DNA of 64,000 nt from Cenococcum geophilum 1.58 (Eukaryota > Ascomycota > Dothideomycetes > Gloniales > Gloniaceae), in the NCBI GenBank assembly GCA_001692895.1, contig KV748192.1, positions 868,001-932,000 on the forward strand, in the 5' to 3' direction. A program made the position numbers and the translations under genes. The notes beneath the pieces are model-generated. The model saw only the letters and a program-made list of their open reading frames with translations. It was not told the origin of the DNA and did not search any database. This document shows, piece after piece, positions 1-64,000 of this stretch (position 1 is the stretch's first letter; every line of letters starts with the position of its first letter).

Positions 1-1403
1 TCCGTCAGGGGACCACCACAGCAGGCTGGTGCGCGAGAGGGGCAAGCTATGCGGTCGCCAGTGCTCCGGGCAGCCCTGGCATAGTAAGAGTAGCAAGATG
101 GCTATCGTAGCTGGCTGCTGGGTCTTCTTTTCTGGGTGGCGAACGGCTGGCATGCGCCGAATAAATGACTTGATCGAAGATCCCCAAAGCTTGATTCAGC
201 CCCCGCCTCCCCCCAGGCGCATTGCGACCAGCTCCCAGCTCGCAAAAAGCTCCTCATGATGAATTGTTGCGTGTGTGTGCGAGATTTGCACATGACCGGA
301 TGCGAGGATTGGAGGATGCTGGGCCCCGGCCTTTCTTCGCTTCTTCCTGGGCCTGCTCGCCGGTCTTGAAGATCGCATCCCCCCGCCTTCTTTCTTACCA
401 CCTCTCCACTATTGCCCATCTTCATCAACCAGCATCGTTTTGTGTTGATACCTTCCTCTTGTGTCTTCCTTTGCGTTGCGGGTGTTCGTCATTTCCTGCT
501 CTTCTGGGGTTGCACGTCGATTTACTCTGCATTGCGGCTCTGCTTCGTCATCTTGGTGAGTTCCCATTCCCCTCAGGTTTTTCTTTGCTTCGCTTCAACC
601 CAATGCGACTCCACGCCTCAAGACCTTTCACCCGCCCGGCGCGCTCGGAGATGCTCCGGTCGCAGCTGCGCCGCACCCAAACACCTTCCGCCCGAAGCCC
701 GGCACCTGTTGGGATCGGTTTTGCGACGACCGTGATGCTGCAGTGTCGGCGCAACTGTCGCGTTGCAGTGCAATCCATCAATCCATCAGCCTGCACTACA
801 AGCTGTCTCCAGACAAAGGCCTCGACTATTTTGCGATTCTTGTGGCATAGCTCATGCTAATGCGTGTGATCCATTGGGTGTCACCTACTGACTGCCGTGC
901 AGATTCGCCAGTGACCTGTTCTGCTGCATCAAACGTCCCTTCACAAACCACCTCTCATTCACTAGGATAACGCGCGCACTGGAGTTCGTCTCTACAGCCT
1001 TAACTCGGATATTCTCCTTCAAATCATCCATCCAGCTCTGTTTACGATACCCACACGACTGCGGTTCTCCAGTTCTGTTCAAGCGCGCTATATCCGAACA
1101 TCTACTTTGGCATCCATCAGCAGACTTGTCATCCTTCACCGTAGTGAAGAGAGTTTCTAGTGTTGACAGCGGTACGTATTGCACCATACATCCCAATTCC
1201 ATTGTGGGGAGCGATGGCTTATCTAGGAATGAGACTAACATCTACTTGTCTTACCTTCGCAGGACCGTCAAAGAATCATTTCGACTGCAATCTTCCATTC
1301 CCCAAATCACTGTATCTTTTCCACGGCGATCTTTTCCTTTCGGCGCCTTATCTCAGCCTCATACTTCTACCTCGGTTAAAACAAACAACAAACCGCATTC
1401 ATC
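1..1403. other. Upstream region and 5' leader of the Csx1-like gene
   Basis: No convincing protein-coding gene is visible in this stretch. Long pyrimidine-rich segments from about 880 to 1400 look like a transcribed leader of the RNA-binding protein gene that starts at 1404. A good leader intron can be read at 1172-1262: donor GGTACGT, a GACTAAC branch-like sequence near 1233 and acceptor TTCGCAG. Several short open frames with ATG codons lie upstream of the main start, and they could act as upstream ORFs if the leader is as long as it appears. This is inference; RNA-seq would settle the transcription start. Confidence 0.45.
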
Positions 1404-3689
1404 ATGAGTTTCCAGAACTACGATTCCTTCCAGGGCCAGCAACCCACCGAAGAAGGCAATGCGCCTGGTGCCGGCGGCGCGCAACAGCAGCAGCCTCAGA
1501 TGGGCCAGCCTATCGAGAGCGCTGCTGGCCAGTTTCAGGGTCAAAATATGGGCGTGCCAGGTTCCGCTGGAGCAGATCAGCAGGGCGGCGACTCCAAGAC
1601 CACACTTTGGTATGCTTTTTTTTCGGCAATCCTAGCAGGAACCAGTGATTAGATCGGGGGTACACAGTGGGGGAGGCAGTTATATTTGGATGAGAAGTTT
1701 TTATCAATTTGAGAGCTAGGCTAATTGGCGCGTGTTAGGATGGGCGAGCTCGAGCCATGGATCGATGAGAACTTTGTTCGCAGCATTTGGTTCGGCATGG
1801 GCGAGCAAGTAAACGTCAAAATGATTCGCGACAAGTTCTCCGGGTAAGCGGACGAATAAAACGCGACCTCAAAAGAGGTAACGAGGTAACTGATTTTGCA
1901 ACAGGAGTAACGCCGGATATTGCTTCGTCGACTTCCCTACCCCTGCGGCTGCGGCAAAGGCATTGACGCTTAATGGCCAGCTGATCCCCAATTCCAACCG
2001 CCCCTTCAAGCTGAATTGGGCTTCTGGTGGTGGTCTTGCCGACCGAAGGTAAGCCTTCCATTTGGTTTGTTGATATTGTCTGTATGGCGTATGTCTGACC
2101 CCTCTCGTCCTTAGCCGTGATGACCGTGGCCCTGAGTACTCCATCTTCGTTGGTGATCTTGGCCCAGAGGTAAATGAATATGTTTTGGTCTCGCTGTTCC
2201 AAAACAAATTCCCGTCCTGCAAGTCGGCGAAGATCATGTCCGATCCAATCAGCGGCCTGTCCCGTGGGTACGGGTTCGTTCGCTTTGCCGATGAAAGCGA
2301 CCAACAGCGTGCCTTATCCGAAATGCAAGGTGTCTACTGCGGCAATCGCCCAATGCGCATCTCGACCGCGACGCCAAAAAACAAGAGCGGTGGTCCCGGA
2401 GGCCCCCCCGGCATGAACATACAAGCCGGTGGCCCTGTCGGAATGTACTCCATGGGCGCTCCGCCAATGGGTTACTACGGCGCACCTCAACCCATGAACC
2501 AGTTTACTGACCCAAACAACACCACCGTCTTCGTCGGTGGCCTCTCTGGATATGTCACTGAAGATGAACTGCGTTCCTTCTTCCAGGGTTTCGGCGAGAT
2601 TACCTACGTTAAGATTCCTCCAGGCAAGGGGTGCGGTTTCGTTCAGTTTGTGCAGCGACATGCCGCCGAAATGGCTATCAACCAGATGCAGGGCTACCCT
2701 ATTGGCAACTCACGCGTTCGACTAAGCTGGGGACGGAGCCAGAACAACTCCGGCCCAGCTGGCACTCCTTACCGACCTGCTCCACCACCACCCGTCTACC
2801 CCTCGATGGGCATGCCCCCGACGCATCCGTATGGTAACTTCGCTCCTATGAAGGTCAGTGCTCCCAGCCTCCAAATAACATGGTGATCGTACTCTGACTT
2901 GACCAAAGTAAGCAATCTCTTTCTCTCACTTTCACGGCGGAACTTCGTACGTCGAGCATTCAAGGTTTCCCTCTGGTTGGCTTTGTTCAATGATTTACTA
3001 CTTATGAATGCCTACATCACGACCTTTCCCCAAATTTGGTCCCCTATTTTCACCGGGTGGTAATTGCTCTCTAAAAGTTGCCATGTCATGATGCTTTTTC
3101 TGCTTTCCGTGTTGGGTGGCCTAGAGAAAATGTGTACAACAGCGGCTCAGCCGGGACGACTGCTGGCTTCTTCGGGGGATTCATTGGTTGTAGCTAGCTA
3201 GTTTCTCAGTCATGCGGATGGATCATTTGCTTTCTCTCGATCTTCTGATATGATTGCGGGCAGGCGAAGAGATCAATTTCAGAAACTTTCCATATTTCGT
3301 GCTTGACATGTCGAGTCCTTTGGCAATGCATGCCTTCTTACAGCAGCCTTTTTTCCATTTGGTTCGCCTACTGCTTCTAAAATACGCGGTTCGATTTCAG
3401 CAACACACCTCCAGTTGTTGAGGCCGGTGTGCTCCTGCGCAAGTTCAAGTTCAATGATTGCTAACTTCAATGGTCTTTCTACAGTCCCTACGCCGCTCAC
3501 GTACACCCTCCACCGATGCCTCCGATAGTTCCCACCGGGCCGCCTGGAGCTATGCCTCCTGATGCTGGCGGACCAACCGAAGGTATGCTCGTCTCTCGCA
3601 TGAACGAGTTGAGCATGGCTCAGAAGCAGGCCCGTCATGACCGCTTGGAAGCCGAATCGCGCGGTCATGATAGTGTCTTCTCTCAGTAG
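1404..3689 (+). CDS. Csx1/Nam8/TIA-1-type RNA-binding protein with three RRMs
   Basis: Exons read as 1404-1609, 1739-1843, 1905-2048 and 2115-2853, with a last exon from 3485 to the stop at 3687-3689. The N-terminus is Gln/Gly-rich and disordered. RRM1 starts near residue 68 (TTLWMGELEPWIDENFVR, then NAGYCFVDF). RRM2 starts near 160 (SIFVGDLGPEV, RGYGFVRF). RRM3 starts near 287 (TTVFVGGLSGYV, KGCGFVQF). The unusual RRM1 opening with L-W-M-G-E-L is typical of the S. pombe Csx1 / yeast Nam8-Ngr1 branch, which binds mRNA and affects mRNA stability or splicing. The last exon encodes PPDAGGPTEGMLVSRMNEL and ends SVFSQ. Its acceptor at 3484 follows a TGCTAAC branch site, but its frame does not join directly to the donor at 2854, so one or more small exons between 2854 and 3484 are missing from my model. 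Family call is firm; the 3' structure is not. Confidence 0.88.
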
Positions 3690-4433
3690 CCTTGTTCCTA
3701 CTACCCAATCCTCCCCCCTCCCCCACCCCCAATAAAAAAAAGGACAAGAAAAAGACGACCGCTGCGAGTTTTTTCTAGGCCCGCGAAATAATCTTACGGC
3801 GAAATATCTATGTCCAAAGCTCTGCGCGATAATTTCGGGCTTGCCATTTACTGACTGGTTGCTTTTGTGTGTTAGTAGGTTTCCCGCGGTTTGGATAAGG
3901 AGGGTCGTCTTCTGTTAGCATGGCGTCTGGCGCTCCCTGCTTGCCCAGCCTAAAAAGCTTTTGTATTCGCATCTGAGCGCTTATAGAGAGGTTTGTACGG
4001 ATGATTGGCGTCGTTGGACGCCTTGATTAATCTTCTCGGTCATGTATTATTTTTCTCCTTATGACGGCTTGTCAATATTAGGTGTGGCGTGGAGTGTATG
4101 CCGCGCATCGGTATGGGCACCTTCGAAGCCATTGAAGACTGGTCTAGAAAGTCAATGTATATGGCGCTTCATGGGAATGGAAATTTTCTTCCATCGCAAC
4201 TCATATTTTCTATCCTGCTGGGTTTTCAATGCTGATGTATTGATCTTGATGTCTTTTATGTTGAGGTGAGTCTGGGGCTTGCTTCCTGAAAGACGTCCTT
4301 CCAAAATGCGATGTGTGCGACTTCCGTTTTTTCACTTGAGAAGGGACTCGGACTCTATACTTTCGTCTTCCACGGCAAGACTCATGATCCTCAATCAACA
4401 ACGGAAGGCATACTTGTACTATTCCTTGCCATC
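3690..4433. other. Intergenic region, nothing recognised
   Basis: This is the 3' flank of the Csx1-like gene, with an A-rich stretch (AATAAAAAAAAGG) near 3730 that could serve as a poly(A) signal, followed by the upstream region of the next gene. Short open frames here have no recognisable domains and no conserved look. I see no RNA gene or repeat. Confidence 0.4.
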
Positions 4434-6290
4434 ATGAGATACGAATACTGGGATGTCATACTCTTCCCGGCCGAGTCTCACATCCCCATCCAAGAGTTCA
4501 GGACAGCATGCTATGTTAGTCAAGCCCAAGGTCAGTCCATTCATATTCTTCAAGTCATCTAACTCAACTTCACGGCCCTGGCTATGCTGACTCTTGAGTC
4601 GATATCACAGATGGCCGTAGGTTACCCATCTTGACATGCTTCGTTCGGTCCCTCTCTCCTTTATCTCCCTTTCGAATCTCGGTCCACTCTTGGACAAAAC
4701 CTACCCCATCATCATACGTCGAATCGAAGCGGAAGCCGGAACAGCGCGTCGTGTACACAATAAGAGTGATAATCGATGGGTTTCGAATACTGTAAGCACC
4801 CCTGATGTATGGAGTCATATTTGACTTTTAATGTCAGCGCAGGCACAACTACTTCGAGAAGAACACATCCTGGCCGCAGCAAATCCGTGAGAACCGCATG
4901 CTCCAGTACAGCTATGCCCTCCACCCCACTAACACAACTGAGGCAACGAAAACCGGCGTGACTGCGAAGGCACAAAGCCGACATTCGGCTTCCTAGACTC
5001 CGCCATCCGCGGCTCGTCCCTCCTATTCCCCGCCTTCAACCCTAGCGTACTCTCGCAAAGTTCCTGGGACGCACAAGAGAGCAACGGCCGCATCAAAGTA
5101 ATCGTAGCCGAAGAGCTGATCAGCGAATCCACATCCGGCATCGCAAAGAGCGGCGCCACCAACGATCTGATCTGCTTCTCCTTCCAGCACGCGCCCAAAG
5201 GCATGGCTCCTCCTTCCCCTCCCTCTCCCTTCCCGCATCAGCCCTCCACCAACACCCCAACCCACTAATACCCCCCGCAGACATCCTCTCGCAAGTCGGC
5301 CTCTCCTGGCCACTCCCCCCGCCGCTCCACCGCGCCTCCAGCATCCGCACTTCCACGCCCTCCGCCCTCTCCTCCCGCCGAAGCCGCGCCCCGCCACTCG
5401 GCCATGCGCACTCCCCGACTCAGAAGCCCCGGCTGCCCGACACTCGGGCCTACGACTCGCCGCTGTTCCCACACCCGCCTCTCGCCGCCGCAGTTGACCC
5501 CTTGGCTGACCCCGTCCCCGACATCGCCATGGCGCTGAGGGATGATCTGTTCGAGCAGCTTATCGAGGCGCTGGGTCCGGAGAAGGGAGGGGGGGGGCAG
5601 TTGGGGTTGGGGCTGGGGGTAACGAATGGGAATAGGACTGGGAATAGGACTGGGATTGGGGATGGAACTGGGAATGGGAATAGGACTGGAGTTGGGGGTG
5701 GGAGAACTGGGAATGGAGCTGGGAAGAGGATTGGGATTGCAACACGCCCCTCAGCAGCAGCCCTCGCCCGCACCGCATCCTACACCACCCATCTGTTCCC
5801 AGGCACCAAGCCCGCGCTGAGCGCCCACCGCTCCGTCGTTCCCTTCCTAGCCGCCGCGGACGACACCAGCATGCGCGGCCCCTCCCCTTCGTCTGCGTTC
5901 TCGAGCCTCTCGCGGCGCGAGTGCGGCGTCCGCGCGAGGAGCGGTCCTGCGGTGGGGGTCCGGTCGCGGAAGGAGGGGCGGAACATGGAGGTCGCGAGGG
6001 CAAAGGCGGAGTTTGGGGGAGGAGGAGGGATTGGAGGGGGTGGAGGGCAAGCGGGGGCTGGGGGNGGGGTTGGGGTGAGGCAGGAGCTCGTGCGCCTGTT
6101 TTCGGATGAGGTGTTGGCGGCTTTTGCGGCTATGGGCGCGGAAGGGGAGGCGGAGAGGGAGCGGGGCGAGAAGAGGAGGCGGGTGGTGGAGTCCGATGGG
6201 GATGGGGGTGGGGAGGTGTCGCCGTTGAAGAAGGTGCTGAGGGGAGGGAGGGACGAGGGGTTGAAGGTTGTGCATGAGTTGTCGGATTGA
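4434..6290 (+). CDS. Conserved ascomycete protein of unknown function, with Gly-rich low-complexity C-terminal half
   Basis: Exons read as 4434-4530, 4611-4791, 4843-5200 and 5281-6290. The start reads MRYEYWDVILFPAESHIPI and the N-terminal 200 residues look like a folded domain: conserved blocks RVVYTIRVIIDGFRI, NYFEKNTSWPQQI, TFGFLDSAIRGSS and SGATNDLICFSFQHAP. This block layout recalls the fungal DUF7918-type domain, but I cannot confirm that. The second half is Pro/Ser/Arg-rich with a GNRTG-type repeat (about 5620-5750) and a basic, acidic-patched tail ending HELSD. Two oddities: intron 3 (5201-5280) must use a GC donor (AAAG|GCATGG) because no GT is available and the frame joins perfectly, and in exon 3 the frame shifts near 4958-4977. 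Dropping the 20 nt there, which begins GT and ends AG, restores the frame; a draft-sequence indel is as likely. One N lies at about 6065. Confidence 0.62.
5600..5760 (+). repeat. G-rich degenerate tandem repeat (GGGAATAGGACT-like)
   Basis: Within the last exon of the preceding gene, short units of the type GGGAATAGGACTG and GGGATTGGGG recur in tandem. They encode a Gly/Asn/Arg/Thr low-complexity run. The plus strand carries dense runs of three or more G, so a G-quadruplex is possible. This is seen directly; its effect is unknown. Confidence 0.7.
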
Positions 6291-6916
6291 TTGTGGGTGG
6301 GCTGCGGTTGTGCAGTTCTGGGTTCTGGGAGTAGGGTTTACTTTCGGGGAATTGGTGTGGGATGGGTGCGTTGCTTTTGAGACGCTGAGAAGGGGGGTAG
6401 GTGTTTTGATGCACTTCAACTTATCTGATATCACTATACACTGGAGAAAAGATCTGTATCTGGCTGCCTTTGACACGCCTTGAGAAGTGAGAAGTCGGGC
6501 GCGATGTATATCATTAGAGACTATGTAAAGCCACTCCGAGCAATTAACGCATTACCACTACCCACCGCCAGAAAAGTAGAAGCAGAAGGAATGGCGTGTC
6601 TGTACACGTCCCCAAAAACCAAACTGGTATCTCGTATGCCCCTCACTCTGCGCACCCCGCAAAACGCCGTGCCGCACAATGCAGCAAGAAGAGACTACTC
6701 CTTCCCAATGCATTTTTATCCACTGCCAACGCCCTTCTGGCACTATTCATATCCGTATGCTCCTGCGCTTTCTCGGCCTGGAATACCACTACGTTTAAGG
6801 AAGAGCCTTGAGGCTAGAGGCCTGTCGGAGGTTTTTCGGTTTTTCGGTTTGAGGCGTCATGCGCTGGCTGACCGTTTGGGTTTTCCCTGCGCTAGTTCCG
6901 ACGCTCGAGTCGAGTT
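6291..6916. other. Convergent intergenic region
   Basis: Region between two convergent genes (unknown protein on +, zinc-ribbon protein on -). It should hold both 3' ends. No coding potential, RNA gene or repeat stands out. Confidence 0.4.
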
Positions 6917-7520
6917 CTACTTGTACGTGTGCCCGGGCGGCGGGCCTTCTCCACCGCCGCCACCACCGCCGCCGTTGTAGTCCTGCATCGGCACGGCGCC
7001 CTGCTGGTGCTGCGGGTCGCCGATCTGGGCTTGGACGTCCGGCCGGTACTTGATGTCCTGGTAGAAGTTGCAGATGTGGCAGCCGACTTCCTGCGCTGGG
7101 TGTTAGCGACCTTCACTCGTTGGTTTCATGGATTCGTTCGTTCGTTCGTTCGTTCGTTCGTCCGTTTTAACTGCTGGCTAGGGGCTGGAGGGGAATCGCT
7201 GGGCTAGCGGACGCGGGATTGTGGGAGAGGAGAGGGGAGGAGAGGACAGCTACTCACGTGCCAGGGCTTCACGGAGAACGGAATGACGGGCACGAAGCAG
7301 AAGGTGAACCATTGCCAGCGCTTGTAGACGTGGCCGCTGAGGTTGCCACAGTTCTGGCATTGCACGGTTAGATGCTCGGCGCCTTTGAGGCGGGATTGGA
7401 AGGCTGTGAGAGGGGAAAGAAAGACACATATTAGCTTTGTTCCCGGTTCCTGGTTTCTGGCCTCGCGGGGAGGGGGAGAGGGGACGTACTGTGCGAGCCG
7501 CAGGTGAAGAGGAAGAACAT
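6917..7520 (-). CDS. Small zinc-ribbon protein (zinc-ribbon_15-like)
   Basis: Minus-strand exons 7520-7490, 7403-7258 and 7090-6917 join in frame to give 116 residues. The protein starts MFFLFTCGSH, has a first Cys pair in LTVQCQNCGNLSG, an aromatic segment YKRWQWFTFCFVPVIPF and a second Cys pair in EVGCHICNFY. The tail is Gly-rich and ends PPGHTYK. Two CxxC knuckles about 38 residues apart with a hydrophobic middle fit the fungal zinc-ribbon_15 family of small proteins. The hydrophobic middle could be a buried strand pair or a membrane segment. Function of the family is not established. The 146 nt middle exon and both junctions (CACA|GTACGT and GGCAC|GTGAGT donors) are well supported by frame and by conservation of both knuckles. 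Confidence 0.82.
7129..7162 (+). repeat. (CGTT)n microsatellite in an intron
   Basis: About seven tandem copies of a CGTT/TTCG tetranucleotide lie inside the second intron of the zinc-ribbon gene (intron 7091-7257). Seen directly. Likely length-polymorphic. Confidence 0.85.
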
Positions 7521-8445
7521 AATGAATGGGCTGCTGGAGATTGATACTGTGCAGTGAGATAGGTGGTGTAGGTGGTGTAAGTGGTGCAGCTGTGGTAGCG
7601 TAATGTGGTGGTGGTTTTAATGGTGCATGGCAATGCGCGGCTTTTGGCTTGGGAGCTTGGGTGCTCAGCGATGACGAATGCGCACCCAGCCACAATTCTG
7701 TTCCCTAATTTTGCCGGTTACGGGAGGCGAGATGGACCAAACCGGCAGTGGTCATGCAGCAGGGGCAAGGGCACCCCGCAAAATGAAGGCAACCACGCTG
7801 CGGCCACACCGATCGGAACGCTGGTGGGGTTATGATGAGTGAGCTTCGTCGCATCTTAGCAATTCATATGTGAGTTCCTTGAGAGTATTCCTTTTTGGTC
7901 TCTTTTTCGGGCAGGTTTTTCTTTGACCTCCGGGATTTCTTTTGCTTGTATGGGCTTAGAATTCTTGAGAGCATGATTCATGTACGCACTGATTGGCGCC
8001 GTGTCGCTTGCTGATGTGAATGGGCAACTTCTTCGAGAGATGATATTCAGGAGCGCCTGCGATCATTGCTAATTATGCCCAAGCTCAATTGAAAGGGTTA
8101 AGTCACGAGTAGATTTTGTTCGTCTCTAGATTCGAATGGGCAAAAGGTATATTGTCAAGGCTGTACCTACTAATTCTCCCAATTCCGTGGCCGGTCTTTC
8201 TGAAAAGCAGTGGCGTGAATGAAGAAATCTGTCCAGAGCATGTCTTCGTTTATACCAATTAGTAGCCCAGAAAACACGTATCCCCTGAGTATATGGTAAT
8301 GAAAGATCGTTATCGCTATCCTTTCCTCATGATGGTGGCATGTCGTCGTGGAAGTGAGGTCATATACATTAACATGAATCCCGAAAGCCCCAAAAGCCAG
8401 AGAATTCCGAACGCTGCATTTCCACTTTTGAACGCCGTGCGCCGT
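7521..8445. other. Intergenic region, nothing recognised
   Basis: This is the upstream side of the zinc-ribbon gene plus the 3' flank of the dynein light chain gene; both lie on the minus strand. It holds only short open frames without recognisable domains. No tRNA, repeat or mobile element noticed. Confidence 0.4.
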
Positions 8446-9101
8446 TTACTGCGTTTTGAAGAGCAAAATAGCACAGTGACCTAGGTAAAAGTAGATGAAG
8501 TGCTTCGTTTCTGACAACTTTGTTCAGCCCGTGACGGTGATGTTAGAGTGATGGAATACGATGCTCTCTCACCATGGGTCACGAAACTGCCAAAGTTCCT
8601 CCCTACAATACAGTGCCAGGTAGCGCCCTTCCTACTGTCAAACTATGACATATTAGCTGGATAGTTTTGTGAAACCATCTGTTACATTCGTGAACTCACC
8701 TCCTTCTTGATATACTGTGCAATATCCTACAAAGACGAATTAGGGCTGAAGTCGATGCAATTAGAAACGAAAGATGCCTACTTTCTCAATGTTGTATTTG
8801 CTCATGGCCTCCGTAGCTGTCAAGAGCAATAAGCTTCCGTGAAAGGTTTTATCATGCTTTTGTTGGAGCCACTTACCAACTTCGATAGCCTCTTGCTGCA
8901 TTTCTTCGCTCTATTGGTTCTGTTAGCAAAAGGCAGTAGATCGAGAGGAGGATAATCACACCATGTCCGCAGACTTAATCTGGGCTACGCATGGACGTAT
9001 TAGCTTGTATGACTTGAAGAGGTTTCAAGGATATTGCAGGTCGTACCCTCGAGCTTCTCTGGCTTTTCGCCCGGCATGGCGAATTGCTTTTCGCTCGACA
9101 T
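8446..9101 (-). CDS. Dynein light chain LC8 (DYNLL/Dyn2-like)
   Basis: Seven minus-strand exons join in frame: 9101-9047, 8984-8962, 8910-8877, 8816-8782, 8726-8700, 8642-8573 and 8510-8446, giving 102 residues. The product has a fungal N-terminal extension ([18 protein letters not shown]), then the LC8 signatures [49 protein letters not shown] and [17 protein letters not shown]8 dimers bind the dynein intermediate chain and many other partners through a groove strand, and here they would act in microtubule transport and nuclear movement. Exons of 23, 27, 34 and 35 nt make the gene easy to miss in ORF-based annotation. The 102-residue length fits (human LC8 is 89; fungal copies carry a short N-terminal extension). 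Identification is firm. Confidence 0.95.
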
Positions 9102-9398
9102 GGCGAATTGGGGGCTTGGGAAATTGGCTTTAGGTTTTGCTAGTAGATAAAGAGTGAGGATGCTGACTTGGGTGTGTCTGGTCTCTGCAGTCCTTACTCT
9201 TTCCTCTCTTGTGGTTGTTGCGAGCTTCCGAATGCTCGAGGGTTCAGGCCGATAATTGACCCTGACGTTGCCGCCTGGTCTGGGCTGAACCCTCGCTTCC
9301 TTTGCCGAGAAGTTCACCCAAATTTTTCTGGCGGCCTTTCGAACTTACTCTTACCTTCGCTCTCTTCTTCCCAGGCCACAACTGAGGATTCATTCGCC
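9102..9398. promoter_or_regulatory. Divergent promoter between dynein light chain and MRD1
   Basis: The two start codons face away from each other with 297 bp between them, so both 5' leaders and core promoters must share this space. The MRD1 side is pyrimidine-rich (CTCTCTTCTTCCC) just before its ATG. I saw no clear TATA box. Confidence 0.55.
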
Positions 9399-12238
9399 AT
9401 GGCATCCTCACGCATATTCGTCAAAGGCCTACCTCCTACTTTCACGGAGGAGGAGTTCAGAAATCACTTTGCGAAGCAGCAATCCATCACAGACGCCAAA
9501 CTTCTTCCTCACCGTCGAATTGGATATGTGGGGTACAAGACGCCAGAAGGTGCAGTGAAAGCTGTCAAGTACTTCAATAAGTCTTTCATTCGGACGTCAA
9601 GAATATTGGTTGAGATTGCCCGTCCTGTAAGTGCACCGCTTGTCTTCAAATCTTTCGAGGAGCTGACTTTTTATCCTTAGGTTTCAGATCAAACTCTTCC
9701 CAGGCCACGGCGTCCTACCAAATATGAGCATCAGCCCCAAGATGTAAACTATACCAAGGCCAGCATTACTCTAAGCGAAAATCCGCTAAAGCGCAAGAGG
9801 GCTGGCCCGGAAAATGTTGAGTCGGACCCGAAACTTAAGGAATTCTTAGAAGTCATGCAGCCTCCATCGAAAGCGAAGACCTGGAAAAATGAGCAGACAC
9901 AAGATGTTGATGAGGCTATGCCTTTAGTGGAAGACGTTACACATGGAGCAGAACCACCCGAAGGTGGCAGTGATGACGAATACCAAGTCGTCTCTAAGAA
10001 ATCAAAGCGCGCTTTGGAACCCTCCAAAAAGCCTGCTAGAGATTCGAGACAACCTGCAGCCAATTCTGGACATGCGCAGCCCCCAGAAGATCAGCAAAAG
10101 CCAGAAGAAGACGTCAGGAATGCTGCAGAGGCTACGGAAGAATCTATACCATGTGGAGGGCCCGTTTCGGACGCAGACTGGCTCCGCTCGCGCACGAGCA
10201 GGCTCTTGGGGTTGGAAGATGACAAGGATGAATCCGCAAAGCCTCCTGTTGAAGATGAAGACGGACTGTCAAGCGATGATGTACAGCGGAAGGACACACC
10301 GAAATCACCTGAGCCACGCGGAGATGAGCACCACGGTCAAGACGTGGATGAAGAAGGGCAAGGCGATACCGATGAAAACGCCGCGCGGGCTACCGGCAGA
10401 CTATTTTTAAGAAATCTGCCCTATGATGTATCAGAGGATGATCTCCGTAGCCGTTTCCAGTCATTCGGAAGTCTTCAAGAGGTAAGGAAATGCCATTCGT
10501 CCCCTTTTTCTTTTTCTTTCCGCTTCCTGTGATGAATAACCTGATAGGGACATCTTATGCTTTTGCAATTGATGTTACCAGGGAGAGTATTTTAGTAGAT
10601 GCATCTCTTTTCTGAAAGGCTATACGCATCAATGACAGATTGCCATACTTCAATCTGCAAGGCAGCTCGCTGATAACTGTCGACAGGTACATGTCCCAAT
10701 TATCGCCTCGTCTGGATCTGGAAAAGGTTTTGCCTATTTACAATTTGACGATCCTGAAAGCGCCGTGCAAGCGTTGAAGGAGGTTGATGGCAATATATTC
10801 CAAGGCCGCCTCGTCCACATTCTCCCAGCAGCCGCGAAACGGGAAACAAAGCTGGATGAATATGCTCTCTCTAAGCTGCCATTAAAGAAGCAGAAGCAGA
10901 TCCAAAGAAAGGCGGAGGCGTCATCCTCCACCTTCAATTGGAATGCTCTGTATATGAATGTATGTTTCGAGTATGTCTCTGTCTTTGGAAGGTTACTGAC
11001 GAATCCAAATTTAGGCCGACGCGGTGATGTCCTCAGTTGCAGATCGGCTGGGTGTTAGCAAAGCAGATCTGCTTGACCCAACATTAGCAGATGCAAGTGT
11101 CAAGCAAGCGCACGCCGAAACTCATATCATCTCAGAAACAAAATCGTACTTCGCGCAAAACGGTGTGGACATCGACGCCTTCAAGAAACGCGAAAGGGGA
11201 GATACGACTATCCTGGTGAAAAACTTCCCGTACGGCACAAAAGCAGACGAACTCCGGAAGCTTTTTGAGGAGCATGGCCAGATCTCGAAGTTATTGATGC
11301 CTCCAAGCGGCACTATTGCAATCGTGGAGTTTACTCAAGCACCTCAGGCACGTTCTGCATTCAAGGCTCTTGCTTATCGGAAGATAAAGGATTCCATCCT
11401 CTTCCTTGAAAAGGCTCCGAAGGACTTGTTTAAAGATGGAATCAGTCCTATCGTTATATTACCTCCCTCAACGACCGAGAAGCCAACCAAGCTTTCTGCT
11501 TCAGACTTGCTCCAGAAAGACACACCCATAGAGAGTGTCGACACAACAACCCTGTTCGTACGGAATCTCAACTTCTCTACGACGTCTGCCCGTCTCACTG
11601 AAGTCTTCAAACCATTGGAAGGCTTCATGTCAGCCAGGGTCAAGACGAGAATTGATTCAAAAAGACCATCCGAACTACTTAGTATGGGCTTTGGTTTCCT
11701 TGAGTTCCGTACAAAGGCCCAGGCACAGGCAGCGCTGGCCGCAATGGACGGGTATAGCCTAGACGGTCACAAACTTCTCATCAAAGCATCACACAACGGT
11801 CTGGATGCTGCCGAGGAACGTCGCAAGGAGGACAAGGCTAAGAAGGCTGCTGGCAAGAGGACAAAGCTTATCATCAAGAACTTGCCTTTCGAAGCCTCCA
11901 AGAAAGATGTTCGTACCCTTTTCGGACCTTACGGCCAACTTCGTTCCGTCCGAGTACCGAAGAAATTTGATAATTCTTCGCGAGGATTCGCCTTTGCGGA
12001 ATTCACTACTCCTCGAGAGGCAGAGAATGCCCTGGATGCGCTACGCAGTACCCATCTTCTGGGGCGGAAACTGGTTCTGGATTACGCCGCGGAAGATCCC
12101 GAAGACGCGGAGGAGGAGCTTGAGAAGATGCAAAAGAAGGTTGGTTCACAGGTCAACAAAGTTGCTCTCCAACGCCTTACTGGCGGTGGAAGAAAGAAAT
12201 TTAATGTCGCAGGCAATGACGATCTGGACGAGGCTTAA
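9399..12238 (+). CDS. MRD1: Mrd1-type pre-rRNA processing protein with five RRMs
   Basis: Exons 9399-9626, 9681-10481, 10687-10959 and 11015-12238 join in frame to 841 residues, close to yeast Mrd1 (887). RRM1 is at the very N-terminus (SRIFVKGLPPTFTEEEFR, residues about 5-76). A charged, disordered linker follows (about 80-310). RRM2 begins near 313 (GRLFLRNLPYDVSEDDLR) and is split by intron 2; RRM3 near 499 (TTILVKNFPYGTKADEL); RRM4 near 612 (TTTLFVRNLNFSTTSARL); RRM5 near 717 (TKLIIKNLPFEASKKDV). This five-RRM order with the long linker after RRM1 is the Mrd1/RBM19 layout. The protein binds the 35S pre-rRNA and U3 snoRNA and is needed for early cleavages leading to 18S rRNA; it acts in the nucleolus. 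Intron 2 (10482-10686, 205 bp) is long for this window. Divergent neighbour: dynein light chain. Confidence 0.93.
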
Positions 12239-13136
12239 CGTAGCAAGGGTGTCTGGTATAATTTACAGCGCGACACAATCGGTTGTTTCCTGGATTCCTC
12301 CTTGCTTCCCCCACCGAAGATTTGGACTTCAGACTCGCCTCCCTTTTGGTCCTTTTAAGTTTCCGTCACGCGCTGGGCACGATCCCGCAGATGACCGCCT
12401 TAAAGACTGGAGATTCCGTTTCAGTGTGCTAGTAGTTTGAATCACACCCCACCACCACCGCGCGTGTGACGCCTTGCTGCGGATGTCTGAGAAAGACGTT
12501 AGTCAGTCATACACATCGACTTATCAAGGAGATTTTGGCGCTTGTAACCTCTGAGGTGTTTGCATTCGCTGGCATTCTTTACTGCTGTAAGAACATTCCC
12601 GGGCCTCTCTCATCCCTGGCACACCAACTTAAGATGGCTTGTGGATCATCAATGGAAGAAGACTTGATTAGTCGGCAACTGTTCCGACCCTTGCTCCTTT
12701 GGCTAACCAGCGCAGATAGAGGTAGTTTGGCATTCCGTGAATATCATAACTGTGAGAAGTAATTAGAGCGCCGCTCAAGCCAATAAGGCGCTGATGTAAT
12801 CAGCTCTCTTGTAGACTCTTAGACTAATTTCATGGAGAATTATGCCACGATTTGTGCTTTCTGTATTGACCGTCTTGATGGTAACCCTGCAGTATCTTTT
12901 GGGGGCAACTAGTCCCCTCTTGGCTCGGCTTCTAGGCTCGCTATAAACAAGAGCTGATACTCTTGCATTCCCTTCCTCTCATCTCCACATTCTCTATTCT
13001 TCAAGTCGTTCTTTAGTTCAGCTCTCTACGTTCCTTTGGCTTTTGATTCGCATCGGCTTCCGAATAGCACATACCTCGGTCCTAGACATTCTTGCTCGTA
13101 TCAAGGTCTCATTCTTACCTAACATCCCCATACTCA
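12239..13136 (+). promoter_or_regulatory. Promoter and leader of the abaA-like gene, with CATTCY sites
   Basis: A TATAAA box sits at 12942-12947 (CGCTATAAACAAG), about 190 bp before the start codon, followed by a pyrimidine-rich leader. Seven plus-strand matches to CATTCY, the known binding consensus of AbaA/TEA-domain proteins, lie at 12573, 12594, 12731, 12966, 12988, 13087 and 13110. Roughly one would be expected by chance over both strands. Four lie downstream of the TATA box, in the likely leader, where pyrimidine bias makes matches commoner. Autoregulation is inferred, not shown. The left part also holds the 3' end of MRD1. Confidence 0.5.
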
Positions 13137-15503
13137 ATGGAGTTGCGTCGCCACTCATGCGTACTCCCATCAAATGCACCAGCACTATCGGACAGCACTA
13201 CTCAAGACCTAAACAGACCACCCGGAGTTTTGCAGGAACGGTCTAGCAATAGTCAACACGATTTCCTGGACACTGGCTTTTCTGCTCGCAGGAAACATGT
13301 CCCATCTTCACCCACGGAGAACTTTTATTCCAACGGCCTGGAAGCTTACCTCAATTCACATGGAAACCTGGGCTCACCATTTAAACAGGAAAAAAGCGAA
13401 GCTGAGATTGATAGAGAAACAGCAATCCTATGGAGATCTTTGCAACAGTCCGAGGCGTATCGAAAGTATCGAGCCAAGCAGCCCAAGGATTCTAGGAAAC
13501 AAGAGCAGAAATGGCCGGAGTATATGGAATACGCTTTCTTTAGAGGTTTGTTCCAGACCGAACATGTCGATCGTACATTGTTTGATGTCTCAACTTAGGA
13601 CTAGTCAGATATGAGCCAATGGGCCGTGGGAAGATTGTACATGATGGAAAGCCACGTGGGAGAAACGAGTTAGTGGCAGACGCTATTCAGAGAGATACTG
13701 GTAAAGCTCGGACAAGGAAGCAGATATCTAGCCACATTCAGGTGCTCAAGGCGCTCTTTAAAGATCATCCGAACGGTAAAGATCATCGTTCCCCCTGTCT
13801 TCAAGGCTAATTGTCAATATGCAGTTCTAAAATACATGTCAAAAAAGGACGTCAGTTGCCGATCAAGTCGTCATTCTCTATCCGAAGCAAAACATATGGA
13901 TCAATCGACTGCACTGTCCCCGAAATATGATAACTACACTCAACCAACTCAACTCTCTTGGGAAGACTGTGGCCCTCTCTACATCCCACATATGCTGATG
14001 GACTCTGCCTCGAGTCGATGCCCCAACACTTTCAAGCCGTTTGATTTTGAAATGTTTGTTCGGGATCCTCATCAGAAGCCACCTAGGCATCTCCACACTT
14101 TTACAAGGCTACCCAAGGATCCTAAGCCGCAGGTCATACAGATTGACAATGTGCGGAAGTGGCATAAGCTTTATCCTGAATTAGCATTCATGTCTATCGA
14201 GAGTTATCATGACTGCGAGGTTATTGTCTGCGATGCGCCACTACAACTCATGACAGAACGGATACCTGCCGGCGCTGAACTCGCCATACAACTTGAGTTC
14301 ACGAGCGAGCAAAACCTCAGCTCATACGACTCGTTCGAATGCCGTACGCGCTTTTACGATAGCGGCAGCCTCGTCCCTCAATCAGACGACAAAGGCAATC
14401 CTGTCAACCAAAGCTCCGCCCCCCTTAGCTACGACCCAACTTCCAGGCGTCTGGATACTGTCCCGTTCGGTAGCAACTTCTGGGCATACAGACTCGCCGG
14501 ACTGGCAAAGATGCTGAGAGAAGCCCGCAACGGCGCATCCTCGACGCCGGATCACGACGCCTCCGTGCCATCCGATAGAGAAAGGACCGAGTACCGCGTA
14601 CGGCAGAGCCTCCGGCGCCTAACCGCCACGCAAGAGATCTACGCCCGCGCAAAGAGCAGCGCCAACCCGCACCGCATCCTCACCATCCTGTGGCGGTTCC
14701 GCCAAACCACGCCCAAAGACGGCGGCGGCGGCGGCCAGACAACCTGGCGCAGCATCCTCCACGCCCCGATCCCGCCCCCACTCCCCAGCCCCCCCGACGA
14801 CCTCGAAGACCCGACACCCTACCACGAGCACGAGCACGAGCACGACCCGTCCCACGCTCAGAGCAGCTACACCCCGAACCACCTCCCTTTCGACCTGCCC
14901 CTGCACCCCTACCCTTCCTTCCCCCCCTTGGACCTCGACGCCCTCTCCACCATCGCCCTCGACTCCGCTTTCCCGACCTACGCCCCCGCGCCCGACTTCC
15001 CCGGCCTCGACTCGCCGCTCCACCATGGCCTAGAGCAGGGCCACGACAGCGACAACGATGTCGACTTCACTGGCGGCCACATCAGCATTTGTCTTGAGCC
15101 GGCTATCGAGCTCGGCACGTTTGAGGGGTTTGATCCGCATCCGCATCTGCGTACAGCTCACGGCGGCTATGATGGTCAGCACGGTGGCGAGCATGGCGGC
15201 GAGCACGGCGCGGGGCTTGCGGATGCAGTGGAGTTCGTGGATGCGCTGGGTGTGGGTGTGGGTGTGGGTGTGGGCATAGGCGTGCATCCGTATGCGCGCG
15301 GTGGGTGGGACTACGGGGAGCTGATTGAGGGGATGGAGGGCGTGGGCGGCGGGGCGGCGCATGAGGGATTGGTGGAGGAGGGGAGTGGAGCGGAGTTGTG
15401 GCGATTTGGGGATGACGCGGGGGTCGGGGCGGATGGGGAGGTTGGGTTGGTCAAGGGAGAGAGGCAGGGGGAGTTCTTGATGGAGGAAGGGAGGGAGTTT
15501 TAG
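13137..15503 (+). CDS. abaA: TEA/ATTS-domain transcription factor, abaA-like conidiation regulator
   Basis: Exons 13137-13545, 13599-13775 and 13825-15503 give 754 residues, similar to A. nidulans AbaA (796). The TEA domain spans about residues 122-205: [20 protein letters not shown], then [36 protein letters not shown] and HPNVLKYMS. The SSHIQVLK recognition helix is typical. A C-terminal region with blocks such as [20 protein letters not shown] and [20 protein letters not shown] matches the conserved region that follows TEA in this subfamily. The last 250 residues are low complexity (HEHEHEH run near 14825; GVGVGVG run near 15248). AbaA acts in the BrlA-AbaA-WetA cascade and controls phialide differentiation in Eurotiomycetes. 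In other ascomycetes the ortholog also affects conidia and secondary metabolism. Sites for its own binding motif lie in its promoter. Confidence 0.9.
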
Positions 15504-15995
15504 GGGAGGTCTGGGGGAGGTGGTGTTGTGTGGTGTTAATGTTTGTGAGGTGAGGGAGATGGGCGTTGATGCGGAATACTAGTTTTCTTTTGTTTGGAAA
15601 GAATAGGAGACTGGAGGAATCACTCGTTTATGCCTCCGGTCCAGCTTGAGCTAAAAGAGGTAATTCAAACTATGAAATTTAGCCTAGGCTGTGACATCAT
15701 GATGGATAGTAGAGAAAGAATGTGTGATAACGCTGCGATATGATGCGGACACACCTGCTCGAAGCGCGCCGCAAAATATCAAGAAATCGTCAGTCATAAT
15801 GGCCATATGATTATCATGGATATCCGTCAGTAAGACCGTCTCCAAGATATTATCCGTATGGCGTGCAGGAAAAATCACCCCGTTCCGGTATAGAGAGCAT
15901 TATTCTCGCTCCCTGCCACCTGGGCGTAGATATCAAGATCGTCCCTAACGCTGTGCTTTCCAGCCCAAGAGACGTATCGCTGACATACCGGTGGC
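15504..15995. other. Convergent intergenic region
   Basis: Between the abaA-like gene (+) and the dsRNA-binding-like gene (-). It should hold both 3' UTRs. Only short anonymous open frames are present; nothing else recognised. Confidence 0.4.
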
Positions 15996-17551
15996 TCACT
16001 GCTTGAGACTATTAATGAAGCCCTGGGCATTCTGGCTACGCTTCTGCTCTTCCCCCTTCAGGTAGGCCAGCACGCGCTTAGCGCACTCTTCTTTAGCGGC
16101 TTTTTTCCCATGGACTTGTTTCACTTCACCAACTGGGCCCTCGTGGGAGAGACTTTGCGAGAAGTAAGCGGCAACATCCCAGAAGGCAGGGGCGCGAGGA
16201 TCGGTAGGGGTAAGACGGTATTCTGGGGCCGCCAAACCCAGAGTCCGTGCTATAGCTGTAGTAAAGGGGGTGTGGTGTTAATATGTTTCAGCGGCGTAGT
16301 AGAGCATGAGAGGAAGCAGGAGAGAAGATTGGAATATATTGATATGGGAAAGGGAGAGAAGAGGCCGGACTAAGGACGTACCTATAACTTTGTGCACATA
16401 ACTCTCTGTCTCAGCCGTATCTTCGCCCTTACCCGCAGCACCTTTGGGGCTGCTATTTGGACCACCACTGGGACTATTCGCCTTTGCTTTCTTCTTTCTG
16501 ACCGGCCCGTCCTCCGAGAGCAAGCCTTCTGCTCGAAGCCATTCGACAGCCTTGCGTGCGGCGCTACTCCGCGCAGCCTTCTTATTCGAATACGGCTCGT
16601 TTCGCCCACCGAAAGGCTCTCCAGGACGTTGAGTAAGCTCAACTTCGCACGAGAATAGAGGCCCCGCACTGTACTCGTTGTAGGTCGGCTCCGGCGTTGA
16701 GGTTGACCTTGCATATTCTGTTTCAGATGTATCAGCTAGCCGTTAGCTCTCTAATTCCTCCGTAATACATCGTAGTGGTCTCTCCAGACTGTGCCCGGAG
16801 TGTCCAGCCCAATATTCACACCTACTCTGTAATACCTTCCTTTCGCAGTCTCCAAATCAGCACACTTTGGGATTAGAGACTCACCAAGCAACAAACCAAT
16901 ACAATTCTCCACTGCTTCCTCCGTGCCGCCCGTCTTTGCATCTCCTGCTCCTCCGGCCTTTCTCTTTACTAGTGAAATCTCGCCCTTCTCCTCCAGCTCT
17001 TTCAGGAGCTTCAGACCTGCTCCGCAAATATTATCCTTCGCCTGTTTTTTGTTGGTGTGGGGCCCAGCATCCTCGAGCACCGAACCCGCAAGGTCTAGCC
17101 TTACACTCCACCCAACCGAGCCACTACCAGTGTATTCGATATTAGGAGCAACACCTAGAGCTTGACAGCGGGTGTTGAAGGCAGCTGTATTACCGCCAGT
17201 GTGGGTGCTCACCATAGTAGGTGTGAAAGCGGGGGGGGAATTGGCATTGGATGTCTTTTTAGGCGTCTTCGGTGAGCCCGTATTAGGGGATCTCTGCCGC
17301 TTGTCATTTGCCTGATTGCCTCCGTGCATTCGTTCGTATTCCTCAATGGAAAAGGCGTTTCCAAGCGCTGAGGCAGCATCAGGCTGAGGATAGGCATTTT
17401 CAGTGGTTTGCATTACAGCCTGAGAAGCCATGCTGTCTGGCAGAGGTCTAGTGATGAGGCTGGAAAGGAAGGTTGGGGGTGCTGGAGGGGAGGGCGGGCG
17501 GTTGTGGTAGTCCCCGCGCTGCGGCACGATGAGATGCTCCAGTAAATCCAT
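15996..17551 (-). CDS. Protein with three dsRNA-binding-like (dsRBM) domains
   Basis: Minus-strand exons 17551-16822, 16717-16382 and 16255-15996 join in frame to 441 residues. After a Pro/Ser-rich N-terminus (1-120) comes a dsRBM-like segment at about 121-190, with FNTRCQALGVAP, WSVRLDLAGSVLEDAG and KKQAKDNICGAGLKLLKEL. A second at about 213-310 has PTYNEYSAGPLFSCEVELTQ and YSNKKAARSSAARKAVEWL. A third, weaker one at about 350-425 has IARTLGLAAPEYRLT and HGKKAAKEECAKRVLAYLK. The K-K-x-A-K/A-x-x-x-A signature of helix 2, which contacts the dsRNA phosphates, is present in all three. No RNase III, helicase or deaminase domain is attached, so the protein would act as a dsRNA-binding adaptor, inhibitor or chaperone. 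Link to RNA silencing is inference. I do not recognise a named fungal family. Confidence 0.75.
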
Positions 17552-20319
17552 GTTGTTTGCCTCCCCAAAGCGGCGGTCGCACAGAACCTGCAGAGAGCGG
17601 AAACAGAAAGAATTGTTAGTTGCTGAGATGATTAGTAGGTGTTAAGCAGTATGAGTGATGAAAGCAATGATCCAAGGCTAGCACGACTAATGAGTGGGTC
17701 GTCATTATGAGCGGTGTTGTGCTTTGAAGGTGAAGAAGTTGGTGAAATAGTGGAGCTTGGGGAGCATGGACATCAACCCAGACGCAATCCTTGTAGCACT
17801 ATAACTGCTCTTACCGAAACGAAATCTAGTTAGCTTTTTCTGTGATGAATTTAGTAGAGTTGCTGGCGTAGTTTTGATTCAGAGCCAGATAGGCTTCAAG
17901 ACAAGGTTCGTCGCATGAACACACCAAGGCAGCAAGGTCCGGATCACATAAAGAAGTGAGAGTTCTACCGTTGGTATAAGATTGATGAAATCTCATGAAG
18001 GTAATGAGGCATTTGAAGCTCTCACAAACCACTGCTGATCCGTACACACACTCTCCAGAGTTCTGGGGAGAGGGATAACCATGGTAAAGTCAGATCTCCT
18101 AATTATAACAATGTCGTCTCTATCACTATTCACTCTCATGGTAGACTGCAGGCTTGCCAGATTACGTCACGATAGATTCGGTGAAATGGCGGCGAGGACT
18201 GAGAACCAAACTGGCAAATTCGTCGCTATCAAACTGCCTATGAGCCAGCATAGCCGATTTCTACAACCGAACTCGAGCAGAACCTACGTGCGGAGCTTAA
18301 GAACCAGTAAAGCTTGAAACTTTTCACTATAGTGAAACAAGGGGCCATTAATGATACAATCTGAAGGTTCTGCTGAAGCAATCGGAGCAAGATCAAAACA
18401 CAAATAATGGAAACCCTCCTCATTCAAAAAATACGCCAATGGTTCCCATTTGCCCTTCATACCCCATATGCTGCTGAGAAAGATCGCCTTTCAAATGGGA
18501 TATCCGTTATAATGAGGGATGCTGCCCTGATGCCTGCATGGGGCCTCATCAACCTTAAATGTGCTGCAGCGATGGTCGCGTTGCCTCACTTTCGTGTTCG
18601 CGGATATCCAATCTGGCTGATCCCCGCACCTCAAGCATCCAGCAGTAAGTAAATTGTAACTTAGAAGATTTTTAAAAGCATCTACCGGGCATAATCTTAG
18701 GCATAGTTTTAGAACCTTTCTATTATATATCTCACTAAGCACCCCCAAATCATATATGAAATTAACAATTTTTTCTGGAATATTATGGTGCCTCAGTCGT
18801 TTCCAAACTCACATCAGCGCTCTTGCCTAGGGATACTTTCTCTATATCAGTCAGGATATCTCCGTGCTTCAGCTATTTCCTGGCAATGCGTGTTTAAGAA
18901 TTCGGCCTTCCTGCTGAGTTGGGAATTACATGCTTTAGCATCCCAAGCTGCCCAAATCCCCAAATCAAACATAGACAAGAGCTAGATTTCAAAATGCTTA
19001 CAGAAAATTTTCAGCATCACAGGAAATAAACAGAGCCAATAAGGAACGCAAGCTGCGGCTACTACTGCATACTAGGATTTAATTTAATTTCTAGAGTTTC
19101 TTGATGCGTTAGCGCGTACTTGTGGTGAAGGATGCTAATTATCTTGGGAAGAGGCACTTTTTTTATACCACAGTCCTTTTAATTCTCGTCCTGTTATTGG
19201 TTCCATTCAAAGGCTATTCGTTAAGCCTCGCGATGCCATGTGAATTGTGAATAAGCATTTGAAGTACCCCCCAACTTGATGTACAGAAGACTTTGGTATT
19301 TCTCTATATTAGCTAAAGCCATTCGTAATGCCACAACTATGCCATCAAAAATCAAGTAGACACCTCAGTAGCGTATGTAATAGAATCATTTTTCCATGCG
19401 CGCTGGCTGAGAAGCATCAAAGGAGATACAGATGAGCTTAAACCTAACAAACTGGCAGGTAGAAGTAGTCGATTGCAAAATGGAAAAGCTTTGATTCGAA
19501 ACGGTGTATTAGAGTATCTAGTTGGTGTATGAAGAGAACATGAGTATCTGCAATGTTAGTACTGCGCTGATAAAAAATGAAAAGTGGGCATAATTCCAGA
19601 GATGCACCTAGTATAAAGAAAGAAACAAAGAAACAGTGTTACGAGATGCAAACGAAAACTACCTGCAAGGAGCAAGGAGCCGGCTTCTGTTCATGCTCTC
19701 GTAAAGGGCTCTAAGCCGCTCAGCAAAGGCTACTTACTCTACATACTTAGTTATGGATTACTTCACAGCTTATCCTAAGCGTCTATGGTATGGCAACAAT
19801 CAGAATGATCAGCGTGATACTCAGGCAGGTATGCGGCGAGGCAGCCCATAAGAAAGGGCGTGGTAGACTGATACTTCTGGCGGGGCTCTGGCCCAACTTT
19901 GGGCGACCCGCCTGTCTCTGCAGTGTTGCAAGGCGTCACGTCCAAAAATAAAAACTGGACATCTCGCCCAGATAAACAGCGTCCAAGGTCCATGTGGCTA
20001 AATTTTAGGCTTTACTGAAAGTCCTGAAGGATTATGAGCGTATAGAAATAAAAGATGAACGGAATCTAAATTGTACGCTGCCAGACACGGCGGGACGGCC
20101 AGGACACCCTTTTGGTTGTTTTCCCTGTAGTGCGGTGGGCGGCGTGCGGCTAAACCGGAGCGGAAGCCTGTTAGAGGCCTCTTCAGAGCCCCGACCCCCC
20201 AACCTCCTCAACCTCCAGCGCATCGTCGTGGGCCTCACCCGCCCAACTCCCATCGCCACTCGCGGTCCCTCATCTGATTTCATCTCAACAACACAAAAGG
20301 TTTCAACTTATAAGCCAAC
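17552..20319. other. Gene-poor gap of 2.8 kb
   Basis: No gene could be supported. Composition drops to AT-rich in places (18650-19700). A 73-residue minus-strand open frame at 17826-18047 has a Cys-rich stretch (LVCSCDEPCLEAYLALNQ) but no start context or family I recognise. The rest is short frames. The last 300 bp (20050-20319) regain a normal composition and are probably the promoter of the HMG-box gene. Confidence 0.45.
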
Positions 20320-21730
20320 ATGGTCAAACAAAAGAAGGAAGAGACAGCTGAGCTTATGATCTCGATTGAGCAATTCACGCGCACGAGAGACTCGGTGAGT
20401 GACTGTTTATATTTTGTTGCGACGCGCTTCTCTTCATCGTTATCCGGTGCGCTTTGCGCTCGAGTGTGTCTATATCTACGCAAAGCCATTCATGATACAC
20501 ATCCACCTCCACTCTACGCCTTTGCCTTGCTGTTACCAGTCGCGCCGCTCCCAGCACGTTATCGCTCATCAAAGTTTTTCAATTGGCGCATACTTCCCAG
20601 CTCTCAGCATACACACCTGATGCTTACAAGCAATTCCAGGTCGTCGTTAGCTTAACCAACCTCCAAAATGGCCTTCAGCATGTGCAAGCGGGCATCAATG
20701 ACCTCCTGCGCACCTACATGAACCACACTACCTCCATACTTGCCGGCGGCTCAGGCGCGCTCGACAGTCTTGCTCTAACAAACCCCATGACTACAGTCAG
20801 CGGCACCACCACCGAAGGCGGCCCTGTGACACAACCGACTGTAGAGGGCAGCGCGAAACGTAAGAGGAAGCGCGAAAAGAAGGAGCGTGATCCCAATGCG
20901 CCCAAACGCCCGCTCACCGCCGCGTTCCTCTACAGTCAGCATGCGCGCCCGATTGTGCGAAGTGATCTTGAGGCTGCGCTTCAACCCGGCGAGAAGCTGG
21001 AACCCAATGCTGTTAATCTAGAAGTAAACAAGCGCTGGAACGAGATGCCCGAAGATGCGAAGGAGGTACGTTGCTCCAATCTCTAATCCCCCCCCCTTTG
21101 CCTTGTGCATCGCTAAGTAACTTACAGCTTTGGAGACAATCCTACCGCAAGAGCATGGAGGAGTACAAGGAGGCAATGAAGGAGTATGCCGCCGCGCGTG
21201 GTGTTGTCACATCACCGCTCGCCGACATCCATGACGATGAGATATCCGACGAAGCGGAAGCTGGCGCAGTTGATACAGATGCCGAAGCTACATTTGGTGA
21301 AGAGAGCGAGGAAGACGCGCCTGCAAAAGCGCCGTCCCCACCTCCAAAGGTCCCAAGTCCACCTGCGGCCAAGACACCCAGGGCCAACAAGCGCCAGAAG
21401 GTTGGCAAGACCAACGGTATAATAGCACCTACTCCAGCCCCAGCTGCAGCTCCTAGTCCTATCCCTGTGCCAATTCCCTCTATAGCTAAGTCGACATCGA
21501 TTCTGCCGCCCGGTAGCGGCCCCGCTGTCGAGAATCCGGCGCAACCAAAGGAGAAGGGGAAGAAGGTGAAAGGTTCCAAGGAGCCGAGCCCTGAAGAGTC
21601 GAAGAAGAAGCGTACGGCGAGGAAGGTTAAGGGTGATGAGGAGACTGAAGCAGCTCCAGTTGAATCAGCCCCGCCAGTCGAGAAGAAGAAGAGGGATAGA
21701 AAGCGAAAGAGCGAGGGTACCGCGGCGTAA
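20320..21730 (+). CDS. HMG-box chromatin protein
   Basis: Exons 20320-20394, 20601-21065 and 21128-21730 join in frame to 380 residues. The N-terminal 90 residues (start MVKQKKEETAELMISIEQF) are predicted helical and carry no named motif. A basic stretch KRKRKREKKERDPNAPKRPL leads into one HMG box at about residues 120-200: PKRPLTAAFLYSQHARP, then EVNKRWNEMPEDAKELWRQS and YRKSMEEYKEAMKEY. The C-terminal half is disordered, Pro/Ala/Lys-rich, and ends in a Lys/Arg tail (EKKKRDRKRKSEG) that should serve as nuclear targeting and DNA contact. The layout (N-terminal helical region, single box, basic tail) recalls fungal Hmo1/Nhp-type proteins, but I cannot choose between them. The intron between exons 2 and 3 splits the HMG box. 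Confidence 0.85.
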
Positions 21731-22484
21731 GCTGTTTGCTCAAGCGCAATATCCTCCCTTCTAACGGAGCCTATTCGACTTATTGCTTCCTGGGCGGACT
21801 ATGTGGATTGCATTGTATGGACTGAACCTGGTATACAGGTATTGGGGCGTTGGTAAATGGAGATACCAGACGATTTTAATGTCGGCTTTTGCTATCTGCA
21901 AGCTAACACGATTGATTGCTGTACCATTTGGGTGTTTGATGCAAAGTGGACCGAATATTCTTCTCCTTTCGGGCTTTTCTCCTTGGTGCGATTCTGTTTT
22001 GTGTAGGTATAGTGGAGCGATTCTACCGACCTGCCTGCATTAGATTGGGCTTCTTTCATGACTGCTTTTTATCAAAATGTCTTGTCACCGAGTATCCCTT
22101 AGCCTATCGCACCTAGTTCACGTCTGAGTCCCATCTGCGTACAGAACAACCATGTTATCGTCTCCTGCAAGTACAACCGGGTTACAGGAATTAGAATTAA
22201 CGGTAGGAATTAGCTTCATCTTTCACTTTCGCATAGCAGGAATTGCTCGAACTAACTTTCGACAGGTACTTCCATCCCACCTTGAGGTCACTTACCCCGC
22301 ATAGCCAAGATGGCCAGGATCACGAGTCATGCTTCTCACATTCTAACCCAACCACCTGTCTTAGATTCAACGCCCTTACTCTCCAAGTTTGGAGTTTTAA
22401 AATATAAAACCGCCTTCCGGATATGAGAGCTGTAGAAAGCCAGAGCATTTCCGATTCACTTAATCCTACAAGCTGTCTCACATC
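21731..22484. other. Intergenic region
   Basis: 3' flank of the HMG-box gene and the former promoter of the amine oxidase relic. A TATA-like TATAAAA occurs near 22401, about 80 bp before the relic's ATG, so the old promoter may still be readable. No coding region seen. Confidence 0.4.
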
Positions 22485-24300
22485 ATGACATCCTCAAACA
22501 TGCACATCTCTTATCCGTTCGATCCGCTTACACCTCTCGAAATTCCGCTGGTAGGCTCTTCAAGTAAGTATTCAGTACTCCTAAACACTGATACGTCTGT
22601 CACCAGGCAGCAAGAATAATCCGCGATGCTTTTCCTAAACACAATTGCATCTTCAGAGTCATTACGCTTGCTAAACCATCCAAGGCTCAAATGCTGGACT
22701 TCTTGGCCGCAGAGAAACCGGCAAAAGTACTCCTTATCCGGCTCGCATTGCTATGGTACAATTATACCTAGATACTGTAAAGGACCATTGGTAACTCAAA
22801 GTAGATTTGAGCGCGAGACATCGTTGACAAGCAAAGTCTGGTAGGAAAGCATTCATATATCGCTGCAGTGGACATGCAAGGCAGTGAAGCTGCCTGCTTA
22901 GCGGATCCTCGAGTACAGAAAGAGATTCGTGCACTGCATTTACCTGAGGAGGCCGTTGTGTGCGTTGAGCCGTGGGCATATGGAACGGATGGAATGCATG
23001 ATATGACGAAACGGATTGTCATGGTTAGTACGATATGCCACGGGATTTCATCGCTAATGGCCACAACCAGTGCTACTTTTACCTCCGTCTAAGCAGCCAC
23101 AAAGACGCAAATCACTATGCATAATCACCGGACCTATGCGCGGAGATGTGTGATAATAAAGTAATCGATGTATACCGGTTACCGTCCAGTGAAACCGAGC
23201 GTATAAGTCGAGACAGCGTCAATGGCAAGAAGTTTGATCGCCGAAAGATCCACAGTACCAGCGAATACTATCCCGAGTTAGTTGGAGGGTCCCGGAGTAC
23301 GACTAGCCGTATCAAATCACTCAGCCAGAAGGGCCATCCTTCAAGACCCAAGGAAACATCCTTACCTGGGGAAAGTGGCGTATGCATGTGGGTTTCAATT
23401 ACCGGGAAGTAATAGTCCTCCATGACATCAGTTATGATAGCCGTAGTTTGTTCCATTGCCTATCTCTGTCTGAGCTATTCGTTCCCTATGGTGGCCCTCG
23501 GGCGCCTTACAACAGAAAAGCCACATTCAACCTAGAAAATAATGGCAGGCGTGTGTACCAATAACCAGAAGCTAGGTTGCGACTGCTTGGGACATATAAG
23601 ATATTTCGACGATTGGCATAACACCAGCTCTGGAGACCCACTCAAGCTCCCAAACGTAATCTGCTGCCACGAAATCGACGACGGAATCCTCTAGAAACAT
23701 ACCAACCACCGCGCCGGCAACGCTGCTGTATCAAGATCCCGCGTTCTTATCCTCCAGACCATCATCACCGTTGGAAACTACGAATACATCTTCGCCTCCC
23801 AATTCCACCAAGACGCATCCATCAACTGAGGTCCACGCAACCAGCATCCTCTCAACCCACCACATCGAACTCGGTGACTCCGTCCCTTACAGCACCACAG
23901 CCGCCCCTGGCGTCCTCGCACCCTACCACCAACACTTCTTCTGTCTACGCGTCGACCCCATGCTCGACGGCCCCACCAACTCCCTCAGAATCACACCCGC
24001 TCCCCCTCTCCTCCCCCACCATCCACAACCCGCTCGGCGTCGGCTACACTACCACCTCGCAGATCATCGCCCACGAGACCAGGCTCGACACCAGCGCCGC
24101 CACCGCACGCACCTTCAAGCTTATCAACGGTGCGGGGCGGGGGTATCGTGGTGTGGTGCGCGCTTGGCACAACGCATAATCCGCGCGCGGAGGACTAGCT
24201 GGTCATGCCATGTGAGAAGATGGTGATGGGGCTGAGGCCGGCGAACTTTTTTGAGCGGAATCCGGGGTTGGATGTGCGGGTTGTGAGGCAGGATGCTGGC
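22485..24300 (+). pseudogene. Copper amine oxidase pseudogene
   Basis: Successive frames spell a peroxisomal-type copper amine oxidase: YPFDPLTPLEIPL, a 55 bp intron (22551-22605), AARIIRDAFPKHNCIFRVIT, VDMQGSEAACLADPRVQKEI, PWAYGTDGMHDMTKRIV, another intron, CYFYLRLSSHKDANHYA, then VLHDISYDSRSLFHCLSLSE, CDCLGHIRYFDDWH, ICCHEIDDGIL, ITVGNYEYIF and, at the 3' end, MPCEKMVMGLRPANFFE. The Tyr that becomes topaquinone (in N-Y-E) and the HxH copper ligands (HQH) are still legible. Lesions: frameshift near 22730, in-frame stop near 22795, frameshift near 22815, TAA after NHYA, TGG-to-TAG after DDGIL, a frame break after DASIN (about 23825), and loss of at least about 150 residues between 24135 and 24200. 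The enzyme oxidises primary amines to aldehyde, ammonia and H2O2. No functional product is expected. Confidence 0.85.
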
Positions 24301-25088
24301 AGGAGTGTATCGGTTGTTGGGGATGGGATGAGAAGGGAAGGGGTGGGTTTGTGAAGTCGGTTCTCTGACGTTTTGGATATGGTCAGGGGCTCGAGCGGCG
24401 TCAACTTTCTAGAATGGCTTGCAGCGCGGTAGGTTAGAATGAAGCATTAGAGCTTTCTCTACGTCCCATTCTCCCTTCACAATCCTCCATTGGCTTCCCT
24501 ACTCTATTTTCAACATGATCTACATCAAGTATTGCTTAAAACACCTCGTACGAACTGCACAAAACAACCCTCCATCCATGTCGAAGTAACTCATGATTAC
24601 TCACTTGCCCGAGTCTACACAGCACCTATTGACGTAGATTAACAGTCTCCTCGCATTTGATGCGAGCAAACAGGACTGGAGTTGTGGAGTCATCAGGCAG
24701 ACAATGTGTATACGAGGTGGCGCATGCAGAGATCCTGGCCGGAAACCTTAGGCGCGTGACAGCGCGTGTAATTGGCGTGTGCCCCTCCATCACGACTGGC
24801 GATATGCGGTCACACAAATAGAGAACAAACTGTAATTAGGCAAGAGCATGGAAATGTTATCGGTGAGTGCAGCAATCGGTGGCCAGATTGTGCCGTCTGA
24901 AGGATAGGATGCCGGTTGTCGTTATGGAATCGGAGAGGTATAAAGAGGGCTCTCTCTTCTCTCTTTTCTATCCATTCTCTATCTTTCAATTATCTTCATA
25001 GTAGCAGCTTACATTGAGCCATCTTCTTCATTAAATCATAGCACTTTGTCCTCTTCCAAAGCCGAAGCTATTATACAAGGCCGTCATC
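24301..25088. other. Intergenic region upstream of the DUF899 gene
   Basis: No gene supported. A TATA-like GTATAAAGAG at about 24937 followed by a pyrimidine-rich leader (CTCTCTTCTCTCTTTTC) about 130 bp before the next ATG looks like a normal core promoter. Confidence 0.45.
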
Positions 25089-25867
25089 ATGGCAACTGCA
25101 GTAAGCAATACACAAGCATCACCTCCTCGACCCCCTTTACCCCAAAGTTAACCCAGCATCCCTAGGTCGTATCACGCCCCGAATGGCTTACCGCACGGCT
25201 CTCCCTCCTCGCACAAGAGAAATCCCTCTCCAAAGCCCGCGACGCCGTCGCCGCCGCCCGGCGCTCCCTCCCCATGGTCGAGATCACGAAACCCTACACC
25301 CTGCGCACCCTCTCCGGCGCCCCCGTCTCTCTGCCCGACCTCTTCGCCGGCCGCCGCCAGCTGATCGTCTACCACTACATGTTCAACCCGGCGCGCGACG
25401 CCGGCTGCTCCAGCTGCTCCGTCGTCGCCGACAACATCGGGCATCTCGCGCACCTCCACTCGCGCGACACGACGCTGGTGCTCGTGTCGCGGGCGCCGGC
25501 GGAGAAGATCGCGGCGTTCAAGCAGCGGATGGGCTGGGAGGTGCCGTGGTTCTCGTCGTTCGAGACGGAGTTTAACTACGACTTTGACGTCTTGTTGGAC
25601 GAGGATGTGAAGCCGTTGTCGTATAATTATATGAGTGAGGAGGCGACGAGGGAGAGGTTGGGGACGGGGCAGGAGTTGCCGGGCGTCAGTGTGTTTTTGA
25701 TGCGGGATGGGAAGGTCTTTCATACGTATTCGGGGTATGGGAGGCAGGTGGAGATGTTGGTTGGGACGTATCTGGATCTGGATCTGACGCCGTTGGGGAG
25801 GCAGGAGGAGGGGATGGAGATGGGGATTAATGGATTCACGTGGCATGACAAGTATGAGGATGCCTGA
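25089..25867 (+). CDS. DUF899 thioredoxin-like protein
   Basis: A 12-nt first exon (25089-25100, MATA) is joined across a 65 bp intron to 25166-25867, giving 237 residues, usual for the family. Blocks seen: VVSRPEWLTARLSLLAQEKS, LVxxRRxLP-type helix (AARRSLPMVEITK), the thioredoxin-like strand LIVYHYMFNP followed by CSSCS, TLVLVSRAPAEKI, GWEVPWFSSFETEFNYDF, PGVSVFLMRDGKVFHTYS and the C-terminal GINGFTWHDKYED. DUF899 proteins (PF05988) are widespread in bacteria and fungi. The fold is thioredoxin/peroxiredoxin-like, but the reaction is unknown. If translation began at the later in-frame ATG (25274) the first helix would be lost, so I prefer the spliced start. GC-rich 5' half and strong family match make this a solid gene. 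Confidence 0.9.
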
Positions 25868-26118
25868 TTGTGTTCAGTTGGTAGTGGTGGGTGGTTTGCG
25901 ATTGTGGAGGTTTCTGTCCTTTTTGATGTAGTTGCCAATGATTCCCTGATTTTAGTCTCCCCGAGCTGAATTTCTATTTCCTACTGTTTAATTACCGTCG
26001 ACGTTGTATAGGTCCTCCAAGGCCGCCAAAGACGCGAACCAGTCGGTGAATTGATATATACAATACATGTAGGTCCACACCGTTCTCTTCAAAATTGCGT
26101 GCGGTAATGTACACACCT

Positions 26119-26559
26119 TTATTCGTCTCCATAGGTATCGAGATAATCATAAGATGCTAAAATCTGCTGTGCCGCACAGGTCCTAGCAGATTCCTCAATT
26201 AGCTTGCCCACACACATTTTGGCAATGGGATGGCGCTGCAAATATTCCTGCACCCTGCCGTTGTCCAGGGGCTCATCATCACCAAACATGCGCAGAATTT
26301 GGTACGCCATTTGTCGGACACGGGCCCGGGACGGAGAAAATCATAGAAGATCTTGCTCGAGGATCCATTCACGGAGAAAGTCTTCTTGCGCGGCTGTCAT
26401 TCGCTGCTCTGTTCAGGAGCGAGGTGCCTTGCCCTGCACGTTGGTTCACTGGGGCTGAGCGCGGGGTGTTTTGCGCTTTTGCAGCTTGTCCGATCGAGAT
26501 GTATCTGCGGATTTTGAATTAGCAAGGGCTTGTTGAGAAAGAGATTCGCGTTGATCCAT
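26119..26559 (-). mobile_element. Remnant of a pogo/Fot1-type transposase (N-terminal helix-turn-helix part)
   Basis: Reading the minus strand from an ATG at 26559 gives a Ser/Lys-rich start, then MTAAQEDFLREWILEQDLL, a TGA or TAG stop in place of one residue, SRARVRQMAYQIL, GDDEPLDNGRVQEYLQRHP and KMCVGKLIEESARTC. This is the N-terminal psq/CENP-B-type DNA-binding region of fungal pogo transposases (the W/V-x-x-F/Y-L-x-R-H-P signature is recognisable). At least three in-frame stops break it and no DDE catalytic domain follows, so only the first 140 codons or so remain. It is a dead fragment. I saw no inverted ends around it. Confidence 0.75.
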
Positions 26560-27348
26560 GTTGGGTATTCAATGATGGGGTGATTATGGGCTTGGTATCA
26601 ACGACCTAGTTGGAATGGAGTTTTAAACTTCTAGATATGGCTGAATTTTCTCAGTAAGCTGTTATACTTGCAGTGTACGGGAAGGAACCTACCTCCTGAA
26701 GTCCTAGATTTCTTTTAATGGAGAGGTTTTCTTTGAGAATCGGGCTGATTTCAGCCTTACGGGCATGTATCCCTTCCGCTGGTAGTGTCCGACCGTACGC
26801 GAACACCGTATGATCACGGAGCCTTGATCCTATTGATTCTATTGGCCAGCCCTTACCGATAACAGTGGGACGAAATATACCAGCGGAAGGGATATCCATA
26901 CCAGGCATCGTGCCAGGTTTCGCAATAAGAAATAGCACGGATTTAAAGAACGAGTGTCTAGCAGTATCGCATATTTGCATAGATTTCTAGAGCTGGATCT
27001 GCGCAAGTGTAGTGATCCATCCGACTTGAAACATCGGTTTATGACATGCACTCTGCTCCAAGCCCACGGGCCCTGGCACTCAAGCCACCCAAGCGCCCCA
27101 GCCTCAGCGCTGAGCGCTTTGCAGACTGTGTGACATGGAAGTCCGACGTACAACTCATCCTAACCCCAGCATTACCACTTTAAGTTCCGAAGTATTATAT
27201 GACTTAGACTAGGTAAATGGGCACGCAGGCCGAAGCGTGAGCCCGTTCTTGGTATCTCCAAAGTAATGGCGTGTAAGAATCCCAGGCGATAGCCCAAAGG
27301 CGATAGCTCAGTGTTCACAGGGGACCCGGTTGACGCTATCAAACAAGC
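26560..27348. other. Intergenic region upstream of the NLR, with a 17-bp inverted repeat
   Basis: No gene supported. TATCCCTTCCGCTGGTA at 26768-26784 is repeated exactly, inverted, at 26878-26894, 93 bp away. A 109-residue minus-strand open frame covers this stretch but has no family resemblance. The rest holds nothing I recognise. The NLR start codon follows at 27349. Confidence 0.5.
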
Positions 27349-30300
27349 ATGACGTTTTCTCTGAAGAAGCTAAATCCCTTCAAAAGGGTTAAACCCCCCA
27401 AACCTAAACTAAACTCTTCCAATCCTCCGCCCTCAGCCGAGAACCAACAAGCTAATTCACCGGCTGAGTCCGTGCAACGACGATCAATCCCAGCTTCAAC
27501 TCCTCCGTCCTCGACAAGCAACTGCCTTGCTGTCACGACGCATACTCTACAACGTAGCAGCGAAGGTTCGGAGCAGCCCGAGGAAGCTGATGCCTCTATT
27601 CTGGCTTTAGCAAGCAACAGCAGCTGGAGCACTAATCTAACCTTGAGAGGACAGTCGCCTCAGCATCCTACTGAACCTGTCGTGCCTCAGCCGGGCAACA
27701 GTAGCGCTGAGAGGTTTGAGGGGAATGACAGTTATGGGATAAAGCTGCATTATAATCCGCCCTCTGCGGTTGTCGATATCGTTTTTGTACATGGATTGAC
27801 GGGCAATGCATACACAACATGGTTTCATACTAGGAGTGGCGTACATTGGCCGAGAGATCTCGTTAAAAGAGATCTTGTGGACTCGCGGGTAATGACCTTC
27901 GGCTACGATGCCGATGTCGTTAACTTCTGGACACATGCCGCGCAGGACGGAGTATCTGGCTTCGCCAATGACCTCCTAGGAAGTCTGGCAGGTTACAGGA
28001 CGGGAATGGAGGTACGAGCTTTAACCAACCAACGTCTCTTCTAAGAGTGTATAATAATTCAAGTATATGCTGACATCAAGCAAGGCAAATAGGAAGATTA
28101 TTTTCGTCGTTCATAGCCTTGGTGGCCTCGTGACACAGCGCGCGCTATCCACTTCTAGAGAATCCCGCTTTCCCCATCTTAGAATGATTGAGACTTGCAC
28201 CATAGGGATCTGTTTTCTAGGGACCCCACACCACGGCACCGATCTTGCAAAATGGGGCGCTGTTCTTACAGACATTGTTAATATCGTTAAGCCCGCCAAC
28301 CGCAGCATTGTCAAGCTACTTCGGCGCGGGTCTGAGGCATTGTCTAATGTACAGGACTCTTTTCACAACGTTCTCGAGAAAAGAAAGCAAGAAGGATCAA
28401 AAATTGAGATTGTCTGTTTCTACGAGCAACTTGCAGTTGGCAAATCATTCATAGTTCCTAAAGAATCCGCTATCATAACTGGAGAGCTTCACTACCCAAT
28501 TTACGCAAATCATATGGTGAGCAAGGATGCTTCGAGACGTAAGGCACTCGCTAATATATGTAAAGGACATGACAAAGTTCTCCAATTCACAACAGAAGGC
28601 ATACAAGGATATAATTCGGGAAATTCGAAGGCTGCAGGGATCGCATCTGGCGATGGATATATCAAGATCGGAGATGCAAGCGAGTCATATCGAGCAAGGT
28701 TAGGCTCTACTCACTGTATACTTCAAAATAGCACAGTATGATTCCAGCCATCACAAGCTGACTACGGGCCTTTGTCGAATAGATAGTGACCTCCCGCAAA
28801 CAATTAAAACTCGGTTTGTACACGATGTGAAAGCACCTCATAAACCCTTTTCATACCTCCCATTGTCAAGAAACGCAAAATTTGTCGGCCGCCTCGAGCA
28901 GCTTAATACGCTTAAAGAGAAACTTTTCATCGATAGTTATTGTCAAAAGGTTGCCATTGTCGGCCTTGGAGGCGTTGGGAAGACTCAAATCGCCCTCGAG
29001 TTTGCTTATCAAGTGAGAGAGACTCATCCAAATTATTCAGTTCTATGGGTGCCGGCGATCAGTCAAGAGAGTTTCGAGCACGCTTTCCTAGAAATAGCAC
29101 AGCTACTTCGTATCCGTGAACTGGCAGACGAGAAGGCAGACGTCAAACAAGCCGTCAAAAGATATCTGGGCCAGGAAGAGGCGGGCCAATGGCTGTTCAT
29201 CCTTGACAACGCTGACAGCCATGATATCTTGTTCGGCTCAAACGCCAACGAAGCCGCCGCGCTAACTGATTATATTCCACAGAGCAGCAAGGGATCGATT
29301 GTTTATACAACCAGAAGCCTTGAAGCTGCAATTTCTCTCGCTAGCAACGAGGTAGTTGAGGTTGTTGAGATGGAAGAGGAGGCCGCAACCAAGTTCTTAA
29401 GCATCTCGTTGATCAGAGAGGATCTATCGAGTAATACCATGGCAGTTTCGGAGCTTCTCAATGAGCTTACATTCCTCCCATTGGCCATCACCCAAGCAGC
29501 TGCGTACATCAACAGAAACAAAATCTCAATTTCGACGTACCTAGAACTACTGAGAGACACTGAAGACAGCATGGTCGCAGTGCTAAGTAGAGACTTTCAA
29601 GACAATTATAGGTACAAGGAGTCTAAGAATCCAGTTGCGGCCACTTGGCTTATATCTTTCGCTCAAATCCGGAGTCAGGATCCGTTGGCAGCCGACCTCC
29701 TCTCCTTCATGTCATGCATTGAGCCGAAAGCAATTCCTCGGTCGATTCTACCAGACCAAGGCCTAGAGGAAAGCGCAATTCACGCGATCGGAACCTTATC
29801 CGGTTATTCTTTCATTACCGAACGGGAAGATGGGAAATCATATGACCTCCACCGGCTTGTACACCTCGCTACGAGAAATTGGGTTCGAGAAGAGGGCCTC
29901 ACGGCTATATGGACAAAGAAGGTGACACAGCATTTTACGAGCCTGTTACGGCACACGGAGTTTATTAACCCACCGATCTGGAAGGGAATTTTGCCACACG
30001 TCCAGAAGATACTTGACAGCAATGCGGCAGCGAAACTCGAGGAGAGATATCAACTTTGTAGAAATGCCGGATGGTGTTTATATGTAGACGGAAGGCCCAG
30101 CGACGCCGTCAAACGGCTTTCGGAAGTATGCGAGTGGAACAAGATGATGCTTTCGGAGGGTAACCCAGCTCGACTGGCATCGGAGCACAGGCTTGCTATA
30201 GCTTATCAAGCAAATGGGCAGGTTAAAGAGGCCGTTGAGCTACTTCAACATGTTGTTAAGATTGAGGAGACTCTATTAGCGGAGGACCACCCAGATCGAC

Positions 30301-31196
30301 TAGCATCACAACATGAGCTTGCCGGAGCTTATCAAGCAAATGGGCAGGTTAAAGAGGCTGTTGAATTAATTGAACATGTTGTTAAGATTCAGGAGGCTCT
30401 ATTATCGGAGGACCACCCANNTCGACTAGNATCACAGCATGAGCTTGCCGGAGCTTATCAAGCAAATGGGCAGGTTAAAGAGGCCGTTGAANTANTTGAA
30501 CATGTTGTTAAGATTGAGGAGGCTCTATTATCAGAGGACCACCCAAGTCGACTAGTATCACAGCATGAGCTTGCCGGAGCTTATCAAGCAAATGGGCAGG
30601 TTAAAGAGGCCGTTGAATTAATTGAACATGTTGTTAGGATTCGGGAGGCTCTATTAGCAGAAGACCACCCAAGTCGACTAGCATCACAGCATGGGCTTGC
30701 TAGAGCTTATCAAGCAAATGGGCAGGTTAAAGAGGCCGTTGAACTACTTGAACATGTTGTTAAGATTCAGGAGGCTCTATTATCGGAGGACCACCCATAT
30801 CGACTAGCATCACAGCACCAACTTGCTATAGCTTATCAAGCAAATGGGCAGGTTAAAGAGGCTATAGAGATACTTGAATGCGTCGTTGAAATTCAGAAGG
30901 TGCTTGCAGAGGATCATCCAAGTCGATTAGCATCACGACGCTCGCTTGCTATAGCTTACGAAGCAAACGGGCAAGCTAAGGAGGCTATAGAGATACTTGA
31001 ACGCGTCGTTGAAATTCAGAAGGTGCTTGCAAAGGATCATCCAAGCCTCTTAGCATCACAACACGCGCTTCGAAGGCTCATACAGTGGTTGATAAGTTGC
31101 TCCCCCCTGTCGATGCTATTTCTTCTGTATTTAATATGCTTAATTCATGGAATTTATGGAGCTGTTGAAGAGGATTTGAGAAAGCTAGAGGTCTGA
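27349..31196 (+). CDS. Fungal NLR: SesB-like alpha/beta hydrolase, NB-ARC, TPR repeats
   Basis: Exons 27349-28011, 28064-28698 and 28787-31196 join in frame to about 1235 residues. Residues 1-130 are disordered. An alpha/beta hydrolase of the SesB/SERAC1 kind follows: DIVFVHGLTGNAYTTW (about 139), nucleophile elbow VVHSLGGLVTQ (about 237), FLGTPHHGTD, and YANHMV with the candidate catalytic His (about 368). NB-ARC: P-loop VAIVGLGGVGKTQIALEF (about 487), Walker B WLFILDNAD (about 567), KGSIVYTTRS, LPLAITQAAAYI and the MHD-like HRLVHLATRNW. From about 896, seven full TPR units of 41-42 residues (consensus LASQHELAGAYQANGQVKEA) and a partial eighth follow. The tail has a hydrophobic run (LFLLYLICLIHGIYG). 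Fungal NLRs of this build act in non-self recognition and regulated cell death, with ligand binding by the repeats and the hydrolase as effector. Function here is by family only. Five Ns lie in the repeats. Confidence 0.9.
30174..31061 (+). repeat. Near-identical tandem 126-bp TPR-coding repeats
   Basis: Units start at 30174, 30300, 30426, 30552, 30678 (each 126 bp), 30804 and 30927 (123 bp each), with a partial unit from 31050. The core GCTTATCAAGCAAATGGGCA is identical in units 1-6. Differences cluster at a few codons (after HELA, at the L/I pair after VKEAVE, in KIxE, and the residue before R at the unit end). The last two units are more diverged. All five Ns fall on sites that differ among the other units. 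Confidence 0.95.
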
Positions 31197-32048
31197 CCAT
31201 CAGACCTACCTAAACGACTACTCTAGAAATGGAAACTTTATAGTGGCCCAAGAGTTCTTACATGCTGCCGAAAGGTTCAACTTTTGCGGGGGTTATTTCC
31301 GTAGACCGTTATCACAGCCGGGACGCTAATTCCGTAAATGGTTGGACATCATAGAGCTCGTAGAGATGTTGATGAAGGTTCGAGAAAATCCAGGGGAATA
31401 TTAAAATATCCCTTGATTCGTCTGCGTTAATCCAATATACACGCCTTATACTTCAATTATAAAGATATGTGATAGAGTTCATCTGACCGAAGGCTAGACT
31501 TTTCTTTTCGCTCTAGTAACCTCCGTAGTCGGACATTTTATTATACTCTGTTCCTGGTTACTGCTTCATGGATGGGCAAGATGATGCTTTGATCTGAGCA
31601 GAGGCTTAGCACGCTTGAGCATTCTTTAAGCGCGATCGACGTTTCGGCCGAGGTTGCTGCCCTGAGCTCAACCACTCCTTTGAGAGCGGACCGATTTTCT
31701 AGGATAATAGCGTTGTTTTCATATATGACAACCATCTCGTCGATATTTCAGCTTTTTTATGGACTGTCGTTGGCAGTTTCTGAATCATTCATGTTTACAA
31801 ATAAGAAATGTTAAGCAACTTCGAGGATGCAAATCTTACTGAAGCAGCCTAGAAGTAATTTTCTGTCAACTCTCATTAGAAATTCTTGAGAATATTAACA
31901 CAGAAAGGCACTAAGTAAACGCCGTCCATGATGTTAAATACACAAAATATTTTGAATATCCTAATACAATTGACATAAATATTTTACACGCGAGTTCATT
32001 TTCATAACAACAATGGCTTGAACCAGCTTTAAAATATCTCTTAAAATT
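31197..32048. other. AT-rich intergenic stretch
   Basis: Between the NLR and the MULE-derived element. AT content rises towards 31750-32040. One 64-residue minus-strand open frame (31541-31735) has no family resemblance. No gene supported. Confidence 0.4.
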
Positions 32049-33102
32049 AGGCCAGCGGTAAATTGACACCCCCTAATTGGCATACGGACGCCCCAATTGA
32101 TACGCGGAGCACCCCCCACTGATTGAGTTTAGTTCCTTCCTGATCAAGTTAGAATATCACGTTTGTTTGACTTGTTTACATCTGCATCGCGAAAATCAAA
32201 TTATTAAAATGCAACTTTTATAACTGCAACACCACGATCAAGTCTCGATTCTAGTTGTAGTACAAGTAGTAGAGTCCAAATTAGATTTGGAATGCGCCAA
32301 AGGAGCCCTCAGCAAAATTCTCCTAAAAGGGCAAGTCACCTAGGCCTCTGTAAACCTGTTGAATATTGCCGCCGACATCTTGTAAGTTATTCGTAGTAGT
32401 ATTTTAACTTCCACCACTACCCCTATTACCCAAAATATTACCCATCTGCTCCTGAGTCAATTAATCGGATTATGTAGTGCTTTGTAAGACATCACGCGAA
32501 CTAATTTAGGTGCTGCTACCTCCGCGGGCACGCCTGCGCCCACGCATAGTATATCTAGTATTTCGCTCGAATGCTGATGGCTCGCGGCGAGTCAATATAT
32601 TAACCCAATTAGGAGTTACAGAGCCAGCTGGGCGGCCGCGGCGACGCTCAACAATTAGAGGCTCTTGAATAAGTAGTAGAGGATCAATAGGTGGGCAGGT
32701 AGGAGGGTCTGGCTGAGGGCGATCAAACCACCAGTGTTCGTTAATTTTGGTAAGCTCAATTTTAAGTACGGAGGTAGCGCTTCGGTGTAGCTGTTGGTGG
32801 AGTACGTGGGAGTAGGGGAGGCCGTATACAGCAGTCCAAGAGCCACTACAATTTGGCTGATAATTAGTAGACTTTGCAAGCTTTAGTTGGACCTTGAGGT
32901 GGCGGAGGCCCTGGGGCGTTACTTTGTATAAGATATCTTCGAACTCAGGCTCGCGAACGTCATGCGGTGGACGCGCGACGATTGTTCGCGATGTAAACAA
33001 GTCAAACGCACGTGATATTCTAACTTGACCGGGAAGGAACTAAACTCAATTAGTGGGGGGTGTCCGTATACCAATTAGGGGGTGTCAATTTACCGCTGGC
33101 CT
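32049..33102 (-). mobile_element. MULE-derived DNA transposon fragment with long terminal inverted repeats
   Basis: Both ends begin AGGCCAGCGGTAAATTGACA (left at 32049; right, inverted, ending at 33102). Similarity continues about 110-150 bp inward through GAGTTTAGTTCCTTCC and TTAGAATATCACGT to a shared TTTACATC...CGCGAA. The left end has an extra 20 bp or so that looks like an internal duplication of the CCCCTAATTGG-type unit. The hexamer AAAATT flanks both ends (32043-32048 and 33103-33108) and may be the target duplication; MULEs usually make 8-11 bp ones, so this is uncertain. The interior encodes only the C-terminal part of a MULE transposase, so the element could not move alone. Confidence 0.85.
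32506..33000 (-). pseudogene. C-terminal fragment of a MULE transposase
   Basis: A 164-residue open frame inside the MULE element. It carries the region after the DDE catalytic core: CSGSWTAVYGLPYSHVLHQQ, which matches the C-x(n)-G-x-P-C/Y-x-H zinc-binding signature (here Tyr in place of the second Cys), then EHWWFDRPQPDPP and IQEPLIVERRRGRPAGS, ending in an Arg-rich tail with RREPSAFE. The catalytic residues are absent, so the transposase is truncated at its N-terminus. Its ATG lies inside the right inverted repeat. Confidence 0.8.
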
Positions 33103-33360
33103 AAAATTATCGAAGGTATCAGCGATGAGGCCGTAAAACTCTTTAGCTGCGTTGACTTTAGCTGGCGATGCAAAACCCCCACCTGCTCGCCTTCCCCTTT
33201 TCTTATCGGGAGAGCTAGCCCCGCAATCACCATAAACCACCACCATGGGAGTCGAAACACGCGGCGGGGCCCAACCTGAACAAAGACATGCCAATGAATT
33301 GGCACTGAAACCCCATTCCTAACCATTATCTCCATCCTATATTTTTATAACCCGACGACC
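33103..33360 (+). promoter_or_regulatory. Remaining upstream region of urease
   Basis: Only 258 bp separate the end of the MULE-derived element from the urease start. A TATTTTTATAAC run lies about 18 bp before the ATG, too close for a TATA box unless the leader is very short. An earlier ATG at about 33245 (CACCATGGG, good context) opens a short upstream frame. The native promoter may have been displaced or split by the insertion. Confidence 0.45.
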
Positions 33361-36300
33361 ATGCAGCTGTGCCCTAAGGAGGTAAACGGCTTCCAGGTAC
33401 TCGGAGTGCCCCGCTAACGAGCTACAGCTGGACAAGCTCGTCATCTCGCAGCTCGGGCTGCTGGCCCAACGACGGCTGGCGAGAGGTGTCAAGCTGAACC
33501 ACGCCGAGGCAACTGTAAGAGCCCCCCTCTACACCTCCTATAGTTGGCCTCGCCATGCTAACTAGCTCTCTCGTAGGCCCTAATCGCGAATAACCTCCAA
33601 GAAGTACCCCCCCTCCTTACTTGCCCCGTCCTAGAACGAATTGCAAAGGCGTAATGCTGAATACGCAACACAGCTCGTCCGTGATGGCAACCACACAGTC
33701 GCGGACCTCATGTCGATCGGCAAAACGATGCTGGGCCGCCGCCACGTGCAGCCGTCCGTTGTGTCCTCCCTCTCGGAGCTCATGATCGAGGGGACCTTCC
33801 CGACTGGCACATACCTTGTCACCGTACATCACCCGATCAGCAGCGACGACGGGGATCTCGAGAAAGCGCTGTACGGGTCCTTCCTGCCCGTGCCGTCCAA
33901 CGACAAGTTCCCGCTGCCGGAAGCGAGCGTGTATGAGAGCTCGAAGCAGCCCGGCGCGGTGGTCGCCGTGAAGGGGGAGAGCGGGAGGATCAAGCTCAAC
34001 GATGGGCGCAAGAGAATTAAGTTGAAGGTGGTTAGTAAGGGGGACAGGCCGATACAGGTGCGTTGACCCATCCTCCCACCCAAGAGACCCTCTGGCGGCA
34101 CTCCCACACAGCCCCTCTCAGCCCTGCTGTCTCTATCTCTCTGCAAAGAACCTGGAGCACAAGCGGCGAGCCAATGCTAACACTCCATCCGCAGGTCGGC
34201 TCGCACTACCACTTCATCGAAACCAACCCGCAGCTCCTCTTCGACCGCACCCGCGCGCACGGCTACCGCCTCGACATCCCCGCCGGCACCAGCGTGCGCT
34301 TCGAGCCCGGCGACACCAAGACCGTCACCCTCGTCCAGATCGCCGGCAACCAGCACATCCGCGGCGGCAACGCGCTGGCCACCGGCGCCATCGGGGACGT
34401 CTCCGTCGCCGCCTCCATCGTCGAGAAGCTGCAGGCCGGCGGCTTCCTGCACGAGCCCGAGCCCCTTGGCGACGCGGCGCATATCGACATCTGCACTATG
34501 GAGCGCAGCGCCTATATCGGCATGTTTGGCCCGACGACGGGGGATTTGGTGCGGTTGGGCGCGACGGCACTGTGGGTGAAGGTTGAGAGGGATTGTACGC
34601 GGTATGGGGATGAGTGCTCGTTTGGTGGGGGGAAGACGCTGCGGGAGGGGATGGGGCAGGCGGGCGGGAGGTCGGATGCGGAGACGTTGGATACGGTCAT
34701 CACGAATGCGTTGGTGGTGGATTGGAGTGGGATCTACAAGGCGGATATTGGGATTAAGAATGGCATTATTGTGGGCATAGGCAAGGCGGGTAACCCGGAC
34801 GTTATGGAGGGTGTGGATCCGAAGTTGGTGGTGGGGTCTTGCACTGATGTGATTGCGGGGGAGAAGAGCATTGTGACGGCGGGTGGGTTCGATACGCATA
34901 TTCATTTTATCTGTCCACAGCAGGCTTATGAGGCAATCGCATCTGGGATCACGACAATGCTTGGAGGTGGGACGGGGCCCAGGTATGTCTTCCCAAAGCT
35001 CAATTTTCTAAATGATGGGACGAGATAGTAATGCGTGATATAGTACTGGAACCAACGCCACAACCTGCACGCCCGGTGTAACCCACGTCCGCCAGATGCT
35101 GCAAGCCGTCGACGCGCTCCCGCTCAACTTCGGCATCACAGGCAAAGGTAACGATAGCGAGCCAGGCCCGCTCCGCGAGCAGGCTGAAGCCGGCGTGTGC
35201 GGTCTCAAGCTCCACGAAGATTGGGGCACTACTCCAGCTGCCATCGATACGTGCTTGAGCGTCTGCGATGAGCACGACATCCAGACGTTGATCCATACCG
35301 ACACGCTTAACGAGTCTGGCTTCGTCGAGCAGACGATAAAAGCATTTAAGGGTCGCGCGATCCATACGTACCATACTGAGGGTGCGGGCGGTGGACACGC
35401 GCCTGATATCATTAGCGTGGTGGAGCACGAGAACGTCTTACCCTCTAGTACGAATCCTACTCGTCCGTATACGAAGAATACGCTGGACGAGCACCTCGAC
35501 ATGCTGATGGTGTGCCATCACCTTTCGAGGAATATCCCTGAGGATGTTGCCTTCGCGGAGAGCCGCATTCGTGCTGAAACAATTGCTGCGGAGGATGTGC
35601 TACATGATCTTGGCGCTATTAGCATGATGTCTTCCGACTCACAAGCAATGGGTAGATGTGGTGAGGTTATTCTGAGGACCTGGAATACCGCGCACAAGAA
35701 TAAGGTCCAGCGGGGTACTTTGAAGGAAGATGAGGGTTCTGATGCGGATAATTTCAGAGTGAAGAGGTATATCAGCAAGTATACGGTCAATCCGGCAATT
35801 GCGCAGGGTATGGGGCATATTATTGGTAGTGTGGAAGTAGGCAAGCTGGCCGACTTGGTTGTGTGGGACCCGGCGAGCTTTGGGGTCAAGCCGAAGCTGG
35901 TGGTGAAGAGCGGCATGATTTCTTACGCACAGATGGTGAGTTCTGCTGACTCAAAGAAATGAGGTGCTGGCAGCTGACTGGCGTTAGGGTGATCCAAACG
36001 CGTCAATCCCAACGGTTGAGCCGGTGGTTATGAGGCCGATGTTCGCGGTATGTTCGCGTCTCTTCTCACTAAGTCTCTAATGATGTTTACTAATGGCTGG
36101 GTGTAGCCTTTTGTGCCGCCGACAAGCATCACTTTCGTATCGAAGGCCTCGATTGAGTCTGGGGTCGTCGGGTCTTACAATCTCCGCAAGCGTGTTGAGG
36201 CTGTCAAGAACTGCAGGAGTATTGGAAAGAAAGATATGAAGTATAATGATAGCATGCCCAAGATGAAGGTTGATCCTGAGAGATATGTAAGCGAACTGCA

Positions 36301-36437
36301 AGGATCTGCTAGCGTGCTTATGGTAAAGAAACAGTCGCTAATTTGAAATTATCTAGACCGTTGAAGCGGATGGAATGGTATGTAAGGCGGAGCCGGCGAC
36401 AGAGCTGCCACTCACGCAGGCGTACTTCGTCTACTGA
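33361..36437 (+). CDS. ureB: Urease, single-chain fungal type
   Basis: Nine exons (33361-33381, 33428-33514, 33577-33603, 33674-34057, 34195-34982, 35044-35935, 35988-36047, 36107-36286, 36357-36437) join in frame to 839 residues, matching fungal ureases (about 838). Order: gamma-like region ([33 protein letters not shown]), beta-like region ([28 protein letters not shown]), then the alpha catalytic region. Active-site residues seen: HIH in [14 protein letters not shown], the Lys that is carbamylated to bridge the two nickels in CGLKLHEDW, His in [11 protein letters not shown], His in GAGGGHAPD, the mobile-flap Cys-His in [10 protein letters not shown] and Asp in SSDSQAMGR. It ends [10 protein letters not shown]. 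It hydrolyses urea to ammonia and carbamate in the cytosol and needs nickel and accessory proteins, which are not in this window. Exon 3 is only 27 nt. The gene looks intact. Confidence 0.96.
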
Positions 36438-38705
36438 GAGGATTGAGTTTAGTGATTTAGGGAATTCGATTAGGAAAAAGGATTTGATGTTCTAATGTGG
36501 CGATACTGATCCAAGGATATCTTAGATATGAAATTGAATTTACGGTGCATGATACTCCCGTCGAATTGGTTATCAATGGATCGGTTGTCTCGAACTGAAG
36601 AGGGCTTAAGCTCTCAGACGGCTCAAAGAGTCTTGTTTAAACCTGCATACACCGTTTCTGAGCTTTGGTTAGATTTCAGAATCTGATGAGCCCCCTGAAA
36701 CTGATGTGATGACAGAGCGCAGCGCGTGGTACAATGTGAAAGGAAATCACGGCGGCAATATTGTCATTGGATTATAGTTTGAAGGGTAGGCGGTGAAAGA
36801 TTTAATATCTCATTATCAGACCAAGCTCACTTTTGTTCCTTTGGAACGAGTTCGCAGGCGTCTCGCTGGAATTTACATGGAGGGACAGCGCTTCCGTTGT
36901 GTGAGTATACAAGTCGTGAAGCTTTCATCACCGTGCATTCAGCCGCAGTGACAGGTACGCGCGCGGCCTCCGCACGATCGGCCATGCAGTTCATGCGAGA
37001 TGTTTCTCGAAGGTTGTTGTGGTGTTGACAAGGAGTCGTGATAGATGTCGTCATTTTGCATAACACCCTGCCTGAGAAGGATGCTACGCGCGCGGTCTCG
37101 AAAGTGAGAATGGGCCTGTTGATCTTTGTCGTGCATCAAGCTGATGTCGAAATACGCGAGGTGTGACGGCAGGTCGCGCATCCCGACGGCATCATATGGC
37201 ACTTTCGAGGGACTCTGATACATGATGGAGTTTGTTTGCTAGAGTCAGCCAAGTCTTTCGTCGCTTGGCATGCAGGTACCCTTTCCGCATAATCTCAGCT
37301 CGTCGGCTTTGTACGAGGGAAGACCGAACGAAGGCCTGCTAGTCGTGCCAGTGAAGGGTGGTGAGGACCACAAAATATAGGAGTTTGAGTAACGTAATAA
37401 AGGGGCCTTATATGATCCTCCTGGGGCTCTTCGGTGGATTAAAGCGGAGCTGAAATGAGACTTTCGCACTCCACCGAAAAACTATCAGACGTGAAAGGGA
37501 GGGGCAAGGCTGTGCAAATAGGGGATTGGCTGGAGATGGGGGCAATGGTGGTAAGCTGTTGCAGGCCTTATCGCTACCGGATGACACGCATTAGAGCCCG
37601 CTCAGCGCCGCGACTGGCAGTGGGCTGTTTGCTGTGGGTGCACAATTGCGAGGCCTGCTCATGCCTGCTTTGCCAGGTGGCCCGGCGAAGTGACTTTGGT
37701 CCCTGCAGGCTTGGAAGCTTGATTGGCTCCACGCTGTGGCAAGCTCGGATGCTGCAGGGGTGTCATCATCAACCATCAACCACCCACCGTGCTCTGTCGA
37801 CCTCCAGGTCATTTTGTTTGGTGGCCAGCGCTGGGAGTGATGGAGGTGACGGGGAACGTTGTGGTGGGTGCAGGTAGCGTGCTGAGAGGGCGGGCGGGAG
37901 TAATATTATGCCCTCGGAGGCGTACATGAGGCCCTTTCGTACTTCCTTCGTTCCCTTCCGCTGCTGCCATTTGTGTTCCTGGTTTCTTGGGACGGCAGCC
38001 ACTTTGGGAGTAACTACTCTTTTCAATTCTCCTCTGCGGACGCTGCCTCTGTGCCGTCCGCCTTGTAGGTATCCTTCATCTTTAATCCTAATTTCCTTAC
38101 CTCGCCGCCTGCTGTTCCGCTGTCTCTGAAAAAATGACTTGTTGACGAATCTCACCGACTTCCATTTCCGCACTTGCTGCCTCAATACGAACCTTGAGCC
38201 TTGCAAACACCAGCATTCTTGGTTCCAAAACAGAGTTCTCATCACCAAACATACTTGGAAACCTGATTGGAAATGCAACGACAAAAGGAGAATGAAACGA
38301 GTGGTAGGCTTTGGTAGAGAGACGGAACTTTTAGGGCTGAAACGGTACGTACCCATAGAAAACCCCCACAGAAACAGGATCGCTGATTGATGCCTACAAT
38401 TGTATACTCCGCAAGAATTGACCACTCGAGGAGGAGATAGAAGCTAATTTATAGTCATGTGCAGCTTCTAGGCGTATTTCCACTTGGGCTCCTCTCGATA
38501 TCCCAAACGAGATGCACTCGTTGCGGTCGAGACTTCCTCATGTAAACCGTAAAACAAGCTCTAGGAGGATAGCGAGGCAGCTGCTTGGAGAATACACTCT
38601 ACTGCTGATCCGGTAGCATTGGATAGCCTGTGCATTGGCTAGTGTGAGTAACATATTGTTACAGTGCTGAAGTCGGGCGCTGATATCGGGCCCAGGAGCA
38701 GTAAC
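36438..38705. other. Intergenic region of 2.3 kb
   Basis: No gene could be supported. Several overlapping open frames of 60-220 codons occur on both strands between 36830 and 38420, but none shows a domain, codon-position bias by eye or splice-site support. The part nearest 38706 (splice-like GTGAGTAACA...TTGTTACAG around 38643-38663) may include a leader intron of the next gene. Confidence 0.4.
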
Positions 38706-41700
38706 ATGGCTACTCACCAGCCTCCTCTACCGGTTTCAGTTCATTCACTCCACCGAGTCACCACGCCAGTTACCCCGATTCATTCACCTCATCAGTCCCT
38801 TAGCTCGACACCGTCACGGACTCCCGTCCACACGCTAACATTACACGAGTATCGCAAGCAGCAAAATACGCCCAGCCCTCAGTCCATCACGCCCGGCAGG
38901 CGTTTGAAGAGGAAGGCCGCTGCATCAGGTTTAAATGCAATTGAGCGCATCCCCCCGGCTCCTGGAACCCCGGTACAGCACTTTCCACCTTCGTCACAGG
39001 CTAGGCAGCAGTCCGATTGCCGGACGGGAAAGACGGCGCTTCAGCGGTCACCATCCTTCACCTCACTACTCGCGACATCACAACATCAGCCGTTTGGATC
39101 TTCCTCATCTGCACCGCAGGATCCCGGCGGCACCAATTCAGATTATCCGTCAACCGACGAAGCTGAGGGTTTCTATCGTTCGGGCGAACACTTTAAAACC
39201 TTCAAGAAAAGAACTTTCAAGCCAATCAAGCATTTACCGCGACCACTACCTCTCTCTGCGCGTCCTCCAGTTCCATCTCCACTGCGCTCAGACACCTCAA
39301 CTGAGAACTTGCTATCTAGCGCGGGTTTGACTACAGGATCAACACTCTCTCTTTCAAGTTTCCCTCAGCCACCTCGATTTGAGGAAGCGGTTCCCTTAAC
39401 TCAAGCTGGCGAACCCGCTTCTCCACGTGTAAACATTAGCATCACAACAACTGCGCCAGCGACTCCTCCGGAAACTCCTGCTGTTGTGCACTACAGAGGT
39501 GCTTCATTTGACCTGGTCAATCCCCACCAATCATTGTATTTGCATAACATTGAGACGCCGGCAGACCGTGATGCCGACTTTGTTGACTACTTCCAAGTGC
39601 GACCCTCAAACGAATTACTGAGAGGACCAGATACAGTTCAGCAGTCGATGGCTGGCAGCGATAAGGACTCCCCCTACCTGACAGACAAAATGGCTCCGCA
39701 ACGCGCTCTTTTCGATGACCTACCATCCGCATATCAGTCAATCACCGGCTCGAATCGCAACTTCCAGACACCGCCCATGCCAAATATTGATCTTCCACTT
39801 CCGCCTACACCTGCCGCATTTAGCCCTAAGTCTTCGACGTACTCCACACCTGATCAACCATACATCGGAAAGTTTGCACCTGCGCCTCTTAAAATAAACA
39901 AACCTATTACTTCACCGAGTTTCATGCAGCGCTTGTCACGAGCTTTCACCCGCAAGGGTCATCAGGCCAAGCCAAAACCAGCAGCTGTGAGCGAGGAGTT
40001 GAGGTATATGTCGAGAGGTACAACACCACGCGTATCTAGGACTTATGCAAGACCGCTGAGTCAAAATAATCAATCTGCTCCAGTTATCTCCATGGAGGAA
40101 GAGCGAGGTATTGAAAAGCCTCGGGCTATGGACCCAGCTTCTATGTCAGAAGGAGATCTGGGGTACAGCAGATACTACGATGTTGAATCATTCTATCCGT
40201 CCTCTACTGTTGGTGGTGATGAACGCGACCGATCATCCATGTACCCGCCAAGCATCTTCAATCGAAGCAGCGTGCCCTATGGTGTCAGGATGGCGGGGAC
40301 TGATTACTCGACCGAGGCTGATTTGCACTCCTATACGTATCAATTCGGTGATTCTACCCGCTCTAGTGAGCGTACATCCCGAGGAAGGATAACGCAAGAG
40401 TTTTTAAGACACCCTGACATGCCAAATCCTGACAAAACTGACACGATAAGTAAGATCATTGACAATTATGGAGGTATTGACGTCTCGGAGACTTCTCTGC
40501 TCGATCTCATGGATGAAGAAGATGCTGAGGACACGATTCGACTTTCAGGTTTCGAAACCCAACACAGCGACACTAGTCAGCAATTTATACGCCCCCACCA
40601 CTCCTCTAGATGGAGTCTATTCGATTTTGGCCTTCGGAGGGGAAGCAGCAGCGATGGAAGTACTGTTTCTGGACCGAAAACCCCAGAGCAGCCCAACCTT
40701 TTCCCGAGGATGCCAGGACTTTTTAGAGGTGCTGTTGGTTCCGCGCCTCAGGCGCCTTTGCCTCTTGAACCGCCGATCGAACTTGAAGGGCCTCGTCGTC
40801 CATTTGCCCGTCGAGATATGTCTTCTGAGATGTTCTCTAACTCATCATATGGAGACACTCGAAACCTCCTGCTTCTTTCCCAACCTTTCAGTTCATTCGG
40901 CGTGCCAAAAATTCAAGAACCTCTTGGAGAGCCGGCAAGTGCATCATCAGAACTTCTCCCACATTTGAGTAATCGGGAGGCGACTCAAAACGACAGCTAC
41001 AGCTCTGCCGAATCCAGGCCAAATCAGCCGTCATTTGATCGCATAGTAAACGAGCAGATAAAACGCTTGAGCCAGATTAGTGTAAAGAGCAATCTCAGTG
41101 GGGGTATCTTCGCCGTCAGCACACCCGGTACACCCAGGGGAGAGGAAGACCACCGCCCTCCAAGTCCGGTAAGTCCAATTACTCCTGTCGTGCTTGGGCG
41201 ACCACTCGATCCTTCCTCGTCTTACTCACAAGACGATGGAAACACTGCACCTTCAGAGGCTCTTGGTGAAGTAGAGCGGCTATTCTCAGAGCCTGGCGAT
41301 AGTCAACAGAGCCCTCCCTCCATTCCTAGAATGTGGAGAAAGATATCTCCAGCTCGTCGCAATGAGCCGCCAGAGCGTGGATCTCCGGAAAAGGATTCTT
41401 ACACTGGCATGAATGATGAGGAGGATGAGCGGGATTGGGAAACCGTTGCGGAGCAGAGTCGTGCCAACCTTCCACGTGAATCAACTGAGGAGAGTGTTGC
41501 GGGTTACTCGAGCTATGGTGGCAGCATGAACACGCTGGGAGATATTTTGGTCCATCCCGGCGACGACAGGTACGCCCACACTTACAAGTTTTCGCATTCA
41601 GATACGGGAGAGCCTGTTCTTTTACCTTTGTATAATTTTCAAGGTGCAACTGGGTTTCCGAATCGTAATGCGCTGACGCCTCCAAGAGTGGCATCCAGTC

Positions 41701-42995
41701 CTTATCGACATCCGAGTCCTTTGTTAGACCATGTACACCCTTTCAAATCCTCGCCTCCGCCGATAGGCGTGAAGTCAAAGTCCAGCTATTCCGCATTCAC
41801 CCTTGACAATGTTGAACAGATGCCCCCAATGCCGAATATTGATACAGTCCGACAGGCCCAGGGGTCGCTGCAGGCCCGTACACGACTTAGTCCCAGACAT
41901 CGTCAGGACGCTTACCGACCTGCCGCGCATCCGTACGAGTTAAGCGACAAAGAGACGATGGACTTACTTAGCTCGGGCCCGAATGATACAATTTTATATG
42001 AGGAACAGGACCAGATGCTGCACACCCCTCCCACGTCTCGAGGGATGAGGCCCAATGACAGAACTGACGGCTACATCGACTCGATGCAAGGCCAACCGCC
42101 AACCACAAGCAGCCCCCTGACAGAACGCGACAATTCATTTTCAAAATTGACAGTTCTTGGTCCAAGAGGGAACTTGACTGGAACGCCTCTGGGCACAGGC
42201 ATGCATGAGGCTGGCAGTAGTCTTGCGGACTCAAGTAGTCCTGGTGTAGCCTGGGATTCCACTCCGAGTAAAGCTCCGGAGAATTCGTCACCTGGGTATT
42301 TCCCTTCTTCTGAAACTCGGTATGCGTCCTCTCCAATGACCCAATTCCCTGCATCTCCATTCACTCCTTTTGCAACTGTTGAGCACGGAACTCCAAGTCA
42401 CACTCCTCATGGTTCAAAGGCTTCCAACAAGTCACAGGATAGACTTCTTCTCGCACATAGGAGGCAGCGAACACGGGAAGCTCTCCCTCGTTCCGGCCCT
42501 CAAGGCCATAGTATCCGCTCGAAACGTGCTTCAGTCCGTGGACAAACGAAGCTGAGGGAGATGGTCCTCACGTCCCCTGATACATCAACCATTCGGACAG
42601 AGGACACAAGACTTTCTCGATTCATTAGTAATGATCGGCCAATGTCGGGTGAAACGACTTCGCCTCTGCGAACGTATCACCCTGTTACCAGACTTCCGAG
42701 TGAGAATAGCCCACACCTACTTCATCACAGTCCTCCAAGCTCATCAGTATATCATAAGCGAAAGCAACGCCTGTCTTGGATGCTGTTCGTCATACTCGTG
42801 TGGTTTCCTCCGTTCCTTGTACTCTACGCTTTCGGAAAGACAGATCGACTGATCTCGTACATGAGCAAGGGCGAAGTTGAAGAATGTGGTCGAACACAAA
42901 AGAGGATCGCAATGTGGGCCGGGGTTACTGGATCTATCATCATCCCTGTTGTGATCATCGTTTTGCTGGTGCTAGCGCATCTTTCTGTTATTTGA
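38706..42995 (+). CDS. Large Ser/Pro-rich protein with C-terminal membrane anchor, unknown function
   Basis: One uninterrupted frame of 1429 residues from the ATG at 38706 (MATHQPPLPVSVHSL). The frame stays open a little further upstream without an ATG. Nearly all of it is disordered, rich in Ser, Pro and Thr, with many S/T-P sites (SPHQSLSSTPSRTP), suggesting heavy phosphorylation. Short conserved-looking islands include HTYKFSHSDTGEPVLLPLYN and DILVHPGDDRYA. The last 90 residues hold two hydrophobic segments, MLFVILVWFPPFLVLYAF and GVTGSIIIPVVIIVLLVLAH, with a short charged loop between them. The bulk should therefore face the cytosol, anchored by a hairpin. Similar 'serine-rich' proteins occur across Pezizomycotina without a known role. 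I see no enzymatic domain. Confidence 0.85.
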   Translation: MATHQPPLPVSVHSLHRVTTPVTPIHSPHQSLSSTPSRTPVHTLTLHEYRKQQNTPSPQSITPGRRLKRKAAASGLNAIERIPPAPGTPVQHFPPSSQARQQSDCRTGKTALQRSPSFTSLLATSQHQPFGSSSSAPQDPGGTNSDYPSTDEAEGFYRSGEHFKTFKKRTFKPIKHLPRPLPLSARPPVPSPLRSDTSTENLLSSAGLTTGSTLSLSSFPQPPRFEEAVPLTQAGEPASPRVNISITTTAPATPPETPAVVHYRGASFDLVNPHQSLYLHNIETPADRDADFVDYFQVRPSNELLRGPDTVQQSMAGSDKDSPYLTDKMAPQRALFDDLPSAYQSITGSNRNFQTPPMPNIDLPLPPTPAAFSPKSSTYSTPDQPYIGKFAPAPLKINKPITSPSFMQRLSRAFTRKGHQAKPKPAAVSEELRYMSRGTTPRVSRTYARPLSQNNQSAPVISMEEERGIEKPRAMDPASMSEGDLGYSRYYDVESFYPSSTVGGDERDRSSMYPPSIFNRSSVPYGVRMAGTDYSTEADLHSYTYQFGDSTRSSERTSRGRITQEFLRHPDMPNPDKTDTISKIIDNYGGIDVSETSLLDLMDEEDAEDTIRLSGFETQHSDTSQQFIRPHHSSRWSLFDFGLRRGSSSDGSTVSGPKTPEQPNLFPRMPGLFRGAVGSAPQAPLPLEPPIELEGPRRPFARRDMSSEMFSNSSYGDTRNLLLLSQPFSSFGVPKIQEPLGEPASASSELLPHLSNREATQNDSYSSAESRPNQPSFDRIVNEQIKRLSQISVKSNLSGGIFAVSTPGTPRGEEDHRPPSPVSPITPVVLGRPLDPSSSYSQDDGNTAPSEALGEVERLFSEPGDSQQSPPSIPRMWRKISPARRNEPPERGSPEKDSYTGMNDEEDERDWETVAEQSRANLPRESTEESVAGYSSYGGSMNTLGDILVHPGDDRYAHTYKFSHSDTGEPVLLPLYNFQGATGFPNRNALTPPRVASSPYRHPSPLLDHVHPFKSSPPPIGVKSKSSYSAFTLDNVEQMPPMPNIDTVRQAQGSLQARTRLSPRHRQDAYRPAAHPYELSDKETMDLLSSGPNDTILYEEQDQMLHTPPTSRGMRPNDRTDGYIDSMQGQPPTTSSPLTERDNSFSKLTVLGPRGNLTGTPLGTGMHEAGSSLADSSSPGVAWDSTPSKAPENSSPGYFPSSETRYASSPMTQFPASPFTPFATVEHGTPSHTPHGSKASNKSQDRLLLAHRRQRTREALPRSGPQGHSIRSKRASVRGQTKLREMVLTSPDTSTIRTEDTRLSRFISNDRPMSGETTSPLRTYHPVTRLPSENSPHLLHHSPPSSSVYHKRKQRLSWMLFVILVWFPPFLVLYAFGKTDRLISYMSKGEVEECGRTQKRIAMWAGVTGSIIIPVVIIVLLVLAHLSVI

Positions 42996-43749
42996 CGTGT
43001 GTGCAGATTGCTGTCATACTATCATCGCAAACCTCGGAAGGATTCTCCTGACGGGCTATCTGAGCAACTTGCTGTCCCTATTATTCCCCCATCTGCAGGA
43101 CGGCAGATATGGATAAGACGCGTGGCGTGGTGGTGGTTTTGTACGTGAGGAATTGTTTTGGAAGGATAAAAAAAATTTAGGTTCTGCATGGCAGGCACAA
43201 TAGCTCAAAAAGGACAATAATAAGGACAATAGATATGGATGTAATTCATCATCACAGGGGACGTCAGTAGCATTTCTCTTGGCACTACTTTTCACCGCTT
43301 CGCCTCTCCACAATCCACGACAACCATTTCTCTTTTTCTTCTGCATTTTGGCCGGTGGAATGGTGTTCACGGTGGTTGGCATAAGGCTTGGGCCTTTCCG
43401 ATTCAAAGGGTTTTTGGGATGCATACTCAGCGTGGGCAGCATGAGGTCTTTTGTCTGGACAGCAGCTTCATGGTGACACAGCTTTTCTCTTCCTCATGAT
43501 GTTACGATTTTGTGTTGACGATCGGGCATCGGTAGAAATTACCCATAACCTACTTAATAAAAGAAACCTCGAAAACGATTTTGATGTCAACTTTCAATGG
43601 CGCTTTACTGCATTAGGCATTCCGCGATCGGAGTTTGGGAAAACATCCACGCCCCACCATCTCAATACCCTGAAGGGCGCACTCACGAAGCCTCACGGAG
43701 CTCTGTTACCCCTCACCGTATCAATTTGCCTTGAACTAATAAACTAAAC
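42996..43749. other. Intergenic region
   Basis: 3' flank of the Ser-rich protein gene and upstream region of the nitrilase-family gene. Contains an A-rich tract (GGATAAAAAAAATTTAGG) at about 43163. Nothing else recognised. Confidence 0.4.
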
Positions 43750-44643
43750 ATGGCCAGACTGCTAAAAACCCCGGTCAAGCTCGCGCTGATCCAGCTCGCG
43801 ACGACCGCCGACAAAGCGCACAACCTCTCCCACGCCCGTACGAAGGTGCTCGAGGCCGCAAAAGCAGGCGCGCGCATCGTCGTGCTCCCCGAGTGCTTCA
43901 ACTCACCCTACGGCACCAAGTACTTCCAGCAATACGCCGAAACCCTGCTGCCCTCCCCGCCCTCGGCATCCCAGTCCCCAACCTACCACGCGCTCTCGCA
44001 GCTCGCGCGCGACAGCAACGCGTACATCGTCGGCGGCAGCATCCCGGAGCTAGAGGCCTCGAGCAAGAAGCTCTACAACACATCGCTGACCTTTGCGCCG
44101 TCGGGGGAGCTGCTCGCGACGCACCGGAAGGTGCATCTGTTCGACATCGACATCCCCGGCAAGATCCGGTTCAAGGAGTCCGAGGTGCTGAGCCCAGGGA
44201 ACAAGGTCTCGCTGGTCGAGTTGCCCGAGTACGGCAAGGTCGCCGTGGCTATCTGCTACGATGTCCGGTTCCCCGAGCTGGCGACCATCGCGGCGCGCAG
44301 GGGCGCGTTTCTGCTGCTGTATCCTGGCGCGTTCAATTTGACGACTGGGGCGCTGCATTGGGAGTTGCAGGCGCGCGCGAGGGCGATGGATAATCAGGTC
44401 TATGTGGGGTTGTGCTCGCCGGCGAGGGATATGGAGGCGGAGTATCATGCGTGGGGGCATAGCATGGTAGTGGATCCGAATGCGGAGATTTTGGGGGAGC
44501 TGGATGAGAAGGAGGGGGTTGTGATGGCGGAGCTGAGGGCGGAGCGGATTGAGGAGGTTAGGAAGGGAATTCCGTTGGAGACGCAGAGAAGGTTTGATGT
44601 GTATCCGGATGTTAGTGAGGGGAAGATTAGGTTCGAGGAGTAA
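43750..44643 (+). CDS. Nitrilase-superfamily amidase, Nit2/Nit3 (omega-amidase) type
   Basis: Intronless, 297 residues, usual for the family (yeast Nit3 is 291). The catalytic triad is visible: Glu in VVLPECFNSPYG, Lys in HRKVHLFDIDIPG and Cys in VAICYDVRFPEL. The second Glu common in the family is in GALHWELQARARAMDN. The FDIDIPGKIRFKES block is typical of the Nit2 branch, which hydrolyses alpha-ketoglutaramate and alpha-ketosuccinamate (omega-amidase) or deaminated glutathione (Nit1). No targeting signal is obvious (start MARLLKTPVKLALIQ), so it is probably cytosolic. The third codon position is strongly GC-biased in the 5' two thirds. Which of the Nit1/Nit2 substrates applies cannot be settled by eye. 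Confidence 0.92.
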   Translation: MARLLKTPVKLALIQLATTADKAHNLSHARTKVLEAAKAGARIVVLPECFNSPYGTKYFQQYAETLLPSPPSASQSPTYHALSQLARDSNAYIVGGSIPELEASSKKLYNTSLTFAPSGELLATHRKVHLFDIDIPGKIRFKESEVLSPGNKVSLVELPEYGKVAVAICYDVRFPELATIAARRGAFLLLYPGAFNLTTGALHWELQARARAMDNQVYVGLCSPARDMEAEYHAWGHSMVVDPNAEILGELDEKEGVVMAELRAERIEEVRKGIPLETQRRFDVYPDVSEGKIRFEE

Positions 44644-46286
44644 GAGGGGGAGTGGGAGGTCTGTGGATGGTGTGTAGTTCGGTTTGATATACCGGCTTTT
44701 ATACTGTATATATTCACTTGGTATGAAAAGCAAACACGACCCCGACAGAATCTCGGAACTTTTGGCATGTTTTCCGGCAATCATTGTGCATAAGAGGAGA
44801 GCGAATGGCGTACTCATCCAACTTCTAGACCTGTTATTCAAGATCAATATGCGGCCGCTTTCCAACTAAAATTAAGCCCAAATTGTGCATTCAAGTTACC
44901 AACTCTCTAGAGAATATTCGGCCTAGTTAGATGATGCATTTAGGGCAGCGAGATTCGAGCTCGGACCTCAAGCTAATCGAGGGAAACGCCTAATTGACTA
45001 TGGGAAGGTCATCCATCCAATGGAAATATATCATCGCACAGCCTCGTGTAGAACGTTTGAGACGTCCGGTAGACATCTGGAAAGTCTCACCATCCACTGT
45101 TCCCTCTAATCAGCAAGGTTCTGCTCCCTATATTTACGAAAAGCCCCGTACTATTTTCTTAACCCATTGGTAACGAAATCTTGTAAGAATTATTAGTATA
45201 TTGGTAAGGCTGACATTGGACGGTTTCTAGTGGGAGAGTTATTGGGAAGAGAGGGGTTTTTCCTAGTCTTGCTTTACAGCTTAAGTATAAGCTGAGTAGA
45301 TTCACTCTCTGACCGCATACCTGTTATCTCTATTTATAATACTCCTGATTACAATTTTAGTAATATTACCCGACTTCTCTATTACCTATTTAGCTCTTGA
45401 ATCAGTTCTATGGAACTCTTGAGAAAGGGAAAACTAAGACGGATAGACTAGGCGAAGTGGAAGAAGTGCATGCAACTTAATTGAACTATTCTAGATAGTT
45501 TCCTGCCATAGACGTATCGTTTCGAGCCCTAAGAGCTCGAAATTTATGGCCTCGGCACTGTCGAGGACAATCACACTACTCCGGGACGGCCATGCGTATA
45601 TCCAGGCATCGTTACCGGAGAACTTAGCCCAGACAGCAGAGTCGTATGGCCAGAGTTTGCCTAAGTAAGTTTGGGCTAAGGGGGGCGAGAATTGACAGAC
45701 GAATTTGAGATTCGCGAGAAGGGTTCAAAGGGAGTGTCTCCTAGTCCCGTGTAATAGCGGAAGGGGGTGTTCGATATGACGAAAAGTCTGAAGGCTGGTT
45801 AATAAAACTTTATTGAGTTGGAAGTAGGACGTAATATAATGCTGGTGAGGAGCGTTGCAAATTCCTAGTGTCGAGCTTCGTTGGCCCAGTCAACGCCTTC
45901 AAAGCGGGAAAGAAAGGAATAGTAGAGGCACGCGGCAGCCTCATGAATACATATTGAGTAATCCATTGACGTATAAAGTAAATAATGTTAAATAATCCAG
46001 GCTCTACTCCACTGTCACGTGTCGTTGTCGTTGTTGGGTAGTCATTACGTATGAAGCTAGCAACGACGTGTGCATTTGCGCACTATAGAAGCTTTTGCGA
46101 TCTTGGCCTTAGAAATGAATACTTTAGTAATAACTACATGCTGCAGTGGGGTTGCTGGAAATACGACGAGGTTTCAGCTCGAGTAAAGCTGTCGGGCTTT
46201 ATTTATCCGGTAGTACTGTACCCCCTCACCCCTTTAACAGTGAAATCTTCAGCTACCCTCAGGCTGCCGAAATACACTTAATATGC
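44644..46286. other. AT-rich intergenic region of 1.6 kb
   Basis: No firm gene. A 40-codon frame with ATG at 45547 reads LLRDGHAYIQASLPENLAQ and ends at a stop; I do not recognise a family, and it may be a transposon scrap. The sequence around 44945-44975 (CGAGATTCGAGCTCGGACC) faintly resembles a tRNA T-arm but no cloverleaf can be built. AT-rich stretches lie at 45170-45400. Confidence 0.4.
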
Positions 46287-48367
46287 ATGACAGTCTACGA
46301 AATGCGCTGTTCCTCATGCAATGCAATAGCACTGTTAGACTCAAAATCTTTACCAGTTACATTCCCTAATTTCATCAAATGGGAGGAGAGTCTTTACGAT
46401 AGTTTCGAAGGCCTTGATGCGTCAGCCGCCGAAGGATGCGAACTCTGCCGCCTCTGGCGCAGTTATCTAATATACGGTGCGGCAGCATCTGGAGTGTCTA
46501 TTGAAGTGTCGGCTACGCGAAACCCAATTATCATTAAGAAGAGCAACACAGGTGGATGGATATCTTGTGGGCAGACCGAAGTGTCTTTTCAAGGACGAAG
46601 TACCCATAACGACTCTTCACAAGGTACTCATATTTTGAGACGACGACCATGCCTTGCTCTTAGCTGAACCTTTCAGAAGTGGGCCAAATACACTATAACG
46701 CCGCAGTAGAGGAGAACTTCAGTCAGGCTCGGCGATGGCTAAGAAATTGCGTCGATAGCCATCCAAAATGCGGCGCTGGCCAAAGTTCAGTGGATTCCAT
46801 GGCCATACTCCCGACTCGAGTCATTGATGTAGGTCCGTTAGATGGCTCCCAAGAGCCACGGCTTCTCATCTCGGACGGCAAGCGGGCGCCATACATTTCA
46901 CTGTCTCACTGCTGGGGAGGAAGCCAGCATACATATAAACTCTCCCACGACACACTCTTAACATGGCAACAAGGGATTCCTCTAGCCAGTCTGCCTCGTA
47001 CGTTCCGGGATGCTGTGCACGTAACGAGGAAGCTCGAGCAACGCTACCTATGGATTGACTCGCTCTGCATCATTCAACCAACCCCTGACGACGACAGCGA
47101 CTGGCAGAAAGAAGGAGCCGTTATGGGGGATATATACCGCAATAGCATTTGTAATATTGCCGCTACCGTGGCGAAAAACAGCCACTCTGGATTCCTCACT
47201 GAACGCCCAGGAGCAAGATACCTGCTTAGGCCCTGTAAACTTCGGGATATAAACAACAAAGGTATCCACGTTCTGCCTCCTCAACCTAACTTTTCAGAGA
47301 TAGTAGATAATGCCCCTCTAAATCGCAGAGCTTGGGTGTTACAAGAGCGAATGCTTTCGCCGAGGATCTTGCACTGGGCACCTGAAGGCATGTTCTGGCA
47401 ATGTACCAAAACGTGGGCGTCTGAGGATGTACCCGATGGCTTGATTTATGAAGATCCAGGTGGTGTGACGGGCGTAGACATCCTTACTCTAACCACCTAC
47501 AGTGCAACGACGTGGGAGTGGTTCCGCCTCATCGAAAACTACACTAGCCGCGGCATGACTAACGATGCTGATAAGCTGCCAGCTCTCTCCGGTATTTCCA
47601 GGATCATTGGCTCTAATACTGGGTCAAGATATTACGCTGGGCTTTGGCTGCACCCTACGGCAAAGCGGCTTAATGATTTTAGACCGGCCCAGGCGTCAGG
47701 CGCGCCTGAATTAAGTTTCACAGCGGGGTTGATGTGGCAGAGCGATTCTACTATTTCGAATACCCCGCGCCGGCCGAAATCATACGTTGCGCCGTCCTGG
47801 TCCTGGGCCTCTGTCGTCGGCGCCATTCGGTACTCCTCTGCTCGCGGACCAGTCGGGGGTTGGATGGATATCCGATGGGAGATCAAAGCCGACGTCGTTG
47901 CGGTCGACACGGCGCCCGTTGTGGATCCTTACGGTCAAGTTTCTGCTGGTAGGCTTGAGATCTGTGGCGTGCTCCTGGACGGTTTCCGAGCTGTTCCAAT
48001 GCCGGGCCCGGTGATACCGGACTCGCGGAATGGGCTTGATGCGCCAACTGGACCTCAGTATTGTGCCATTTTACATGCTGATAGGCCGAGACTTGAAGGA
48101 TTGGAGAGGTACTCAGATGGTGCGTTCGATAGTCATGTCTGCTTTGATGTTGTGCCTACGACGCCGTGGGAGGACTTTAGCTGCTTGCTGATCGCTACGT
48201 ATGTGAATGATATTGTGCAAGGCTCAAACTGGAGGTATAGTGCTATGGCCTTGACACGATCCCAGGATGGGTCAGGGACGTATGAGAGAGTCGGGTGGGC
48301 CCGGTTAGGAGATGGATTCAGTGGCTGTTTCGATATATGTAAAATGAGAACCCTTACAGTTGTGTAG
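46287..48367 (+). CDS. HET-domain protein
   Basis: Exons 46287-46623 and 46677-48367 join in frame to 675 residues. The N-terminus MTVYEMRCSSCNAI and SAAEGCELCRLWR carries the Cys pairs common before HET domains. The HET domain spans about residues 195-360: YISLSHCWGGSQ, LPRTFRDAVHVTRKLEQRYL, WIDSLCIIQ, MGDIYRNSICNIAATVA and RRAWVLQERMLSPRILHW, all diagnostic. The C-terminal 300 residues lack named domains. HET proteins mediate heterokaryon incompatibility, in which the domain triggers cell death when unlike alleles meet; many genomic copies have no tested role. The motifs are complete, so the gene may be functional. It lies 15 kb from the NLR. Confidence 0.92.
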
Positions 48368-48552
48368 AAGAATCTAGAATTAGTCAAGAATTTCAGGGAA
48401 AGGTGGCAGTTAGTGTCATATCTTTTCAACAGACGATCTATGGTATCAGATACGTCTCATGAGGCAATTGCTACCGACATACGTGATTAGATAGGTAAAC
48501 CTTCGCGGTGAAGCATTTGAAGTAGGGAGTGACCATAGGCAATCCGTCCCTC

Positions 48553-50198
48553 TTACACTTTCTCCGGGAGGACTTGCGGCCTCTCATCCAACGTCTCCTC
48601 ATTTTCTGCAGCCCTCTTCTTTTCGTCTCTGTGCGTCATGTGCATCATACCCGTCGTCCAGATAGCCAGTGTGATTGAGCAGGCGATCATCGCCCACACA
48701 CCCCTCTGCGCTACCAATCAGCATTGTCTCCTAATATATCTGCAGGAATCACAAGCCAAAAGAGTTACAACGTACCGTGAATTTAGGCGCCAAGTTGGCC
48801 GAATAGAATATGATACTCCACCACGCGTTAACTGCATTGCTTCCCATGTTCATGCTCGCAATCACAACAGCGCGCAGCGAGTCTTCTTCATATCTCAGGA
48901 CGTCATTCGCCCAAGCAAAAAACGTCGCTTGACACGCATACACGGATCCCGCCCAGTAGTATGCCGCAAAATGCATTGCCGTGGTCGAACCGGGCGCTAG
49001 AATCATTGCCGACGTAATAATTCCCGTAATTCCAATCCAATAGCCAACCAAATAGCGCTTCCCGCCCATGAAATCTGTTAGGGTCGCCCAAAACAGTGTC
49101 GACACAATACCAACGGCCGGCACACCCGTGGGGTAGTCGTTCAGCTGCGAAACGGTGTATTTGTGAGTCGGGTGCGCTTTCATGTAGAGCGTGAGTAGCG
49201 AGTTGGACGAGAAGGACTCGGTTTCACCGGCGATGATCCAGAAAAACACGAAGCCGTACCAGTACCAGGACGTGAAGCAGCGCTTGAGGAAGGGCCAAGA
49301 GATCGGGGTACGCTCGTCGACTTCGGGGACGCGCGAGATGGCAAGTGCCCGCTCTTCGGCGGACAGATATGGCGCGGTGGTCGTACTGGGCGTGTTTGGG
49401 AAGAGGAAGAAGCCGTAGACGGCCACGGGTAGCGTAATTATACCGTCAATCTGGGAAGTAGTGAGTAGAGGGATAGATATGCAAATGGATGGACCGCACA
49501 ATGAACAGCCAGCGCCATCCGGCTAGCCCTCTTGTTCCGTTTAAAGAGGAGTGGATACCCGTTTGAATGAAGCCTCCGATCATGGTGCCTGCTAGACCAG
49601 AAGAAGTGAAAACACCGCTGCGTTTTCCCAACTCCTTTTCCGTGTACCACGATCCCAGGATGTAATGTGTTCCGACGAATGTACTGGCCTCGGCAATGGC
49701 TTGAAAGAATCGGATAGCCATAATGCCTTGGGGGTTATGCACGCCCGCAGTAGCTATGGTCAAGCCAGCCCAGATGACCATCATGGTCGGAAAGAAAATA
49801 CGAGGCTTGATGTAATATAGAGCAATATTGCAGGGAACTTGACCAATAGTATACCTGCAACGTAATTGGTATTTTGCTCTAGGAGAAGTGGGTATCAAAG
49901 ATCTGACTTACCCAACTGTGAAGACAGTGTTGATTTGGTTGAACTGGTTTCCTTTGAAATGAAGATCCTCCTTCATCCCACTTACATACGCGTTTGCTAG
50001 ATTTGAACGGTCCAGCTAGCCAAGAAATCAGCACAGAATTGGATATACAGAAACTGACAACAGTGTAGAACCGACATAATTGAGAAAGTACATCAGACAG
50101 CAGAATGTCAAGATAAAGAAGTCGAGCTTCTGAACGAGAGTCTGGTCGCTAGGTTTATCTTGGGTACCACGAAAGTTCTCCATAAATTTTGAAGCCAT
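48553..50198 (-). CDS. MFS transporter, anion:cation symporter (Dal5/Fen2/Liz1-like) family
   Basis: Minus-strand exons 50198-50076, 50015-49912, 49854-49500, 49450-48776 and 48705-48553 join in frame to 469 residues. Typical blocks: MYFLNYLDRSNLANAYVSGM at TM1, GYTIGQVPCNIALYYIKPR, AIRFFQAIAEASTFVGTHYI, GSWYTEKELGKRSGVF, PTGVPAVGIVSTLFWATLTD and a final helix GVWAMIACSITLAIWTTGMM. The DRSNLANA sequence is characteristic of the allantoate/pantothenate/biotin-nicotinate permease family. A small organic acid or amide-containing substrate is likely. It is transcribed away from an amidase gene 592 bp off, which suggests uptake followed by amide hydrolysis (inference). The exon 1 donor TAT|GTCGGT is weak but is the only one that keeps the conserved NYLDRSN motif. 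Confidence 0.9.
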
Positions 50199-50790
50199 AG
50201 TGCCCACTCGTTGGCTCCACGCAACACGGCGTAATAGAGCCCGAGAAATATATTATATTTTCAACCACTTCTACTGCAGACATGATACCCTGGCTTAGCT
50301 ATATACCCCCGAGAGAGAACGCTGAGGAACGTTGAGAACCTCGGAGAGAGTATTAGCAAGCAAGGGTTACAGATACGGCGGATTAAGATAGGACAGAAGT
50401 GGGACGTGTGCTTCGTTAGTTCCAAAAGTGGAATGAGGATGCGGAGAAGGGCCGGAGAAAAGCCAGATATCGGCAGTTAGTTAGAAGCCGAAGAGCAGCA
50501 AGGTTGATAACGGACAGGAAGGCCTAGAAGTGTGCGTTATAAACTATGACCGGTGATTGGCGTCTAGATTGCCTTTACGGCTAACGGCCCACGACTCATT
50601 CCAACAGAAGCGATGGCCTTAGACGGCATTGCAGGCCCGCGGTTGGTAGTGGGTGAGGTGGGGAAGGGTCTCTTTATACACGTACATATGGACAACGAGT
50701 AGCTCCAGACATCCAAGTCTACAGCGCTGGTACCTAGACAAGAGGAGCACGCACTAATAACTTGAACACCATAGGGTTTTAGCAGAAGAC
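50199..50790. promoter_or_regulatory. Divergent promoter between the MFS transporter and the amidase
   Basis: 592 bp serve both start codons. Two matches to the fungal nitrogen-control site HGATAR lie here: AGATAG at 50386-50391 and TGATAA at 50505-50510. AreA/Nit2-type GATA factors use paired sites of this kind to activate genes under nitrogen limitation. Two matches in this length can occur by chance. Confidence 0.45.
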
Positions 50791-52718
50791 ATGACTCTCT
50801 CACGGGGCGCTAATGGGAAGCGATGGGCAAAAAATGCCACCGCCAAGCGCGCCGCCCTGTTGACTTCGATTCCGCCTGAATATCGCATCCCTGTCGATGT
50901 CTTTCCTCCACCAACCCAGCTCGATGTCACCAAGTTTCCCACAGAGTCGAAATGGTTCACAGAGCAGGAATTGGAGATCACTTCAACGTCTGCTCCATCA
51001 CTGCTCGATAAGATAGCTAATTCCGTATGGACAGCTGAAGAAGTTACGAAGGCATTTAGTAAGAGGGCTGCCGCCGCTCATCAACTCGTATGCCAAGGTC
51101 TCTTTTCATGTATGACAAAGGAGCTTGCTAATAGCATGGCGTCCCCAGACAAATTGCCTTTCGGAGACTTTCTTCCAGGAAGCAATTGACACTGCAAGAG
51201 CCCTCGATGTCCATCTTCAGAGAACGGGGAGGACCATCGGTCCTTTCCACGGCCTACCCATTTCTCTCAAAGATAACTTCAATATAGTTGGCAAGGACAG
51301 CACAGTTGGCTTCACATCATGGGTGAATAACCCGGCAACGTATAATAGCACGTTGGTGGAGCTTCTTCGGAATGCAGGCGCAGTCCTCTATGTCAAAACC
51401 AACGTTCCGACAGCGATGATGATAGCCGAGACAGTTAACAATGTATTTGGACGAACAATGAACCCTCTGAACAGGGCGCTGACCTCCGGTGGTTCTTCTG
51501 GAGGCGAATCGGCTTTGATTGCATTTGGTGGAAGCCCTCTCGGTGTTGGAACTGATATTGGTACGTGTGTGAAATATCCTCGTCAAACAGGTGACTGATG
51601 GGTCTGCGATAGGTGGCTCTCTCCGAATACCGGCAGCATGTACTGGTATCTTCACCCTTCGCCCGTCATTTGGTCGATTCCCAACTTTAGGAGCACGCTC
51701 TGGCCTCGCAGGACAAGAAGCAGTGAATAGTGTTAATGGCCCAATGGGCAAGACACTTGATGACATTTTATTATTCTCGAAAACTGTTGTTGGATTAGAA
51801 CCCTGGATGCAAGATCCGAAATGCCTACCTATACCATGGCGTTCCGTTAAGATTAAGCAGAAGCTCAAGCTAGCGGTAATGTGGGATGATGGCATGGTCA
51901 CTCCGACCCCTCCAGTACAACGGGCTTTGAAAGAGACTGTGGATAAATTGAAAAAAGCTGGGCATGAGATCGTTGAATGGCATCCGAGCCTACATGCTCA
52001 GGCCCTCAGCATTCTTGTGAGTAATGCCTCAAAGTATGCGACACAAGTTACTAATAACAACATCATAGGGTCGAATGTTCGTGGCAGACGGTGGCAAGTC
52101 GGTCAGGGCTATTTTAGAGCCTACCGAAGAGCCTTTTCGGCCAGAAATGCAAGCGTACTCTGAAGCAGAAGAGATGGGTGTGCACGCTATGTGGAAGTTA
52201 CACCTTGAGCGAACAGAGCTGCAAAAGAAATTTCTAGATCAATGGAACTCTTACGGCGGCCTTGATGCCATTTTATGTATGACCATGTATGAAACGGGAG
52301 GGCTCTGAGTTTGCTGATCTTGATAGGCCCAACCACGCCATACAGCTCTGTAGAGCATGGGAAGTTTAAGTATGTGGGCTACACTGGCGTTTTCAACATT
52401 GTTGATTATGCTGCGGTCTCATTCCCGTGTGGAGTGATAGTAGGCAAAGAGATAGACCGGCCGAAACCCTGGCACAGGCCACTTAGTGATTTGGACAAGG
52501 AAATCCACGCCGAATGTAAATTCTATCTTTTTCTTCAACAGCAGGTTCTAACTTTTATCGTTGTAGACAGTCAACACGTTGTACATGGCATGCCTGTGAG
52601 CCTACAACTCGTAGCTAAAAGGCTGGAAGAGGAGAAAGTTCTCGAGATGACAAGGGAGATTGTCGAAGCCTTAAACAAGGCTGAAGACCTCCACACCCGG
52701 AGCTTTCCGAGGTTGTGA
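50791..52718 (+). CDS. Amidase-signature enzyme (acetamidase-like)
   Basis: Exons 50791-51087, 51149-51560, 51613-52016, 52069-52276, 52327-52515 and 52567-52718 join in frame to 553 residues, matching fungal acetamidases (about 545). The Ser-cisSer-Lys triad is visible: Lys in GLPISLKDNFNI, cis-Ser in SGGSSGGESALIA and the nucleophile Ser in DIGGSLRIPA. The C-terminal part has ILCPTTPYSSVEHGKF and VVHGMPVSLQLVAKRLEEE. It should hydrolyse an amide to acid plus ammonia. The true substrate cannot be read from the sequence. The divergent transporter next door and the GATA sites between them suggest a small nitrogen-scavenging unit. Intact. Confidence 0.93.
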
Positions 52719-53649
52719 AGTTCGCTGCCATTACCCTGAACATATGACTTGAAATCTGTTCCTAATGTAGCCCATATCGTGATAGATTGCATCTAGCGGC
52801 GCATGGTTGATAGAGTCAAGTGATATTAATACTTCTACTCAAGTTGATGCTGCTTACATGTTAAGTGTGCTAAAATATCCTGAACAGGGCACCACAAAAA
52901 ACTTCACATGCTCTGAAGTTAGCATGAAAAGTCTCAAGCGGTCATATCTACTTAAATATAATTGCGGAAGCTTTGACGATCACCGACTCCCTGGTGAGTA
53001 CAATCTACAGGTTTGTGAAACATCACGAGCTATTTAATCTTTCAAGACGAGTATTAATAGCATTAAAGGTTGAACACCGCTTCTTCACTCCGTCAAACTA
53101 GCCTTTTAACGGCTTCACTCAAGTTTTAAATAGCATTTTCCTCATCTTTCATATCCTGTTTACACTCACCGTCCTGTTGGGAAGGCACTTCGACACCTCT
53201 GCAATTGCTTGTCTCTTCTCAGAGTAAACCCTCTCATCCCGAAAAAATTCCTCTTAGTATCGCACATCCACAACCTCATCTCTTCAACTCCTTTGGTGTG
53301 CGCATCTCTTGATCGGTGGCAACGGGTTACGCCTCATTTTTACTCCCTGTCTTCTTTCACTGTACGCAAACAGCTGGTGCTGGCACGACACAGCTTAGAT
53401 TACGGTACATTAATCGACTCTCACCGATACGCACATTGAAGCGCTTTACTGTTGACTACCATACGCCAGCCCGACGTATACTGGAAACCACAGTGCCCTA
53501 AAATTTAGCCTTTCTTACAACTATAGTTTTCCAGACCACAGGTCGATGCTCGAAGTTAACAAAACCCACTCTAAACTAACGTCAATCACAATTCCTATTC
53601 AACACTGCATATATTGTAGCCGGTTTCGAGATCTTTTCCCGCTAGACGC
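52719..53649. other. Intergenic region at the edge of the decayed zone
   Basis: No gene supported. AT content rises and only short anonymous frames occur. It separates the amidase from the poorly resolved locus at 53.65-55.0 kb. Confidence 0.4.
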
Positions 53650-55000
53650 GCTTCAATGGCTAGTACTTTCAAGATCGATGCCACCCAGAGGCCCGACGGT
53701 CCCGGATAGAATATCCAAAAACTGGATGCGAACACCCGTCGCCACCGTGGAACATAGTAAGGATGAATGGCATTCATGGAAGCGATATTGAGAAGAAAAA
53801 AGCACGAAGCAACTCTTTCATTCGTGAGGCGAGCTCAGTCGCAACAGTACAAAGGAAACCACCTCTTGTCCCACCGCAGGTTCCTAGGAAGAGGCTACCA
53901 TGGCTCGATGGCAAACCTCCATCGATCAAGCAAACAACACGTCCTGCACGTAAGCCAAGCGTCCCGGGGAGCTTCATCTCTGAAGGTGACACTACGCCGG
54001 CATCTGAGCGCAGCAATGAACCCTCTCACTCACCTGTACCAAAAATCAACCCAAAGTCTTTTCTCAGCGCAGATCCTAGCATTAGGCCCATTGGTTCAAC
54101 TCCGATTCTACGACAGAAGTCCGCACAGCCCCAAATCGAAAGACCGGCATCATCATCGGACCCTAACAATTTCTCGCTTATCATTCCAATGAGTCTCCCA
54201 TTCACAAGTAGATCTACATTGGGAGACAATATTACTGTCCTTCAAGAGTCATCATCTTCAACGCCTTTCTCATCGCCGAGATTTTACCTCCTCTGCGGTT
54301 CTTAGCTCTAGAACTTCATCGATAGCCAAAGGCGGAAGTATATCCGCAAAATATCCGAGACACCACGTAGGACATCAAAAATCCCGGCACGGCACCTAAT
54401 GGCTGTTGGTGGGTCTCTGCAGATTTCTGAATCATCACTAAACTTCTCCGAGGACTTATCAGAAATCTCGGAAAATTTCTCCAGCTCTGATAAGATGTCT
54501 AGCAACTTTTCGCAAACAATTTTTACCGGGGGTGTGCTCGAGCGACTGTTTCAAAGCCGTATACGGCACGTGGACGACTCCCTGAAACGAAACGTGGTGA
54601 TGTCGTAATCGATATCAATGAAACAATGCGTGGCGTCCCCTCTAATTCTGAGGCATTTAATTCTCCAACACCTGTTAGAGTATATCCCAATGAATCGGGA
54701 GGCTCAATCGTGATTAACTGGGCATACCTTAATGTGCAGAAAGCTTAGGAACACAGAAAATTGTCACTGTCATCAGAAAGCGCAAATTCGTCTCTCAGAA
54801 GGCCGTCGAGAATTACCATTCATGGAAATATGCCTTTTGAACCAGAGCCAGTGAGAACCGGAACACGCAATCATGTTGATTTCGTTTTGCGGCCTTCTAT
54901 ACAGCAACACACAACGTTTGGTCAAATATATCGGCGAGGAACAAATGAATTTAGATTTCCCAGGGAGGCCTCAACAAGTTCCTCGCGGAAAGCTTTATAG
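53650..55000 (+). pseudogene. Poorly resolved or broken gene for a disordered Ser/Pro-rich protein
   Basis: Open frames that look coding succeed each other in different phases: MASTFKIDATQRPDGPG then a stop; a basic, Pro-rich stretch (QRKPPLVPPQVPRKRLPWLD, 53763-54305) that ends at a stop; SEDLSEISENFSSSDKMSSN at about 54460; and a last piece with RRPSRITIHGNMPFEPEPVR and NHVDFVLRPSIQQHTTFGQI (54761-55000). Composition is Ser/Thr/Pro-rich with no named domain. Either this is one gene with several introns I could not place, or a gene decaying beside the repeat block. Several joins lack good splice sites, so I favour a damaged gene. The opening resembles the DATQRPDG-type start of some exon-junction partner proteins, but the match is too short to trust. 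Confidence 0.4.
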
Positions 55001-55249
55001 GTACTACACTTTAGCCAGTAGCTAAAAATTAACTTAGTAAAGAGCTTATAGCAATTAACGATAGTCGTATTAAGGAGGAAGTGGTAGATAAGTCTCTAGG
55101 ACTTTAAGTATGTCCTCTACGTATTAAAATAAGACCTTAATTAGTGAGCTTCGTTAACGCCACCTATAAAGTAGTTATACATATCAATAAACTATAGGAT
55201 TAAGAGTTACTTTATAGCTTAGTTACTAAAGACTTTTTATATTTAGTAG

Positions 55250-56080
55250 GTACTAGATATAGTAGTAGCAGGGCGTTATTAAGTTTATTAAACTTTAACT
55301 CTATTTAGTAATATATAACGTCAGAGCTCGCAGAACCTTATTTTTAGGTGGTAAACTTACCAGAATTAACCGTACTTATAAAAAGTATAATATCAGCGTC
55401 TTTTTAAGCAAGCTCTATAACAGTACCGTCTTTTAAGAGTCTTCCGTACAGTTTACCCTATTCAATTTGGCCCAAATACACTAGCTTAAGGTCTGTAAGC
55501 GACTAATTAATTTACTTAGTACCTTACTTAATAGGTATAACGGAGCCGTTCCTCCATTTATCTACTACCTTACGTCTTATTTTAGTCGTTTATACTGTTC
55601 CTATAGCCCCAATTTCTTCCTTCTAAAGCTAGTTAAGTAGCTTAATACTTATAAAAAGGTTATCTAGCCAGATAATATGCTTATACTTATTAAAATATTA
55701 TTTACTATTAAGCTCCTATAGGAGAAGATCTAATACTACTGCCTATATCTTTAAAACCCCCTTTTCTTTTATTTAATACTTATCTAATTAATAGGGCCCT
55801 TCTTAAGACCTTTTATATACTAAAGCCAGTCTAATATATAGCCCTAATTCGCCATAACCTATATCTTAAAGCCTTTTAGTATAGGTTTAGTTGGAATATT
55901 AATAGTTTTAAAAGCTTAGCTGGTAAACTAAGTAATTATCTTATTGACGGCGAGGTGGATGCTAGGCTTCTAATAAAGCCAGAAACGGTCGTATAAGGCG
56001 TCGCTAAATATAGTAATCTTATTAAAAAGAGACTCCTTTATCTTATTATTAGGGTAGTTTAGTTATAATATATAAAGCTT
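55250..56080 (-). mobile_element. RIP-degraded piggyBac-like transposase remnant
   Basis: Ignoring stops, the minus strand reads through the core of a DDE_Tnp_1_7 (piggyBac-type) transposase: HLAVNKIITQFTSQAFKT, INIPTKPILKGFKI, GYILDWLQYIKG, then further down GAIGTV-TTK-type and KLYGRLLKDGTVIELA blocks. Order and spacing fit the family. Many TAA/TAG codons stand where Gln or Trp would be expected, and the sequence is extremely AT-rich with few CA/TG dinucleotides, the footprint of C-to-T mutation at CpA. No product is possible. Ends of the element were not found. Confidence 0.7.
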
Positions 56081-56142
56081 TAAATATATTTACTGCTAAT
56101 AACTCTTATTTATATTTCCCCTAATAGTAAAATTGTCGGGAA

Positions 56143-58440
56143 TGAGGCAAGCGGTCGTCACGTGTCGCCGCGGCACTAGCGTGGCGAGGAGTCTTAAGCT
56201 TCTCGCCCTTCCTTATTCTAATGAAATAAGTATATTAACCAACATCACTGTAACCTACTCGAGTAGTCGTTATTGGTGAGTTACCCTGTATAACTAACAC
56301 TGATCAGTGGTTGAATATATAGTCAACTATAGAGCAGCTAGGTTTTTGAATAGAAGAGATAGTCTCGTATAGGGGTGCTATATGCGCTTATATGGAATAG
56401 ATCCCGGCGATACTGTGCTACCTTAAACTTGCGGAAAACTAGTAATAGAAGTGTCACTAAGTACTAGGAGATACTAAGTTGTATCCATTATGTAGAATAA
56501 CCGCGTTTATGAAGATTTGGTTAAGTACTTTAGGTTAGAAGTATTACTAAACCTAGGGTCCTAAGTTAATGTCCGAAACGCGTTAAACAACCTTTATTTC
56601 CTTATTCTTTTATTAAAAACGCGTTAAAACAACCATCTTAATACCTTTGGTGTACCTCCGCAGACCGTAGGATTACGATTACTACCTAATTATACGTTGA
56701 ACAACCTTTAATAACAGCTATTATGGCGTTAACCTACCTAAAGAAGTATAAGGATGACATTAACCCGGAGATATAGAACACCGATATTACTAGCCTTAAA
56801 GATGTTAACTAGTAAGACTTAAACGGATTTTTATTATACCATATAGTATACTATAAAGACAGTAAATATAACAATACTATGCTATAGTACTGCGTAAGGG
56901 AAGACTTTATTAGATGGATAAAGGGAATATAAACCCCTATAAAAAAGGATATTATATAAGACTTCCGTGACTTCTTATGGGAGTATAGAGTCTTTATACC
57001 TATAGATGGGGGTACTATTAGAGATAATATTTAGGAGCAGGTTATTAACGTAAAAGAAGAGCACAAATGGACTTTATAAGAGATTAAGCACCAACTACGC
57101 ACTATAAGGAAGCTTAACTTACGATAGAATCTAAGTAAGATACCTCTAGAGACAAATCTACCTCTACCTTTAACTCCTCTATATCTAATTTAACCCGTAA
57201 CTTTAATATTAGATACTATACCCTAACGAGAGCAGGCATAGGATCCTATTACTTTGCGATTTAATAACCTTTAGACTCTACCGACTAGACCTATATCCCT
57301 ACTATAGCCTATAATGCAACCCCCACCTCCTCTATCTTAATCTTAAATTAGAGGCGGTTTAAAATTGCTTATAAAGCTTATAAAGCTCTATTTAGATTAG
57401 GAGAAGAAGTTTAGTAGAGAATTATATAATGTTCTTAATTCAAAACTACGGATCTTTTATAACTGTTGCTAGAAGGTAGGAATAGAGTCTAATTAATACT
57501 ATAACGCCTATTCCGTTATGCTTAAGGGCCGAACTAGTACCTTCTATTATAATTATTTAGTAGGAAAAGGATATAATTTTAACCGCATAATATATAAGTT
57601 AAGATGCCACTTTAAAATAGAAGAGAATAAGTAGTAGTATATATTAGAATAGAGAGAGACTACTTTTTTAAGGATTATTACTATAAACCTAGGTATCCCT
57701 CGGCTTAATTATCTTTAAAAGCTCTTTAATTAACTTTAGATAATTTAGCGTAGTTTATCTAAATTATATTAAGAGGATTTTAACCTACACGATTAAGTTA
57801 TTAGCGTATGCTAAGGCGTTCAAGAATATAACCTTACTCTCTTTAATCCTGTAAATACTTATAAAGGAGTGTATACTTAATTAAGATCTTCTATTAGCAC
57901 CGCTCTACGCTCTTAAGAAGTATAGTAATTTAACGCCTAACTTTAACCTACTTTAATTAACCCGCCTAACTAATACAATTATAACTAGACTGATTAAATA
58001 TATAGTGGCCGTAGTAGGTAATATAGTAGAGGGTATAATTAATAACTATAAGGTAAAGGTGGAGGTCCTTATGGAGGTTTATTTCGAAGTAATTGCTAAA
58101 AAAAGTATTACGTTTGTAAGAAACCGAATTGCTAGTTAACTAGGCATTTTTTTAATAAGCGAAAGGAGGTATATAATAAGTTTCGCCAGAGTATAAAAAA
58201 TATTAAAAATTGTAAGGTTACTATAGCTTACTTTTAAAGCTTCCTAGTTTAATATAAAGGTATAGAAGATCTTAAGGGTGAGGTTAATAAGGCCGAATAG
58301 CTCTTTATAGATATGGAAATTAAGGACTACTCTCCTAACTAATACTTTACTAAGTATAGTGAGGTAAATGGTATATAAACCGTTACTATTCTTAATAACT
58401 AATCTACGCTCCATTCTATTATAAAGTTAGATATCTTTAA
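56143..58440 (+). mobile_element. RIP-degraded gypsy-type LTR retrotransposon relic (gag region)
   Basis: A less mutated block beginning TGTCGGGAATGAGGCAAGCG at about 56144 may be part of a 5' LTR or leader. From an ATG at 56719 the plus strand, ignoring stops, reads as a fungal gypsy-type gag: MALTYLKKYKDDINPEI, LRIFYNCC-KVGIESN, GRTSTFYYNYLVGKGY and LRCHFKIEENK, ending in a retroviral-type zinc knuckle (YVCKKPNC followed by TRH) near 58110-58165. Nearly every Gln codon has become TAA or TAG. Protease, RT and integrase do not follow; the sequence is interrupted at about 58.45 kb by the oppositely oriented copia element. Confidence 0.75.
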
Positions 58441-58454
58441 TAAGCTAAGGGAGA

Positions 58455-58790
58455 GTGTTTGTATCAACTTAATAATATAATTGAGTCATATCCAGGGGCA
58501 CAAAATACGTATAGTATCGTATGCTCTTTTGGATGGTGGTGACTATCAATTCTATTGAGGTAGACTACGTGGTCTATATACTGACGCGCCTCCCCCCTGA
58601 TTAGTCAGCACGCAAGTGGTTGGTGCACTAAACGCGTAACTACGCGTTTGGTATACCACGTGCTATAATTATACACTGGCGGCACTTAAGAGTGACTCAA
58701 TTGTATATAACCTCCGTAATCGCTTTAACAGAGCTATAAAACACAAAAGAAATATATAGGAAATCCCTCCTAAGGTGCCTTCTGGGCTGC
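58455..58790 (-). repeat. Probable 3' LTR/terminal region of the copia element
   Basis: This stretch keeps higher GC than its surroundings (for example GACGCGCCTCCCCCCTGATT) and contains TTGAGTCATATCC and, inverted, GACTCAATTGTATATAAC. It lies just beyond the RNase H end of the minus-strand copia pol, where the 3' LTR should be. The other LTR would lie past the right edge of the window, so identity cannot be tested here. Confidence 0.5.
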
Positions 58791-61700
58791 CTTCTAAACG
58801 GTGCTCTTAGCTAACCGTAAGTCCTCCTTACGGTCCGTTAGATGAACCGTACGGCCTTCCGACAGGCTATAAATAAACCGTAAGTGCTCCGTTAGTCTCG
58901 TTCCACCCATTCTACGACCTTTAGATTAAGCTTATTTATATTAATTAGGGTTTTAAGAGCTTAGTACGGCTTTGCCTTAGTTATAGCGTCCGCTAGGTTA
59001 TCTCCGCTGCTAATCCATTTAACCTCCGTAATCTCACGTCGTTTATAGGCCTAATGTAAGCACATTAGGTTGACTATAAGCCTCTTCTCTTATGTCGTAC
59101 CTAGTTTGACTAGGCAATTGTAAAGTAACTTTAAATTAGTGCATAGGACTAGGGGTAATTGCTCCAATTGTAGGATCTTTTAGATTATTAACTTAATTGC
59201 GGCTCCTATATTAAAGCTATGGGCTAGTGCGTATAGTTTAGAAGCTAGTATGCTGCGGGTTACTTATTTATATTTAATTAACGACTAATATAGTATATTT
59301 GCGTCCTAATTATGGTCCGTAAGTACAATTACAAAGCCAATTTGCGATAATAGGTCCCTATTATTGGCAAAGGAGGCATCCGTAAATACTATTATGCTAA
59401 GGGAATTCAGGTCTAGTGGTATAAAAGTAAGTCCTCTTATTGTATTATCAATTTGCCACTAAATACGCTTATTAAGCTGCTTAATATTTTCCTCTTATAG
59501 ATCTGTTACTTAGGCCGCAAAGGATAAATTATAGGTAGATTTGGGTTGATAAACTATGGTAATATAGGCGCCTCTTGCGCGCTAGGTAACGTATTGGTCC
59601 TTTATACTTATAGTCTTACGGGTTTCTTTACGGGAACTGGTAAGGTCCGTAGGCTTTGCTATAACAAGCTTTAGGTTTTAAGCTTAACGTTCCTAAATTA
59701 GCTAAATTAGGTTGCCCTTTTATATAATTAAGCCTCTATTAAACTTAATTAGAGTCTACTTAGTTAACTACTCTTACGGCTTTGCTAAGAACTTTACCTC
59801 TTATAGTTTAGTCTCTTTAGCATCCACAAAAGTCCGGTCCGCTAAGAAGAGGGTATTATCCGTTTAGAGTCTAATAATACTAAGGCCGTTTAATAGGGTG
59901 TATAGGAGGTAGGGGTCGTAGGTCAACTGTTCTATTTTAAGTTTACTAACATAATACTAGTAATACGTTTTAAACTAGTGGTTTCTAGCTTCCGGCACTC
60001 TATAAAGGGGTTTTATAACCTATAAAATTGTTCCTAGTTGCAAATTAAGCTTAAGGGGTAATTATATAAAGATGTCTCTACTAAGGTAGGTATTAGACTG
60101 CATATAGGCTTGCGAGATGTCCCGTAAGTAGAGGGCTACGGGTTTAGTTTACTATAGTCTAGGCGTAAGTATAAGTATAATCCGTTAACTGACCCGTTAA
60201 ATTATAGGCGATTGCGTAAGGACTAAGTCCTTTCCCTGGTTGTTATAAGCTTATATAACAAGCCTTAATTTTTCAAAGGCTTTATTAGTACTAGGGTGCT
60301 TAATTTTATTAATAAAGCGCGAGTTAAATATACGGACGCCTTACGGAACGTCTCTGTCCGTTATAACCGCAAAGACGCTTTTTTTAAGTAGTCCGTTAAT
60401 CTCTTTACGTTATAAGTCCGTAAAAGGGGTATCCTATACTAGAACTAATATATATATAGGCGGAGGTTGCCTTATAGATGTGCCTGTAAAGGTTAAGTAA
60501 TTCTCCATTACGGGGTTCTTTTAGGGGCGTTCTTAACTATGCTTTACAGTAGGTTTAGTAGGTTTAGTGGGTTTATAGGGGACTTCTAGGGTAGGTAAGG
60601 GTGCTTTTAGTTTATCTAGTTCGGCGGGTGCTTCTAGTTCGTCTGGTTTAACGTTATAGGTGTATTTAGACCGAAAATAGGGTTTTACAGATGTGCTTCT
60701 AAAGCTAGTCGGTTTGCTAGGAAGTTATACGTAGCACGTTTCGTTTTCTACAGCTAGTAAATAATAAGGTCCAGTTTAATTACCGCTCTTACGCTATATA
60801 AGGACTTTAGAATTAAGCGGGAGGTTATAAACTAAGGTCGTGTTAGGTCCGTTGCGGTAATATAGGGCGCTATTAACAGCTTGTTTGGCCTGTAATTTAA
60901 CTATTTCGGCTATTACCTTCCGTATTATAGCTACTCGTTCCGTAATAGACGGGGTAGAAGGGCCTAGGTTGCTTATCCTTGGGTAAGCTCCGTAAACTAA
61001 GAGGGTAGGTACTAGTCCGTTAGGGCTAGCGGTGTCGTTAATAGCTTTTACGGCCATCTATAAAGCCAGTTCCTTTTAAATGTCCTTATACTCGTCTATA
61101 ATAATCTGGTAAGCTCTCTATAGAGCTAGGTAAGCTTATTTAATAAGCCTAATAGACTAGTGCGCCTTAACTAGGATAGCTTTTATTAAAATAGCCATGG
61201 CCATAGCATACTGTTAAAATTCCTTACTAATAAAGTTCCTACTAGCGTTATGGGTGATATACTTAGGAGGTCTAAGGTATATATCAATTTAGTAGGTCCG
61301 TAAAATATCCTAAGTGTATTTTACGGATATATTTTGCAACTAACGGGTAGCTTAGTAGTGGGTTGCCTTATTAATTATATATAATACTAGGCTGCCGTTA
61401 ATGTACATAATGTCTATATATACTAAGTGGTTAAAATCAAGGTCCTTATAAAGGGTAAACTTAAATCGGCCTGGGGAACGTCCGTATTTTTAGCAAAAGG
61501 AGCAGTATTTAGTTAGGTGGTCGATTGCCTTCTTATTAACATTATTGTGTCCAGAGCATTTAAGGACTCTATACAGCTTTTCGGCTAACAGGTGGCCGAA
61601 ACGGCGGTATAGGCGGTAGATTTTAGTATTAGTAAGGTAGCACGGGTTATAGTTAAAAGATTCCTAAATGTAGGTCCGTAAGGTCTCTCCCTATATAAGA

Positions 61701-64000
61701 AATGGGTGTCTAAATCGTCGTGTAATTAGTAGGGTAATATACTTGTTTCCTAGGGTAGTTATAGGGCTAATTAAGGTGTCCGTAACATTGTTGTAGTAAA
61801 CCTATAACCTGTCTATATCTATAAAACAGAGTAGAAAAGGGGTATCCGCTTTTATTACGTAGAAGTTAACTAGGCTAATTAGGGTCTTAACTGCAACTGA
61901 TCTAATTAATATAGTTAAGCCAATGCCGAATTGGACGTTTACGGCCCTAGTTTGCATAGTATTAATGTCCGTATTGTTATTTACAGTAGTCTTATATATA
62001 AGGTATTGTCTGTAACCTACAGTAGACTTCTTAGAAGTACTTATATTAATTATAACGCTATAGAATTTTTTAGGGGTATAGCGTTCTGTAGTAATATATG
62101 TAAATGGGTCCTATTCGCGGTCTATAACGTCTATAGCGGGTCTAATAGGTGTGCTTACGGGCTGGTTTTTGGGTGCAATTAAGTATATAAAGGAGCGGTT
62201 GGCTAATACGGTCATAGTATTAAAGGCTTGGCTGTCTATAAAAGGTCTGAAAGTGGTTAGGAACGTCTTTAAGGTCTTCTATACCTAAGTATCTAAGTTA
62301 AAGTTAATTATAAGGGCTTCTATTGACTTATTAAGGGACTCCTCTACTTCCTCTCCTTTGTATTCTAAGATAAACTAGTTAATTCGTTTATTAAATCTCT
62401 TCTTAGACCTATTACGTTCTTCCTAGGTATGCCTTATAGACTAATATCCTTCCTTACCACATACGAAGTATTTCTGGCTTATTTGTTTATGGGGGTATGC
62501 TTTTATATAGGAGTTACTGCGGGGGTTACGGGTGGGGCTTAGTCGGTATGGATACTGCTAGCAGTAGCGGCGGTCCGTAAAGTAGGCATCTAAGTTAGTT
62601 TATGGGTTTTGTAGGTCCGTAATAAAGGCTTAAGTACTGCCTAGCAGGTTTAAGACTTCATACGTTGCAATGGAGGACCGTAAATTATTAATAAGGCCGG
62701 CTATAGTGTTTATAGGCTTATAATAGGCGTATTTATAGGGTTCTATTTCCTAGTAAGCTATAATAAGCTTATTATGCAGGAAGTCGTCCGTTTAAAGCTT
62801 AATATTAAGGCCGTGCTATAGGTGCCGGAGGTCTTTAATAAGAATTTGCAGGCACTCTATAATCGATTTTTTGGTATTCTTATTAATTACGGTCCGTAAC
62901 TTAATTGTATTCTATTGGGTAAGGATATTACACTTATATTTGGGCCCTTTAAAGTAGTTACGTATAGCCTTATATAGCCTATTAAAGGGAACACTAAGGG
63001 GGTTGCTCTTAAGGTTAGTATAGTAGTGGTTAAGTGCTAGGCCGCGTAGTATGGTAGAGTAGGCTTAGCTAAACTCCTATTTAGGAATATTAGCCTTCTA
63101 ATAGAGGTCCGTAAAGATAGTTAGTTTAAAGTTAAAGTTGTTATTTTTACCGCTATACTTAGATTCGTCGGTGTAGAGCTTAGCTAGGTTGGCTAGTTCC
63201 TTACTATAGGTCTTTACTTGGTTAGTTTGCGGATCTATAACTTAAGTAACGGAAGGGTTTTAGTCCGTATTTTAATTTGCGGGGGTATTTTAGTCCATAA
63301 TTTAGGTTACGGGGGTATTACGGTCCGTAACTTTAGTACTGGGTATACTTTGGCCTATAAGATTAATTCCAAAATCGCTTAGGTTTATAGGACGAATTTG
63401 GTTAAGTAGGTTAGGTATAAGGCTAGCAATGCTATTAAGTTTAGGAGAAGTAAAGAGTTTATTAGTGGCTTTAACCTAATCTAGGATTTCCTCTTTAGTC
63501 CATTCCGTTTAGTCCTCTTTGTATAATATATTATATAAAGACCGTATAATAGTAACTTGTTTATCCTTCTTAACCTATATACCTTGGTAACGTAAGAGGG
63601 TCTATAGGTTGCGGGTAGCTACAAGGTTGTAAGCCTTAAAGATAGCTTCCGTAAAGTCCGTAAAGTCTTCCTTATATTATTCCTATAGATTATTGTTTAG
63701 GAGGTTAAAGTGTCCGTATTTAAGGATTTTAAAATTAATATAGTTATTGACGCCGTCCGTAGATGTAAGGTCGACTCCCTAACTCTACTTCTTTTAACCT
63801 TCGCTAATTTGCTTACTTAGGTCTGCCATACTATATGTGGTGTAGTATGTAGTAGGTGGAAGAGGTTTTATAGTGGTCCGTAAAGGCGATTAACAGGTCC
63901 GTAAAAGTGATTGGCAGGTCCGTAATGGTTTATAGGAGGGCGGGGGGTTTCTATAAGGGGTCTAAAAAGAGGTTGGGGGTATTAAGGGAGGGTGTAGTAG
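58791..64000 (-). mobile_element. RIP-degraded Ty1/copia retrotransposon, pol in reverse orientation, cut by the window edge
   Basis: Reading the minus strand and ignoring stops: RNase H at about 59390-58900 (FTDASFANNRDLLSQIGF, ILASKLYALAHSFNIGAA, EITEVKWISSGDNLADAITK), reverse transcriptase upstream (59.4-60.5 kb, including DNTLFLADRTFVDAKET), integrase around 61057-60794 (NGLVPTLLVYGAYPRI, still open for 87 codons), then presumed gag/protease towards 64.0 kb. RT follows integrase, the copia order. Gln and Trp codons are largely stops. TCCGT/ACGGA pentamers recur at a striking rate. The 5' LTR is beyond the window. No functional product. Confidence 0.82.

Follow-up and report, generated by a model that had tools for sequence, protein, structure and literature searches.

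The closest described counterparts of the gene analysed here are found in Podospora. Pa_2_10340 has the SesB-like/NB-ARC/TPR domain order that is predicted here, with highly conserved TPR units, and the number and make-up of its units vary between relatives (PMC4986451); that TPR NLRs are polymorphic in repeat number and subject to positive selection has already been published from that system (PMC4986451). There, at least five isolates were compared and three TPR sites were reported as positively selected (PMC4986451), whereas our gene is set against one relative. P. anserina TPR-like repeats of 42 residues have been crystallised (4Y6C, 4Y6W), with near-identical units of the same 42-aa length as ours, though these structures are of repeat pieces, and the last two units of our array have 41 aa. 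A third comparison is with the P. anserina HNWD NLRs het-d, het-e and het-r, whose units measure 126 bp, as do the first five units here, and whose Illumina assemblies contained Ns, chimeric units and wrong unit counts (PMC12222747). The HNWD repeats are WD40 beta-propellers and were assembled with SPAdes, in contrast to TPR units assembled with AllPathsLG in our case (PMC12222747). For Cenococcum geophilum, the genome paper refers to families of genes carrying HET, NACHT and WD40 domains (PMC5023957); no NLR work on this species was among the ten literature matches listed of 17,050, which says little.

Against this background, the explanation of the locus is essentially ordinary: a further NLR of a known type, plus what is most likely an assembly artefact of a kind already described.

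A predicted SesB-like/NB-ARC/TPR gene in Cenococcum geophilum

The window (the whole 64,000-nucleotide stretch that was analysed) contains the following features of the gene, all on the forward strand:

27349..28011, +, predicted exon 1: N-terminal tail, then the first part of a SesB-like alpha/beta hydrolase (DUF676)
28085..28698, +, predicted exon 2: remaining part of the hydrolase
28748..31196, +, predicted exon 3: linker, NB-ARC, TPR array and C-terminal tail
28899..29495, +, NB-ARC domain (PF00931), 42.5 bits, E 6e-11
30166..30795, +, five 126-bp (42-aa) TPR units: u0 30166-30291, u1 30292-30417, u2 30418-30543, u3 30544-30669, u4 30670-30795
30796..31041, +, two more distant 123-bp (41-aa) TPR units: u5 30796-30918, u6 30919-31041

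Judged by its domains, this is a fungal NLR of C. geophilum with the predicted order SesB-like/DUF676 hydrolase–NB-ARC–TPR. The sequence-only reading had proposed a fungal NLR whose TPR units are conserved among themselves, and the NB-ARC match, the TPR profile matches and the unit comparison agree on it. The NB-ARC match covers residues 65-263, counted in the frame that starts at 28707 (cut-off 23.5 bits), and the C-terminal array is recognised by both TPR_12 and TPR_10, in 7 stretches each; the array also matches the Podospora TPR-like repeat 4Y6W at 253.8 bits. DUF676, a serine hydrolase type, is matched at residues 144-324 of exons 1 and 2 joined via the predicted introns (29.7 bits, cut-off 20.3), and an HSLGG nucleophile-elbow motif, recognised by eye, lies at 28112-28126 in exon 2. 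The splicing of exons 1-3 is a prediction from open frames. Exon 1 is open from an ATG at 27349 to a GT donor at 28012; alternative acceptors for exon 2 at 28063 or 28096 likewise leave the frame open, as do further splice choices for intron 2.

If the protein works as characterised fungal NLRs do, a ligand would bind the TPR superhelix, upon which the NB-ARC domain would exchange nucleotide and oligomerise as a switch, and the hydrolase would be activated as the output, leading to cell death or defence. This signalling mechanism, and any role in allorecognition or defence, is carried over from those NLRs.

The whole array (30166-31041) comprises seven units. It had been described as seven nearly identical units: the count stands, the degree of likeness was overstated. 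Base identity ranges from 82.5 to 96.7% over the ten pairs of 126-bp units, and u5 and u6 are further off, with 19-26 matches of 30-33 to u0-u4 over the first 33 residues and 27/33 to each other over the same span. High internal conservation (HIC) is defined in the literature by repeats that span 100 aa or more at over 85% identity (PMC4986451). Units u1-u4 lie above this identity, with 171 of 189 compared residues identical across six pairs, counted over positions 1-33 of 42 (27/33 in one pair); once u5 and u6 are counted in, the array falls below it.

A close relative carries a different array

The protein P0001, encoded on a 56-kb contig, is identical to the window protein at 425 of 447 residues before the array (about 95%). 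Its array consists of eight 41-aa units of different composition, as opposed to five 42-aa and two 41-aa units in the window. P0001 was compared as a protein only and is the sole relative in the unit-count comparison, so the repeat-number polymorphism of HIC genes, here 7 units versus 8, is seen with one relative. Together, u1-u4 identity and unit-number variation match the gene to the published fungal NLRs of high internal conservation.

The window's genome (177.2 Mb, 162 contigs) was searched at the DNA level in two ways. With 28800-30100 as the query, the best candidates scored were the region itself and two short stretches, one of 186 bp at 70% and one of 63 bp at 83%; with the array, they were the array itself and five matches at 63-72%. 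No close second NB-ARC copy was found in this genome, which makes another genome the probable source of P0001, as an allele or ortholog. Protein searches for other alleles yielded no match above 70% identity besides P0001 among the best 120 matches listed for each; two proteins named C. geophilum among the matches listed, P0093 and P0146, are not orthologs of the NLR gene, and this does not imply absence of one.

A differing array next to a conserved N-terminal part is what unit turnover and concerted evolution would be expected to leave, a process in which the sensor array would evolve by duplication, loss and conversion of units. A structure model of P0001 (mean pLDDT 85.0, pTM 0.75) has as its three best PDB matches the STAND-TPR protein 6MFV and the Podospora repeats 4Y6C and 4Y6W. 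At 31081-31196, the frame in the window runs about 30 residues, largely hydrophobic, past the last residue of P0001, which may reflect a stop, an intron or read-through.

Ambiguous bases fall on columns that vary between units

Two further features concern ambiguous bases within the array:

30420..30495, +, five Ns in the third unit, u2, affecting four codons
30408..30510, +, 103-bp self-match (N as wildcard), equal to 30534-30636, 126 bp downstream (u2/u3)

The window contains six Ns, five of them in the array at 30420, 30421, 30430, 30492 and 30495, exactly where they had been read from the sequence; the sixth, at 6065, lies in a G-rich run. The five were said to coincide with sites that vary between units, and this is borne out: all five fall on the 25 of 126 columns that vary among u0, u1, u3 and u4 (hypergeometric p = 2.2e-4). 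Compared with u1, u3 and u4 only, 15 of 126 columns vary and again carry 5/5 Ns (p = 1.2e-5); compared with u1 and u3 only, 10 columns vary and carry three of the five (p = 0.0034). Because the Ns are clustered, we also rotated the N pattern with its spacing preserved, and 5/5 was reached in 1 of 126 rotations, the true one. N placement is therefore more than chance.

The further claim that these sites are ligand-facing was overstated. Two of the four affected codons, 24 and 25, fall on hydrophobic positions with low variability across arrays; the alternatives that had been named for 30492 (TTA/CTA) both encode Leu, and those of the codon at 30495 encode Ile or Leu. Position 3, also an affected codon, ranks with the more variable sites of helix A, and the affected codon just after HP differs between units. 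The most variable helix-A positions, 7 and 10, are free of Ns, and with codons 24 and 25 varying little we discard the Ns as markers of ligand-facing sites. The variability profile draws on 11 arrays, counting one locus twice (as L030 and as P0093), with L031 dropped (3 units recognised) and with the unit finder taking only 5 units of L008 and 6 of L030.

Repeat length and the assembler k-mer

Within 30100-31100, the 103-bp stretch is the sole self-match of 96 bp or more; it contains all five Ns, and its nearest rival in length has 70 bp. If the Ns are filled in as in u3, the exact repeat is 103 bp long, as against 80 bp with the letters of u1 and 65 bp with those of u0 or u4. Except in the NN codon, each N site shows two states across the 126-bp units. 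The u3 letters would on this evidence be one of the competing versions at the N sites, and the other version cannot equal u0, u1 or u4 because u2 mismatches these at 14, 4 and 5 further columns, respectively.

The published C. geophilum assembly (178 Mb) was made with AllPathsLG from Illumina data (fragment libraries at 2 x 150), with PacBio gap filling (PMC5023957). In another species, AllPathsLG is described as building unipaths of 96-mers and as turning branches that mismatch at single bases into ambiguous codes (PMC5905499); both k = 96 and the use of N codes are thus carried over to the present assembly from work on a different genome. In the eight TPR arrays examined here (the window array, L007, L008 and L030-L034), the exact internal repeats displayed reach 87 bp at most, and the sole stretch able to exceed 96 bp is the one that carries Ns. 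The other seven arrays contain none, which counts against an assembly origin of the Ns.

We consider it quite probable that the Ns are ambiguity codes at a branch between adjacent near-identical units, in an NLR array evolving by unit turnover. Units u2 and u3 would be alike, disputed bases aside, over more than the k-mer length of the assembler, and a short-read assembler meeting a graph branch there would write the five Ns as ambiguity codes. It had been suggested that the assembler merged distinct units or alleles; what holds of this is that near-identical units left unseparated, in the 103-bp u2/u3 stretch, best explain the Ns. The array shows by example that the legibility of NLR repeats in short-read fungal genomes is decided by k-mer length, and unit counts and unit orders in such assemblies are unfit for allele or selection analyses without long reads.

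As controls for the occurrence of Ns, we took 18 regions of 10 kb, three of which contain isolated Ns: one each in L013 and L016, and six within 49 bp in L026. The L026 cluster lies inside a dispersed repeat, for which 40 places were scored (itself and 39 others at 90-93%), whereas for the single Ns in the other two regions no tie to a repeat was found, which again counts against an assembly origin. That N clusters sit at near-identical repeats is accordingly a statement about two clusters, those of the window array and L026.

Alternative origins of the ambiguous bases

A stronger version of the assembly artefact is that the assembler merged extra units and that the true array has more than seven. 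Adjacent units sharing more than k bases would be expected to form a graph cycle that leaves copy number open, and Podospora NLR assemblies from short reads are reported to be shorter than those from long reads, or to have units omitted or created (PMC12222747); the eight units of P0001 would also fit. Against this, confusion of u2 with u3 accounts for the Ns without any additional unit, and Podospora counts vary both ways, from 2 to above 15 per TPR locus (PMC4986451). We regard a longer true array as a possibility that deserves some weight, at about half the credence of the u2/u3 branch or a little less. The Ns do not by themselves show a higher copy number, as a real u2 and a real u3 suffice. 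Of the expectation that the repeat number is higher or polymorphic, the variation between relatives (P0001) is borne out, and the higher count is left as the possibility of lesser weight.

Alternatively, the heterogeneity may be real, with two versions of u2 in the sequenced mycelium, either as alleles in different nuclei or through somatic conversion. The two-state character of the N sites (the NN codon excepted) is compatible with this, as is the frequent recombination of such arrays in Podospora (PMC4986451), but Podospora het-r arrays are reported to be unchanged through laboratory culture (PMC12222747), and a second version of u2 is not needed to account for Ns in the sole stretch above 96 bp. 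We therefore hold real heterogeneity to be very unlikely, and its boldest form, in which the Ns capture somatic conversion in progress in a mycelium that held at least two u2 versions, to be a shade more improbable still. C. geophilum is described as known only from asexual states (PMC7787446), and were somatic conversion true, the reshuffling of sensor units would let recognition diversify without sexual reproduction. A second version might also have come from a near copy located elsewhere in the genome; we reject this on the two DNA searches described above, within the best candidates that they scored.

Isolated Ns do occur elsewhere (6065 in the window, L013 and L016), but low-quality bases arising at random and independently of the repeat are rejected for the array on the variable-column and rotation tests, and we give this reading next to no credence.

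Replacements concentrate on hypervariable unit positions

We return to the u2/u3 branch as the preferred origin of the Ns and turn to the variation between units itself, which had been attributed to diversifying selection. Six unit positions (7, 10, 13, 22, 30 and 32) were picked from the arrays of six other proteins. At these, the window array has a pN of 0.33 versus 0.06 elsewhere, a value reached by 9 of 20,000 random sets. The hypervariable unit positions are thus real, and the concentration of replacements on them bears out part of the claim. Against the rest, pS at the same independently chosen positions is 0.36, giving a pN/pS of 0.91, and 2355 of 20,000 random sets match or exceed the observed pN minus pS. 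Over all five 126-bp units, pN/pS is 0.48.

A second set (3, 7, 10, 13, 32 and 33) is partly circular, as it was picked partly from the window array. It gives a pN/pS of 3.21 in the window versus 0.20 elsewhere, and across six arrays values of 1.27-4.47 versus 0.20-0.95 elsewhere, with each frame read apart and units containing a stop dropped. The window array has pN above pS only with this partly circular set. Three arrays that took no part in choosing the set, L007, L031 and L032, have pN/pS values of 1.98, 2.58 and 1.85 at the set positions, with the caveat that L007 and L032 may carry sequence errors. Taken together, these ratios suggest positive selection on positions of the TPR family, without singling out the window array.

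Other TPR arrays and neighbouring sequence

In L007, an array of 9.5 copies of 126 bp at 5759-6963 (G000:C15:1171758-1172962) adjoins a hydrolase-like frame. Small changes in length, amid otherwise near-identical units, interrupt its frame several times, and these breaks may be gap-filling errors or real decay. L032 (408-1291; G000:C7) has odd overlapping periods of 47, 173, 297 and 422 bp, which may reflect misassembly. The array of L030 (457-1792; G000:C10), with 10.6 copies, has a frame that breaks after the sixth unit. Over 403 aa it matches P0093, a C. geophilum protein, at 99.75%, and P0093 terminates right at this break, which may be common to two assemblies.

The arrays L033 (238-2283; G000:C39) and L034 (116-912; G000:C18) contain many stops and RIP-like dinucleotides and are decayed relatives: TA/AT is 2.72 and 2.97, respectively, versus 0.87 in the window array, and the RIP substrate index is 0.42 and 0.47 versus 1.68.

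Elsewhere in the window, urease-like open frames were recognised by eye at 33635-35028. An AT-rich block at 55001-64000 (GC 0.31-0.39) has a RIP-like pattern (1.81, 0.44) and is probably decayed transposon sequence.
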